Assembly: GCA_024641475.1 (NCBI GenBank)
Contig: JAHECZ010000001.1
Coordinates: 1 to 64,000 of the forward strand
Direction of reading: 5' to 3'
Source of the DNA: Gammaproteobacteria bacterium
GTDB lineage: Bacteria; Pseudomonadota; Gammaproteobacteria; UBA6429; Thiohalophilaceae
DNA length: 64,000 nt
A program made the translations under genes and the position numbers. Of this stretch, positions 1 to 64,000 are shown piece by piece. Every line of letters starts with the position of its first letter. The first letter of the stretch is position 1. A model generated the notes under the pieces. It made no database searches, was not told the DNA's origin, and saw only the letters and a list, made by a program, of their open reading frames with translations.

Positions 1-932
1 TCAGCCAGTTTGTCGGCTATATTTTTGCGTGTATCAATAACAGTTTTACGTGAAAATGTATTACCTTTTTTGATCACAATAAGATCGGTATAATCAGATT
101 CGGGTAATAACAGATTACCGACCAATTTTACATCGCGAATGACGTAAGTATTACCTTCCGTAATATTGATCGTGACATACACTTCTTCTTTATCAGGTGA
201 CAAGGCGACCTGGGTCGAATCAATATTAAAATTGATATAGCCACGATCCATATAATAAGAACGCAAGGATTCCTGATCACCAGCCAGCGCCTGACGGTTA
301 AATTTCTTACGACCGCCAAAAACACCCCGATCCGCTGAAACCATCAGATCCTGAAGTTCATTATTAGAGTAGGCGCGATTACCAACCACATTCACTGCAT
401 ACACTTCCGCCTCATCGCCTTCAGCAATATCGATTGCCACATTGACGCGATTACGCTCCTGCGGTTGTGCGGTTGTAGATACTTTTACGGCATATTTACC
501 GATACTGTAATACTGGCGTTTTAATTCCTGTTCAATATTATCCAGTAGTGCCCGATCAAAAATTCGGCCGTCAATCAAGCCTAATTCTTTCAGCGACTTA
601 TTCAATTGATCTGTAGGAATGGTAGAGTTACCCGATATCTTCACTTCAGCGATAGCCGGACGCTCTGCAACAAAAATGATAAGATTATCACCCTCGCGCT
701 CAATACGAACATCCTTGAAAAATCCGGTCTGATATAAGGCATGTATCGCTCGCGCAGTATCTTCCTGGGTGACATGTTCGCCCACTTTAATTGGCAAGTA
801 ATTAAATACCGTACCAACAGAAATGCGTTGCAACCCATCAAGACGAATATCCTTGATGGTAAAGGAATCGAAAGCGTAAGCAGGAACACTGCAGACTAGT
901 GGTGCTATTAATATAAACTTCTTATCAATCAT
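1..932 (-). CDS. bamA: Outer membrane protein assembly factor BamA, N-terminal POTRA part (gene runs off the left edge)
   Basis: Hand translation of the minus strand from ATG at 932: MIDKKFILIAPLVCSVPAYAFDSFTIKDIRLDGLQRISVGTVFNYLPIKVGEHV..., typical signal peptide and POTRA repeats; next to rseP. The provided ORFs 128..325 and 641..889 are other frames of this gene. Confidence 0.93.
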   Translation of the reverse strand, partial: MIDKKFILIAPLVCSVPAYAFDSFTIKDIRLDGLQRISVGTVFNYLPIKVGEHVTQEDTARAIHALYQTGFFKDVRIEREGDNLIIFVAERPAIAEVKISGNSTIPTDQLNKSLKELGLIDGRIFDRALLDNIEQELKRQYYSIGKYAVKVSTTAQPQERNRVNVAIDIAEGDEAEVYAVNVVGNRAYSNNELQDLMVSADRGVFGGRKKFNRQALAGDQESLRSYYMDRGYINFNIDSTQVALSPDKEEVYVTINITEGNTYVIRDVKLVGNLLLPESDYTDLIVIKKGNTFSRKTVIDTRKNIADKLA

Positions 933-935
933 GAA

Positions 936-2342
936 TTAAAACCTGGGACATTCATCAAGGCCATAGCCTGGTACAATCATGCGCATAATATCGTTATAGA
1001 ACGCCAGCATCATCAAAAGCATTAATAACATGATGCCGATCTTCTGACCGATCATTTCAACACGCTCCGAAACCGGCTTGCCGGTAAATATTTCAATTAC
1101 GTAAAATAGTAAATGTCCGCCATCCAAAACGGGGACAGGCAACAAATTCATGATGCCAAGGCTAATACTGACCAGAGCAAGAAACATCATAAAACGTTCG
1201 TAGCCCATACTGGCGGAACGCCCTGCAGCACTGGCAATCTGCACCACTCCGCCGATATTGCGAAACGAAAACTCCAAGGTAACGATTTTTCCCAGCAGCT
1301 TCATACTCATCAGCGACATGTCGCCGGTACGTTCGACTGCACGCACCAGCGCATGCCATGGCGACAATGCATAGACAACCGGCAAAGGTTTATCTTTTTC
1401 TGCTATCTCGGGAATCTTTGGTGAAATACCCAGCATGGCACGGGCAACACCATTCTGCGTTTCAATTTTGGTGGTAAATTGAGTGGTATTGAGTTTTCCA
1501 TCACGTTCATAGGTAATCGTGATCGGTTCGCTGCAGTGCTTCTGTAAATAGGGGGTAATTTCGTTCCAGTCATTGATCGCGACATCATTAAATTTAACGA
1601 TGCGGTCGCCAGATTTTAAACCTGCCTGCGCCGCAGGCATGCCTGTGACTACCTTATCAATGGTGGGAGGAATCGCTATTCGACCAAATGGTGATATACC
1701 GACTGCTTTGATTGGGTCTTGCAGATCACGTTCAAGTTTGAGCGCTTCGATATCCAGGCTATATTCTTTTGTAAAAGCATTCTCTGGTTTTACAGTAATC
1801 GTCAATGGATCCTTATCTACGAGTACTGGCCACAACTGCATCATGACTTCTTCCCAGCTCGGGGTAACATTCCCATTAACTGAAATTATTTCACCGCCAG
1901 GCGAGATGCCAGCGCTCGCAGCTGGTGTATTGGGAATTATTTCTGCAATTACAGGTTTTATGCCATTCACACCTACAACAAATAGCATCCAGTAGGCAAA
2001 AATCGCAAAAATGAAATTAAACAATGGGCCTGCGACAACGATAGCAAATCGCTTCCAGACTTTCTGACGATTAAAGGCGCGTGGCAAATCCTCTTCAGTC
2101 ACATCGCCTTCACGTTCATCCAGCATTTTGACATAGCCGCCAAGCGGTAACGCCGAAATAGCATACTCAATCTGATCTTTGCCCGCACGCCAGGTCCAGA
2201 TCGGTTTGCCAATACCAATCGAATAACGTAACACCTTTACACCAAGACGTTTAGCCACCCAAAAATGTCCGAATTCATGCACCGCCACCAAAATACTGAT
2301 GGCAATGATGAACATAACGCCGGTATACAACAGACTTAACAT
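936..2342 (-). CDS. rseP: RIP metalloprotease RseP
   Basis: HEFGH zinc motif, PDZ domains, NLLPVPVLDGGH motif; synteny with bamA and dxr. Confidence 0.96.
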   Translation of the reverse strand: MLSLLYTGVMFIIAISILVAVHEFGHFWVAKRLGVKVLRYSIGIGKPIWTWRAGKDQIEYAISALPLGGYVKMLDEREGDVTEEDLPRAFNRQKVWKRFAIVVAGPLFNFIFAIFAYWMLFVVGVNGIKPVIAEIIPNTPAASAGISPGGEIISVNGNVTPSWEEVMMQLWPVLVDKDPLTITVKPENAFTKEYSLDIEALKLERDLQDPIKAVGISPFGRIAIPPTIDKVVTGMPAAQAGLKSGDRIVKFNDVAINDWNEITPYLQKHCSEPITITYERDGKLNTTQFTTKIETQNGVARAMLGISPKIPEIAEKDKPLPVVYALSPWHALVRAVERTGDMSLMSMKLLGKIVTLEFSFRNIGGVVQIASAAGRSASMGYERFMMFLALVSISLGIMNLLPVPVLDGGHLLFYVIEIFTGKPVSERVEMIGQKIGIMLLMLLMMLAFYNDIMRMIVPGYGLDECPRF

Positions 2343-2345
2343 TCT

Positions 2346-3542
2346 TTAATTAACTCCTCGACGACGCGATTGCGCATGAATAAATTCACGTGCCACCCAA
2401 CGGGCATGCTGATCCGCATCCAATATAACCTGTAGAGAGCTGGCCTCTATGGCGGAACATTGGGACAACGCATGTTCTACCGTCCTGGCAATATCAGTAA
2501 ATCCTATTTTGTAATTTAAAAATTCCTCGACAGCAATTTCGTTTGCCGCATTCAATATTGTTGTTGCTGTGCCGCCGTGTTGCGCCGCCTGCTGTGCCAG
2601 TTGCAAACATGGATAGCGCGACATATCGGGCCGGGTAAATTCCAGTTTTGCAATGTCATACATATTCAGCGGCTTAACACCGGATTCGATACGCTCTGGC
2701 CAGGCTAAGGCATAGGCGATGGGAGTGCGCATATCAGGCTGACCTAATTGTGCCATGACTGAACCATCTGCATATTCCACCATCGAATGGATGATACTTT
2801 GTGGATGAATAACGATCTCAATCTGTTCGACAGTGATATCGAATAACCAGCATGCTTCGATTACCTCCAACCCTTTATTCATCATCGACGCAGAATCAAC
2901 CGATATTTTTTTGCCCATATTCCAGTTCGGGTGCGCAATCGCTTGCTCGGGTGTCACGGCTGTGAGTTGTTCCACTGGTAATGTGCGGAATGGCCCGCCT
3001 GAACCGGTAAGTAAAAATCGTTTAATCCCGGATCGATCAGCCTTTGTGTGATAATCAGCCGGCAAACATTGAAATATGGCATTGTGTTCACTGTCGATCG
3101 GTAATAACTGCGCACCATGCTGCCGAACCTCGTCCATAAAAAGCTGCCCGGACATGACTAGCGCTTCCTTATTTGCCAGCAAAATGCGCTTACCGGCACG
3201 AGCAGCAGCCAAAGTCGGTGTCAAACCTGCGGCACCGACTATCGCTGCCATGACGTAATCGGTCGCTGTGTCAGCAGCGACTTGCTTCAAGCCTGCTTCA
3301 CCACTGAGCACCTGTACATCGGGACAGGAATGGTGCAAACGTTTTTGCAGCTGTTGTGCCGCATCTTCCTGAACCATAACGGCAAAACGTGGCCGAAATT
3401 TTTCACATTGGGTTGCCAAACGCTCAACTTGCGAATGGGCGGTGAGCGCCACGACAGAAAATTTATCCGGATGACGCGCAATGACATCCAGTGTATTCAC
3501 ACCGATTGTGCCGGTCGCACCCAAAATCGTCACGCCTTTCAT
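2346..3542 (-). CDS. dxr: 1-deoxy-D-xylulose 5-phosphate reductoisomerase
   Basis: [19 protein letters not shown] motif, [18 protein letters not shown]. Confidence 0.97.
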
Positions 3543-4372
3543 CGTATTCCGGCCACGCTGAGTCCCAGCAGAAATACCGGCGCCGCCGCAGTCAAACTAT
3601 CTATACGATCCATAATGCCACCGTGTCCGGGTAATATTTGGCCGCTGTCTTTAATGCCGGCCAGCCGCTTAAATAAACTTTCAGTTAAATCACCCAGGAT
3701 CGAAAATGCCACGCTCAGCAAACAGACCAGCTGAAAGCGTATTTGTTCAGTCGCGGTATGATTTAAATACTGACTGACGATATATACCGTAACAATCGTT
3801 GCCAGTAGCGCCCCAATTACACCTTCCCAGGATTTTCCGGGACTGACATGCACGGCCAGTTTATGCTTGCCCAATGCACGTCCTGTAAAATAGGCTGCGG
3901 AATCCGCTACCCAAATTAAAATTAGCAACAGCAATAGAAGTTGCGGTCCTTGCGCCTGATATTGCCGAATCCCAATCAAGCCAATAAATGTGCCCGCCAG
4001 AATCAGGTAACCACAGACTATATTAAATAGCACCCCTCTGGCAGCACCTAACAATGCCGGATTGGTGTTCACCCGCACTACACCGATGAAGGCAATAACC
4101 CAGGCAATAAAAATCGGCAATAATAAATAATTAATCGCATTGGTGTTGGCATGCAGTACCCAGGTCAGAACGGTAAACAGTACCCCGGCACCAACAAGAA
4201 AACTCACACGCCGGGAAGTAGTTTTTAACCCGGCGATATACGCCCATTCCCACGCACCAAGTAATAAGATTGCCGTAAGAACCACGGTAAACCAGCGATG
4301 CGGTAACCACAGGACTGCCAGAATAACCAGCGGCATCAAAACCAAGGCAGTGAGGATACGCAGTTTAAGCAC
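3539..4372 (-). CDS. cdsA: Phosphatidate cytidylyltransferase (GTG start at 4372 preferred over the longer ORF)
   Basis: C-terminal [16 protein letters not shown]-alcohol signature; multi-TM; between uppS and dxr. Confidence 0.94.
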
Positions 4373-5144
4373 GATTACGCTGATCCTTTTCCAGCGCCAC
4401 GATTTGCGCACCGGTTTGACCAAAGCGACGTTGGCGTAAGGAAAATGATTGTAATGCCTTGATAAACTCCACTCGATCAAAATCCGGCCACAAGCTTTCG
4501 GTAAAATACAATTCGCTATAAGCTAATTGCCAGATAAGAAAATTACTAATGCGTTGCTCGCCACCAGTACGAATAAACAGATCCGGCTCTGGCAAATCAT
4601 GCATGGATAACTCGTTTGTGATCAATTCTTCTGTCACCGCATCGGGCGGTAACTCGCCTGCTGCAATACGTATGGCAAGTTTACGCATGGCCTGGGTGAT
4701 ATCCCATTTGCCACCGTAATTCGCCGCAATATTTAATATCAAACCCTGGTTGGTTGCAGTCAGCTGCATCGCTTCATGAATACGTTGTTGGAGCTTTGCC
4801 GGAAAGGCCTTGATGTCGCCGATGACTCGCAGCTGGACGCGATTGTTATGCAGCTTATTAACTTCACGTTCCAATGCAGTAATAAACAGGTCCAGTAATA
4901 ATCCGACTTCCTTTTTGGGACGCCGCCAATTCTCACTGGAAAAAGCAAACAACGTCAGTGCCTGAATACCCAACTCGCCGCAGATCTCCACCACATTGCG
5001 TACCGCTTCGACACCGGCCTTGTGACCAGCAAAACGTGGCGAACCGCGGCGTTCTGCCCAGCGACCATTGCCATCCATGATGATGGCCACATGCCGGGGC
5101 AAATTGGCAGGTATTTCAGATAAAGCCGGACTGGAGTCTGACAC
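4365..5144 (-). CDS. uppS: Undecaprenyl diphosphate synthase
   Basis: HVAIIMDGNGRWAERRG, FAFSSENWRRP, DLFIRTGGEQRISNFLIWQLAYSE. Confidence 0.97.
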   Translation of the reverse strand: MSDSSPALSEIPANLPRHVAIIMDGNGRWAERRGSPRFAGHKAGVEAVRNVVEICGELGIQALTLFAFSSENWRRPKKEVGLLLDLFITALEREVNKLHNNRVQLRVIGDIKAFPAKLQQRIHEAMQLTATNQGLILNIAANYGGKWDITQAMRKLAIRIAAGELPPDAVTEELITNELSMHDLPEPDLFIRTGGEQRISNFLIWQLAYSELYFTESLWPDFDRVEFIKALQSFSLRQRRFGQTGAQIVALEKDQRNRA

Positions 5145-5239
5145 TATACGGCTACCTCAGCTGTGTGCATTTTGAACTTGCACTGATACATTCATGCGGT
5201 ATGGTATTAATGGAATCGGGTATCGCAGTGTCTGCAATA

Positions 5240-5797
5240 CTAGACTTCCATCATATCTTTTTCTTTCGCGACAAGAATCTTGTCGACTTCGGCAATGTGC
5301 TTGTCAGTAATTTTTTGTATATCTTCCTGGGAGCGCCGGTCCTCATCCTCAGTAATTTCTTTTTCCTTAAGCAATTCTTTAATATCCGCGAGGACATCGC
5401 GACGGATATTACGCATGGAAACTTTGGCCGCCTCGCCTTCCTGACGCACAACCTTTATCAAATCACGACGCCGCTCTTCGGTTAATGCCGGCATCGGCAC
5501 ACGAATGATTTCACCTGATGTCACTGGATTTAAACCAAGCCCGGAATTCAACACCGCTTTTTCGATCGCCTGGACCATCTTCTTTTCCCACGGGGTAATG
5601 CTCAGCGTACGTGCATCCGGTGCATTGATGGTGGCGACACGACTCAACGGCGTATCCGTACCATAATAGTCGACCTTGATTTGTTCCAATATACTGGGGT
5701 GGGCGCGGCCCGTGCGTAATTTACTCAGTTCGTGCCGGAGTGATTCCAGGCTTTTTTGCATGCGCTGATCAGCATCCTGTTTTAATTCATTGAGCAT
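5240..5797 (-). CDS. frr: Ribosome recycling factor
   Basis: 185 aa, [30 protein letters not shown]. Confidence 0.97.
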
Positions 5798-5809
5798 GAC
5801 TACTTCTCC

Positions 5810-6532
5810 CTATTGAACCACAGTGCCTTCAGTACCACCCTGGACGATGCGCAACAAGGCACCGGGCTTACTCATGTCATACACGACGACCGGCATCTTG
5901 TTGTCACGACACAAAACTATGGCGGTGGTATCCATTACGGCTAATTTACCTTCAATGACTTCGTCATAACCAAGACGTTCATAGCGCTTGGCGTTCTTAT
6001 CCTTCTTCGGATCCGCCGTGTATACACCATCGACTTTGGTCGCCTTAATCATCACATTGGCGTTGATCTCGACAGCGCGTAAACTGGCAGCTGTGTCGGT
6101 GGTAAAAAACGGATTACCGGTACCGGCAGCAAATACCACGACCCGGCCTTTTTCCAAATGGCGCACCGCACGTCGACGGATATAATCTTCGCAAACCTGA
6201 TGTATTGGTAACGCCGACATAACACGCACTTTCAAACCGGATTGTTCCAGCCCATCCTGAATGGCAAGTGAATTGATGACAGTCGCGAGCATGCCCATAT
6301 GATCGGCCGTGGTGCGATCCATACCCGCGGAAGCAAGACTGACACCACGGAAAATATTCCCACCGCCAATGACGATAGCGATCTGCACACCATATTCAAT
6401 CAATTGTTTGACTTCAGAGGCGATACGCTTGATAACCGCCGGATCAATCCCGAAATCCTGCTCACCCATCAACGCCTCGCCGCTCAATTTGAGCAGCAAG
6501 CGTCGATAGATTAGCGGGGCGTCAGCGGGCAT
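5810..6532 (-). CDS. pyrH: UMP kinase
   Basis: [33 protein letters not shown]. Confidence 0.97.
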
Positions 6533-6535
6533 GGC

Positions 6536-7420
6536 TCAGGATTTTTTCACCTGGGCCATCACTTCGGCGGCGAAATCTTCGGTTTTCTTCTCGATACCTT
6601 CGCCTACTTCAAAGCGTACAAATCCATGGACTTTGGCTTTGGCATCCTTGAGCAATTGTTCAACCGTCTGGTCCGGATTTTTTACAAAGGGTTGCCCCAG
6701 CAGCGTTACTTCCTTGAGATATTTCTTCACGCGACCCATGACCATCTTCTCGATGATGTCGGCAGGTTTACCGCTGTCGGCCGCCTGAGCGGTATAGATT
6801 TCTTTTTCTTTGGCAATGATATCCGGAGCAACCTGGGATTCATCGACACATATCGGTCGACTCGCCGCGATGTGCATGGCGATATCTTTGCGCAAGTCAT
6901 CGTCGCCACCTTCAATATCGACGACCACACCAATACGGTTACCATGCATATAGCTTCCAGCCTTACCTTTGGCAGCCACGATTTGAAAACGCCGCACATC
7001 AATTTTCTCACCAATTTTGGCAGTGAGATTTTTAATGGCCACTTCAATCGTGTCATTACCTGCATCAGTCAGTTTCATTTGCAACAACGCGTCACGGCTA
7101 GCCGGCTTGGCTGCCATGATGCGATTGGCCACGGCATCGGCAAAATTCTGAAAATCATCACCTTTGGAAACGAAATCGGTTTCGCTATTCACTTCGACGA
7201 TACCGACGGTTTTGCCATCGGCGCTGCTCGTGATGATAACCTGGCCTTCCGAAGCGGCTTTGCCGGCACGTTTTTCTGCCTTGGCAGCACCGGCTTTACG
7301 TAACACATCCACGGCGGCATCAAGATCACCATTGGTCTCGGTCAGCGCCTTTTTACATTCCATCATGCCCGCACCGGTGCGTTCACGCAGTTCTTTCACC
7401 ATATCTGCTGTAATTGCCAT
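6536..7420 (-). CDS. tsf: Elongation factor Ts
   Basis: MAITADMVKELRERTGAGMMECKKAL; start placed at the inner Met. Confidence 0.97.
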   Translation of the reverse strand: MAITADMVKELRERTGAGMMECKKALTETNGDLDAAVDVLRKAGAAKAEKRAGKAASEGQVIITSSADGKTVGIVEVNSETDFVSKGDDFQNFADAVANRIMAAKPASRDALLQMKLTDAGNDTIEVAIKNLTAKIGEKIDVRRFQIVAAKGKAGSYMHGNRIGVVVDIEGGDDDLRKDIAMHIAASRPICVDESQVAPDIIAKEKEIYTAQAADSGKPADIIEKMVMGRVKKYLKEVTLLGQPFVKNPDQTVEQLLKDAKAKVHGFVRFEVGEGIEKKTEDFAAEVMAQVKKS

Positions 7421-7435
7421 TGCTTTTTCCTCGTT

Positions 7436-7470
7436 CACTTTCAAAAAAGGGGGCATTGCCCCCCTTTGTA
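7436..7470 (-). terminator. Intercistronic rho-independent attenuator between rpsB and tsf
   Basis: Minus strand: AAAGGGGGGCAATGCCCCCTTTTTT, GC-rich stem followed by T-run. Confidence 0.75.
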
Positions 7471-7489
7471 TTACGTGCTGATGGGCAGC

Positions 7490-8374
7490 TTATTCGCTGT
7501 CGTCTGCAGACTCATCGTCTTGCTTGTCTTTACCAGTTGATTTCTTACCGGGCTTCTTTTTCACCGTAGCGGGTTTGGCATCGGCTTTTTTGTCGGCAGG
7601 ACGTTTCTTGCTGGTCTTTTTCTTGCTCTTGTCAGTTAACTCACCGCTCTCATCCACTTCGATGAATTCGTCGGCGGAGGTACCACCCACGATAGATTCA
7701 CGACCCAGCAGGATGGCATCAGCAATACCCTGGGTGTACAGACGAATCGCACGAATGGCGTCATCGTTACCGGGAATCATATAAGCAACGTTGTCAGGCG
7801 AATTATTGGTATCGACGATACCAACCACGGGTATACCCAGTTTGGCGGCTTCGGCAACTGCAATTTTTTCATGACCGACGTCGATGACAAATAAGGCATC
7901 GGGTACCGTGTTCATGTTTTTGATACCACCCAAAGAGCGGTTCAGTTTTTCCATTTCACGGGTGAGAGTCAGCGCTTCTTTCTTGCTGATACGATCAAAC
8001 GTGCCATCGGTACTCATGGTTTCTAAATCTTTGAGGCGCTTGATGGACTGGCGAACGGTCTTCCAGTTGGTCATCATGCCACCGAGCCAACGATGGTTGA
8101 CATACGGCATGCCACAGCGGGCCGCTTCTTCGCGGACCACATCCTGGGCGGCGCGTTTGGTGCCGACAAACAGAATATTGCCTCGGCCGGAAGCCATTTT
8201 GCTGATAAAATTCACCGCGTCCTTGTACAACGGGACGGTGCGTTCGAGATTGATGATGTGGATTTTGTTTCTGTCGCCGAAGATGAAGGGTGCCATCTTG
8301 GGATTCCAAAAACGGGTCTGATGACCAAAATGCACGCCAGCCTCTAGCATCTGGCGCATGGATATATCGCTCAT
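7490..8374 (-). CDS. rpsB: 30S ribosomal protein S2
   Basis: [27 protein letters not shown]; Lys-rich C-terminal extension. Confidence 0.97.
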
Positions 8375-8602
8375 TGTCTTCTCCTGATTGGGTTGAGCCT
8401 CCATGTACCCCACCGTCCAACCCCCCTCACGACCTGTTGTGGTCATTTGGCGGGCACCCTGAGCGGTGTGCCGGTACATGTGCGAAATTATAAGGCCCGG
8501 TAACCCGGGCCCGTGATTGCCAGTTTGGCGGAAGCTTTATACCATAAACCTCCGGTCTTGAACAATAAGGCCCTCAAAATCATAGGAAATTTTACCCTCC
8601 CG

Positions 8603-9373
8603 ATGCCGGTCACGATAAAAACCCCCGAAGAAATCCTCAAAATGCGCGTAGCTGGAAGGCTCGCTGCTGAAGTCCTGGAAATGATTGAACCCTATGTCGT
8701 GGAAGGCGTCACGACCGAGGAGCTGGATAAGCGCTGCCACGATTACATCGTGAATGAGCAACAAGCGATCCCGGCACCGCTCAATTATCACGGCTTTCCC
8801 CGCTCCATTTGTACCAGCGTCAATCACGTGGTATGTCATGGCATCCCCAATGAAAAGCGCTTAAAGTCAGGCGATATTGTCAATCTCGACATCACCGTGA
8901 TCAAAGATGGCTTTCACGGTGATACCAGCAAGATGTTTTTTATCGGCAAACCCTCGATTCAGGGGCAGCGTGTAGCCCGCATCAGTTACGAATGCATGCG
9001 CATCGGTATTGATATGGTACGTCCGGGCATTCACCTCGGCGATATTGGCCATGCCATCCAGAAACATGCCGAAGCACATCATTACTCAGTCGTCCGCGAA
9101 TATTGCGGCCATGGCATCGGGCGACAATTTCATGAAGAACCGCAAGTGTTGCACTACGGCGCACCAGGTACCTTAATGCAACTTGTGCCGGGCATGACCT
9201 TCACAATAGAACCCATGGTCAATACCGGCAAACGCCAGGTGAAATTACTCAAAGACGGTTGGACCGTGGTAACCAGTGATCATTCGCTGTCTGCACAATG
9301 GGAACATACGGTGCTCGTCACTGACACCGGCCATGAAGTGTTGACGGCGCGCCAGGAAGAAAATTTTGAGTGA
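8603..9373 (+). CDS. map: Methionine aminopeptidase type I
   Basis: MPVTIKTPEEILKMRVAGRLAAEVLEMI, NHVVCHGIP, CGHGIGRQFHEEPQVLHYG. Confidence 0.96.
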   Translation: MPVTIKTPEEILKMRVAGRLAAEVLEMIEPYVVEGVTTEELDKRCHDYIVNEQQAIPAPLNYHGFPRSICTSVNHVVCHGIPNEKRLKSGDIVNLDITVIKDGFHGDTSKMFFIGKPSIQGQRVARISYECMRIGIDMVRPGIHLGDIGHAIQKHAEAHHYSVVREYCGHGIGRQFHEEPQVLHYGAPGTLMQLVPGMTFTIEPMVNTGKRQVKLLKDGWTVVTSDHSLSAQWEHTVLVTDTGHEVLTARQEENFE

Positions 9374-12023
9374 TACCACGCCCGATGCGGAGTTATTTAG
9401 CCAGTCCGCTTTTATCGTACAACTGCAAACTGCCACGCAGCCGCTACCGGTTTTTCGCCAGGCGTTAAAGAACGCGCAGGACGTACTCAAACAACGCTTT
9501 CTGGATGGCCATAGTGCGGTGGAACTCGTTGCGTCACATGCACAGGTCATTGATAACTTGTTAATCCATGCCTGGCAACAATTCATTCCCGGAGAAAATA
9601 ACAAACTTGCACTGGTTGCCGTCGGTGGTTATGGCCGTGGTGAATTGCATCCGCATTCGGATGTCGATATTTTGATACTACTTGCCAAGGACGATAAAAA
9701 ACTTCAGGCCGCTATCAGCTTGTTCGTGACGTTTTTATGGGATATCGGCCTGGCTGTTGGTCACAGCGTTCGCACACTCAAGGAATGTGTTCGCGAAGCC
9801 AAACAGGATATTACTGTTGCCACCAATCTGCAGGAAGCACGGTTATTAATTGGACCTGCTGAGTTATTTGAAGAACAACGCCGTTTGTGTGGTCCGAAAA
9901 AACTCTGGCCATCGCGCGAATTTTTTGAAGCCAAATGGCAGGAACAAGTCGCACGCCATCAAAAGTTTAATGATACCGCCTACAATCTTGAACCGAATAT
10001 CAAGGAAGGCCCCGGTGGCTTGCGCGATATCCAGATGATCGGCTGGGTTGCCAAACGCCACTTTGATGCCAATACCCTGCACGATTTGGTGACCCACCAG
10101 TTCCTGACCGAAAAAGAATACCAGGCTTTGTACGAAGGTCAGGCGTTACTATGGCAAATTCGTTATGGACTGCATGTGCTCGCCAACCGTCGCGAAGATC
10201 GACTGCTATTTGATTATCAACGTGAACTGGCCCGCCAATTTGGTTATCAGGATGATCCGCGCAGCCGCGCAGTCGAAAAATTCATGAAACAATATTACCG
10301 TACGGTAATGGGCTTGAGCCGATTGAATGAAATGCTGTTGCAGTTATTTCAGGAAGAGATTCTGTATAAAAAAACTTCTGAAACTCCCCTGCCAATTAAT
10401 AAACGCTTCCAGTCACGACGTGGCTTTCTCGAAGTGACTCATGTCGGTATTTTTAAGAAATACCCTTTTGCACTACTCGAAGTATTTCTGGTCATGACGC
10501 AACACCCTGAACTCAAAGGCGTGCGCGCCAATACGATTCGACTGATCCGCGAGCATCGTCATTTGATCGACGTGCAGTTTCGCGATGATCTGCGTTGCCG
10601 CAGTTTATTCATAGAAATTCTCCGGCAGCCACATGGGGTAACTCATGAACTGCGGCGCATGAATCGTTATGGCGTACTGGCGGCCTACCTGCCGGTCTTC
10701 GCCAACATTGTCGGGCAAATGCAGCACGATCTGTTTCATGTCTACACGGTTGACGAACATACGCTGATAGTCGTGCGTAATCTGCGTCGTTTCACGGTTA
10801 CGGCGCACGCGCAGGAATTCCCCTTGTGTAGCGAATTAATCCAGAAAATTCCCAAGCAGGAATTGCTGACTATCGCTGCATTATTTCATGACATCGCCAA
10901 AGGCCGTGGCGGCGATCACTCCAGGCTCGGTGAATCCGACGCGATGGAATTTTGTCGCCACCATGGCCTCAGTGACTATGACAGCAAACTGGTGGGCTGG
11001 CTGGTGTTAAATCATTTGTTAATGTCATCCACTGCACAGCGCAAGGATATTAACGATCCGGAAATAGTGCATGAATTTGCCACGTTGGTCGGTGATGTAA
11101 ATCGCCTGAATTATCTTTACTTGCTGACGGTTGCCGACGTGCGCGCAACCAGCCCCAATGTCTGGAATTCCTGGAAAGACACTTTATTACGTGACCTTTA
11201 CAATTCGACGGCACGCGCATTTCGCCGCGGCCTGGAATCTCCCTTGCGGGACAGCGAAACAATTGCCGCCACACAGCAGGCTGCGCGCGAGTTGCTCCTG
11301 GCAAATAACATTGAAGCAACCACGATCGACACGCTCTGGACTCGCTTTGATGATGAATATTTTCTGCGCCACTCAGCTGACTATATCGCCTGGCAAAGTG
11401 CAGCCATCATTTCCAATACAACGCAGCAACTGCCACTGATTCAGATCAGACAGGGACCACGTGGTGGCGGCACGGAGATTTTCATCTACACCCATGACCA
11501 CCCTAATTTGTTTGCTCACACCACCAGCACACTCGACCAGCTTGGTTTGACCATCGCAGACGCACATATTCTGACTGCCAGTGATGGCTATACCCTGGAT
11601 ACCTATATCGCGTTGGATGAAAACGGCAAACCTTTGCAGGACGCAAATCGCATCCTCGAGTTACAACAACAACTTATCCGCCGCATATCCCAGCCTGACA
11701 AGGATCTACCCAAATCCAATCGTCAATTACCTCGAACCCTCAAAGCCTTCCGCTTTGCAACAGATGTGCAATTCTGGGCAGATGAGAAACACGCACGCAC
11801 TGCCATGCAGGTGATGGCATTTGATCGCCCAGGACTGTTGTCACGTGTGGCACGAGCGTTACTTGACTGTGGCGTGCAATTGCATAACGCCAAAATTGCC
11901 ACTTACGGCGAGCGCGCCGAAGATATTTTTTATATCACTACGGAAAATGAACTACCGCTGTCAGACGATACTCAGCTGGAATGTTTGCGCACAACGATCC
12001 GCCGCTATTTGGACGAAGATTAG
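9366..12023 (+). CDS. glnD: [Protein-PII] uridylyltransferase / uridylyl-removing enzyme (TTG start, overlaps map)
   Basis: GGYGRGELHPHSDVDILIL nucleotidyltransferase motif, HD domain FHDIAKGRGGDHS, C-terminal ACT domains. Confidence 0.96.
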   Translation: MSDTTPDAELFSQSAFIVQLQTATQPLPVFRQALKNAQDVLKQRFLDGHSAVELVASHAQVIDNLLIHAWQQFIPGENNKLALVAVGGYGRGELHPHSDVDILILLAKDDKKLQAAISLFVTFLWDIGLAVGHSVRTLKECVREAKQDITVATNLQEARLLIGPAELFEEQRRLCGPKKLWPSREFFEAKWQEQVARHQKFNDTAYNLEPNIKEGPGGLRDIQMIGWVAKRHFDANTLHDLVTHQFLTEKEYQALYEGQALLWQIRYGLHVLANRREDRLLFDYQRELARQFGYQDDPRSRAVEKFMKQYYRTVMGLSRLNEMLLQLFQEEILYKKTSETPLPINKRFQSRRGFLEVTHVGIFKKYPFALLEVFLVMTQHPELKGVRANTIRLIREHRHLIDVQFRDDLRCRSLFIEILRQPHGVTHELRRMNRYGVLAAYLPVFANIVGQMQHDLFHVYTVDEHTLIVVRNLRRFTVTAHAQEFPLCSELIQKIPKQELLTIAALFHDIAKGRGGDHSRLGESDAMEFCRHHGLSDYDSKLVGWLVLNHLLMSSTAQRKDINDPEIVHEFATLVGDVNRLNYLYLLTVADVRATSPNVWNSWKDTLLRDLYNSTARAFRRGLESPLRDSETIAATQQAARELLLANNIEATTIDTLWTRFDDEYFLRHSADYIAWQSAAIISNTTQQLPLIQIRQGPRGGGTEIFIYTHDHPNLFAHTTSTLDQLGLTIADAHILTASDGYTLDTYIALDENGKPLQDANRILELQQQLIRRISQPDKDLPKSNRQLPRTLKAFRFATDVQFWADEKHARTAMQVMAFDRPGLLSRVARALLDCGVQLHNAKIATYGERAEDIFYITTENELPLSDDTQLECLRTTIRRYLDED

Positions 12024-12044
12024 CCTCCTGCCGCACAATCTGAT

Positions 12045-12425
12045 TTAATCCGCTTCAACAAATTCGAGCGCATTGCCATCCGGATCACGACAAAATAACG
12101 CGCGCCGACCGGATCGGCTCAACGTATACGTAATTGCTGCCGCCTCAAGTCTGCGTTGTAAATTCTGCAAAGATGCCACCGCAAAAGCAATATGCCGATC
12201 CCGCCCGCCATGTGCAGGACGATTACTGATTGGATCAGGATTGGGTAATTGCAATAAATGGATTTGTTGAACGCCAATCAGAAACCACGCACCGGGATAA
12301 CCCAGATCCGGTCTGGACTGATCTTCAATTAATCCCAGAATACCGGCGTAAAATTGCCGGGCACAAGCAACATCATTGACCAGCAAACTGGCGTGCAACA
12401 ACCGGGTGATAATCACTTCACTCAT
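12045..12425 (-). CDS. VOC/glyoxalase-family protein
   Basis: HASLLVNDVACARQFYAGILGL ... CRDPDGNALEFVEAD. Confidence 0.85.
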   Translation of the reverse strand: MSEVIITRLLHASLLVNDVACARQFYAGILGLIEDQSRPDLGYPGAWFLIGVQQIHLLQLPNPDPISNRPAHGGRDRHIAFAVASLQNLQRRLEAAAITYTLSRSGRRALFCRDPDGNALEFVEAD

Positions 12426-13324
12426 GCATCACATACCGGTGGTTTATGGGCTGGCTGATGCACAATCGCAATATAAGCTGCAATGATAACCAATATCCCA
12501 CCCAGCCATTCGATCTCACGCGGGCGCTCATTCGTTAGCAAGAGTGAAGAAATGCTCGCCACCACGACTTCAAACAACATGATGACGGCGGAACGATGCA
12601 CGGGCAAATGGGAAATTCCATAGGTCACCGCAAATGTCATTACCCCCATACCGATGATCCCAACAAGTAATGCATGTTGCACCGCGTCCGCAGATGGCAT
12701 GCTGATGGGTTGTGGACGTAACAGCAAGATAAGGATCGTCACCGCGATGGCGCCAAACCAGACCACTGCGGTTTTGACTTGTGGCGCGACACAATCCGCT
12801 TTGTTGATACACACATTGGAAAATGCAAAACCAATCCCCGAGATCAGTCCATACCAGTCGGCATGACTGGCCGGCCAGGGTATGCCCGCTTCCGGACGCC
12901 ACAAAATCAACATGGCGCCGGCCAATGCCAATATCAGTACACCATAGCTGTATAGTGTCAGCTCTTCTTTGAGGAAAAAATACGCCAATAAAGTCGCCCA
13001 GACCGGTGACAGAAAAAAGAGTAAAGTGACTCGCACCACATTGCCTTCGAGCACACCAAGAATAAACAGCGTATTGCAGATACCACTGGCGAGTGCGATG
13101 CTGATTAATAAACCAGGTGAGCGATTCAGCTCTTGCCAGCGGCGGTGCAACAGAAAGGGGACATACAACAACGTACCACTATAGACCAGCAGCACGATCC
13201 AGGGTCCGTCCAGACCCAGTCCGATTAGCTGGCGTAATGGATACCAGTAGACACCCCACAGTGTTGATGCGAGTAATAAGCTCAGCACCGCTAAAACCGG
13301 CGTGTGAGTTGTTTTCAGTTGCAT
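12422..13324 (-). CDS. EamA/DMT-superfamily transporter
   Basis: About 10 hydrophobic helices, duplicated EamA pattern; start set at MQLKTTHTP. Confidence 0.85.
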   Translation of the reverse strand: MQLKTTHTPVLAVLSLLLASTLWGVYWYPLRQLIGLGLDGPWIVLLVYSGTLLYVPFLLHRRWQELNRSPGLLISIALASGICNTLFILGVLEGNVVRVTLLFFLSPVWATLLAYFFLKEELTLYSYGVLILALAGAMLILWRPEAGIPWPASHADWYGLISGIGFAFSNVCINKADCVAPQVKTAVVWFGAIAVTILILLLRPQPISMPSADAVQHALLVGIIGMGVMTFAVTYGISHLPVHRSAVIMLFEVVVASISSLLLTNERPREIEWLGGILVIIAAYIAIVHQPAHKPPVCDA

Positions 13325-13364
13325 TATAATGCTCGCACTTCCGTTGGGATAATCCAGAACTAGT

Positions 13365-14567
13365 ATGAACCCGGACATTGACAAGCTGCAAGCGTATCCT
13401 TTTGAGCGCCTCGCGGCTTTAAAAAACAATCTGCAACCTCCGACCACGCTAGCGCATATCGCGTTGAGCATTGGCGAACCCAAGCATGCCGCGGCAACAT
13501 TTGTATTAGATGCCCTCAGCGCCCACCGCGCAGAATTATCCATTTATCCTACGACCAGGGGCATCGTCGAATTACGTCAGGCCATTGTGCAATGGTTACT
13601 CCGCCGTTTTGCTTTACCTGCAAACAGTCTGGATGCGGACAAGCATGTGCTGCCGGTGAGCGGCACGCGCGAAGCCTTGTTTGCTTTTGCCCAGGCGGTA
13701 GTGGATCGCCGTCAAGCACCGATCGTGATGATGCCCAACCCGTTTTACCAAATCTATGAAGGTGCGGCCTTGCTGTCCGGAGCCGAGCCGTATTTTATGA
13801 ATACCAGCCGTGACAATGACTTCGTGCCGGATCTGGATGCGGTACCGGCCGCGGTTTGGCAGCGCTGCCAACTAATATATATATGTTCGCCGGGCAACCC
13901 AACCGGCCGGGTACTGTCACTGGCATTTCTCCAACGCCTGCTCAACCTGGCAGAGCGTTATGATTTTATCATTGCCTCGGATGAATGCTATTCAGAAATA
14001 TATTTTGATGAAGCCACCCCACCCGTCGGCTTGTTACAAGCGGCACATGCGCTGGGCAATCACGACTATCGCCGCTGCGTGGTATTTCATAGTCTTTCCA
14101 AGCGATCCAATCTGCCCGGGTTGCGCTCCGGTTTTGTTGCTGGCGATGCCCGGATACTTGATGGGTTTTATAAATACCGCACCTATCAGGGTTGTGCGCT
14201 GCCGTTACCAACACAGCGTGCCAGTATTCTCGCCTGGGCAGATGAAGTCCATGTGCAACACAATCGCGATTTATATCGCAACAAATTTACTGCTGTGATG
14301 GCGGAATTACAGGATGTAATGGATGTGACAATGCCAGACGCCGGCTTTTATTTATGGCCACGCACCCCGCTTAGCGATGAACAATTCACCCGGGAATTAT
14401 TTGCCCGGCAAAATGTGACGGTGTTACCGGGCAGTTACCTGTCTCGTCATGCCCATGGACAAAATCCGGGCAGCGGTCATGTACGCTTAGCCTTGGTTGC
14501 CGAACCGGCGCAATGCCTCGATGCCGCACAGCGTATTCGCCGTTATTTACAACAGCATGGTGCATAG
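13365..14567 (+). CDS. dapC: Succinyldiaminopimelate aminotransferase (class I/II PLP aminotransferase)
   Basis: YICSPGNPTGRV, ASDECYSEIYFD, FHSLSKRSNLPGLRSGF; followed by dapD and dapE. Confidence 0.9.
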   Translation: MNPDIDKLQAYPFERLAALKNNLQPPTTLAHIALSIGEPKHAAATFVLDALSAHRAELSIYPTTRGIVELRQAIVQWLLRRFALPANSLDADKHVLPVSGTREALFAFAQAVVDRRQAPIVMMPNPFYQIYEGAALLSGAEPYFMNTSRDNDFVPDLDAVPAAVWQRCQLIYICSPGNPTGRVLSLAFLQRLLNLAERYDFIIASDECYSEIYFDEATPPVGLLQAAHALGNHDYRRCVVFHSLSKRSNLPGLRSGFVAGDARILDGFYKYRTYQGCALPLPTQRASILAWADEVHVQHNRDLYRNKFTAVMAELQDVMDVTMPDAGFYLWPRTPLSDEQFTRELFARQNVTVLPGSYLSRHAHGQNPGSGHVRLALVAEPAQCLDAAQRIRRYLQQHGA

Positions 14568-14635
14568 CCTGACTGCGTAAACCGCGATACAATCGCCAAT
14601 CTAATTTTTCCACTTTCGTTTCTGGAGCCATACCG

Positions 14636-15460
14636 ATGAGTCAGGATATCCAAGCCGTAATTGAACAAGCCTTTGAACACCGCGCAGATATTACCCCCAT
14701 GCGCGTCGATACCATGGTCAAGGAAGCGATCAATGAAGCCATCGCGCAGCTCGATAAAGGCAGCTTACGGGTAGCAGAAAAGAAAGATGGACAGTGGGTC
14801 GTGAATCAATGGCTGAAGAAAGCCGTCCTGTTGTCCTTCCGCATCAATGACAATCAATTCATGAAAGGCGGCTTTACCAATTATTATGACAAGGTACCCG
14901 CCAAATATTCGGATTACAACTCGCGCGATTTTCGTAACGAAGGTGTGCGCGTCGTTCCCCCTGCGACCGTGCGCCGTGGTGCCTATATTTCACCGGGTGT
15001 GGTGTTGATGCCATCGTATGTGAATATCGGTGCGTATGTAGATAGCGGCACGATGGTGGACACCTGGTCGACGGTAGGTTCCTGTGCCCAGATCGGCAAG
15101 AATGTGCATCTATCCGGCGGTGTCGGTATCGGCGGCGTACTCGAACCAGTCCAGGCCGGTCCGACGATCATCGAAGATAATTGTTTTATCGGAGCGCGCT
15201 CCGAAGTCGTCGAAGGCGTGATTGTTGAAGAAGGTTCGGTGATCTCCATGGGCGTTTACATCGGTCAAAGCACGCGTATTTATAATCGTCTCACCGGTGA
15301 AATCATCTATGGACGTATTCCTGCCGGCTCAGTGGTGGTGTCGGGTAATCTGCCCTCCTCGGATGGCAAATACAGTTTGTATTGCGCCGTCATTGTGAAA
15401 CAGGTGGATGAAAAGACGCGCAGCAAGGTGGGTATCAACGAACTGTTACGTGACATTTAA
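14636..15460 (+). CDS. dapD: 2,3,4,5-tetrahydropyridine-2,6-dicarboxylate N-succinyltransferase
   Basis: Left-handed beta-helix hexapeptide repeats, [32 protein letters not shown]. Confidence 0.97.
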
Positions 15461-15467
15461 TCCATTC

Positions 15468-16601
15468 ATGTCCGAATCTGCAACACTGTCGCTGACCAAA
15501 GCCTTGATCGAACGGCCTTCCGTCACACCGGAGGACGCCGGGTGTCAAAATTTCATTGCACAACGACTGCAAACAATGGGCTTTGCGATTGAACCGATGC
15601 GTTTTGGTGAAGTCGATAATCTCTGGGCACGTTTGGGTAAACAACAACCTCTGTTTGTGTTTGCCGGCCACACTGATGTCGTTCCCACCGGGCCGGAGCA
15701 ACAGTGGACTTCGGCGCCTTTCAAAGCAGAAATTCGCGATGGCCAACTCTATGGCCGTGGCACCGCCGACATGAAAGGTTCCATTGCCGCGATGTTGACC
15801 GCGTGCGAACGTTTCATCAAAAATCACCCTGCACCGAAAGGCAGTATTGGCTTTTTACTGACGAGTGATGAAGAAGGGCCGGCGATCGATGGTACGGTGA
15901 AAGTGATCAAGACACTGGAAAATCGTCACGAAAAAATCGACTGGTGCCTGGTGGGTGAACCCACCAGCAGCAAACAACTCGGCGATATGATCAAAAACGG
16001 CCGGCGCGGTTCATTGAATGCGGATTTGACCATTCATGGCATACAGGGACATGTTGCCTATCCACATCTGGCGAGCAACCCGATTCATTTATTTGCACCG
16101 GTGTTATCGGCATTGAGCAATGAAGTCTGGGATCAGGGTAATGCGCATTTCCCGGCAACGACCTTTCAAATCAGCAATATTCACGCCGGTACCGGCGCAA
16201 CCAATGTCATTCCGGGTGATTTGCAGGTCACATTCAATTTTCGCTTCTCCACCGCCGTTACCGAGCAGCAATTGCGCGAACGTGTGGAAAAATTATTAGA
16301 CCAGCATAAATTGAAATACACCTTAACCTGGACGTTATCGGGTAACCCGTATCTCACGCCGGCAGGCAAACTCGTCGAAGCCAGCGCAGCGGCAATTCAG
16401 GAAGTGTGTGGTTTCACCACAGAGTTATCCACCTCTGGTGGTACATCCGATGGCCGTTTCATTGCACCCACGGGTGCGCAAGTGTTGGAACTCGGGCCAC
16501 TCAATGCCAGTATTCACAAAGTGAATGAACATGTTGCCGTGCGGGATCTGGATTTACTCTCGCAGGTATATGAACGTATTTTGGAAAAATTACTTACCTG
16601 A
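15468..16601 (+). CDS. dapE: Succinyl-diaminopimelate desuccinylase
   Basis: [43 protein letters not shown]. Confidence 0.97.
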
Positions 16602-17105
16602 TACTGACTCCGTCGATTCTTTAATCGGTGCCACCACCTTGCCCACCGATTCCAGCGTACGAATCACATCCTGTTCCAGTTCCAACGCAGTTTTTTCTGC
16701 AGGACTGCCGGCAGCAACCAGACTCGGTCTCACAAACAAAATCTGCGTCACTCCGGCTTTGTGGGTCAACGTGATATGTAATGGGCATAAGGCCAGCATC
16801 TGCGGATCCTGATTACTCATTTCGTTGGCGTAATAACCACTGCAAAACACCATGCTGCGAATTTCCTCGAATTTATTACGATTATAATTTTCACCCCACC
16901 GATTTTTGAAATTCGCCAGATTCTTTCCCAGATTCGGTTCAAACACCACGAAGTAACCGTTATTTTCCAACACGGTAAACACGCGTTTGTAGGTTGCTTC
17001 AAAATCACCGCTGACGGTTTTGACATACACCAGAGGCGAATCGGCTTGCGCCCAACCCGTATGTAACATCCACATGACCATCAAGCCGCGCAGCAGGTGT
17101 TTCAT
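16590..17105 (-). CDS. DUF302-family secreted protein
   Basis: Signal peptide [21 protein letters not shown] and DUF302-like body. Confidence 0.7.
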
Positions 17106-17138
17106 TTGGCTATCCTCGTTGCTCGTTATCGACAGGTA

Positions 17139-17816
17139 TTATTGTTTGACCGTGGCCACATTATTGCGTAAATAGACCGGCATCAATTCATCTGCGCTAA
17201 TTTGTTTGCCCGCATGCCAGTGCACCTGCGCCAGGGGCAGCATATATTGCGCCAGGGGATAGGCCTTGCCCTGATGGCCGCATAACACTACGCGCGAATT
17301 CTGGCTGATGTCGGTGAGATAGGCATCAAATCCGGTACCGATACCATAGCACAAAATATTTTCAGGCGTGTGAAGTTGGCTGGCCGATGTGACTTGTTCA
17401 GCAATCACTTCCTGCATCAATCCGTCGCGTTGCGAATAACAAGCCCAATATATCTCTGCCATGCGGGCATCAATGCAGGCCAGCGCATGATCAATTTTGT
17501 TTAATGCAAAGACACTTTGTGCAAGTGTGGCCAGACTGGAAACCGGCAGCACCGGCAAGTCGGCGCCAAAGGCCAGGCCTTGCGCCACACCGACGCCAAT
17601 GCGTAATCCCGTGAATGAGCCCGGACCACGATCGACAGCGATCGCATCCAATGAGGTTAATGTGCACCCGGCTTCCGCCAACACGGCATCGACCATCGGT
17701 AAAATCAGTTCAGTATGACTGCGCGGGGCAATTTGTTCACGCGTAATAACGTCATTACCAATTTGCAATGCAACTGAACACATTTCCGTGACGGTATCAA
17801 TGGCCAGCAAGCGCAT
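17139..17816 (-). CDS. tsaB: tRNA threonylcarbamoyladenosine biosynthesis protein TsaB
   Basis: MRLLAIDTVTEMCSVAL, RGPGSFTGLRIGVGVAQGLAF. Confidence 0.95.
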   Translation of the reverse strand: MRLLAIDTVTEMCSVALQIGNDVITREQIAPRSHTELILPMVDAVLAEAGCTLTSLDAIAVDRGPGSFTGLRIGVGVAQGLAFGADLPVLPVSSLATLAQSVFALNKIDHALACIDARMAEIYWACYSQRDGLMQEVIAEQVTSASQLHTPENILCYGIGTGFDAYLTDISQNSRVVLCGHQGKAYPLAQYMLPLAQVHWHAGKQISADELMPVYLRNNVATVKQ

Positions 17817-17817
17817 A

Positions 17818-19755
17818 TCAGTTCACCATCTCGCGGGATTGATTCATAAAAAAATGTAACACATCCTGTTCATCCCGCGTAACCGGCATCGGTGGCAAAC
17901 TGTTAAGAAATATTTTGCCATAGGGTTTACTGCGCAAGCGTGGGTCGCACAAAACCAGCACGCCTCGATCATCATAATCGCGTATCAGGCGCCCTGCGCC
18001 CTGCTTGAGTGCAATCACCGCCGAAGGTAACTGGTAATCCATAAAGGGGTTGGCACCACGCGCGCGCAACGCGTCGATACGTGCCTGCAACACCGGATCA
18101 TCCGGCGTGGCAAACGGTAATTTATCAATGATCACACACGACAAGGCTTCGCCGCGCACATCGACACCTTCCCAAAAGCTGCTGGTTCCCAACAGTACCG
18201 CATTTGGAGTAGCGCGGAATTTTTCCAACAAGACATCGCGTGACATATCGCCTTGCACAAATAACGGATAAGGCAAGCTGCCACGCAAGCGCTGCCAGGC
18301 ATCCTGCATGGCACGATGACTGGTAAACAGCACAAATGCACGCCCACGACTGAAGCTGAGCACCTGACGTGTTACCCACACGACTTTCTCAATGTAATTC
18401 GGACTGTTCGGTTCGGGCATATCGGGTGGCAAATACATTAAGGTGTTGTGCTGGTAATCAAACGGGCTATCCCAATGCATACAGCGTGCATCATGCAAAC
18501 CCAAACGCGACGTGAAATGTTCAAACTTTCCTGCCACAGTCAAGGTGGCCGAGGTAAATATCCAAACCCCCGGTTTGTGGGCACGATGCTCATGAAAAGT
18601 GGCGGCAATATCCAGTGGTGTCATATGCAGCGACACCGAACGGCGATGCACTTCAAACCAATGCACAAAGCCACTGGCAGCAGGCTGAGTCATTTGCGTA
18701 TAGCGTTCCAGTAATATCTCGCAGCGCTCCAGACATGTCGCCAGATCCTTGCTGCGTTCGGCCAACGGTTGCAACTGGGTGCGCAACGCATAGAGTGCTT
18801 CATAGAATTGCGTCAATCGTTCCTGCACATTCGCATCCTGAGCAAGCGTTACCCAGGGAGCACGACGCTGCTGGGATCCAAACACGTCACGTAGCTGCGC
18901 ACTACGACGACTCAGCAAATCTGTCTGCGCAGCAAATTCCGCAGTCTCATTGATATCCTGGTGATAGGCCTGTGCACAGTCGGTAGCAAGATCAGCGGCC
19001 TGTGCCGTACTGAACCCCAGGCCAAAATATTGCGAGGCGATCTCGGGTAATTGGTGGGCCTCGTCGATGATGTAGGCATCTGCGCCCGGCAACAACTCGC
19101 CGAAGCCGGATTGCTGCAAGGCCATGTCGGATAACAACAGATGATGATTCACGATCACCACATCTGCAGCCTGCGCATCCCGTCGGGCTTTGACCAAATA
19201 ACATTTGTCGTAGACCTCACAGTCCTGCCCCAGGCAATTGTCGACAGTTGATGTCACTTTTATCCAGAATGGATCGCTTTCGGATAAATCCGAACATTCG
19301 GCGATGTCACCGTGGCGCGTACCATCTGACCAATTTTTAATGGTACGCAAGGACTTCACCTGAATTTTATCCAGCGTGGGTTCTTGTTGCGCCTGATCAT
19401 AACGATGCAAGCACAAATAATTCGAGCGTCCCTTGAGGACGCTGACGCTGACGGGAATTTTTAATGCCTGACGCAGCAGAGGCACGTCACGATTGATCAA
19501 TTGATCCTGCAGATTTTTGGTGCCGGTCGAAATAATGATTTTCATCCCCGACAACATCGCGGGAACAAGATATGCCAGCGTCTTGCCGGTACCGGTACCG
19601 GCTTCGACCAGCAGATCCTGCTTGTCGGTTAATGCGGCGGCAATGGCATCTGCCATTGCTTGTTGTGCGGCACGTACACGGAACCCGGCTAAGTGCTGAC
19701 TCAGCGGCCCATGTGTGCCCAGTACTTCAGCTGCAGATAACACGGTATCATTCAC
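17818..19755 (-). CDS. DinG/YoaA-family ATP-dependent helicase
   Basis: EAGTGTGKTLAYLVPA, four-Cys Fe-S region (CLGQDCEVYDKC), DEAH box, QGAGRLIRDYDDRGVL. Confidence 0.92.
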   Translation of the reverse strand: MNDTVLSAAEVLGTHGPLSQHLAGFRVRAAQQAMADAIAAALTDKQDLLVEAGTGTGKTLAYLVPAMLSGMKIIISTGTKNLQDQLINRDVPLLRQALKIPVSVSVLKGRSNYLCLHRYDQAQQEPTLDKIQVKSLRTIKNWSDGTRHGDIAECSDLSESDPFWIKVTSTVDNCLGQDCEVYDKCYLVKARRDAQAADVVIVNHHLLLSDMALQQSGFGELLPGADAYIIDEAHQLPEIASQYFGLGFSTAQAADLATDCAQAYHQDINETAEFAAQTDLLSRRSAQLRDVFGSQQRRAPWVTLAQDANVQERLTQFYEALYALRTQLQPLAERSKDLATCLERCEILLERYTQMTQPAASGFVHWFEVHRRSVSLHMTPLDIAATFHEHRAHKPGVWIFTSATLTVAGKFEHFTSRLGLHDARCMHWDSPFDYQHNTLMYLPPDMPEPNSPNYIEKVVWVTRQVLSFSRGRAFVLFTSHRAMQDAWQRLRGSLPYPLFVQGDMSRDVLLEKFRATPNAVLLGTSSFWEGVDVRGEALSCVIIDKLPFATPDDPVLQARIDALRARGANPFMDYQLPSAVIALKQGAGRLIRDYDDRGVLVLCDPRLRSKPYGKIFLNSLPPMPVTRDEQDVLHFFMNQSREMVN

Positions 19756-19767
19756 GCGCGTGAGCGA

Positions 19768-20271
19768 TCACGAGGTAGGTTGACTGGCAAGTACAATATC
19801 GACCAGTCGGCCTTGTTCTGCAGTCCAGACCAGTTGCGCAATATTTTTAAACCGCGCCAGCGACATGGCACCGCGTTCACTGCGATTGGACGCATGCGAC
19901 AAGGCGTCTTCGATTTCAAAACGCGGTGCAAAATACATTTCCACCGGTTCGAATTCTTCATTCATCACCACCAGCACCAGACCATCCCATTCCTTATCCA
20001 GTTTGAGTTGGCCGATGCGCTGATTTTTTTTACTTTCATCAAAAATCGCGCGACCTTTGATTTGGATCCGCAATCCCTGCCAAGCTTTCTCTGTGCCAAC
20101 AGCATCATGACCGCCGCTGTCCTTTTCTACCGGCTCGAGTTTTAATTGCACACAGGCATCGTGTTTGGCAATCTCACCGCTGATGGGTAATGACTTTCCA
20201 GTTGCACGGCGGTAATCCGCCGCCAGTTTTCTGGCCTGCGAGATTAACTTGTCCAGTGCAAATATCGACAT
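19768..20271 (-). CDS. Conserved hypothetical protein
   Basis: 167-aa ORF packed between neighbours on the same strand. Confidence 0.65.
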   Translation of the reverse strand: MSIFALDKLISQARKLAADYRRATGKSLPISGEIAKHDACVQLKLEPVEKDSGGHDAVGTEKAWQGLRIQIKGRAIFDESKKNQRIGQLKLDKEWDGLVLVVMNEEFEPVEMYFAPRFEIEDALSHASNRSERGAMSLARFKNIAQLVWTAEQGRLVDIVLASQPTS

Positions 20272-20289
20272 AACGGTATCCGTTTATGC

Positions 20290-20805
20290 TTACTTAAGTG
20301 CATCCACGTGGTCTTGCGCTTCGCGTGCGCCGGCGATATCACCATTACGGTTACGCGCATGCGCGATGATGCGCCAATTATCGGCTTGTAATTGTTTATC
20401 GCCTTTCGACAAGGCGTTGGATTTTTGTGCCAGACCCGCAGCTTCGTTGAAACGATCCTGTTGTAACCGGACTTTGGCCAGATAATGCCACAGTGCCGGA
20501 TTACCGGGTTCAATGCGGATGGCGCGTTCCAATAACACTTCTGCGCGTTGCAGATCACCACTGAGTGTTGCCGCACGCGCCTGATCCAGTAATTTCAAAA
20601 CGGCGGGCGATGTTTGTGAGCCTGGAGTGATTAATTTGGTTTTATCACTGTCCAGTGGTAGTCCAGGCACGGTAAACGGCAGTTCAGTGGAGGCAGGTTC
20701 ACCCACACCATTTGATGGCGGTGGCGTCGACACGCCGGTACAACCACCCAGGAAACCGCAAACGATCAGGCAGGACAATCCAGTTCTCATCACTCCGCTA
20801 CCCAT
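20290..20805 (-). CDS. TPR-containing lipoprotein
   Basis: Lipobox-like LIVCGFLGGC and TPR-like repeats (AEVLLERAIRIEPGNPALWHYLAKVRLQQDRFNEA). Confidence 0.75.
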   Translation of the reverse strand: MGSGVMRTGLSCLIVCGFLGGCTGVSTPPPSNGVGEPASTELPFTVPGLPLDSDKTKLITPGSQTSPAVLKLLDQARAATLSGDLQRAEVLLERAIRIEPGNPALWHYLAKVRLQQDRFNEAAGLAQKSNALSKGDKQLQADNWRIIAHARNRNGDIAGAREAQDHVDALK

Positions 20806-23181
20806 TTATTTAAATAAATTTCCAAACCAGTGACTGTTCCCCTGCGTGGGAGCACCCTCACAATTCACCATCGCTGCTGGTGCCGATCCTTTGAGAAAAC
20901 CCAGCGGCATTGCATTAGGGCAACCTGCTTGCGTTAATTGTTTTGCAGTCGGATTCACCCAATGCATCTCCAGTTTATCGTTTGATTCAAACGCCAGACT
21001 GGTGGTTGGTACTTTGGCCATGATATCGCCCCAAATTCGTAATGCGCCAGTGCTGCCGCTCAATCCGGTGGGTTGATTATCATCGGTACCTAACCACACG
21101 ACCCCGACATGGGTTGCGCTAAATCCGGCAAACCAGCTATCGCGCGTGTCATTGGTTGTGCCGGTCTTGCCCGCCACCATCAAGTCCTTGGGTAATTGCG
21201 CACGGACCGATTTGGCCGTGCCGTTTTCAACCACTTGTACCAAACCCGTATTCAACACGGTAATGGCTTCCGGATCAAAAGTTTTTTGAACTTCAATCGG
21301 GTAACGCCGCAGCGGCTCACCCTGGGAATTCAATACTTCGCGAATGGCACGTAATGGGCTCTGGAAACCACCGGAGGCATAATTCTGATACATCTGTAAT
21401 ACTTCAATCGGCGTCATTTCCGTTGAGCCCAACAAGGTTGAAGGATATGGCTGGATTTCGCGTTTCACACCCAGGCGATGCAAGGTATCCAGTATCGCCG
21501 GGAAACCCAGCTCCATGCCCAGACGCACCGTAGCCAGATTATAGGAATGGGTTAAGGCGCTAATCATCGCCACCGAGCCATGCGACTGATTGTCATAGTT
21601 GTGTGGTGACCAGACCTGACCGTCCGGCGATTTGAGCGTCAATGTGGAATCATCCAACGGACTCAACCAGTTATATTTGGTTGGCTGGCTCAATGCCGTC
21701 AGATACACAGCCGGTTTCATCAACGAACCGATGGGCCGGGCCGCATCGATCACCCGATTAAATCCGGCAAAGCGTGGATTGCGATCGCCTACCATCGCCA
21801 GGACTTCCACCGAGGGATTAATACTGGTAATCACCGCCGCGACTTGCAATTTGCCATTGAGACGGCGCTGTTTGTCGAGCAACTCAACACGTTTTTGCAC
21901 GATGCCTTGCAAATCACTTTGCAGCACCGGGTCCATGGTAGTGAATATCCGCAAGCCTTCAGAGCTCAAATCCTCATCATGATAGTATTCGCGCAATTGT
22001 CGTTGCACCAAATCCATAAATGCCGGATAGTCAGTGGTACCGCTACGGCGTTCATGAATGACGCCAAGCTCTTCACGTTTGGCACGATCGGCTTCCGCTT
22101 TACTGATGATTTGAAATTCGGCCAGCGTATCCAGAATAAGATTGCGCCGCAGCAACAAGCGTTTGGTGTGTTTTTCCGGGTTGTAATAACCGGGGCCACG
22201 GATCATCGCCACCATCGTGGCAATTTGTGCAGTGGACAATTCGTTTAGCGGTTTTTCAAAGTAAAACCGGCTGGCCAAACCAAAGCCATGAATCGCCCGT
22301 TGACCATCCTGTCCCAGATAGATTTCATTGAGATAGGCCTCCATGATTTCATGTTTTTCATAATGCGCTTCCAGTAACAGCGCCATGATAACTTCATTGA
22401 ATTTGCGCCACAGGCTGCGCTCATTGGTCAAATAAAAGTTTTTCACCAATTGCTGCGTAATGGTACTGCCACCTTGCTCCGTCGCACCGGCCTTGAGGTT
22501 TTGCCAAACTGCCCGTGCAATACCGCGCGGATCAACACCATGATGAGTCAGAAATTTACGATCCTCTATCGCAATCAGTGTTTGCGGTAACAGCAGTGGC
22601 ACATCGGCATACTTAAGCAAAATACGATCTTCATGATGTGCCGGATAGATACCACCGATAAATGCCGGATCCAGTCGCATTAAATCAATATCTTTGCCGG
22701 AGGTGCGATCCTTGAGTGCCGTCACCACCCCGCCGGTAAACTCCACGCGAATTGCACGCGAAGGTTCCTGTGCATCCCAAAAACGAAACTCACGCGTGGT
22801 TAACTCAAAATTGTCCGCTTCGCGCTGATAACTCGCCGGATCTTTGGCAGGATAAGCATAACGATAATTCAGGCTAAGCAGTTCTTTGGCAAACCGATCG
22901 GGTGAGAATGGCAAGCCCACAAATAATTCCAGCGGCCGCGCATAGACGTGCGCCGGAATGGCCCAGCGCTTGCTGGCAAATTGTTCCCGCACGACAAAAT
23001 CCAGATAAATAACATAGGCCACGAACAGTACCGTCAGTACGCCCAATGCACTCCAGATATGTCGACGTTGAATTTTCCACTGACCGGATCGACCAGCAGC
23101 ACGTGGCCGACGACTGAATCGTCCCAAGGCCTTGTGGATTTTTTCGGATTTTTTACGTTTGCGGGTTGGCCGGTGCGGCAT
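20806..23181 (-). CDS. mrcB: Bifunctional penicillin-binding protein 1B-like
   Basis: Transglycosylase motifs EDRKFLTHHGVDPRGIARA and QGGSTITQQLVKN; transpeptidase motifs RPIGSLMKP, SHSYN-like and KTGTTND. Confidence 0.93.
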   Translation of the reverse strand: MPHRPTRKRKKSEKIHKALGRFSRRPRAAGRSGQWKIQRRHIWSALGVLTVLFVAYVIYLDFVVREQFASKRWAIPAHVYARPLELFVGLPFSPDRFAKELLSLNYRYAYPAKDPASYQREADNFELTTREFRFWDAQEPSRAIRVEFTGGVVTALKDRTSGKDIDLMRLDPAFIGGIYPAHHEDRILLKYADVPLLLPQTLIAIEDRKFLTHHGVDPRGIARAVWQNLKAGATEQGGSTITQQLVKNFYLTNERSLWRKFNEVIMALLLEAHYEKHEIMEAYLNEIYLGQDGQRAIHGFGLASRFYFEKPLNELSTAQIATMVAMIRGPGYYNPEKHTKRLLLRRNLILDTLAEFQIISKAEADRAKREELGVIHERRSGTTDYPAFMDLVQRQLREYYHDEDLSSEGLRIFTTMDPVLQSDLQGIVQKRVELLDKQRRLNGKLQVAAVITSINPSVEVLAMVGDRNPRFAGFNRVIDAARPIGSLMKPAVYLTALSQPTKYNWLSPLDDSTLTLKSPDGQVWSPHNYDNQSHGSVAMISALTHSYNLATVRLGMELGFPAILDTLHRLGVKREIQPYPSTLLGSTEMTPIEVLQMYQNYASGGFQSPLRAIREVLNSQGEPLRRYPIEVQKTFDPEAITVLNTGLVQVVENGTAKSVRAQLPKDLMVAGKTGTTNDTRDSWFAGFSATHVGVVWLGTDDNQPTGLSGSTGALRIWGDIMAKVPTTSLAFESNDKLEMHWVNPTAKQLTQAGCPNAMPLGFLKGSAPAAMVNCEGAPTQGNSHWFGNLFK

Positions 23182-23329
23182 GCAACTTCCCTGACAGAAA
23201 GCGCCATTGTAATGCATGATGCTGCAAAAAGGCGGGGAACCGTCGCTGATTACGTACGTATTATTTCTATGCTGAACTTTCGATACTGCTGAGCAGAAAC
23301 AAACTCACCGCGGATATCGGCCAGGCAGT

Positions 23330-23785
23330 TCAGACCATATCATCCACCATCCGCCCGTTTTGTTGCCCGGCATGCTCAAGATAAGCGCGATTGGCTCGCT
23401 CACCGGTATAGGATGCCAGTGAATATCGCGGGCTTAGGCGTCGACTTTGTGTAGCCTCTTTACGGCGTTCCTGAGTTTCGTCATTTTTTACTTCGGCTGT
23501 TCTTACTTCGGCGGCATATACCCCCGTCTTTTGTTGTTGCTGTATCAGTTCTTCGGCCTGTCGCGGTGAAATCGGCGTAGTGGTTTTGGCCAGCACATCG
23601 ACATCAGAGCGCTGCTGTTCTTTAGGTGTTGGTCGTGCTGCAGGACTAACGGTTTTACGATCGACGATAGATCGCGTGGATTGGGGTACTTCTGGTTCGG
23701 ATTGACTACGATCACGCCACGCAGATTCCACCGACGCATTGATCGGACGCGAACTGGCTGCTGCGGTGACTGAGGTGAGTTGCAT
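23330..23785 (-). CDS. Hypothetical protein, likely disordered/charged
   Basis: 151-aa ORF, Gln/Arg/Ser-rich, no recognised domain. Confidence 0.45.
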   Translation of the reverse strand: MQLTSVTAAASSRPINASVESAWRDRSQSEPEVPQSTRSIVDRKTVSPAARPTPKEQQRSDVDVLAKTTTPISPRQAEELIQQQQKTGVYAAEVRTAEVKNDETQERRKEATQSRRLSPRYSLASYTGERANRAYLEHAGQQNGRMVDDMV

Positions 23786-23984
23786 AACATTAATAAATAT
23801 AGTGGTTTATTCTGTATCGGCAAGTGCTTGTTTATTCTACATATCAGCATTTCATAATTGGGATATTGATCACCATTTCTGTTTCTACATTAATTTAATG
23901 CTTTTACTCATTGATTAATATAGGTTATTTGATTTAGTTGTGTATCTGAACTAAGGTTTGTCAGAGCAATTGTCGAGGATAACT

Positions 23985-24482
23985 ATGCTACAAGCTATTC
24001 AACGCCGAAACCGGGGTGGTTTTACCCTCATAGTAATTCTTATTGTGCTAATGAGTGCTTGTAGCAGCAATCCGCCGGCTACGTCTTATTCATCGCCATC
24101 GGCTGCCGCCGCAGCGCCAAAGACACCAGTCATCGAAATCGCAACTTCATTGCTGGGCACGCCCTATCACTACGGCGGAATAACGCCAGCAACGGGCTTT
24201 GACTGTAGCGGTTTTGTTTATTACAGCCATCAGCAAGTCGGAGTTACCTTACCCCGAACCAGCGTGGGCCAATACCAGCATACCCAGCCAATTGGCCGTA
24301 AATCTCTCCAACCAGGGGATTTGGTTTTTTTTCATTCAAAACGAGGGCGAATCAATCATGTGGGTATCTACCTGGGTTCTGGTCGATTCATCCACTCGCC
24401 GGGTAAAGGCAAATTTATCTCCGTAACCAGCCTTGACCATCCCTATTGGCAACCCCGGTTTGCCCGTGGTGGCAGGCTGTAG
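23985..24482 (+). CDS. NlpC/P60-family lipoprotein peptidase
   Basis: Lipobox LMSAC; FDCSGFVYYSHQQVGVTLPRTS, NHVGIYLGSGRFIHSPGKG. Confidence 0.9.
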   Translation: MLQAIQRRNRGGFTLIVILIVLMSACSSNPPATSYSSPSAAAAAPKTPVIEIATSLLGTPYHYGGITPATGFDCSGFVYYSHQQVGVTLPRTSVGQYQHTQPIGRKSLQPGDLVFFHSKRGRINHVGIYLGSGRFIHSPGKGKFISVTSLDHPYWQPRFARGGRL

Positions 24483-24617
24483 CCGGTCGTGCTTTAAAAT
24501 ATCTTGCCAAGCAGGCTGAAATAAGCGAATTTTACTGTTAGAACAAGACCTTGCCATTCGCACTGCATCAAATACTATATATACTTGTATCCTTGTAACG
24601 TCGAAAGGGAGATTTGG

Positions 24618-25073
24618 GTGGGACAAAAATCGTTGAAAATAAATAAAACCCTCCAAGAAGTTGTGATGTGGGTACATCCCGAGGGATTAGTACATGGTGC
24701 CCTCTATGTTTCCGTCGATAATGAAGCGCAGCCTGTCGAAGACCCGCACTCCGTGGTCAATAACGATTGGCCATTTCTGGTGTTACGCCGTCGTGAGCCG
24801 AATGAAATCCGTTTTTATAATCGCAGTTCCATTATTCGAATTGAATATGATCAAGCTCGACCGAATAATCCCGCCGCGACGAAAACATCATGTCGCATTT
24901 TAATGATGGATGGTTCGGTCTTTGATGGTGAAATCAACGAAGAACTGCCAGCAGAACGGGCACGTCTTTATGACTATCTGAATCAGGCCAATAACCGCTT
25001 TCTGCGATTGTATTTAGAGGATGACCGAGTTTGCCTGCTGAATAAATCCTACATCATACAGGTAACTCCTTAA
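24618..25073 (+). CDS. Conserved hypothetical, first gene of kinase/PilTU/FHA operon (GTG start)
   Basis: RBS GAAAGGGAG upstream of GTG at 24618; continuous 151-aa frame. Confidence 0.7.
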   Translation: MGQKSLKINKTLQEVVMWVHPEGLVHGALYVSVDNEAQPVEDPHSVVNNDWPFLVLRRREPNEIRFYNRSSIIRIEYDQARPNNPAATKTSCRILMMDGSVFDGEINEELPAERARLYDYLNQANNRFLRLYLEDDRVCLLNKSYIIQVTP

Positions 25074-25118
25074 CCCGGTTCTGGCTACCAGGCGCAGTCA
25101 GAGGTCAACAGAACACGA

Positions 25119-27512
25119 ATGAGTTTATTAAACGGAATAAAAGCAAATAAGGCGATAGCAACCCTGCTGGATTCCGGCGATCCACGCGATCCCGATGTCG
25201 TGGCAGCGATTGCACGCATCAAGGAAATCGGCCGCCCGGCGGTGGCGCGCCTGATCGATGCCCTGCTGGATTCCCCCAATAATGCGCTCGTTGAAAACAC
25301 CCTCATCACGTTGCTGGATAACAAGTCACTGCCTGATTACGCGGACGCCTTAACCGATCCAGATCGCAATTTGGTCGCCAGTGTCGCCCGCATTCTTATT
25401 CGCGGTGCGGGTTACGATCCGAATCTCCTCATGCGGGAACTCGATGACCCTGACATGCCCAAAAAGGTGCTGTTACAAATTCTGGTTTCGAAAAAAGACC
25501 GGTTGAATCCTCGCAAGCTCATTGCGCTACTGGATGATAGCAACCCGAATAAACGCACGTTGGGATTTAACGTTATTGCAGCGGTGGCCACCGAAGAATA
25601 TGTGCCATTTCTTTTGCCTTTCGCCAACAGCGAAGATTTTACTACCCGCCTCAACACGATACGTTTACTGGCACGATTTAATCTGGAACCGGTCCGTAAT
25701 GTCATGTTGAACGCCTTGTCGGATGGGAATAAACACATCCGGCTCGCTGCACTTGAGGGCATTAGCGCCAATAAATTCAGTATCTCCGCACAACATGTCT
25801 GTCCCCTGTTAAAAGACGCTGACATGAATGTGCAAGCCAAAGCGATCGATGCGTTATCCCGACTGAAAGATCCGGATACTGTGGGATACCTGATCGACAT
25901 TCTCAACGATAACTCGGAATATATTCGCCGTGCCGCCGTCGAAGTGCTCAACGAAATTGCCGATCAACGTGCGATTAAAAATTTATTGACCGCGATGCGC
26001 GATACCGACTGGTGGGTACGCGTGCGCGCTGCCGATGCACTCGGGTCTATTGGTGGCCCGCGCGTGGTTGAGGCCATCATTGGCCTGCTGCACGATAAAG
26101 ATGAATTCCTGCGGCGTACTGCCGTGGAGATTTTAAATTCTGTTAAAGATGAACGTGCCTACTTCTTTCTGGTGGAAGCCCTCAATGACTCCGATTGGTG
26201 GGTACGCGAACGTGCGATTGATGCATTGGGACAGTATGGTGATAAACGTGCCATCCCGGAATTATATAAGGCACTGGAAGCACACCCGGATTCCGCGTCA
26301 TTAATCGTACAAGCCATAGTGAAACTGGGCGGTGTTGAAATCATTAATGAATTAATGGAAAAAGCCAATGCGGCGACAGGAAATCTTCGTAAAGAGTTAC
26401 TGATTGCCATCAGTGAGTTTGCCAAAACTCAAAAGCTTGACGAAAGCACCAGTCTCGAGAATGCCAATACCCGCCTGATGTCAGCCACATTAACCGGTAA
26501 CAATACTGCACGAGCCCATACCGAACGTCCCAATAATATCGGCAGTGCCACACGCGACACGCCTGCAGCGGCTAATCGACCACCACAAAAGCAGGAAACC
26601 AGCGCCGGCATTCTGGATCTTTCCGAACAGGAAGAAAAACCCGATCACATGGCACAGATTTTTGATGCCTCCAAGTTTGCGCCTGGCACCATCATTGCGG
26701 ATCGCTATCGCATGATTAAACACATCGGTAAAGGTGCATTTGGTATCGTTGTGCTGGTCAACGACATCATGGTCAATGAAGACATTGTGCTGAAATTCCT
26801 GAATGCCTCGATGTCATCTGACGAGAATATTATTAAACGATTTGTGCATGAATTGCGCTACGCACGTAAGGTCACCCACGAGAACATCATTCGCATCTAC
26901 GATTTCATTACCTTCGGTAACAGTTATGCGATTTCGATGGAATATTTTTCCAGTCACTCGCTCGCGTATGAAATGAAATTGCACAAGCAAATGCGCCTGG
27001 AACGCGTACTGAAAATTTATATCGATATCCTCAAAGGGGTTGGTTTTGCGCATGGTCTGGACATTGTGCATCGCGATCTGAAACCAGCCAATATTCTGAT
27101 TGGCGAAAACGATCAGGTGAAGATTGTCGACTTCGGTTTGGCCGCCGCCGCCAGCTCTGCCGATTCGCGCATTACGCGTACTGGCATTTTGGTAGGTACG
27201 CCAACGTATATGGCACCCGAACAAGTACGTGCACGCGCCATCGATGCACGCACCGATATCTATAGTCTGGGTGTGCTGCTTTACGAAATTTTTGTCGGCA
27301 AGGCACCTTATAAAGGTGAAGATCATCTGGCAACCTTGTTTCAGCACGTGGAAGGCAAGGCTACTCCTCCGCATGAAGCCAAACCTGAAATATCACCTGA
27401 ACTCAGCGGCATTATCATGAAAGCCATGGCCGTGAATCCGCAGGATCGTTACCAGACCGCTGACGAGTTCCGCCTCGATCTGCAATCGCTGCTGGAACGG
27501 AGCAAAAGCTGA
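25119..27512 (+). CDS. HEAT-repeat protein fused to C-terminal Ser/Thr protein kinase
   Basis: N-terminal repeated HEAT/PBS helices (RDTDWWVRVRAADALGSIGG, NDSDWWVRERAIDALGQYGD); kinase GKGAFGIV, HRDLKPANIL, VDFGLA, GTPTYMAPEQ. Confidence 0.92.
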   Translation: MSLLNGIKANKAIATLLDSGDPRDPDVVAAIARIKEIGRPAVARLIDALLDSPNNALVENTLITLLDNKSLPDYADALTDPDRNLVASVARILIRGAGYDPNLLMRELDDPDMPKKVLLQILVSKKDRLNPRKLIALLDDSNPNKRTLGFNVIAAVATEEYVPFLLPFANSEDFTTRLNTIRLLARFNLEPVRNVMLNALSDGNKHIRLAALEGISANKFSISAQHVCPLLKDADMNVQAKAIDALSRLKDPDTVGYLIDILNDNSEYIRRAAVEVLNEIADQRAIKNLLTAMRDTDWWVRVRAADALGSIGGPRVVEAIIGLLHDKDEFLRRTAVEILNSVKDERAYFFLVEALNDSDWWVRERAIDALGQYGDKRAIPELYKALEAHPDSASLIVQAIVKLGGVEIINELMEKANAATGNLRKELLIAISEFAKTQKLDESTSLENANTRLMSATLTGNNTARAHTERPNNIGSATRDTPAAANRPPQKQETSAGILDLSEQEEKPDHMAQIFDASKFAPGTIIADRYRMIKHIGKGAFGIVVLVNDIMVNEDIVLKFLNASMSSDENIIKRFVHELRYARKVTHENIIRIYDFITFGNSYAISMEYFSSHSLAYEMKLHKQMRLERVLKIYIDILKGVGFAHGLDIVHRDLKPANILIGENDQVKIVDFGLAAAASSADSRITRTGILVGTPTYMAPEQVRARAIDARTDIYSLGVLLYEIFVGKAPYKGEDHLATLFQHVEGKATPPHEAKPEISPELSGIIMKAMAVNPQDRYQTADEFRLDLQSLLERSKS

Positions 27513-28609
27513 TGTCCGAACGCATTAATGCATTCCTGAAATTGGGACGTCAACAAGGTGCATCCGACATTCATTTTGCTGTTGGCAGTCCGCCACTAGT
27601 GCGCATCTATGGCGAACTTACCCCGATTAAATATCGTAATCTGACCGATCGGGAAATCGACGAATTATTGCGCGAAATTCTTACTCCCGATCAAATCGAA
27701 AAATTCGAACAAGGTAATGATTTGGATTTTTCATTTCAGAATGCCGAAGTCGGCCGCTTTCGTGTCAATATGTTTCGCAAAGTATCCGGCCTGGGTGCTA
27801 CCTTCCGGGCTATTGCACCGCGCATCCCCGGTTTCAAGGAATTGGGCCTGCCCGACATCGTCGAAAAGTTTTTACATGCCACACAAGGCTTGATTCTCGT
27901 GACCGGCGCCACCGGTACCGGTAAATCCACGACCCTCGCCTGTATGATCGACTGGTTAAATGCCAACAGGCGCTTCAACATCATCACCTTGGAAGATCCG
28001 ATTGAATATGTGCACAAGAGCAACCAGTCACTGGTAATCCAGCGGGCTGTTGGCGATCATGTCGACAGTTTTGCAACCGGTTTGCGCGCAGCCTTGCGTC
28101 AGGATCCCGATATTATTCTGGTTGGTGAGTTGCGCGATACCGAAACCATTTCGATGGCCATGACCGCAGCGGAAACCGGACACCTGGTCCTGGGCACCCT
28201 GCACACTTCCAGCGCCGTAAAAACCCTGGATCGTATGATCGATGCCATGCCGATGGAACAAAAAAATCTGACCCGCAGTTTTCTGGCGCAACATCTGAAT
28301 GCGGTGATCAGTCAGAAATTGGTCCGCACGATTGACGGTCGTTTCCGCAAAGCCGTATTGGAAATCATGATCAACAACAATGCCATCGGCAACCTGATCA
28401 TGACCAATAAAATATTTCAAATCCCCTCGGTGGTTCACACCAGTCGCGATCAAGGCATGCAATTGATGGATACGGCCTTGCTGGAAGCCGTGCAACGTAA
28501 AGAAATCGATCCGGATGATGCGTATATGCAGGCCACCGATAAGCGGCTATTCCAACGCTTTGTCACGAATCCTGAGCTGCTGCCTCAGGTTAACCTGTCG
28601 GTATCGTAA
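27512..28609 (+). CDS. PilT/PilU-family type IV pilus retraction ATPase (copy 1)
   Basis: GATGTGKSTTLACM Walker A, DPDIILVGELRDTETISMAMTAAETGHLVLGTLHT. Confidence 0.93.
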   Translation: MSERINAFLKLGRQQGASDIHFAVGSPPLVRIYGELTPIKYRNLTDREIDELLREILTPDQIEKFEQGNDLDFSFQNAEVGRFRVNMFRKVSGLGATFRAIAPRIPGFKELGLPDIVEKFLHATQGLILVTGATGTGKSTTLACMIDWLNANRRFNIITLEDPIEYVHKSNQSLVIQRAVGDHVDSFATGLRAALRQDPDIILVGELRDTETISMAMTAAETGHLVLGTLHTSSAVKTLDRMIDAMPMEQKNLTRSFLAQHLNAVISQKLVRTIDGRFRKAVLEIMINNNAIGNLIMTNKIFQIPSVVHTSRDQGMQLMDTALLEAVQRKEIDPDDAYMQATDKRLFQRFVTNPELLPQVNLSVS

Positions 28610-28612
28610 GTC

Positions 28613-29743
28613 ATGTCAACCCAACGCATCGATACCTTTCTGGATCTGGTGATTAAACAGGGTGGCTCGGATTTACATCTGGTGGCAGGTAACCCGCCAC
28701 GAATTCGTCTGCATGGTATTGCCTATCCGGTAAAATACCGCGAATTATCCGCCGATGAAGTCTATGACCTGATTAAAGATCTCATCCCGGCCAAAAATCA
28801 TGACGAATTACGTGTCAAAGGCAACACCGATTTTGCTTACGCCTATAACGAAGCCATGCGTTTTCGTGTTAATGCCTTTCAACATTTAGGTGGCATGGGC
28901 GCGGTATTTCGTGCCATTCCGAATCGCATACCTGCTTTAAACGAACTGAGTCTGCCTCCGGCAATTAAAAATCTCACGCGGCAACGTCGTGGCTTGATCC
29001 TGGTTACTGGCCCGACGGGTTCAGGTAAATCCACCACCCTGGCAGCGATGATCGATTACATCAACAATGAGCGCAAAGGCCATATCGTCACGATTGAAGA
29101 TCCGGTTGAATATGTCCATACACAAAAGAATTGCCTGTTCAGCCAGCGCGAAGTCGGTACCCATGTCCCCACATTTTCACGCGCACTGCTCTCAGCCTTA
29201 CGCGAAGATCCAGATGTAGTACTGGTGGGTGAAATGCGCGACGCCGAAACCATTCATCTTGCGATCACCGCAGCCGAAATTGGTATATTGGTGTTTGCCA
29301 CCTTGCACACCAACGGTGCTGCGGCATCGATCGATCGTATTGTAAATGCCTTCCCGGCCGGTGAAGAACCCTATGTACGTACCATGCTGTCTACATCATT
29401 AGTCGGCATAGTTTCCCAGGAACTGGTCAGACGTACCGACGGTAAAGGGCGTTTGCCGGCCGTTGAAATCATGATCAACAATCCCGCAATCTCCAACCTG
29501 ATACGCGAGAACAAGGTTGATCAAATTGAAAATGTCATTCAAAGCGGTGGCATGCAAGGTATGCAGCGTATGGATACCGCATTGCGTCGATTGCTGGATG
29601 CGAATTTAATCACCATCGATGAAGCGTATGCAACAGCCCGAAATAAATCCGAATTCGAAAAACAATACGAATCCTATATGAGTGAGCAGGCAGCGCAAAG
29701 AGTCAGCCCGCCATCGACGGATCCCGCAAATATCACTTCATGA
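28613..29743 (+). CDS. PilT/PilU-family ATPase (copy 2)
   Basis: GPTGSGKSTTLAAM, DPDVVLVGEMRDAETIHLAITAAEIGILVFATLHT. Confidence 0.93.
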   Translation: MSTQRIDTFLDLVIKQGGSDLHLVAGNPPRIRLHGIAYPVKYRELSADEVYDLIKDLIPAKNHDELRVKGNTDFAYAYNEAMRFRVNAFQHLGGMGAVFRAIPNRIPALNELSLPPAIKNLTRQRRGLILVTGPTGSGKSTTLAAMIDYINNERKGHIVTIEDPVEYVHTQKNCLFSQREVGTHVPTFSRALLSALREDPDVVLVGEMRDAETIHLAITAAEIGILVFATLHTNGAAASIDRIVNAFPAGEEPYVRTMLSTSLVGIVSQELVRRTDGKGRLPAVEIMINNPAISNLIRENKVDQIENVIQSGGMQGMQRMDTALRRLLDANLITIDEAYATARNKSEFEKQYESYMSEQAAQRVSPPSTDPANITS

Positions 29744-29767
29744 ACTTAGCAAAAACACAGGTGCACT

Positions 29768-30436
29768 ATGGCTAAACTAATAATGACTCTTGATGGCGCA
29801 ATCATACGAGAGTACCCCATCACCAAAGAAAGCTTGAGCATTGGCCGCAAACACGGCAATGACATTCAGCTCAACGACTTGACTGTCAGTGGTCGACACT
29901 CCATGTTTACCATTGTGGGTGAAAATACCTTTGTCGATGATTTGGGCAGCACCAATGGCACCTTGCTCAATGGCGGACGTGTCGCCAAGTCACCGGTAAA
30001 ACATGGCGACATTATCCAGGTAGGCAACTATCAGTTTACCTATTACGACAATGATACCGCTGAATATGAACCCACCATGTTCATCCGTGCAGAAATCGAA
30101 GATACCCAGATCATGCAAGTGAATCCGCCCAAGACTTCGGATGCCCGCGGCGAACCCCTCGCCGCCGTACGCATCATGAATGGCCCGCTGGCGAAAAAAG
30201 TACTGGAACTACGCAAACCGTTCAATACTTTGGGATTCAACGGCATCAAAATGGCCATGATTGCGCGCACTGCAACCGGTTATACCATCACCATGATCCA
30301 GAATAATAAATTACGCCGTTCCAATGACACACCCATGGTCAATGGCAAAGCCGTTGGTTCGGAAGCGATTCCACTAAAAGATCATGACATGCTCGAACTG
30401 GTTGGTACGCAGATGGAGTTTTTCTATTTCACTTGA
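29768..30436 (+). CDS. FHA-domain protein
   Basis: SIGRKHGNDIQLNDLTVSGRHSMF...DLGSTNGTLLNG. Confidence 0.93.
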   Translation: MAKLIMTLDGAIIREYPITKESLSIGRKHGNDIQLNDLTVSGRHSMFTIVGENTFVDDLGSTNGTLLNGGRVAKSPVKHGDIIQVGNYQFTYYDNDTAEYEPTMFIRAEIEDTQIMQVNPPKTSDARGEPLAAVRIMNGPLAKKVLELRKPFNTLGFNGIKMAMIARTATGYTITMIQNNKLRRSNDTPMVNGKAVGSEAIPLKDHDMLELVGTQMEFFYFT

Positions 30437-30499
30437 GACACGCATTAACGTCCTATTCTCTGATGAGAATTACTTGGCTGATTCAAACAATTACTTAAC

Positions 30500-30522
30500 A
30501 TTCGTGTGCAACGCACACGAAT
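30500..30522. other. Perfect inverted repeat ATTCGTGTGC-AAC-GCACACGAAT
   Basis: 10-bp perfect arms, 3-nt loop; no T-run. Confidence 0.8.
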
Positions 30523-30765
30523 GCTTCTCCAATCACCGATTGTCTATTTTGTTTTAGAGTTACAAATTTACGGTTTAATATCTGAAATCCTGCCAAATGC
30601 ACTATTTTAATGCGTAGATAAACTTTATTGCACCAAAGTAACCATGTAAAAGTCTAATATTGTTTCTATCTGATTGATTTATTGAGTGGCATGGTCTGTG
30701 CAGACCTTAGATGAAGCACAAAAGGACATTAACGGCACCGCTTTGGGCCGTTGCATGTATTTATC

Positions 30766-30880
30766 AAATGGATGGCTAGGGTTCCGACTCATTACGAGTG
30801 CTGGTCCGAGAGCCATCGACCTGTGAAGGGATGTTCCATTCGACAGGTTACACGGCGGGATAAAAGCCCGGGAGATCAAC
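30766..30880 (+). promoter_or_regulatory. Guanidine-I (ykkC) riboswitch
   Basis: GATGGCTAGGGTTCCG...CTGGTCCGAGAGCCATC (P1 GATGGC/GCCATC), ACCTGT/ACAGGT stem, ACACGG..GGGATAAAAGCCCGGGAGA; upstream of urea-carboxylase-type operon. Confidence 0.93.
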
Positions 30881-30943
30881 AGCGTTGCGTCGTTGATTCC
30901 TCCTGTGCCAAAACATTGCCTGTAGCCAATTGGGAGCCCTATC

Positions 30944-31993
30944 ATGAAAATATTCATCTCGTTACTGTTGTTGTCGGCCATCGCCTTGATGCCGAACAGC
31001 GTGTTTGCCAAAGATCATTTTAACGTTTGCTGGACCATCTACGTCGGCTGGATGCCATGGGACTATGGTGCTAAAGCCGGCATCGTGAAAAAATGGGCTG
31101 ATAAATATGGCATTACTATCGATGTAACGCAAATCAATGATTATGTCGAATCCATTAATCAATACACCGCGGGGAAATTCGATGGCTGCACCATGACCAA
31201 TATGGATGCATTGACTATCCCTGCCGCAGGCAATGTCGATTCGACTGCACTTATTGTTGGCGACTTCTCCAACGGCAATGATGGAATAGTCTTAAAAGGT
31301 AAAAAATCACTCAATGACATTAAAGGCCAAAAGATTAATCTGGTGGAATTAAGCGTGTCACATTATCTATTAGCACGTGCCTTGGGTACGGCCGGAATGT
31401 CAGAGAAGGATGTTTCAGTCGTAAATACATCCGATGCCGATATTGTCAGCGTCTATGGAACAGCAAGTGTCTCCGCTGTGGTCACGTGGAATCCACTGCT
31501 TAGCACGGTCCTCGCCACACCAAACAGCTATAAAGTATTTGATTCCAGTCAGATACCAGGTGAAATTATCGACTTGATGGTCGTCAATACCAAAACATTG
31601 CAGGAGAACCCCAAGTTAGGTAAAGCATTGACTGGTGCCTGGTATGAAATCATGTCAACCATACAGGGTAATTCACCCAAAGCCAAAAAGGCCCGCACTG
31701 AAATGGCGGCCGCTTCGGCAACCGATCTGAAGGGTTTTGATGCGCAATTAAAAACGACCAAAATGTTTTATAAACCTGTAGATGCTGTCACTTTTTCCGC
31801 CGGCACACAACTAAAACAAACCATGCAATATGTTGCTGAATTTAGTTTTGCACATGGCTTGTTGGGCACAGGCGCACCTGATGCAAAGTTTATTGGTATC
31901 GAAACACCCACAGGCGTTTATGGCAATCCCGCCAATGTTAAACTGCGTTTTGATCCGACGTATATGAAACTTGCGGCTGATGGCAAACTATAA
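30944..31993 (+). CDS. ABC transporter substrate-binding protein of urea/guanidine carboxylase-associated type
   Basis: Signal peptide; NitT/TauT-like SBP (FNVCWTIYVGWMPWDYG); riboswitch-controlled. Confidence 0.88.
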   Translation: MKIFISLLLLSAIALMPNSVFAKDHFNVCWTIYVGWMPWDYGAKAGIVKKWADKYGITIDVTQINDYVESINQYTAGKFDGCTMTNMDALTIPAAGNVDSTALIVGDFSNGNDGIVLKGKKSLNDIKGQKINLVELSVSHYLLARALGTAGMSEKDVSVVNTSDADIVSVYGTASVSAVVTWNPLLSTVLATPNSYKVFDSSQIPGEIIDLMVVNTKTLQENPKLGKALTGAWYEIMSTIQGNSPKAKKARTEMAAASATDLKGFDAQLKTTKMFYKPVDAVTFSAGTQLKQTMQYVAEFSFAHGLLGTGAPDAKFIGIETPTGVYGNPANVKLRFDPTYMKLAADGKL

Positions 31994-31999
31994 TCCTGC

Positions 32000-32029
32000 G
32001 GCCCTCCTCACGGAGGGCCATTTTCTTTG
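32000..32029 (+). terminator. Intercistronic hairpin (GGCCCTCC-TCAC-GGAGGGCC-ATTTTCTTT) after SBP gene
   Basis: 8-bp GC-rich stem followed by T-rich tract. Confidence 0.7.
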
Positions 32030-32046
32030 TACGATACGTAAACAAC

Positions 32047-32862
32047 ATGAAACGTTTAATTAACATCCGACCCAGTCCTATTACCAAGGTCATTCTCGGG
32101 GCATTACCTTTTGCGCTGACATTACTCGTCTATTTATGGGCCTCGGATATACGCCTGGCGGAAAATCCCAACGACAAACTCATGCCTGCGTTCAGCAGCT
32201 TCTTCAGTGCCATGGGTGAACTTGTTTTTGAACCGAGCCAACGCAGTGGCGAATATTTATTTTTACAGGATAGTATTTCAAGTTTACGTCGCTTGTTACT
32301 GGGGGTGATACTCAGTGCCAGCGTTGGCTTGGTGCTTGGCGTGCTTAATGGGGCGATCCCAGTGCTTCGTGCCAATTTATCACCTTATATAACTATAGTA
32401 TCGTTAATACCACCCATGGCGGTTTTACCGATCCTGTTTATCGTCTTCGGGTTGGATGAACTCTCCAAAGTCATGCTGATTTTTATCGGTATCACCCCGT
32501 TTCTTATTCGAGATTTGCAAAGCAAGACCCTGGAATTACCGTCAGAGCAACTGATCAAGGCACAAACGCTCGGTGCCTCCACCTGGCAAATCATCATACG
32601 CGTAATGCTGCCGCAGGTGTTACCTCGGTTAATTGAGGCGCTGCGTTTATCTCTTGGACCTGCCTGGTTATTTTTAATCGCTGCTGAGGCGATAGCCGCA
32701 CAGAATGGTCTGGGCTATCGAATTTTTCTGGTACGCCGTTATTTATCGATGGACATCATCCTGCCCTACGTCGTCTGGATTACGCTGCTAGCGTTTCTGT
32801 TCGATTGGCTTTTGCATGTTTTCTCGGAACGTGCCTTCCCCTGGTTCCATACCTCACGATGA
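32047..32862 (+). CDS. ABC transporter permease
   Basis: BPD_transp_1 type; LGASTWQIIIRVMLPQVLPRL EAA loop. Confidence 0.9.
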   Translation: MKRLINIRPSPITKVILGALPFALTLLVYLWASDIRLAENPNDKLMPAFSSFFSAMGELVFEPSQRSGEYLFLQDSISSLRRLLLGVILSASVGLVLGVLNGAIPVLRANLSPYITIVSLIPPMAVLPILFIVFGLDELSKVMLIFIGITPFLIRDLQSKTLELPSEQLIKAQTLGASTWQIIIRVMLPQVLPRLIEALRLSLGPAWLFLIAAEAIAAQNGLGYRIFLVRRYLSMDIILPYVVWITLLAFLFDWLLHVFSERAFPWFHTSR

Positions 32863-33656
32863 GTTTTATCAACATCAATAACATCTGGAAGCAATACGAT
32901 CAGACAATTGTTCTGGAGCGCGTCTCAGCCAAAGTCGAAGCAGGCGAATTCATTACCCTCGTGGGCACATCCGGTTGCGGCAAAACGACTTTCCTGAAGA
33001 TGTTACTAGGCACGGAATCACCCAGTCGCGGTAGCATCACGATGGATAACATACCCATACCGCAAGAGCCAGGTGCCGATCGTGGCATCGTATTTCAAAA
33101 ATACTCCGTGTTTCCACATTTAACCGCATTACAGAATCTGATCCTGGCACGTGAATTTGAACGCGCTCCTCTGCTGGGTAAACTATTCGGACAGTCACGT
33201 AAAGAAGTTACCGAACAGGCTCAGGCGATGTTGACGCTGGTTGGCCTGGAACATACGGACGATCGTTATCCGCAACAATTATCCGGTGGTATGCAGCAAC
33301 GTCTTGCAATTGCGCAAGCCTTAATGAAACAACCAAAAATATTATTATTAGATGAACCTTTTGGCGCACTCGATCCAGGAATTCGTGCCGATATGCATCA
33401 GTTGATTCTGAAGATATGGCAGCAAACCAGGGTAAATATTTTCATGATCACCCATGACCTCAAGGAAGGTTTTTACCTCGGTACGCGTCTATGGGTGTTT
33501 GACAAGGTGCGCTACGATCCACAGGCACCCAATGCCTATGGTGCAACCATTACCTATGATATCCCTTTAGGTCATACTGACCGGAATACCTACAAGGAGA
33601 TTAACGAATCACTACACCACAGCGATACACTTGTGACGAGGACTGAGCATGAATAA
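32859..33656 (+). CDS. ABC transporter ATP-binding protein
   Basis: GTSGCGKTT, LSGGMQQRLAIAQAL, ILLLDEPFGALD. Confidence 0.93.
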   Translation: MSFININNIWKQYDQTIVLERVSAKVEAGEFITLVGTSGCGKTTFLKMLLGTESPSRGSITMDNIPIPQEPGADRGIVFQKYSVFPHLTALQNLILAREFERAPLLGKLFGQSRKEVTEQAQAMLTLVGLEHTDDRYPQQLSGGMQQRLAIAQALMKQPKILLLDEPFGALDPGIRADMHQLILKIWQQTRVNIFMITHDLKEGFYLGTRLWVFDKVRYDPQAPNAYGATITYDIPLGHTDRNTYKEINESLHHSDTLVTRTEHE

Positions 33657-34389
33657 CACAGGCTTACTCTATACCGATACATTGGCCGGTGGTTGTCACT
33701 GGTCGATGCGCATGCGCCGCGGCACGTCGTTGCGATTGATCGATACTGACGGCGGCGCGAACGTGGGCATGCTGTTTTATAATCCGGACAATCAGCTGGA
33801 GCGTTACAATGCACCAGACACATTAAAATGTCAGCACACCTTCAAACTCACCAAAGGCAATTGCCTGTACTCGGATATGGGTCGGATATTCTGTTCCATC
33901 ATCGACGACAGTCTGGGCTGGCATGAAACTATTTGCGGTAATAGCACGGCCGCCATCGTCAAACATCGTTGGGGTGAGCACACCTATCAGAGCCACCGCA
34001 ATGATTGGTATCAAAATGGCAACAACAGCTTTCTGATTGAATTGGCAAAATATGGTCTGGGCAAACGCGATATGGCCGCAAATGTGAATTTCTTCAGCAA
34101 GGTTGAGGTTGCCGATAGTGGTGAGTTACGCTATGCACCCAATCACAGTAAGGCTGGCGATTATGTGACGCTACGTTTTGAAATGGATACCTTGGTGGTA
34201 TTTCATACCTGTCCGCATCCATTAAATCCTGCTACTGATTATCCCCGCAAACCGATACAGTATGAAATACATACTGCCACTGTACCGGGTGATAACGATT
34301 TTTGTAAATACTCTCGGCCTGAGAACCAGCGGGGATTTGAAAACACACGTTTGTATCATCTCAATCAGGGGACATGCACCCATGATTAA
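33649..34389 (+). CDS. DUF1989 urea-carboxylase-associated protein (carboxyguanidine deiminase subunit type)
   Basis: DUF1989-like sequence; overlapping gene pair upstream of carboxylase. Confidence 0.85.
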
Positions 34390-35020
34390 GGCCAGTAATC
34401 TGCAAGCTGAACTGGCGACCTTTCGTAAAATCGTCCCCGCAGGAGACTATTTCATGCAAGTGATGAAGCAGGGTCAAACCATACGCATCCTGGACCTCGA
34501 AGGCAATCAGGCAGCTGATACATTATTTTACAATGCCAATGATCCGACTGAACGTTACAGTGCTATGGATACGATCCGCGAACAAGGTAATGTCTATCTG
34601 ACAGCAGGGACGAAGTTACTTTCTAACGAAGGAAACCTGCTGTTGGAGATTGTCGCCGATACCTGTGGTCGACATGACACCCTCGGCGGTGCCTGCGCAA
34701 CGGAAAGCAATACCGTGCGTTATGCCCTGGAGAAAAAAAGCATGCACGCCTGCCGTGACAGCTGGATGCTGGCCGTAGCCGAGAACGAACAATTTGGCAT
34801 GAGCAAGCGCGATATCACCCATAATATTAATTTTTTTATGAACGTACCCGTCACCTCTGACGGCGGCTTGACATTCGCTGATGGGATTTCAGCGGCCGGC
34901 AAATACGTCGAATTACGTGCAGCGATGGATGTCATTGTGTTAATCTCCAACTGCCCACAATTGAACAATCCATGTAACGGCTATAATCCAACACCGATCG
35001 AAGTTTTGATCTGGGATTGA
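34382..35020 (+). CDS. DUF1989 urea-carboxylase-associated protein (second subunit type)
   Basis: [32 protein letters not shown]; paralogue of preceding gene; start at 34382. Confidence 0.85.
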
Positions 35021-35111
35021 TCGGTAACGAATAACCACATCAGCGGGACGACTCGCATGATGCATGATAATGGTGAGACGGCTCACCCGTAAATATATTG
35101 GGCACCATCCC

Positions 35112-38100
35112 ATGTTTAATAAAGTCTTGATTGCCAATCGCGGTGCCATCGCTACCCGTATCATTCGCACCTTGCGGCGCATGGGCATTCGTTCCATCGC
35201 CGTGTATGCCCAGGCCGATATCGATTCGTTGCACGTCACCCAGGCCGACGAAGCCTATTCACTCGGCGAAGGCCGTGCCAGCGATACGTATTTGAATCAG
35301 GATAAATTGTTAGATATCGCCAAACGCACCGGTGCAGAGGCAATTCACCCGGGTTATGGTTTCTTGAGTGAGAACCCCGATTTTGTCAGCCGTTGCGAAG
35401 CCCAGGGTATTTGCTTTATCGGGCCAACACCGGAACAAATGTGTGCTTTTGGTTTAAAACATACTGCACGCACACTGGCACGTCAAAATAATCTGCCGTT
35501 ACTGCCCGGTAGCGAACTATTAACTGATATTGCCGAAGCCCTGCAAACTGCAATTGAGATCGGCTATCCGGTGATGCTCAAAAGTACCGCCGGCGGTGGT
35601 GGAATTGGTATGCAGCTCTGCCGCAACCCCGATGAATTATCCCGTGGATTTGATTCGGTCCGCCGCCTGAGTGAAAACAATTTTTCCAACAGTGGCGTAT
35701 TCCTGGAAAAATTTATCGGACGGGCGCGTCATATTGAAGTGCAGATCTTCGGTGATGGTCATGGTCATGCCGTCGCACTGGGTGAACGCGATTGCTCATC
35801 ACAACGCCGCAACCAAAAAGTTATCGAAGAAACTCCGGCGCCGGGACTCACCGCAGCCGCACGTGCCGAATTACACGCCACGGCGGTGCGCTTGATGCAA
35901 GCCGTCCAATACCGAAATGCTGGGACCGTTGAATTTGTTTACGATCAGCAAACGCAACAGTTTTATTTTCTGGAGGTGAATACTCGTTTACAGGTTGAAC
36001 ATGGTGTTACCGAACAAGTATATGGTGTTGATTTAGTTGAATGGATGCTGCAATTAGCCGCTGATGATATGGCCACGTTACCACCAGTGCCCGAACCCAC
36101 AGGTCATGCAATCCAGGTTCGCCTCTATGCCGAAGATCCCTTCAAGGATTTTCAACCCTGTGCAGGATTACTCAGTCATGTCTGCTTCCCGCAACAAGAA
36201 AATCTACGTGTGGATCACTGGATCGACAGTGGCAGCGAGATATCACCCTATTTTGATCCGATGCTGGCAAAAATCATTTGTACCGGCATGAATCGTGAGC
36301 AAGCACGCCAGGAGTTGGTCGGCGCACTAACCGCAACGCAACTGTATGGCATCGAAACCAATCGTGAATATCTTTGCGCTGTGCTCAACAGTGATGAATT
36401 TATGCACGGTCGCATCACGACCCGATTTTTAAATGGCTTTACCTATCAGCCGCAAACATTCGACGTGCTTAGCGCAGGAACCATGACCACGATACAGGAT
36501 TATCCTGGCCGTACAGGTTACTGGCATGTAGGGGTCCCGCCATCTGGCCCCTATGATCCGTATTCATTCCAACTGGGCAATCGTTTACTGGAAAATCCGG
36601 TGAATTGCGCAGGGCTGGAACTGACCTTGAATGGACCGACCTTGCGTTTTAACACCGCTACGCAGATCGTGCTAACCGGTGCAAGCATGCAGGCAATGCT
36701 GGATGAATCAGCCATACCCTTCTGGGAAGTGATTTCTATCCGGGCAGGACAAACGCTAAAACTCGGCAAGGTCAGCGTCGCTGGTGCACGGGCCTATCTG
36801 TTGATTAAAGATGGTATTCAATGTCCAACATATTTAGATGCGCGTGCTACTTTCACCTTGGGGCAATTTGGTGGTCACACCGGGCGTGCCTTGCGCGCCG
36901 GTGATGTATTACATCTGCAGAGCAGCACTACAACCGCGCCAACATCGTCGCTTCCTGATGCACTCCGACCCGATATTTCTACCGACTGGACCTTGCGGGT
37001 GATCTATGGGCCCCACGGTGCACCGGAATTTTTTACCCCACGTGACATCGAGATCTTTTTTGCCAGCATCTGGGAAGTTCATTACAATTCCAGCCGCACC
37101 GGAATCCGTCTGGTTGGACCCAAACCGCAATGGGCGCGCCGCGATGGTGGTGAAGCCGGTATGCATCCGTCGAACATTCACGATAACGCCTATGCGATCG
37201 GCGCGATTGATTTTACCGGTGACATGCCAGTCATCCTTGGGCCCGATGGTCCCTCACTGGGTGGTTTTGTTTGTCCTGCCACTGTGGTGACAGCAGATCA
37301 CTGGAAGCTCGGACAACTCAAGGCCGGCGATAAAATCCGCTTCGAGCCGATTAGCATCGCGGATGCGGTGGCACTCGAACAGGCACAGTGCCAACAAATT
37401 CAAACATTACAAACCGTCAAATGTCATACCACCACCGCTCCCCTAACGTCGCCTGTCGTGAAAGAAATTTCGGCGGATATCCACGGTGTGCAGATCACCT
37501 ATCGACCGGCGGGTGATCATTTTCTGCTGGTCGAATATGGTCCCATGGTACTGGACATTGCATTACGATTTCGCGTACACGCCTTGATGTTATGGCTGCA
37601 GGATCATAAACCGGGTGGAATGCGTGAACTGACACCGGGAATTCGTTCGCTACAAATTCATTACGACAGTACCACGCTGCCGATTGATGATTTATTAGAC
37701 TTATTGCAACAAGCAGAATTAAGTTTGCAGAACATCGATGATTTGGAATTGCCTTCACGTATCGTGCATTTACCGTTGAGCTGGGATGATGCGGCCTGTC
37801 AACTCGCAGTCAACAAGTACATGCAGTCGGTCCGCAAGGATGCACCCTGGTGTCCGAGCAATATCGAGTTCATCCGCCGCATCAACGGCTTAGAGAGTAT
37901 CGACGCCGTAAAACGCATTGTGTTTGATGCCAGCTATCTTGTCATGGGACTGGGTGATGTCTATCTCGGCGCACCGGTCGCAACACCGCTGGATCCACGT
38001 CACCGCCTGGTCACAACCAAATATAATCCCGCGCGAACCTGGACCGCGGAAAACTCGGTTGGCATCGGCGGATCGTACTTATGTGTGTACGGCATGGAAG

Positions 38101-38705
38101 GCCCAGGTGGCTATCAATTCGTCGGTCGGACCCTGCAAATGTGGAATCGCTATCACCGCACCGAGGCATTCGACCAACCCTGGCTGTTGCGCTTTTTTGA
38201 TCAAATAAAATTCTATCCAGTCAGTGGCGAAGAACTCCTGCAGATCCGCACGGATTTTCCCAAGGGACGTTATCCACTGCAGATTGAATCTACCACCTTC
38301 AAACTCAAAGACTATCAGGCGTATCTGGCAACACATCATGACAGCATCACGCAATTCACCCAGCAACGGGAGCAAGCCTTTGCGACCGAACTGGAACGCT
38401 GGATTCAATCCGGCCAGATCAACTTTGAATCGGGTCAGGAACTGACCATTGATAAGGCTGAAGAACACACACTGCCGGATAACTGCACCGCCATCGAAAG
38501 TCCCGTGGCGGGCAATATTTGGAAGCTGCTGGTCAACCAAGGTGATAAAATCAGCGCAGGTCAACCATTGGTGATTCTCGAATCGATGAAAATGGAAATT
38601 GAAATTACCGCACCCCATGCCGGCAGTGTCTATGCCATTACCCGGCAAGAAGGCAACCAGGTCAACGCCGGTCAAGCGCTACTCATTGTGCAGGCAGATG
38701 AATGA
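35112..38705 (+). CDS. Urea/guanidine carboxylase (biotin-dependent)
   Basis: Biotin carboxylase domain (FNKVLIANRGAIATRI), KipI/KipA-like carboxyltransferase domains (GPDGPSLGGFVCPA), biotinyl ESMKMEIE. Confidence 0.93.
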   Translation: MFNKVLIANRGAIATRIIRTLRRMGIRSIAVYAQADIDSLHVTQADEAYSLGEGRASDTYLNQDKLLDIAKRTGAEAIHPGYGFLSENPDFVSRCEAQGICFIGPTPEQMCAFGLKHTARTLARQNNLPLLPGSELLTDIAEALQTAIEIGYPVMLKSTAGGGGIGMQLCRNPDELSRGFDSVRRLSENNFSNSGVFLEKFIGRARHIEVQIFGDGHGHAVALGERDCSSQRRNQKVIEETPAPGLTAAARAELHATAVRLMQAVQYRNAGTVEFVYDQQTQQFYFLEVNTRLQVEHGVTEQVYGVDLVEWMLQLAADDMATLPPVPEPTGHAIQVRLYAEDPFKDFQPCAGLLSHVCFPQQENLRVDHWIDSGSEISPYFDPMLAKIICTGMNREQARQELVGALTATQLYGIETNREYLCAVLNSDEFMHGRITTRFLNGFTYQPQTFDVLSAGTMTTIQDYPGRTGYWHVGVPPSGPYDPYSFQLGNRLLENPVNCAGLELTLNGPTLRFNTATQIVLTGASMQAMLDESAIPFWEVISIRAGQTLKLGKVSVAGARAYLLIKDGIQCPTYLDARATFTLGQFGGHTGRALRAGDVLHLQSSTTTAPTSSLPDALRPDISTDWTLRVIYGPHGAPEFFTPRDIEIFFASIWEVHYNSSRTGIRLVGPKPQWARRDGGEAGMHPSNIHDNAYAIGAIDFTGDMPVILGPDGPSLGGFVCPATVVTADHWKLGQLKAGDKIRFEPISIADAVALEQAQCQQIQTLQTVKCHTTTAPLTSPVVKEISADIHGVQITYRPAGDHFLLVEYGPMVLDIALRFRVHALMLWLQDHKPGGMRELTPGIRSLQIHYDSTTLPIDDLLDLLQQAELSLQNIDDLELPSRIVHLPLSWDDAACQLAVNKYMQSVRKDAPWCPSNIEFIRRINGLESIDAVKRIVFDASYLVMGLGDVYLGAPVATPLDPRHRLVTTKYNPARTWTAENSVGIGGSYLCVYGMEGPGGYQFVGRTLQMWNRYHRTEAFDQPWLLRFFDQIKFYPVSGEELLQIRTDFPKGRYPLQIESTTFKLKDYQAYLATHHDSITQFTQQREQAFATELERWIQSGQINFESGQELTIDKAEEHTLPDNCTAIESPVAGNIWKLLVNQGDKISAGQPLVILESMKMEIEITAPHAGSVYAITRQEGNQVNAGQALLIVQADE

Positions 38706-40498
38706 TGGACATGACCATTACTGGTTTACTGCATGCCTATCATAGCGGACAAGCAACTCCGGATTACGTAATTGATAGCCTGTTGTCACGTGCGGCGCAA
38801 TTTGATGATCACAACATCTGGATTCAGCGTTTAACCCGAGCACAACTCGAGCCCTATTTAGCGCGGCTACGGCAATGCGCGCCTGAATCGTTGCCCTTAT
38901 ACGGGATTCCGTTTGCGATAAAAGATAATATCGATCTCGCCGGTATTCCTACCACGGCTGCCTGTACCGCTTTTGCGTATACACCAACGGAGTCCGCCTT
39001 TGCGGTACAACAATTGATTGACGCCGGCGCGATCCCCCTGGGTAAAACCAATCTGGATCAATTTGCGACCGGACTGGTTGGGACACGCTCTCCTTATGGA
39101 GCATGTCATAATGCATTCGATCAAGGTTTTATTTCCGGTGGTTCGAGTTCCGGTTCAGCCGTCGCAACCGCTTTAGGTTTGGTGGCATTTGCATTGGGTA
39201 CCGATACCGCCGGTTCGGGGCGAGTGCCTGCCGCCTTCAATAATTTAATCGGTGTTAAACCCAGTCGCGGAATAATTAGCACTCGCGGTGTGGTACCGGC
39301 CTGTCGTAGTCTGGATTGCGTCAGTGTGTTCGCACTGACCACCGATGATGCCAATACTGTATTACAACACATAACAAAGTTTGATCCGCAAGATAGTTAT
39401 GCCCGTCCGAATCCTTTCGCTAACAATCATCGCCATTATGGGTTGCACACCGGTGAATTCACCTTTGGCGTGCCGGTTGCCACCCAATTGGAATTTTTTG
39501 GCGATAGCAACGCACAAAAACTTTTTGCCAAATCGATCAGCCATTTGGAAAGTCTGGGAGGATGCAAATGCGAGATCGATTTCACCCCTTTTCTGCAAGC
39601 GGCACGCTTGCTGTATGAAGGACCCTGGGTAGCTGAGCGCTTTGTCGCAACTGAATCCATCATTACCTCACAGCCCGACGCACTGCTACCAGTGATCAAC
39701 GCCATCATCGGTTCGGCACGCGATCTCTCCGCTATCGATGCATTCAAAGCCATCTATCGGTTGCAAGACTGTAAGCGTCACGCTGACACACTGATGAATA
39801 CGCTCGATTTCCTGGTAACACCGACGGCAGCGACGATTTATACCATTGTGCAAATCAATGCCGATCCGATCCGCCTGAACAGCCAGTTGGGTTATTACAC
39901 TAATTATATGAATCTGCTGGACTACGCCGCCGTCGCGGTACCTGCCGGTTACTTGGAAAATGGTTTGCCGTGGGGCATCACCTTGGTCGGTCCAGCCATG
40001 TCGGATCGACGCTTATTAAGCTTTGCCAACCGTTGGCAACAAACCTTGCAGTTACCATTAGGCGCAACACAACAAGTCTTGCCAGCATCACAAACGCACC
40101 GCATCACAACGCATGCTACGATTCCGGTGGTTGTCGCCGGTGCCCATTTGAATGGCCTGCCACTCAATTGGCAATTACGTGAACGCGGCGCCAGTTTCGT
40201 CATGACAACAACAACATCCAAGGCCTATCAGATGTATGCATTGGCCGGTGGCCCACCCTATCGTCCTGGTTTGATTCGCGATACACAACAGGGAGCCGCG
40301 ATCGATGTCGAAGTCTGGGAAATCCCGGCGGCAGAATTTGGCGGCTTTGTCGCCGCAATTCCCGCACCACTGGGAATTGGTAAAATCGAACTGGCCGATG
40401 GACGCTGGTTAACCGGTTTTATCTGTGAAGGCTATGCGATTGCAGATGCAAAGGAGATTACCGAATTCGGTGGCTGGCGAAAATATATAAAGTCGTAA
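38702..40498 (+). CDS. atzF: Allophanate hydrolase
   Basis: Amidase signature GGSSSGSAVATALGLVAFALGTDTAGSGRVPAAFNN plus C-terminal allophanate hydrolase domain; overlaps carboxylase. Confidence 0.9.
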   Translation: MMDMTITGLLHAYHSGQATPDYVIDSLLSRAAQFDDHNIWIQRLTRAQLEPYLARLRQCAPESLPLYGIPFAIKDNIDLAGIPTTAACTAFAYTPTESAFAVQQLIDAGAIPLGKTNLDQFATGLVGTRSPYGACHNAFDQGFISGGSSSGSAVATALGLVAFALGTDTAGSGRVPAAFNNLIGVKPSRGIISTRGVVPACRSLDCVSVFALTTDDANTVLQHITKFDPQDSYARPNPFANNHRHYGLHTGEFTFGVPVATQLEFFGDSNAQKLFAKSISHLESLGGCKCEIDFTPFLQAARLLYEGPWVAERFVATESIITSQPDALLPVINAIIGSARDLSAIDAFKAIYRLQDCKRHADTLMNTLDFLVTPTAATIYTIVQINADPIRLNSQLGYYTNYMNLLDYAAVAVPAGYLENGLPWGITLVGPAMSDRRLLSFANRWQQTLQLPLGATQQVLPASQTHRITTHATIPVVVAGAHLNGLPLNWQLRERGASFVMTTTTSKAYQMYALAGGPPYRPGLIRDTQQGAAIDVEVWEIPAAEFGGFVAAIPAPLGIGKIELADGRWLTGFICEGYAIADAKEITEFGGWRKYIKS

Positions 40499-40502
40499 TC
40501 TT

Positions 40503-41189
40503 TCAGCGCCGCCGCCGCGGATGTTTACGCCGATATTGTTCCAGTTGCGATAACGTCACCGTCCGCGCAATATCCTGACTCTTGCGAATATGCGCAATCA
40601 TCGCCTCTTTGGCCCGGGCAACATCCCGCTGCTGAATAAAACAAATAATATCGAAATGTTCCTGATAGGTATCCCGGATACTTTTTTCATCGGGAAAACC
40701 CAGCATGCGAACCGGTCGAATACGATTATTCACATTCTGCAAATATTCCAGCAATACCGGATTGTTACTGCCTTTGGCGATAATTGTATGAAAACTTTCC
40801 TCTTTGTTTTTGATGTGGTCAAGCTCATAACGCATGGTTTTGAGATTTGCCGGATACCAGTCATCCGCGAATTCCTGTAACTCCTCATCCGTCATGTGCT
40901 CACAGGCCAATTCCACTGTCATGGCTTCCAGCGCAACACGCACCGTGTAATAGTCGCTGATTAACCCAATATCGACTTGTCGGACATAACAACCCTGTTT
41001 GGGTCGAATCGTGATCAAACCTTCCACTTCCAGGCGTTTCAATGCCTCACGGATCGGCGTGCGGCTAATCTTGTAGGTCTCTGCCAATTCGGTTTCCGTC
41101 ACACGTGCACCCGGGAACAAATCAAAGTTAATGATTTGTTGCCACAGATCCTGATAGATCTCTTGTGTATTTAAACGTTTTTTACGCAA
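40503..41189 (-). CDS. GntR-family (FCD) transcriptional regulator
   Basis: N-terminal wHTH ETELAETYKISRTPIREALKRLEVEGLITIRPKQGCYV; FCD-like C-terminus. Confidence 0.92.
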   Translation of the reverse strand: MRKKRLNTQEIYQDLWQQIINFDLFPGARVTETELAETYKISRTPIREALKRLEVEGLITIRPKQGCYVRQVDIGLISDYYTVRVALEAMTVELACEHMTDEELQEFADDWYPANLKTMRYELDHIKNKEESFHTIIAKGSNNPVLLEYLQNVNNRIRPVRMLGFPDEKSIRDTYQEHFDIICFIQQRDVARAKEAMIAHIRKSQDIARTVTLSQLEQYRRKHPRRRR

Positions 41190-41441
41190 CGCTGCCGACT
41201 CCCTAATATCAATACTCTAGTGCAAATTGATAACACTGTAACGCGCTATTGCTGTTTATCAAGCATTGCACACTCACGCAGCATGGCGCTGCCTGTATGT
41301 ACCAATATAGTGCGATTTTTATCGCTATCGCAGCAACCTGGCTTGACCTGATCAAACCCCATATCATAATTTATTCCATATATTACAGTTAGTTACAAAA
41401 TATCAGGTGCCCACAGAAGCGATTGGGGAAAATTGGCACAT

Positions 41442-41474
41442 GCCATGCAACGTTGTATACAACAGCAACATGGC
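41442..41474. promoter_or_regulatory. Candidate GntR operator: nested inverted repeats GCCATG-caac-GTTGTATACAAC-agcaa-CATGGC
   Basis: 12-bp perfect palindrome (41452-41463) inside a near-coaxial 6-bp inverted repeat, in the divergent gntR/BMP intergenic region. Confidence 0.65.
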
Positions 41475-41539
41475 GCAACACACATGTTACCCATTTTTTG
41501 ACTCGTCTATTTACAACAACCCAGTTTGGAGGATCTCCT

Positions 41540-42676
41540 GTGAGCAAAGATAAAATCAATCTCAGTCGGCGTAATCTGTTAAAAGGCATTACCGCTGCGG
41601 GTGCCGCCAGTGTGATGGGTGGCTTTGGTATGTCCACGGCCTGGGCTGCGCCCAAGAGCGTCAATATGGGTTTTATCTATGTCGGTCCGCGCGATGACTA
41701 TGGTTATAACCAGTCACATTTCGAAGGAAAATCCGCCGTCGCCAAACTGGATTGGGTCAAGGCCTTTGATGAAGAAAATGTTCCGGAAACCATTGAAGTA
41801 GTGAAAACCATGGAAAGTATGATTAACCTGAACGGCGCGCAAGTATTATTCCCGACGTCGTTTGGTTATTTTGATCCGTTTATTCTCAAAACCGCCGCCA
41901 AATATCCCCAAGTGATGTTTCTGCACTGCGGTGGTTTGTGGGATGCCAGCAAGCATCCGAAAAATGTCGGTAGTTATTTTGGCTATATCGATGAGCCGGT
42001 CTATTTATCTGGCGTGATCGCCGGCCATATGTCAAAAACCGGGAAGTTAGGCTACATCGCCGCGATTCCTATTCCACAGGTGTTGCGTAATATCAATAGT
42101 TTTACGTTGGGGGCCCGCAGTGTCAATCCAAAAATCACGACTCACGTTGTGTTCACCGGTGGTTGGTCAAATCCGGTCAAAGAAGCTGAAGCCGCCAATA
42201 GCATGGCCGACCAGGGTATTGACGTATTAACCTGCCACGTCGATAGCCCCAAGGTCGTGGTACAAACTGCCGAAAAGCGTGGCATCATGTGCTGCGGTTA
42301 TCACACCGATCAATCTGTATTGGCGCCAAAAGGATTTTTAACCGGTGCAGAATGGAACTGGAGCAAAGTCTATTCTGACTATGCCGAGATGATCAAAACC
42401 GGCAAGACCATTCCCAATCTGGTTCGTGGTGGATTAAAAGAAGGCATTGTAAAAAGTTCGCCCTATGGCAAAGTTGTCACGGCCAAAGCCAAAGTGCATG
42501 CCGACAAGATCCGTAAACAGTTCATGGATGGCTCGATGGTAGTCTACAAAGGCCCACTCAAGGATAACACCGGCAAAATTGTCATCCCGGCAGGCAAGCA
42601 ACACACGCAAACTGACATCGCCCTGGAAAGCATGAACTGGTTGGTCGAAGGTGTCATCGGAACGACCAAGAGCTAA
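41540..42676 (+). CDS. BMP-family ABC transporter substrate-binding protein (Tat-type signal, GTG start)
   Basis: SRRNLLKGITAAGAASVMGG signal; GGAGG RBS; BMP-like body. Confidence 0.88.
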   Translation: MSKDKINLSRRNLLKGITAAGAASVMGGFGMSTAWAAPKSVNMGFIYVGPRDDYGYNQSHFEGKSAVAKLDWVKAFDEENVPETIEVVKTMESMINLNGAQVLFPTSFGYFDPFILKTAAKYPQVMFLHCGGLWDASKHPKNVGSYFGYIDEPVYLSGVIAGHMSKTGKLGYIAAIPIPQVLRNINSFTLGARSVNPKITTHVVFTGGWSNPVKEAEAANSMADQGIDVLTCHVDSPKVVVQTAEKRGIMCCGYHTDQSVLAPKGFLTGAEWNWSKVYSDYAEMIKTGKTIPNLVRGGLKEGIVKSSPYGKVVTAKAKVHADKIRKQFMDGSMVVYKGPLKDNTGKIVIPAGKQHTQTDIALESMNWLVEGVIGTTKS

Positions 42677-42697
42677 CAGCGGAACGCTTGACACGCT

Positions 42698-43741
42698 ATG
42701 TGGAGTTATATTGAGTCAATCGCCATTCCCGTCGCGGCGCTGTTGCTCTCCCTGGTTATTTTTAGCGTCTTCATTTTATTTTCTGGCGCTAATGCCATCG
42801 ACGTCCTGGAAGCAATTTTCCGGGGCGCGTTTGGTAGCTGGTTTTCCTGGCAAAATACCCTGGTGCGCGCAGCCCCGTTAATGTTAACGGCAATATGCAC
42901 TGCACTCCCCGCGCGTATTGGATTGATCGTGATCGGCGGCGAAGGTGCCATGGTTGCTGGGGGACTGGCTGCGGCCATGATCGGCATCGCCCTGAATGGG
43001 TTACCCCCGCTGTTGGTCATATCGAGCATGGTGCTCACCGGGTCACTCATCGGTGGCTTATGGATTGCCGCAGTCGGCGCCTTCAAACATTATCGCAACG
43101 TCAACGAGACCATCAGCTCGTTGTTATTAAATTATATCGCGATTGCGGTGCTGAATTTCCTGGTACTGGGAATCTTGCGCGACCCCGCCAGTTTGAACAA
43201 ACCCTCTTCTTATCCAATTGGCGATGCCAATATGATCGGCAATATTGGTGACACGTCGATCCACGGCGGTTTAATCTTTGGTGTCGTCACTTGTTTGATT
43301 TTATGGTTTGTCATGCGTCGTACCACGTTTGGATTTGCAGTCGACATGATCGGCGGGAATCGCCGTGCGGCACAACTCTCCGGTCTGGCCGTAGGTAAAC
43401 TGGTGATCGTGACCTGTTTTATTGCCGGTGCAGCAGCTGGCCTCGCCGGTATGATTGAAATTGCTGCTGTACAAGGTCGTGCCAATACGTCATTGAATGC
43501 GGGTTACGGCTACGCCGGTATTCTGGTGGCATTTCTGGCACGACATAATCCGCTCGCCATTATTCCCGTGGCATTGTTACTCGGCGGTATTCGCGCCAGC
43601 AGTGGCTTGCTACAACGCAATTTCGATCTGCCTGATGCAACGACACTGGTACTGCAAGGTATTATTTTTATCGTCATTCTCGCCAGCGAAGCCTTCTATG
43701 GCAAATTGAATTGGTTTAAGCCCAAGGTGGTCACGGCGTGA
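42698..43741 (+). CDS. BMP/nucleoside-type ABC transporter permease 1
   Basis: Multi-TM; IGLIVIGGEGAMVAGG, LNYIAIAVLNFLV, GYGYAGILVAFLARHNPL. Confidence 0.9.
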   Translation: MWSYIESIAIPVAALLLSLVIFSVFILFSGANAIDVLEAIFRGAFGSWFSWQNTLVRAAPLMLTAICTALPARIGLIVIGGEGAMVAGGLAAAMIGIALNGLPPLLVISSMVLTGSLIGGLWIAAVGAFKHYRNVNETISSLLLNYIAIAVLNFLVLGILRDPASLNKPSSYPIGDANMIGNIGDTSIHGGLIFGVVTCLILWFVMRRTTFGFAVDMIGGNRRAAQLSGLAVGKLVIVTCFIAGAAAGLAGMIEIAAVQGRANTSLNAGYGYAGILVAFLARHNPLAIIPVALLLGGIRASSGLLQRNFDLPDATTLVLQGIIFIVILASEAFYGKLNWFKPKVVTA

Positions 43742-44661
43742 ACGAGACCGAGATGGGATACATGGGTGTTGTGATTGCGGTGCTGGGAGGTGCGATACGT
43801 GTCGGCACACCGTTCTTATTTGTCAGCCTCGGCGAATGTCTTACTGAAAAAAGTGGCCGCATCAATTTAGGTCTGGAAGGCAATCTGATCATGGGCGCGA
43901 TGTCCGGCTATGGCGTGGCTTATTTATCGGGCTCAGCCTGGTTGGGTGTCCTGGTCGCTGGCATAGCAGGCATGTTGCTCGGTTTGATCCACGGTTTATT
44001 ATGTCAACAGCCACGTGTAAATGACATTGCCGTGGGCATCGCCATGATGTTGTTTGGAACGGGTTTAGCGTTTTATCTGGGCAAAGCATTTATTCAACCG
44101 GTTGCACCTCGCCTGCCTGCGCTGGCGTTAGGCAGCTGGAGTGATTCTTCGGTATTGCGTGCGGCACTGGATATCAATGTATTGTTTATTGTTGGATTAA
44201 TTCTCGCCCCGGCCATGGCCTGGTTTTTTCGTAACGCCAAATGGGGCTTGATCGTGCGCACGGTTGGTGAAAGTCGTGATGCCGCATTGGCAATGGGATT
44301 GAATGTAAATCGCGTGCGTCTGTATGCCACGATGGCCGGCGGATTTCTGGCGGGCGTCGGCGGCTCGTTTTTATCGTTATATTACCCGGGTAGCTGGAAC
44401 GAAGGTTTATCCAGTGGCCAGGGTTTAATGGCCGTGGCCTTGGTCATCTTCGCGCGCTGGAATCCCATTTACTGTTTATACGCCTCATTAGTGTTTGGTG
44501 GTGCCGCCGCATTGGGTCCCGCGTTGCAATCGGTGGGTATAACGGGCGGATATTATTTATTTAATGCCGCACCTTATGTGTTAACACTGGCGGTCATGAT
44601 TCTGACCTCATCGTCCAAACAACGCTTTGCCGGCATGCCCGGTGAATTGAGCAATCGCTAA
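43738..44661 (+). CDS. BMP/nucleoside-type ABC transporter permease 2
   Basis: GTPFLFVSLGECLTEKSGRINLGLEGNLIMGA; ATGA-type coupling with permease 1. Confidence 0.9.
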   Translation: MNETEMGYMGVVIAVLGGAIRVGTPFLFVSLGECLTEKSGRINLGLEGNLIMGAMSGYGVAYLSGSAWLGVLVAGIAGMLLGLIHGLLCQQPRVNDIAVGIAMMLFGTGLAFYLGKAFIQPVAPRLPALALGSWSDSSVLRAALDINVLFIVGLILAPAMAWFFRNAKWGLIVRTVGESRDAALAMGLNVNRVRLYATMAGGFLAGVGGSFLSLYYPGSWNEGLSSGQGLMAVALVIFARWNPIYCLYASLVFGGAAALGPALQSVGITGGYYLFNAAPYVLTLAVMILTSSSKQRFAGMPGELSNR

Positions 44662-44679
44662 GAATGGAGATGTCACTGC

Positions 44680-45360
44680 ATGCCTACTTATGTAAATGCT
44701 GATCCGTATCCCTGGCCCTATAACGGCAAACTACTGGCGCAAAATACGGCGTTGATCATCATCGACATGCAAACTGATTTTTGCGGGCCCGGCGGCTATG
44801 TCGATAAAATGGGTTATGACTTGTCATTAACCCGCGCACCGATCGAACCCATCAAGAAAGTACTCCAGCTGGCACGAAAAAAAGGTTTTACAGTGATTCA
44901 TACCCGTGAAGGTCATCGGGTGGATCTGAGCGATCTCCCTGCAAATAAACGCTGGCGCAGTCAACGCATCGGCGCCGGCATCGGTGATCCAGGACCTTGC
45001 GGACGTATTCTGGTTCGGGGTGAACCCGGCTGGGATATTATTCCGGAATTATCACCCATCGCAGGCGAACCCATTATCGATAAACCCGGTAAAGGTTCTT
45101 TTTGCGCAACCGATCTGGACATGATTCTACGTCTGCGCGGCATCGAGAATATTATTCTCACCGGCATTACAACCGATGTGTGCGTCCATACCACCATGCG
45201 CGAAGGTAACGATCGCGGCTATGAATGTGTATTACTGGAAGACTGTTGCGGTGCCACGGACAAAGGTAACCATGACGCTGCGATCCATATGATCAAAATG
45301 CAGGGTGGCGTATTTGGTGCCGTCAGTTCATCAAGCCAATTGCTCGCCGCCTACCCATGA
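44680..45360 (+). CDS. biuH: Biuret amidohydrolase-like isochorismatase-family hydrolase
   Basis: [87 protein letters not shown]; recognised by recall as very close to Rhizobium BiuH; D/K/C triad present. Confidence 0.82.
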
Positions 45361-46874
45361 CGTCAATCTCGCCTTATGTCCTGGAAGCCGTCAACATCAG
45401 CAAACGCTTTGGTGAATTGCAGGCTTTGGCAAATGTCACGTTAAAGTTACGTGCCGGGAGTTTTCATGCGCTGTTAGGCGAGAACGGTGCCGGTAAAAGC
45501 ACCCTGGTGAAATGCATCATGGGATATTACCAGCCTGATGAAGGTGACGTTTTGTTTGGTGATCGTCAACAGGCTATTACCAATCCCAATGAAGCGATGC
45601 TGCTCGGCATCGGCATGGTGTATCAGCATTTCACCCTCATCCCCAATATGAGCGTCGCAGAAAATATCATTCTATCCCGACCACGTCTGCCCGCAATCAT
45701 TAACTGGAAACAGGAAATGACGCAATTGCGTGAAAAGATGCAGGCCATGCCATTTCAAATTCCACTGAAAGCGCCGATCACGTCTCTGGCTGCCGGTGAA
45801 AAGCAAAAGGTCGAAATTATCAAACAACTGTTGCTCGACACCAAAGTATTGATCCTCGATGAACCCACGTCGGTACTCACACCAACTGAAGCGGATGAAG
45901 TGCTTGGACAAATTCGCGCGATGACACGCAGCCAGAATCTCAGCGTGTTAATCATTACGCATAAATTTCGTGAAGTGATGAATTTTGCGGACGAAGTAAC
46001 CGTGCTGCGCAAAGGTCAATACGTCGGCTCGGCCAAGGTCAGCGATGTCACTCCGCCCATCCTCGCCGAAATGATGGTGGGCCGCGAGGTCATCAGCACG
46101 CCGCTACAGCGTGAACCGACCGCTGCGCAACAACCTGTCCTGACCATTACCAATCTGCACGTCAATGACGACAGCGGCGTTCCAGCACTATCCGGTTTAT
46201 CCCTGTCGATTAATACCGGTGAAATTGTCGGCATTGCCGGTGTCTCGGGTAATGGTCAACGTGAGCTGGTACAAGTCCTGGCCGGACAGCGGGAACGCAT
46301 GGATGGCACCATCACGGTACATGATCACGACTACAACGCCACACGTGCGCAGATGCGCCAGCATAAATTTCATTGCCTGCCCGAAGAACCTTTACGTAAC
46401 GCCTGTGTTGCCAGCATGAGCGTAGCCGATAACCTCGCCTTCCGGCGTTTCGATCGTCCGCCATTTGCGCGTAATAACGGGTTGCTGGATCGTAAAGCCA
46501 TACGCAGCCGCGCCAAAGAATTAATTGATCGCTTTAACATCAAGACACCCGGGCCATCCAATCCCATTGGTAATTTATCCGGTGGCAATGTACAACGTGC
46601 CGTATTAGCCCGCGAACTGGCCGATCCAGTTGATGTACTGGTCGTGGCCAATCCCTGCTTTGGTCTGGATTTTGGCGCGGTTGCGGATATTCATCAACAG
46701 ATCATGGCGGCACGCAATCGCGGTGCGGCGGTATTACTGATAAGCGAGGATCTCGATGAGATTCTGGAGCTCAGCGATCGACTGTTAGTGATCTCCAATG
46801 GCAAACTGGTGTATGAAACCACGCCCGCCCAAGCCGAGCTGGCGACCATTGGTAAATACATGGCCGGACATTAA
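45357..46874 (+). CDS. Sugar/nucleoside-type ABC transporter ATP-binding protein (two ABC domains)
   Basis: [35 protein letters not shown]; second domain [31 protein letters not shown]. Confidence 0.92.
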
Positions 46875-46879
46875 ACGCG

Positions 46880-47563
46880 ATGACACATACCATTCCTGGT
46901 GCCAAGCCCTATGCGTATACCCTGCCCGCCATACCGCCGGCATTAATCCTTATCGACATGCAACGCGATTTTATCGAAGCGGGCGGTTTTGGTTCGGCGT
47001 TAGGCAATGACGTAACACTATTACAAAAAATTGTACCGACGGTGCGCAAAGTACTGGATATGGCGCGTCGTTTAGGGATGGTGATTATCCATACGCGCGA
47101 AGCACATAAAGCGGATTTGTCCGATTGTCCTCCTGCCAAACGGGTGCGCGGTAATGCAGCAATTAAAATTGGTGATACAGGACCGATGGGACGTTTGCTG
47201 ATCGATGGTGAGCCCGGCAATGACCTCATTGCGCTGTTACAACCATTACCCGGTGAATATGATCTGGCGAAACCCGGTAAAGGTGCCTTTTATGCCACAC
47301 CACTGCAGGACATTCTGCAACGTCATGGTATTACACATATTCTATTTGGTGGGGTAACAACCGAGGTTTGTGTGCAAACCAGCATGCGTGAAGCCAACGA
47401 TCGCGGTTATGAATGTTTGTTGATCGAAGACGCAACTGAAAGTTATTTTCCTGAATTCAAACAGGCCACCCTGGACATGCTGACCGCTCAGGGTGGTATC
47501 GTGGGTTGGACCGCACCCAGTGCTGCGGTGATCGCGGCACTGGAAAACACCTATGCAAAATGA
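46880..47563 (+). CDS. Second isochorismatase-like cysteine hydrolase (BiuH paralogue, substrate unknown)
   Basis: [85 protein letters not shown]; triad residues conserved. Confidence 0.85.
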
Positions 47564-47906
47564 CATTAACGTGACGATTCTGCGTGATATCTTTGCGCTT
47601 GAATCCAGTTCCGAGCACCTGGCCTGGCAGCCATTTCGCGAGGGTATCGATATCTTCCCTATATATAAGAGTACAACCGGCAGCTCCGCCGCCTTACTGC
47701 GTTACGCGCCAGGGTCATCTGTCCCCAGTCACGAACACATGGGCTATGAACATATTCTGGTACTTTCCGGTGCACAAGCCGACGAAAACCACGAGTACCC
47801 CAAAGGCAGCCTTGTGGTTAGCACACCCGGAACAAAACATTCCATACGCAGTCCGAATGGCTGCATTGTGCTGGCGATATGGGAAAAACCGGTGCGATTT
47901 ATTTAA
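47553..47906 (+). CDS. Cupin (ChrR-like) protein
   Basis: [21 protein letters not shown] ... [19 protein letters not shown]. Confidence 0.85.
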
Positions 47907-49120
47907 AGCGGGTTTTGTTCATCCAGTAACGGTGTGATGACTTTCGCCGGTTGACGTGACTTCAGCCAGATGACGGCAACAAGTATTATTCCGATCAGAG
48001 GCAATACACCGTAATTAATCGCACGCCAGCCTAAATGGTATTGCAGGGCACCCGCCGACAAACTCGATACGGTGACTACCGCGAAAATAGTAAAATCATT
48101 CAGTGCCTGGACTTTGGCTTTCTCTTCAATCCGATAGGTTTCGGTTAGCAAGGTGGTGGCGCCGACAAACAGGAAATTCCAGCCAATGCCCAACAATAAC
48201 AAGGCTGACCAGAAATGGCTTAAATCTGTACCGGTCAGGTTTATTACGACACAGCCAATATACATCAGTGCGCCAGTGAGCATAATCGTCAATACGCCAA
48301 GACGACGAATCAGATGTCCTGTAATAAACGACGGCGCAAACATACCCAGGACATGCCATTCAATCACAAACGTGGTATCGGCAAAGGCGTGCGCATGATG
48401 ATGCATTGCCAAGGGTGTCGCGGTCATCACTAATGACATAATACCGTATGACAATGCGGCACCCAGTGCCGCGATCACAAAGTTACCTTGCTGGATGATT
48501 TGCTGTAGCGGCCGGCCTCGATCATGTGCTTCGTGCGCTTCCGGTGGTGGTATACGCAAAAATAACAACGCGATGAATGTCAGAATATACAGCACCGCCA
48601 GTGCCATATAACTGCCCGCAAAATCTGCTGTGCCGTAAATCCCTCGCGCCCAGTTCGCCAGATTCGGACCCAGAAATGCCGCAATCACCCCACCGGCCAT
48701 CACATAGGAAATAGCCGCAGGTCGGTAGTCATGGCTGGCCACATCGGCCGCAGCGAAACGATAGTAGGTTGCAAAGCCGTTATAGGCACCAATCAGTACT
48801 GTACCGACACAAAATAAAACAAAGGATTGAACAATGATGGCACTCCCTGCCAGCGCGACGCCACTGAGGCCAACCAACACACCGATAATAAAACCGGTAC
48901 GGCGCCCAAGGTGTTTCATCAGCATGGAAGCGGGAATGGTCAACAACATCGTGCCGAGAAATTGCAAGCCCAGCGGCAAGGTCGCCAGCGATTTATCCAG
49001 CGCTAAGCGATAGCCGACCAGAGAAGACGTTGTGACTAACAGAACATTGGCGGAGTTCATCATGGCCTGACAAAACGACAGTAGCCAGACGTTAGTTTTC
49101 ATTTTATCCATACACCCCAT
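47903..49120 (-). CDS. MFS transporter
   Basis: About 12 TM helices, MFS-like loop MLMKHLGRRTGF; start could be internal Met. Confidence 0.85.
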   Translation of the reverse strand: MGCMDKMKTNVWLLSFCQAMMNSANVLLVTTSSLVGYRLALDKSLATLPLGLQFLGTMLLTIPASMLMKHLGRRTGFIIGVLVGLSGVALAGSAIIVQSFVLFCVGTVLIGAYNGFATYYRFAAADVASHDYRPAAISYVMAGGVIAAFLGPNLANWARGIYGTADFAGSYMALAVLYILTFIALLFLRIPPPEAHEAHDRGRPLQQIIQQGNFVIAALGAALSYGIMSLVMTATPLAMHHHAHAFADTTFVIEWHVLGMFAPSFITGHLIRRLGVLTIMLTGALMYIGCVVINLTGTDLSHFWSALLLLGIGWNFLFVGATTLLTETYRIEEKAKVQALNDFTIFAVVTVSSLSAGALQYHLGWRAINYGVLPLIGIILVAVIWLKSRQPAKVITPLLDEQNPL

Positions 49121-49409
49121 CTTTCTTTAGTAGTACAAACAACAAGTGATTCTGCCTGTAAGCAAATCGCATTACGCCGATAATTCTGCATCCTACATTG
49201 ATTTACCCCAAGGATTTAACTAACATTTCAGAAATATTTTCTTGAAATACATAGATTTAAATTGATAGTTAATTTACATGTTTATCTTGGCCAGATAGCC
49301 CGATCCTAATGACCAATATTTAGCCACATCAACTTGCCCTGTCTCAATCTATATATATAGGTATTGAGAAAACCTTGGCATAACCGATAAATACTGACTT
49401 AGCAGGAAA

Positions 49410-52400
49410 ATGAACCGAGCAATGCTTCCGCCAAGACCATTTTACAAGAATTACCGGGATTCGATCGCACTGGCTATCCTCGTCGGACTTGGTCTGCTTG
49501 GGACCAGTTTAAATATTCCATTATTTTTTGGTATCGATTTTTTACTCGGTAGCATATTCATCTTTATTGCGCTGCTACGTTTTGGTTTGTTAGCCGGCAT
49601 CATTGCAGCTGTCATCGCAGGGAGCTATACCCTGATATTGTGGCACCATCCTTATGCATTCGTCGGATTAATTTTGGAAATTCTCTTTGTTGGTATTGCG
49701 GTACAACGCAACCCGGACAGAAACCCGCCCAGCTGGGTCATGATTTACTGGCTGACCATCGGACTTGTAGTCATTGCGCTGTCCTATCGATTCTTGCTTG
49801 ATGTGACCTGGCATATGGCATTGATGGTGGCATTTAAACAGGCAGTCAACGATATTTTCAATGCATTGATTGCTACTTTGATATTGCACTATCTACCTGC
49901 CAACCAGTTGTTTAGCGTCCCTGCACAGCGTTTAAAGAAAATGCATCATATTCAAACCAATCTGCTGGTTGCATTTGCATTTCTTCCGGCATTGACAGTC
50001 ATTCTAATCAGTGCCAGGCAGGCCGTGACTGATTCCGAAACCTCCATCAAACAACGTGTTGTGGCTCGATCTGCGTATGTTTCTGCCCAACTAGTCACAT
50101 GGCAAAATGAAAATATTCAGATGCTGAACGCGTTAGCCAGACAAGAACCTGCTGCGACATTACATGACCTCCAGCTATTACAACTGGCAAACCCTGACCT
50201 GTTATTCCTGCATCGGGTAGATATCAGCGGCAAGATACGTCTTTCGACACAAATTAATTCTGATGCACTAAAAAATATCAATTTTAGTGACCGGGGCTGG
50301 TTTCGCACACTAGTCGCATCCGGCAAACCGGTCTTTTCAGATGCCATTGTCGGCAGAACATCCGGATTGGCCACTATCGCCATGGCTGTGCCCATATTTA
50401 AAGGCAACCAACTCAGCGGCATGATGTTAACCTCAATCAAACCCGAGGCGCTGCTTGCCCGCATTTCTGCAGGCAACAGTGTCTTAGGTACTCGCATTAC
50501 CCTGGTGGATCGCAATGGCATAATATTTGCCAGTACAGAGCCTGATTTTAAACCAATGATTTCGTTTGAAAAAGCTCGCAATGGCATCATCAAGGATCAA
50601 GATGGACTGCTCTATCGTATCCAACCACGCAACAACACTTCTGCCATGCAGGCCTGGGGGAGTTCTTACTATGCGCAGAATAATCCACTTAGCCAAAGCG
50701 GCTGGTCAGTCATTGTCGAACAACCACTACACCCGTATTTATTGGCATTAGAACAAACCCACCTGCTCAGCTTCATCACCACGTTTCTTCTGGCAGTTAT
50801 TGCCTTCCTGTTAGGATCGCGCGCAGGACGGATGCTATCCGATCCGCTTATCAAATTAAGCCTGGCAACGAACAATCTGAGCCGTAAGATTGACAGCCAG
50901 GAAGATTTATTACTGCCCGAGAGTGATGTGCAGGAAATCGCATCATTGTCCAACGACTTTGAGAACATGACACGGACACTACGTAACTATTACGCGGATC
51001 TGACCCGCGCACGCAATGAATTGGAACAACGCGTCGCAGAGCGAACTGCTGAGCTACAAGGCGCCGAACAATTACTGCGTGAGAATAAACAGCTTGTCGA
51101 GTCTGTCGTCGAAAACATACCCGCCATGATTTTCATGAAGCGAGCTGACGACTTGCGGTTTGTGCTTATCAATAAAGCAGGCGAAAATTTAATTGGTTTT
51201 TCACGCCAGGAATTAATTGGAAAAAATGACTATGATTTTTTCCCGAAAGAACAGGCGGATAATTTTATCGCAAAAGACAGAGAAGCGCTTGCCAAAGGTT
51301 TTGAAGACATCCCCGAAGAGCCTATCAATACGAAAACACATGGTCAGCGCATTCTGCATACCAAGAAACTCGCACTGCACGACAACTTTGGCAATCCGCA
51401 ATTTTTACTTGGCATATCCCATGATATTACTGAACACAAACAAACCGAAGTACAATTAGTCACGGCAAAAGAAGATGCCGAACAGGCCAATCGTGCCAAG
51501 TCTGACTTTCTTGCCAGCATGTCTCATGAATTGCGCACCCCCATGAACGGCATCCTGGGTTTCGCACAACTGCTGGAATATGATCCGAATCTTCAGCAAA
51601 ATCACAAAGATTCCATTCAGGAAATCCTACGTGCCGGCAAACACTTGTTGGCACTAATCAACGATATTCTGGATTTGGCACGCGTTGAAGCAGGTACAAT
51701 TGCGTTTTCCATCGAACCGGTCAATTGCAATGACCTGGCAAACGAAATTGTTGCCTTGACACAACCGCTGGCCATGCAAAGAAAAATAAGTCTAATATTA
51801 CACAACACTCTCCCGTCTGACTTTTTTATAATGGCTGACCACACCCGCCTACAGCAGGTACTGCTTAACCTGCTATCGAATGCCATAAAGTATAATCGTG
51901 AGGGCGGCAAGGTAGATTTATTCCTACGCAAAGTCACACAACATGTCTGTTTTACAGTGAAAGATACAGGAACAGGTATTCCTGTAGCACGCCAGCCAGA
52001 GTTGTTCCAGGCTTTCAATCGCCTTGGCGCTGAAGGCGGCACCGTGGAAGGAACCGGCATAGGCCTCGTCATCAGCAAACAACTCACGGAATCGATGGGT
52101 GGCACGATTGGTTTCAGCAGTAACCCAGGGATTGGTAGTGAGTTTTGGGTCAACATTCCCCTGGCGGAAAATAACCCGCAGGTTCTCAGCAATGACAATT
52201 ATAAAAAACCGTTACCTACAATAACGAATTCAACCGGTACAATTTTATATATTGAGGACAACCCCTCCAACCTGCGCCTGATGACCAGTTTAATTGCACA
52301 ACGTCCGAAGTTGCACCTGATAACTGCGCATGAACCACGATTGGGGATCGATCTCGCCAGTGCGCATTTACCCGATATGATCTTACTGGATATCAATCTT

Positions 52401-52601
52401 CCGGGAATGAACGGATTCGAAGTGTTACGACTTTTACGTAATCATCCGGTTCTGGCAAGCAGGCCAATCATTGCCGTCTCTGCCAATGCCATGGAGAAAG
52501 ATATCCAAAAAGGCATCGCTGCAGGTTTCAATGCCTACGTTACCAAGCCAATCCATATCGAGTCTTTCTTTCAGATGTTAGATAAGTTCTTGTCAGCATA
52601 A
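49410..52601 (+). CDS. Hybrid sensor histidine kinase (membrane segment, Cache-like sensor, HAMP, PAS, HisKA, HATPase, REC)
   Basis: SMSHELRTPMNGILGF, NLLSNAIKYN, GTGIGLVISKQL, receiver DMILLDINLPGMNGFEVL. Confidence 0.92.
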   Translation: MNRAMLPPRPFYKNYRDSIALAILVGLGLLGTSLNIPLFFGIDFLLGSIFIFIALLRFGLLAGIIAAVIAGSYTLILWHHPYAFVGLILEILFVGIAVQRNPDRNPPSWVMIYWLTIGLVVIALSYRFLLDVTWHMALMVAFKQAVNDIFNALIATLILHYLPANQLFSVPAQRLKKMHHIQTNLLVAFAFLPALTVILISARQAVTDSETSIKQRVVARSAYVSAQLVTWQNENIQMLNALARQEPAATLHDLQLLQLANPDLLFLHRVDISGKIRLSTQINSDALKNINFSDRGWFRTLVASGKPVFSDAIVGRTSGLATIAMAVPIFKGNQLSGMMLTSIKPEALLARISAGNSVLGTRITLVDRNGIIFASTEPDFKPMISFEKARNGIIKDQDGLLYRIQPRNNTSAMQAWGSSYYAQNNPLSQSGWSVIVEQPLHPYLLALEQTHLLSFITTFLLAVIAFLLGSRAGRMLSDPLIKLSLATNNLSRKIDSQEDLLLPESDVQEIASLSNDFENMTRTLRNYYADLTRARNELEQRVAERTAELQGAEQLLRENKQLVESVVENIPAMIFMKRADDLRFVLINKAGENLIGFSRQELIGKNDYDFFPKEQADNFIAKDREALAKGFEDIPEEPINTKTHGQRILHTKKLALHDNFGNPQFLLGISHDITEHKQTEVQLVTAKEDAEQANRAKSDFLASMSHELRTPMNGILGFAQLLEYDPNLQQNHKDSIQEILRAGKHLLALINDILDLARVEAGTIAFSIEPVNCNDLANEIVALTQPLAMQRKISLILHNTLPSDFFIMADHTRLQQVLLNLLSNAIKYNREGGKVDLFLRKVTQHVCFTVKDTGTGIPVARQPELFQAFNRLGAEGGTVEGTGIGLVISKQLTESMGGTIGFSSNPGIGSEFWVNIPLAENNPQVLSNDNYKKPLPTITNSTGTILYIEDNPSNLRLMTSLIAQRPKLHLITAHEPRLGIDLASAHLPDMILLDINLPGMNGFEVLRLLRNHPVLASRPIIAVSANAMEKDIQKGIAAGFNAYVTKPIHIESFFQMLDKFLSA

Positions 52602-52738
52602 TCAACGTTACACAAATACCCGGTAATTCACCTGTTTTTTTAATATATTTAATCTATTCCCTACCAAACCACTCAAGTTTATTGAGGGCATTGCCGATTT
52701 ATTGAATAGTGATATTTTCAATTAAGGTGGCAATTTGT

Positions 52739-54574
52739 ATGGAAAAGTCGATTGGGTTGCAATTATTAACGCGTAGCAAACCCGGCAAAGCTGCTTTTGA
52801 TACACGCCCGCGTGCCGTACAAGAATGGATTGAATCGCTACCCCGTGCCAGTGTTGGCCGCTGTGCGCAAATGATTTATGCCATGTTGCATGAAACCAAT
52901 AAGCTGGATATCCGCTTTCAGGATCGCATAGCCATGTTGGAAGCATTGCGTGAATCTGTGCAATACGTTGCCTTAGGCATGCAAAAACACTATACCAGCG
53001 TTGCGTTTCCCCTGCCGGACAAATCCATAAAAATCGCCAGCGCAACCCGCGAAATCTACGCCATGATGGCAACTGGATATCAAATTGGCATTGAAGACTT
53101 GTTATCCAACAGCATGCTTATGCTGGATAAAACCAAACTAACCACGTATCTGCATCGTGCTATTTCGTATCTCAGCCATGTCTTGCTGACGACCTACCAG
53201 GTATACGCACCACTACCAAACGGCATCTGGTTGAAATTAAATAAACTCTATGCATTTGCCGAAGAAAACAAACTTCAGTGGACCCAGATTACCGACAACC
53301 AGCATCAAAACATCAAGAAAACCACGATTAGCGGGGAATATATCCGCATATTACTATTATCCTTGGCATCGCCGTATCATTTGCGCCGTGGTGAAGTCGG
53401 CAAAGTTTACATTAATCTTGAACGTTGGATGCACATGCCGACGTTGAATAAAAACAAACCCGGCGAGAGCGTTATCGGGGACTTTAGTGTCGATCTCAGC
53501 AAAGACAAACAACCCGGTTATCTTGCGATAGCGGGCGATGAATTATTTAATATCAATGTTCGCACTCTTGAAACGTTTGCGTTAGCAGAGGCATTATTCG
53601 GTGAGTTACAGCTAAGCGAAGAAATAAAATCAAAAACGCTGATAAATATTAATTTGCCACAAGCGCAGCTGTCGCATAACTTGATACGCAGGCTTGGCCG
53701 TACCTGGGGTGCTATTCCAAAAAGATCACATGACCGGCGAGAATGCCAAGAGAAAATTCAGGTCGCATTTGGAATGAGCACAATACATAAAACAATCATG
53801 GATAGCATTCATCGTGACAATAACACTTTGAATTCTGAACGACGTGTCGAGAGCAGGCTATTGAAAGTCATTTCCGCCAAGAGTCATTACGAAGAAAAGA
53901 TTGTTTCGCATGTCAATGACGTACGGGCTGATGTTTGGGACATGGTGTATGACAACAGTAAACTTCGGCTGGTGAGTGACAACACGCCACCCAAAGTGGA
54001 AAAACAGCCTGACCCACCCCTGCAAAGTTGCTTGAGCAACAGCTGGCAATTATTAAACATGAGTGATGGTGGATTCTGCATACAATGTACGGGCGATTGT
54101 GGCGCAAATGTCCAGGTAGGTGAACTTGTTGCTTATCTTCCTGTTACAACCCAACCAATCAAACGTTACTCGATTGGCGTAGTGCGCTGGATGCGTTCTG
54201 ATGGTAAAAATGGCATGACACTGGGTGGTCAGCTGCTAGGACAAAATGCTATTCCGGTTGGAATTAGCATTGCCGCTGCCGGTGTTGAAAACAATACCGT
54301 GCAACGCGCGATTCTTTTGCCGGCATACAAAACACTCGGCAGACCCAGTGCTTTAATCACCCTCGCCACACCTTTCCGTGCCGGTGCGGTTGTAAAACTG
54401 CATATGGAAACCGGAGAAATCACGGTTAAATTAAATGACGAACGTGAAGGCGCCGGGTTATATGATGAATTTGAATATCAGCAGCTCAATAAACCGGCAT
54501 CAGATCTGCAAATCAATAACAAACCGGCAAACAAGGGCAATACTGATTTTGAAGATATCTGGTCGAGTATATAA
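52739..54574 (+). CDS. Large PilZ-domain protein
   Basis: C-terminal NMSDGGFCI matching the [DN]xSxxG PilZ motif; start at MEKSIG with AAGGTGG RBS. Confidence 0.7.
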   Translation: MEKSIGLQLLTRSKPGKAAFDTRPRAVQEWIESLPRASVGRCAQMIYAMLHETNKLDIRFQDRIAMLEALRESVQYVALGMQKHYTSVAFPLPDKSIKIASATREIYAMMATGYQIGIEDLLSNSMLMLDKTKLTTYLHRAISYLSHVLLTTYQVYAPLPNGIWLKLNKLYAFAEENKLQWTQITDNQHQNIKKTTISGEYIRILLLSLASPYHLRRGEVGKVYINLERWMHMPTLNKNKPGESVIGDFSVDLSKDKQPGYLAIAGDELFNINVRTLETFALAEALFGELQLSEEIKSKTLININLPQAQLSHNLIRRLGRTWGAIPKRSHDRRECQEKIQVAFGMSTIHKTIMDSIHRDNNTLNSERRVESRLLKVISAKSHYEEKIVSHVNDVRADVWDMVYDNSKLRLVSDNTPPKVEKQPDPPLQSCLSNSWQLLNMSDGGFCIQCTGDCGANVQVGELVAYLPVTTQPIKRYSIGVVRWMRSDGKNGMTLGGQLLGQNAIPVGISIAAAGVENNTVQRAILLPAYKTLGRPSALITLATPFRAGAVVKLHMETGEITVKLNDEREGAGLYDEFEYQQLNKPASDLQINNKPANKGNTDFEDIWSSI

Positions 54575-54596
54575 ACTAACGCGAAGAAATAGCGAA

Positions 54597-56447
54597 TCAA
54601 CTTGCGTCGATCGCCAGCTCCAGTTCCAGCCAGCTTTCTTCCAGCTCGGTGATTTTTTGTTGCAGGCTGGCATGCGTTGCTATTATCTTATCGACTTCAC
54701 TGCGGGGTTGTTTTTCGTACGTCGCTGGATCGGCTAGTTTATCGGTCACCGCACGTAACTCGGCTTGAGTGGTAGCCAGCGCCGTACTGATCTTCGCCTG
54801 TTTGGATTGCAGAGTTTTGCGATTCGCCTTAGTAGCAGGTGCCTGACGAGGCTTGTCTGCTGTTTTAGCCAGACCTTCGAGGGGACGCCGTTGCTCAATC
54901 CAGACTTTATAATCGTCCAAATCACCATCAAACAACTTTGCTTCACCATCGGCGACCAACCATAATTCATCGGCAACCGCACGTATCAGACTGCGATCAT
55001 GTGATACCAGGATGACGGCACCGGTGTATTCCTCTAGCGCAATCGTCAAGGCATCGCGCATATCCAGATCCAGATGATTGGTGGGCTCATCAAGTAATAA
55101 CAAATGTGGTTTTTGCCAGGCTATCAAGGCAAGTGCCAAACGACTTTTTTCGCCACCCGAAAAACTGGCTACCGGGCGGTCTTCACTATCGCCACCCAGT
55201 CCAAAGCGTCCCAGAAAGCTGCGCAGCACCAATGATTTCTCTTTGGGTGCAAGTCGCTCCATATGTTGCAATGGGGTTGCCACACTATCGAGATTTTCCA
55301 ATTGGTGTTGTGCAAAATAACCGACGCGAACATCGGCGGTGAGTTCCAGCTTGCCCTGCGTCGGCATCAGTTCGCCAACCAGTAATTTGATCAGCGTGGT
55401 TTTGCCGGCGCCATTGGGGCCAAGTAACGCAATACGGGCACCGGCGCGCAATGCCAAGTTGATATTTTTAAATAAGGTTTTTTCGCCATAGCCAAATCCC
55501 ATTTTATCGACGCGCAACAATAAATCGGGACTGCGTTCTGGTGCCTCGATTTCCAGTTCAAAATGACCGTTGGCCATGTGCGCCGGCGCAATCCGGGTAA
55601 TGCGTTCCAACGCCTTGATACGACTCTGCGCCTGCTTGGCTTTTGTCGCCTGGGCGCGAAACCGCCGTACAAAATCTTCCAGATGCGCAATCTTGGCCTG
55701 TTGCTGATTGAAGGCCTGGTTCTGTTGCTCGATTTTTACTGCACGGGCACGCTCGAAGTCATCGTAATTACCGGCATAACTGTCAATGATGTGATCATGC
55801 ACGTGCGCGATACGATTTACGCAGGCATTTAAAAACTCGCGGTCATGCGACACGACTAACAGGCTGCCGGGATAGCGCGCCAGATATTGCTCCAACCACA
55901 GAATCGCTTCCAGATCCAAATGGTTGGTGGGTTCATCCAATAACAGCAAATCGGCACGGTGCATCAATGCACGCACCAGATTCAAACGCATGCGCCAGCC
56001 GCCGGAAAAGCTACTGACTGGCCGTTCCAGCGTGTCGTTGGCAAAACCCAATCCGTTCAATAACTGGGCCGCTCGCGCTTTGGCCACATAGCCACCGATC
56101 GCTTCAAAGCGGTGTTGTGCCTCAAACCAGGCCGCATCGTGATTTTCCTGTGCCAGGGTTTTTTCGAGCTGGCGTAACTCGACATCGCCATCGAGGACAA
56201 ACTCAATGGCCGGTTGATCGGAGGTTGCTATCTCCTGCGCGACTGACGCAATCGTCTTGCCGGACTGCAAGGCAATCTCGCCACTCTCCGGCTTGATCTC
56301 ACCACGGATCAAACGGAACAAGGTGGACTTGCCACAGCCGTTCTTGCCAATCAGGCCGATACGCTGACTGGCGAACACCTGCAGATTGACATCCTGTAAC
56401 AACGTGATGCCGCCTTGCAGGTAAGTGAGATTCTGAACAGTGAGCAT
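54597..56447 (-). CDS. yheS: ABC-F family ATPase (YheS-like)
   Basis: Two ABC domains: GKNGCGKSTLFRLI, FSGGWRMRLNLVRALM, LLLDEPTNHLDLEAI; GPNGAGKTTLIKLL, FSGGEKSRLALALIAW. Confidence 0.93.
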   Translation of the reverse strand: MLTVQNLTYLQGGITLLQDVNLQVFASQRIGLIGKNGCGKSTLFRLIRGEIKPESGEIALQSGKTIASVAQEIATSDQPAIEFVLDGDVELRQLEKTLAQENHDAAWFEAQHRFEAIGGYVAKARAAQLLNGLGFANDTLERPVSSFSGGWRMRLNLVRALMHRADLLLLDEPTNHLDLEAILWLEQYLARYPGSLLVVSHDREFLNACVNRIAHVHDHIIDSYAGNYDDFERARAVKIEQQNQAFNQQQAKIAHLEDFVRRFRAQATKAKQAQSRIKALERITRIAPAHMANGHFELEIEAPERSPDLLLRVDKMGFGYGEKTLFKNINLALRAGARIALLGPNGAGKTTLIKLLVGELMPTQGKLELTADVRVGYFAQHQLENLDSVATPLQHMERLAPKEKSLVLRSFLGRFGLGGDSEDRPVASFSGGEKSRLALALIAWQKPHLLLLDEPTNHLDLDMRDALTIALEEYTGAVILVSHDRSLIRAVADELWLVADGEAKLFDGDLDDYKVWIEQRRPLEGLAKTADKPRQAPATKANRKTLQSKQAKISTALATTQAELRAVTDKLADPATYEKQPRSEVDKIIATHASLQQKITELEESWLELELAIDAS

Positions 56448-56591
56448 GGGGCAATAATACCAGAGGTGGTAAGGCAGGAATTACTGCTATCGACTAATTT
56501 CTTGGCTGACTTTACTCTTCGTCAATTCCCAGATAGTTTTGAAGTAGCGATCAAAGCAATGCCTGAATGCAGATTCAGTCACGACAGATCA

Positions 56592-57527
56592 TTAATGTTT
56601 AATCGGTTTGGTACTTGAATGTCGTATTTCCGGCTCGCTTACCAGCGAAGTTTGACTTGGCGGGGTAACCGGGTCGGCTGCAGCGGTGTTACCACGCAGA
56701 TTTGAATTGATCGCATCCCAACCATAGGCACGGGATAGCAACTGATCGAGCCGCTTGAACTTGACCGGATCAGCGACATTAAAAGTTACTGCATTACGGC
56801 TAAACCGTTCAAACACCGGTTTGGCAACCTTCATGGAATCAGGATTCGTCAGCAAGGCGATTAACGCCTTGCGCTGTTGTGCAGATACTTTGTTATTGGC
56901 GGTTATTGCATCATTGGGTGCAAGCGGGCTCTTATAAATTATCTTGTAACCGGCGCGTTGTGCCTCAGACAGTTTATAAAATGTTTTATCCCGCAATACC
57001 GCTGCCGTACACTTACCCGCGCTAAAATCAGCGAAGACTTTATCCTCACCCTGCACAAGGTGTAAGGTAGGTTCAGTGGCGCTCATGTCATAATTATGCA
57101 GTAACATTAAAGTCCCTAGCTGGGGAGTCAATTGCGCGCAAACCTGTTCATAAACCAAATCATGCATCGTATTGACCTTAGTCCTGCCTAGCGGAACGAC
57201 GACCAAAAACTGCAGATTTTCCGGCAAATTCACCAGTAATGTGTGATTGAGATTTTCGACTCGCCATTGTGAAAAATGCGGACCGTCAAACACGATATCG
57301 TAGTGCCCTTTTTGCATGGCAACGGAGTAAGTAAGGAAGTTTTTTGGATGTTCGTAGCTTATTTTTTCACCAATTGCACGACTCATTGCCTGCACAAGCG
57401 GTTCATAGGTCGCACGCTCATCTGCTTCATTCCCTCTGGGAGGCGCGCTAAAGATTAAATCGGCTAGTACATTGGTATTAATTGAAAGAAACAGAGCTAC
57501 AATGATGAAAGTATGCAATTTGATCAT
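56592..57527 (-). CDS. PhnD-like periplasmic substrate-binding protein, orphan
   Basis: Signal peptide; IFSAPPRGNEADERATYEPLVQAMSRAIGEKISY, GHYDIVFDGPHFSQWR. Confidence 0.8.
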   Translation of the reverse strand: MIKLHTFIIVALFLSINTNVLADLIFSAPPRGNEADERATYEPLVQAMSRAIGEKISYEHPKNFLTYSVAMQKGHYDIVFDGPHFSQWRVENLNHTLLVNLPENLQFLVVVPLGRTKVNTMHDLVYEQVCAQLTPQLGTLMLLHNYDMSATEPTLHLVQGEDKVFADFSAGKCTAAVLRDKTFYKLSEAQRAGYKIIYKSPLAPNDAITANNKVSAQQRKALIALLTNPDSMKVAKPVFERFSRNAVTFNVADPVKFKRLDQLLSRAYGWDAINSNLRGNTAAADPVTPPSQTSLVSEPEIRHSSTKPIKH

Positions 57528-58034
57528 AAGTCCATTTATCTCTAGTTATAATAATACTGTGGGTTGAATAATAGATATTTACACTTGGGATGGCAAGGAA
57601 AAATATCCTGATTCTCGGCTACGATTCAACCACTTGCGACTTGAACCTGCGAATCATATGATTGGCGCAAAATAAGGAATATAAATCACATCAGATAACC
57701 ATGATATGGCCAACCAAATTTGCCAGCCTTACTCTACCAGATGAAAAACCACAGCTCTCGGACTTCAATTTTGTATTACCGACCTGACTACATGAAATCA
57801 CTACTGCAAGAATAACCCTGTTGTCACATTTACTATCCAGCAAGCCAGTTCGAGTGATGGATAATGTATAAAATCTCAATCCGAGTAACTCCCCGTTCTT
57901 CAAATACGTTGCAATTTTGTCGACGATTTTGTTGGGAACAAAATCGAACAAGCTTTAGCTTGCCCGTAGAGCGAAAACCAAGGATGGTTTTCGTTAACCC
58001 CGCTCCTACGTTCGAATTCCAATGCAAAACCAAT

Positions 58035-58080
58035 AAAACAAAAAGGCCCGTCTGAAAAACCAGACGGGCCTTTTTGTTTT
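58035..58080. terminator. Bidirectional terminator hairpin, copy 1
   Basis: AAAACAAAAAGGCCCGTCTG-AAAAAC-CAGACGGGCCTTTTTGTTTT, 20-bp perfect arms. Confidence 0.92.
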
Positions 58081-58290
58081 ATATGGCGTCCCCAAGGGGA
58101 TTACTCGGCTTCGCCTCGCCCTCCGGGCAGTGTCACTTCGTGACACTGTTCGACTTTGCTTACGCAAAGTCGTCGACGATTTTGTTGGGAACAAAATCGA
58201 ACAAGCTTTAGCTTGCCCGTAGGGCGAAAACCAAGGATGGTTTTCGTTAACCCCATTTCCGATGTTCGAATCAACATTTGAAAACCCAAT

Positions 58291-58333
58291 AAATAAAAAA
58301 GCCCGTCTAAAAATCAGACGGGCTTTTTTATTT
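58291..58333. terminator. Bidirectional terminator hairpin, copy 2
   Basis: AAATAAAAAAGCCCGTCT-AAAAATC-AGACGGGCTTTTTTATTT, 18-bp perfect arms. Confidence 0.92.
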
Positions 58334-58476
58334 ATATGGCGTCCCCAAGGGGATTACTCGGCTTCGCCTCGCCCTCCGGGCAGTGTCACTTCGTGACACT
58401 GTTCGACTTTGCTTACGCAAAGTCGTCGAACCGCTGATTGATGTAACAGGGGTTCGAATACTTTTGTAAACCCAAT

Positions 58477-58519
58477 AAATAAAAAAGCCCGTCTAAAAAT
58501 CAGACGGGCTTTTTTATTT
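58477..58519. terminator. Bidirectional terminator hairpin, copy 3 (immediately downstream of tRNA-Glu)
   Basis: Identical to copy 2. Confidence 0.92.
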
Positions 58520-58522
58520 ATA

Positions 58523-58599
58523 TGGCGTCCCCAAGGGGATTCGAACCCCTGTTACCGCCGTGAAAGGGCGATGTCCTAGGCCGGCTAGACGATGGGGAC
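58523..58599 (-). tRNA. tRNA-Glu (UUC)
   Basis: GTCCCCATCGTCTAGCCGGCCTAGGACATCGCCCTTTCACGGCGGTAACAGGGGTTCGAATCCCCTTGGGGACGCCA; encoded CCA. Confidence 0.97.
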
Positions 58600-58612
58600 G
58601 CAGACGTGCTCT

Positions 58613-58813
58613 TTACTGCTCTTTATCAGTGGGTCCACTTAACAGAATTCCGACCAATCCCGTCAGTACACTGATAAATCCGATTGGTATCAAACCTAAC
58701 CAACCAATGGCGGTGTTATCCCGGTTCACAAACATGACCGTGAATCCCACCAGCATGCCCACGACAATCAGGGCAATGCCGACGTATACCATCATCCGTC
58801 CAAATCGTTTCAT
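58613..58813 (-). CDS. Small two-TM membrane protein between tRNA-Ala and tRNA-Glu
   Basis: 66 aa, MKRFGRMMVYVGIALIVVGMLVGFTVMF...; two hydrophobic helices; no clear RBS. Confidence 0.65.
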   Translation of the reverse strand: MKRFGRMMVYVGIALIVVGMLVGFTVMFVNRDNTAIGWLGLIPIGFISVLTGLVGILLSGPTDKEQ

Positions 58814-58816
58814 GTC

Positions 58817-58849
58817 AAAAATAAAAGGGCCGCAGTACTGGCCCTTTCA
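58817..58849 (-). terminator. Terminator after tRNA-Ala
   Basis: Minus strand AAAGGGCC-AGTACTGC-GGCCCTTTTATTTTT. Confidence 0.8.
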
Positions 58850-58855
58850 CGAACC

Positions 58856-58931
<76 letters not shown>

Positions 58932-59035
58932 GAAAAAACGGAACGCGAACTCTACGCGAGTCATGCGGCCCTGTCAATATAAATTCTGAGGCGCCGTGAT
59001 TTTTTTTGCTGTGATATCAATATGTTAGGTGACAT

Positions 59036-60727
59036 TCACTTGCCCGCTTTGGCCCAGGTATCACGTAAAGTCACCGTGCGGTTAAAGACCCGCTTTCCCA
59101 GTGCCAACATCTTCTCGTCCAGACAAAAATAGCCTTCGCGTTCGAACTGAAACCGATCCGTGGCTGTTGCTTCAGCCAGCGCAGGTTCCAACGCACAGGC
59201 AGTCAAAGGCTGTAACGAGCCAGGATTCAGAAACGCGGTGTACTCCTTGTTCTCTTTGCTGCTGGCAGCATCGGGATTCGGTACGTTAAATAACCGATCA
59301 TATAAGCGCACTTCGGTACGCACGGCATGTCTGGCGCTGACCCAATGGATCACCCCGCCGACTTTGCGACCTTCGGGATTCACACCCAGTGTGGCGGCGT
59401 CATAACTGCAGCGCAATTCGGTAACATTACCTTGTGCGTCTTTTATGACTTCATCGCAGCGCATCACATAGGCATTACGCAAACGCACTTCGCCGCCGGG
59501 TATCAACCGTTTGAACCCTTTGGGTGGTTGTTCCATGAAATCATTGCGATCGATATAGAGTTCATTCGTAAACGGAATCTGCCGATTGCCCAACTCCGGT
59601 TTTTGCGGATGATTGGCTGCATCGAGATACTCAATTTTATCTACCGGACAATTCGTTAACGTCACTTTCAATGGATTCAATACGGCCATACGACGGATTG
59701 CCCGTTCATTGAGATCGGTGCGGATGCAATCTTCCAGCACACTCATTTCAACGACATTATCGGATTTGGTCACACCGATGCGATTACAAAAGTCGCGCAA
59801 CGATTCCGGCGTAAAACCGCGACGACGCATTCCGGCAATGGTTGGCATACGCGGATCGCTCCAGCCATCGACCAATTGCTTCTGCACCAGTTCAGTGAGC
59901 TTGCGTTTGCTCATTACGGTGTATTCGAGATTCAAGCGCGAGAATTCGATTTGCTGCGGATGACACGGCGTCTTTAAGGTATCCAATACCCAATCATACA
60001 AGGGCCGATGATCTTCGAATTCCAGTGTACAGATCGAATGGGTAATGCCTTCGAGCATGTCCGACAGACAATGCGTGTAGTCATACATCGGGTAGATGCA
60101 CCAGCTCTTGCCGGTCTGGTGGTGGTCGGCGTCTTTCTTGATGCGGTAGATCGTCGGATCCCGCAGATTGATATTCGGTGAGGTCATATCGATCTTGGCA
60201 CGCAGTACCCGCGAGCCATCCGCGAATTCGCCTGTGCGCATGCGATCGAACAAACCCAGATTTTCGGCGACGGTGCGATTGCGATAGGGGCTATCCTTGC
60301 CGGGTTGCGTCAAGGTGCCACGCAATTCACGCATTTGTTCGGAATTCAGATCACAGACATACGCCTTGCCAAGCTTGATCAACTGCACCGCGAAGTCATA
60401 CAACTTGTCGAAGTAATCCGAGGCGTAATACAGATTGGTCCATTGATAACCTAACCATTGCACATCCTGTTTGATCGACTCGACGTATTCGATGTCTTCC
60501 TTGGCCGGATTGGTATCATCAAAACGCAGATTGCAACTGCCGTTGTAGTCCTGCGCAATACCAAAATTCAATACAATGGATTTGGCATGACCAATGTGCA
60601 GATAACCGTTAGGTTCGGGCGGAAAGCGCGTTGCCACCCTGCCCTGATTCTTGCCGGCTGCCAAATCCGCATCGATGATCTGCCGGATAAAATTAGTAGG
60701 TCGTGGCGTGGTGGTTTCGTCGTTCAT
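59036..60727 (-). CDS. glnS: Glutaminyl-tRNA synthetase
   Basis: [19 protein letters not shown] (HIGH), VMSKRKL (MSK); start moved to [10 protein letters not shown]. Confidence 0.97.
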
Positions 60728-60743
60728 ACCGTTTCCTGTCGAA

Positions 60744-62156
60744 CTAGGCATTTGCGCCCAGATATGCAATGGCTTTATCCAGACGCACTAATGTTGCATC
60801 GCGTCCGATTAAATAGAGTGTGACATCAATCGAGGGCGAAACTGAACCACCGGTTACCGCAATGCGTACCGGTTGGGCAATCTTGCCGAGTTTCAGGCCC
60901 AACTCTTCGGCGGTATCCTTGAGCGCCTGATGCAATGGTTCCTTTTGCCAGTCAGTTAATGCGGCGAATTTTTCACGCAATAAACTAAAGGCAGGCACCA
61001 AGTCCACAGAAAAATGTTTTTTCACATCATCCGGGTTATAACCATCCAGCGGCCGGTAAAAGCAGGCACTGGCCTGCGCCATTTCCACCAGCGTCTTGCA
61101 GCGCTCCTGCTGTACCTTGATTACTTCGACTATATCCGGTCCCTGGGTGGGATCGATATTGAGTTTGGTAAAGTGATGAGTCAAATGCCGTGCGAGGTGC
61201 TCGGGTGCCGCACTCTTTATATAATGCTGGTTCACCCACAATAATTTACTTTTATTGATGCTGGACGCGGAATGATTGATGTCGGTGATATCGAATAACT
61301 GAATCAATTCTTCCAGCGTAAAGATTTCCTGATCGCCATGTGACCAGCCCAGCCGCGCCAGATAATTCAGCAAAGCCTCCGGCAGATAGCCTGCGTCACG
61401 GTACGCCATCACACTAGCGGATTCACCATGCACACGCTTGGAAAGTTTGACGCCATCCTCCGCCAGGATCATCGGTGCATGGGCATACACCGGAATCGAT
61501 GCACCCATGGCGTTTAACATATTGATCTGACGTGGGGTGTTATTCAGATGATCATCACCACGGATCACATGGGTGATTTTCATGTCAAAGTCATCGACGA
61601 CGACGGTGAAGTTATACGTCGGAGTACCATCCGACCGCGCAATGATCAAATCATCGAGTTCGCTATTGGCAATCACGACTTTACCGCGCACCACATCGTT
61701 GATCACCACATTACCGTCGAGTGGATTTTTAAACCGCACCACCGGTTGCACACCCGCAGGCGCTGGTCCCTGCCGGTGCCGACAACGGCCGTCATAACGG
61801 GGCTTTTCCTTGCGCGCCATTTGCGACTCGCGCATGGCGGTGAGCTCGTCTTTGGAACAATAGCAATGGTAGGCCTTGCCTTCCTGGAGTAACTGCGCAA
61901 TGACTTCTTTGTAGCGATCAAAACGTTTGGTCTGGTAAAACGGGCCTTCGTCGTAGTCGAGCCCCAGCCAGGTCATGCCTTCCAGAATCGCGTTCACCGA
62001 CTCGGCAGTGGAGCGCTCCAAATCGGTATCTTCTATTCTTAATATAAAGGTGCCGGCGTGTTTGCGGGCATACAGCCACGAAAACAGCGCCACACGGGCG
62101 CCGCCAATGTGCAGATAACCGGTGGGACTGGGGGCAAAGCGGGTGCGAATCGTCAT
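60744..62156 (-). CDS. gltX: Glutamyl-tRNA synthetase
   Basis: [31 protein letters not shown]-like [19 protein letters not shown]. Confidence 0.97.
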
Positions 62157-62250
62157 AGGGTCGGTATTTTACCCGTTCGGGATCAAAAAGATAGCCACAC
62201 CAGCGGCGGTTTGACCCTGTGGATTACCGCTTTTAGAATAACCAATGCGC

Positions 62251-62325
62251 GGGCGGTTAGCTCAGCGGGAGAGCACTGCCTTCACACGGCAGGGGCCACT
62301 GGTTCGATCCCAGTACCGCCCACCA
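62251..62325 (+). tRNA. tRNA-Val (CAC)
   Basis: GGGCGGTTAGCTCAGCGGGAGAGCACTGCCTTCACACGGCAGGGGCCACTGGTTCGATCCCAGTACCGCCCACCA; anticodon loop TTCACAC. Confidence 0.96.
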
Positions 62326-62341
62326 GTTTCACAGTAACGAG

Positions 62342-63235
62342 TTATAACCAGTTGTTCAGCATGACTCCCATACCAATGCGACGCGTTGAGTGGTTGTAGT
62401 CGATCAGGCTTTCGCCGTAGCCATTGAAGATCTGCACATAGCCCTGCAATTTGCTTTTGATGGGAAAACTGTAATCGATCTGCAATGCGCCACGATTGTT
62501 GCCCTTGAAGTTCAAATTATTGCGTAGCATCAGTCCCATGCGCTTGCCGTCGTTGCGCGCCCACATGGCGGTTAATTCGAACGATCCCAGGTATTGGCCG
62601 ATATCCGGATTATCGTCACCGGCCGGATCGAGCGGATAGCTTTTGCTATCCTCCGGAATGCGATACCAGGGTTTTAAACTGAAATAAAACTTTTCATATT
62701 CAAAAATAAAATTGGCGTAAACCCGATTCCAGCTGCGCGACCAGGGCTGGGAACGGCCATTGGACTGGTGACTCACGCCGAATACCATGGCGCGAGTGTA
62801 AGGATGTTGCTCGTCGTGCGGTAACACGAACTGCCACATGATCTCCGGTTCATAATTGGTTTCGCGAAACGGACTGGAGATGGCTTTGTTAAACATTTGC
62901 CAATTCGACTGCTGGGTGTATCCAAATAATACATCGCCGCCCAGCAAGCCATCGTAGACATCGACCTTGAAACTGATCTGAAACTTGATCTCCCAGGGTT
63001 GCAGATGACCTTCAGCCTCATAGGCACCGGCAACATTGCTCAGCATGAGATAATTGGGTTTATGCGGTGTCAGCGCAAACAAGGATGCACGCGCCTTGCG
63101 TTCCTCGGCAAGCCGTTGTTCAAAAGCCGTGTCGGGTTCTACTACCGCTGGTGAAATCGGTGCAGCTTCTTGCACATGAGCAAGTGAAACATTGCTGCCG
63201 CATATAACGAATAGCGCTATATGACGCCAGGTCAT
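62342..63235 (-). CDS. pldA: Phospholipase A (OMPLA/PldA-like)
   Basis: HEPEIMWQF-like YEPEIMWQFVLP, FGVSHQSNGRSQPWSRSWNRVYANF, beta-barrel pattern; start at MTWRHIALF. Confidence 0.88.
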   Translation of the reverse strand: MTWRHIALFVICGSNVSLAHVQEAAPISPAVVEPDTAFEQRLAEERKARASLFALTPHKPNYLMLSNVAGAYEAEGHLQPWEIKFQISFKVDVYDGLLGGDVLFGYTQQSNWQMFNKAISSPFRETNYEPEIMWQFVLPHDEQHPYTRAMVFGVSHQSNGRSQPWSRSWNRVYANFIFEYEKFYFSLKPWYRIPEDSKSYPLDPAGDDNPDIGQYLGSFELTAMWARNDGKRMGLMLRNNLNFKGNNRGALQIDYSFPIKSKLQGYVQIFNGYGESLIDYNHSTRRIGMGVMLNNWL

Positions 63236-63236
63236 T

Positions 63237-64000
63237 TTATCCTTGTGCTTTACTATCAATAAATTTAGCCACTTCGTTGACCGTCTGATATTCAAACAGA
63301 TCGGTCACGTCGACGACGCCGGGATAGATTTCGTCGATACGCTGATGAATTTCTGTCAAGGTCAGTGAGCTGATGCCGACTTCAAAGAAGTTATCATCCG
63401 CGTTTAATGCCTTGTCTTTAATGAATTGGTGGAAGACATCCAATAGCGCAGCTGCAGTGGTGCCGAGGCCATGACTGGACTGGGCATGCGCTGCCACAAT
63501 GAGTTGATCTATCTGTGCCAGTGCTGCGTCGAATTCACCCTGTAAATAGGCATCGCCGAGGATACGACGTTGTAACTTGCCGCTGGTGGTTTTGGGAATA
63601 CGCTGCACCGGAACCACGTGTCGCACTTCCAGACCGGTTTGCTCATTGATATGCCGATTCACATCGCGGGCAATACCGACAAAATCTTTCAGATCAGCAC
63701 GGAATAACACAAACACCACCAGCTCATCGGTATCACTGTGATCACGCCGCACACCATAGGCCACCACTTTGCCCAACTCGAGTTCGGGAAGATGTAATGC
63801 CACCGCTTCGATATCATGCGGGTAATAATTCAGACCATTGGCAAAAATAATATCTTTATGGCGGCCGGTGATGATCAACTCACCGTCCTTGCTGAGAAAA
63901 CCCAGGTCACCGGTATTCAACCAGCCATCGCCGGTGAGCGCATCGCGATTGGCTTCGTCATCCAGATAATACCCGGCTGTCACGCTCGGTCCTTTGATCT
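63237..64000 (-). CDS. AMP-dependent (fatty acyl-AMP ligase-type) synthetase C-terminus with carrier-protein domain; truncated by window edge
   Basis: GYYLDDEANRDALTGDGWLNTGDLGFLSKDGELIITGRHKDIIFANGLNYYPHDIEAV; carrier motif DNFFEVGISSLTLTEI. Confidence 0.9.
   Translation of the reverse strand, partial: IKGPSVTAGYYLDDEANRDALTGDGWLNTGDLGFLSKDGELIITGRHKDIIFANGLNYYPHDIEAVALHLPELELGKVVAYGVRRDHSDTDELVVFVLFRADLKDFVGIARDVNRHINEQTGLEVRHVVPVQRIPKTTSGKLQRRILGDAYLQGEFDAALAQIDQLIVAAHAQSSHGLGTTAAALLDVFHQFIKDKALNADDNFFEVGISSLTLTEIHQRIDEIYPGVVDVTDLFEYQTVNEVAKFIDSKAQG

Follow-up and report, generated by a model that had tools for sequence, protein, structure and literature searches.

A conserved operon of a HEAT-repeat Ser/Thr kinase, two PilT-type ATPases and an FHA protein in uncultured Gammaproteobacteria: a possible phosphorylation-switched accessory pilus motor

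A 64,000-nucleotide stretch of a gammaproteobacterial genome (the whole of the DNA that was analysed, hereafter the window) carries at 24618-30436 of its + strand an operon that brings two retraction-type ATPases together with a Ser/Thr kinase and a phosphothreonine reader, a combination proposed in an earlier sequence-only reading and now found to be conserved over nine sampled families. The parts of this operon, their order and conservation, the motifs that its ATPases have lost and kept, and its coexistence with a canonical pilT-pilU set are read directly from the genomes. It is judged likely that the module controls type IV pilus retraction in a broad sense, and there is about an even chance that it serves as an additional motor for type IV pilus retraction, switched by a Ser/Thr phosphorylation circuit of its own. 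Known control of these pili runs through two-component systems, chemosensory systems and c-di-GMP, and no account of a retraction-ATPase operon with a built-in Ser/Thr kinase and FHA reader was found in the open papers searched. The features of the operon are as follows.

24618..25073, + strand: leading protein, 151 aa, GTG start after GGGAG
25119..27512, + strand: HEAT-kinase, 797 aa, Pfam HEAT_2 (1.1e-77) and Pkinase (1.3e-52)
26706..27458, + strand: kinase domain of the HEAT-kinase, residues 530-780, PF00069 boundaries
27512..28609, + strand: PilT-A, 365 aa, Pfam T2SSE, TIGR01420 426 bits
28382..28411, + strand: degenerate AIRNLIRE region of PilT-A (AIGNLIMTNK), motif table n=57
28613..29743, + strand: PilT-B, 376 aa, Pfam T2SSE, TIGR01420 447 bits
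29279..29287, + strand: His-box change of PilT-B, where T-G-H of PilT becomes I-G-I, motif table n=58
29768..30436, + strand: FHA protein, 222 aa, Pfam FHA (9.7e-19)
30065..30106, + strand: FHA linker motif YEPTMFIRAEIEDT, residues 100-113, candidate phospho-switch site, near-invariant in 74 sequences

The five ORFs lie head to tail at exactly the positions that had been proposed, all on the + strand and overlapping or nearly touching, and the spacing between the HEAT-kinase and PilT-A genes has a median of -1 nt across 84 loci. In comparisons with the nearest relatives, strong purifying selection is evident (dN 0.07-0.37, dS saturated). Scans for promoters and terminators gave hits that were no commoner than in shuffled sequence, and no pilin or other pilus gene adjoins the operon. 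In the fetched neighbourhoods, the five genes occur in identical order wherever the contig reaches far enough, and a scan of GTDB genome contigs, keyed on two conserved peptide patterns so that members with diverged motifs would escape it, recovered 57 loci, 56 of them with a substantial FHA match, and in all 57 the gene order is unbroken as far as the contig extends. These loci all belong to uncultured Gammaproteobacteria, labelled as Chromatiales, Ectothiorhodospiraceae or unclassified. The sequence-only reading was to fall if no relative kept the gene order; the order is kept in 56 named contigs. Because it persists although the proteins of relatives are only ~38-70% identical, and is joined to tight coupling and strong purifying selection, the arrangement is not due to chance.

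The same picture emerged from a profile of the FHA protein: of 369 genomes in the class, 17 had strong matches (E <1e-80), distributed over nine families in which mean protein identities are 45-69%, and the neighbourhoods of these matches again contained the module. Roughly one genome in four of the class has a weaker FHA match; these were rejected as further modules, those examined being kinase-FHA loci that lack pilT. Some lineages carry a tandem pair of FHA genes, and four loci (L130, L132, L153 and L100) have no leading gene ahead of the kinase gene, so that the core of the module consists of the kinase, the two ATPases and the FHA protein. These core proteins diverge in parallel, with correlations of 0.46 to 0.81. 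In a tree of 113 proteins, families group in the module ATPases much as they do in canonical PilT, which is consistent with old vertical inheritance accompanied by many losses, and transfer of the module between families may also have taken place.

The HEAT-kinase combines HEAT repeats and a C-terminal Hanks-type Ser/Thr kinase in one protein, and everything by which such kinases are recognised is present (G-loop, beta3 Lys, HRDxKxxN, DFG and APE), with G-x-G, K559, HRDLKPxN, DFG and APE invariant or nearly so among 55 relatives. Hydropathy gave no transmembrane segment, so that the proposed architecture of a kinase with intact catalytic motifs, a HEAT array and no membrane anchor was borne out by Pfam, the alignment and hydropathy together. 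HEAT residues 230-375 are ~80% conserved in the same 55 relatives, level with the kinase domain, and this segment therefore probably docks some partner; the earlier suggestion that the HEAT array serves as a scaffold for the ATPases was not supported as written.

Both ATPases belong to the PilT family with intact Walker motifs, as had been noted, since both score well above the TIGR01420 (pilT_fam) cut-off of 319 bits and the motif table agrees. They depart from canonical PilT in opposite ways. In PilT-A, Walker A and B, the Asp box and the His box are intact (n=57), and the Arg-Glu of AIRNLIRE is lost, with non-consensus residues at both positions (L/M/V and N/T/S) in 57 relatives. PilT-B keeps this Arg-Glu (n=58), and among its 58 relatives the first His-box histidine has become Ile in 97%, the His-box Thr is kept in just 12% and the second His-box histidine is kept in all. 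In PilB structures, the corresponding Thr lies between the two His-box histidines at the subunit contact, and the second histidine coordinates the gamma-phosphate (PMC5424180). Neither protein thus unites AIRNLIRE with a complete His box in the manner of canonical PilT, PilT-A being without the first and PilT-B without the second. In the tree, PilT-A and PilT-B each form their own clade (support 100 and 99), the two clades are sisters (94), and together they join canonical PilT (98), away from PilU. The assignment of the second ATPase (28613-29743) to PilU was therefore wrong, the tree and the retained AIRNLIRE Arg-Glu both marking it as PilT-type; duplication of a canonical pilT-pilU pair was likewise rejected as the origin of the two genes, since both fall on the PilT side of the tree. 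A role in coupling PilT to PilU has been put forward for AIRNLIRE, and PilU works solely through PilT (PMC6762196), so that retraction motors built from two ATPases do exist. The opposite motif losses suggest that PilT-A and PilT-B form a motor likely to require both proteins.

The search that had been advised for a separate canonical pair was successful. The window's genome encodes six PilT-family proteins: two in the module, two that form a canonical pilT-pilU pair encoded on a different contig, and two that are PilU-like; the latter are ATPases without a pilT partner on contigs C84 and C98 of the window's genome, G000 (L054:3254-4444 and L055:3755-4852), and extra PilU paralogues of similar kind were seen in several relatives. 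Canonical pilT-pilU is also present in 14 of 14 module genomes checked, and PilQ in 16 of 16, the copy in the window's genome being divided between two contigs. In three genomes of the same family that are without the module (G002, G013 and G034), the canonical pair makes up the whole PilT-family complement. Judged by gene content, the module ATPases are an extra motor set beside canonical pilT-pilU.

The FHA protein begins with an FHA domain whose best sequence and fold matches are GarA and OdhI, and whose phosphothreonine pocket (R27, S41, H44 and N63) is present in 74 of 74 sequences. Fold and pocket Arg, Ser, His and Asn together identify an FHA reader, and the Pfam match upholds the original description of the protein as a phosphothreonine reader. 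AlphaFold2 predicted a disordered linker at residues 101-127 (pLDDT under 50), followed by a second, C-terminal beta-rich domain that, from its sequence pattern, looks like a degenerate FHA domain. The linker carries the pattern E.TMF..AE...T in 72 of 74 sequences, with T103 and T113 in all 74, and with this invariant motif in a disordered segment beside an intact reader domain it looks like a phospho-switch. Its similarity to the GarA 17-mer, as quoted in PMC8546545, is not above chance, with 14% of shuffles scoring equally, and a GarA-type linker motif was accordingly dropped as a sequence claim and kept as analogy. In addition, the paralogous FHA protein beside a CHASE2 kinase also has an E-x-T linker, so that E-x-T may be a trait of this FHA family in general. 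Given the chance-level similarity and this paralogue, the GarA analogy is functional and tentative.

The leading protein is accessory, being missing in a few relatives. It had been called an unknown 151-aa protein at the head of the operon; its size and position hold, whereas "unknown" gives way to DUF6812-like, since 46 of 47 relatives match PF20660 (DUF6812) at E up to 10, the matches being mostly weak (best E 4.7e-7) and the window copy reaching 11.3 bits (E 0.36) against a Pfam cut-off of 27.1 bits. A search with the protein itself found matches in 23 of 58 relatives, and a profile search across the phylum matched one of 299 genomes, namely the window's own. DUF6812 elsewhere in Gammaproteobacteria was discarded as a clue to function, as it occurred in 1 of 185 in an unrelated context. 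AlphaFold2 predicted two five-stranded beta units (mean pLDDT 85), and no transmembrane segment was found. The best single-domain structural match of one half is Hfq (probability 0.99, Foldseek E 0.34), and hhalign comparison of the two profiles gave a probability under 1%, so that Hfq/Sm homology was rejected and structural resemblance is all that remains. In Synechocystis, the pilus ATPase PilB1 is a binding partner of Hfq (PMC4390875); the likeness to that system lies in the small predicted beta units, and homology is unsupported. An in-frame stop lies within the leading gene of one relative (L042:5995-6441, G025).

Around the core, regulatory genes recur. A divergent gene for an FHA-GAF-HD-GYP protein, with conserved HD and GYP motifs, is found in 24 loci, and a PP2C phosphatase gene lies divergently upstream in 19; 12 loci have both and 31 have one or both. 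Both genes are missing from the window locus, and FHA-GAF-HD-GYP is absent from the whole of its genome. Where they occur together, kinase, FHA protein, PP2C and FHA-GAF-HD-GYP make up a write-read-erase set with a probable link to c-di-GMP, as far as neighbourhood can tell. Directly upstream of the operon in the window is an NlpC/P60 peptidase gene (23958-24482), which is nearby in 23 loci and absent in more distant families, and farther upstream on the - strand (23330-23785) is a 151-aa protein without a family match that is recognisable in the nearest relative alone (40% identity). Seven loci have a gene for an AAA ATPase-FHA fusion downstream of the module, at a distance of a few kb (e.g. 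L115:16004-17251 and L041:16783-18000). Several small ORFs that recur in the neighbourhood were set aside as artefacts, being antisense to conserved genes. Elsewhere in the window's genome, contig C94 (L102:7754-12208) carries a CHASE2 Ser/Thr kinase, a PP2C and two FHA genes in a row, adjoining ruvABC and tol-pal genes, and the FHA protein of this locus is the nearest paralogue of the module FHA protein.

On the reading set out here, PilT-A and PilT-B would form an obligate pair, as a mixed ring or as stacked rings, and would act on the ordinary pilus machine alongside canonical PilT-PilU. The soluble HEAT-kinase would sense or localise via its HEAT array and would phosphorylate Thr103, and perhaps Thr113, of the FHA linker. 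Once phosphorylated, the linker may occupy the FHA pocket of its own protein, in the manner of GarA/OdhI, or be bound by a second copy of the FHA protein; either event would release the FHA protein from the PilT-A/B motor or recruit it there, and so alter retraction. In many relatives, the neighbouring PP2C and FHA-GAF-HD-GYP proteins may return the switch to its starting state and connect it with c-di-GMP. In this specific form, with a mutually dependent PilT pair gated by Ser/Thr phosphorylation through HEAT-kinase and FHA adaptor, and coupled in relatives to c-di-GMP and PP2C, the scheme is put forward tentatively, at somewhat less than an even chance.

The same parts could be wired otherwise. 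It is possible, if unlikely, that the kinase phosphorylates PilT-A and/or PilT-B directly and that the FHA protein, by attaching to the modified ATPase, acts as a brake or an adaptor, its linker being no more than a docking or feedback site for the kinase: a pThr pocket intact in 74 of 74 sequences would suit the reading of a partner's phosphothreonine, the tight coupling of the HEAT-kinase and PilT-A genes suggests a fixed stoichiometry, and the conserved HEAT segment 230-375 could dock the ATPases. However, a module-specific phosphosite was not identified in PilT-A or PilT-B, though without a systematic search, and the invariance of the FHA linker would then call for a separate explanation.

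Slightly less likely still is that PilT-A and PilT-B serve a non-pilus machine, for secretion or DNA handling, under the same kinase and FHA control. The presence of PilQ and canonical pilT-pilU in every module genome checked speaks against this, as does the position of both ATPases on the PilT side of the tree, although the loss of AIRNLIRE in PilT-A, the altered His box of PilT-B and the lack of adjacent pilus genes would all fit, and PilT paralogues in non-pilus contexts exist, such as the recA-linked pilT1 of Geobacter (PMC5065972). Loss of AIRNLIRE carries less weight here in that PilU itself is without this motif and yet retracts pili through PilT (PMC6762196). The paralogous CHASE2-kinase/PP2C/FHA locus, in the same genome and without pilT, means that the FHA family is not bound to pili in general, and kinase and FHA protein could accordingly be a general signalling pair whose order with the ATPases reflects shared expression and no direct control. 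Such an arrangement is improbable, the least favoured of those considered, since the core order, with its -1 nt overlap, is unbroken over nine families despite the sequence divergence among them, and since the kinase and both ATPases diverge together (r 0.66-0.81).

The preferred reading, a kinase-switched accessory motor, has partial precedents. With canonical pilT-pilU the module shares a tandem arrangement of two PilT-family ATPases whose Walker motifs are intact, and a genomic background that includes a PilQ-type pilus machine; it differs in that both ATPases are PilT-type in two clades of their own, have kinase and FHA partners, coexist with the canonical pair and show opposite losses of AIRNLIRE and the first His-box histidine. 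In Actinobacteria, the soluble kinase PknG has a TPR scaffold and phosphorylates the FHA protein OdhI (PMC8546545). As in PknG, the kinase of the module is soluble and is joined to a repeat scaffold (HEAT in place of TPR), and as in the GarA/OdhI-PknG/PknB systems there is a GarA-like FHA domain with a disordered Thr segment; in the module, however, the Thr motif follows the FHA domain, as opposed to the N-terminal ETTS-type motif of GarA/OdhI, and the FHA protein has an extra C-terminal domain and is linked to pilus ATPases instead of metabolic enzymes. The CHASE2 kinase-PP2C-FHA locus of Gammaproteobacteria shares a two-domain FHA protein, an E-x-T linker and an adjoining kinase and phosphatase, but there the kinase is of the membrane CHASE2 type in place of HEAT, pilT is absent, and the FHA proteins are ~37% identical to those of the module. 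In Xanthomonas, PilT and PilU are acted on by a complex of HD-GYP, GGDEF and PilZ proteins (PMC3749722). This RpfG system and the module both tie HD-GYP to retraction ATPases, here by neighbourhood in 24 relatives, whereas the module has a Ser/Thr kinase and no PilZ or GGDEF gene, and its HD-GYP protein, the gene for which is absent in the window, carries FHA and GAF domains.

All members found belong to uncultured Gammaproteobacteria, and ordinary laboratory strains would therefore not reveal the module. The analysis offers named residues and regions, namely FHA T103/T113, the AIRNLIRE region of PilT-A and the His box of PilT-B, and the two ATPases present a natural experiment on the division of functions within a two-ATPase motor. 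If the reading is true, this would be the first type IV pilus motor module under the control of a Ser/Thr kinase. It bears on the cell's control over the timing of type IV pilus retraction, and the conserved association described here suggests that in these bacteria pulling may be switched on and off by protein phosphorylation.
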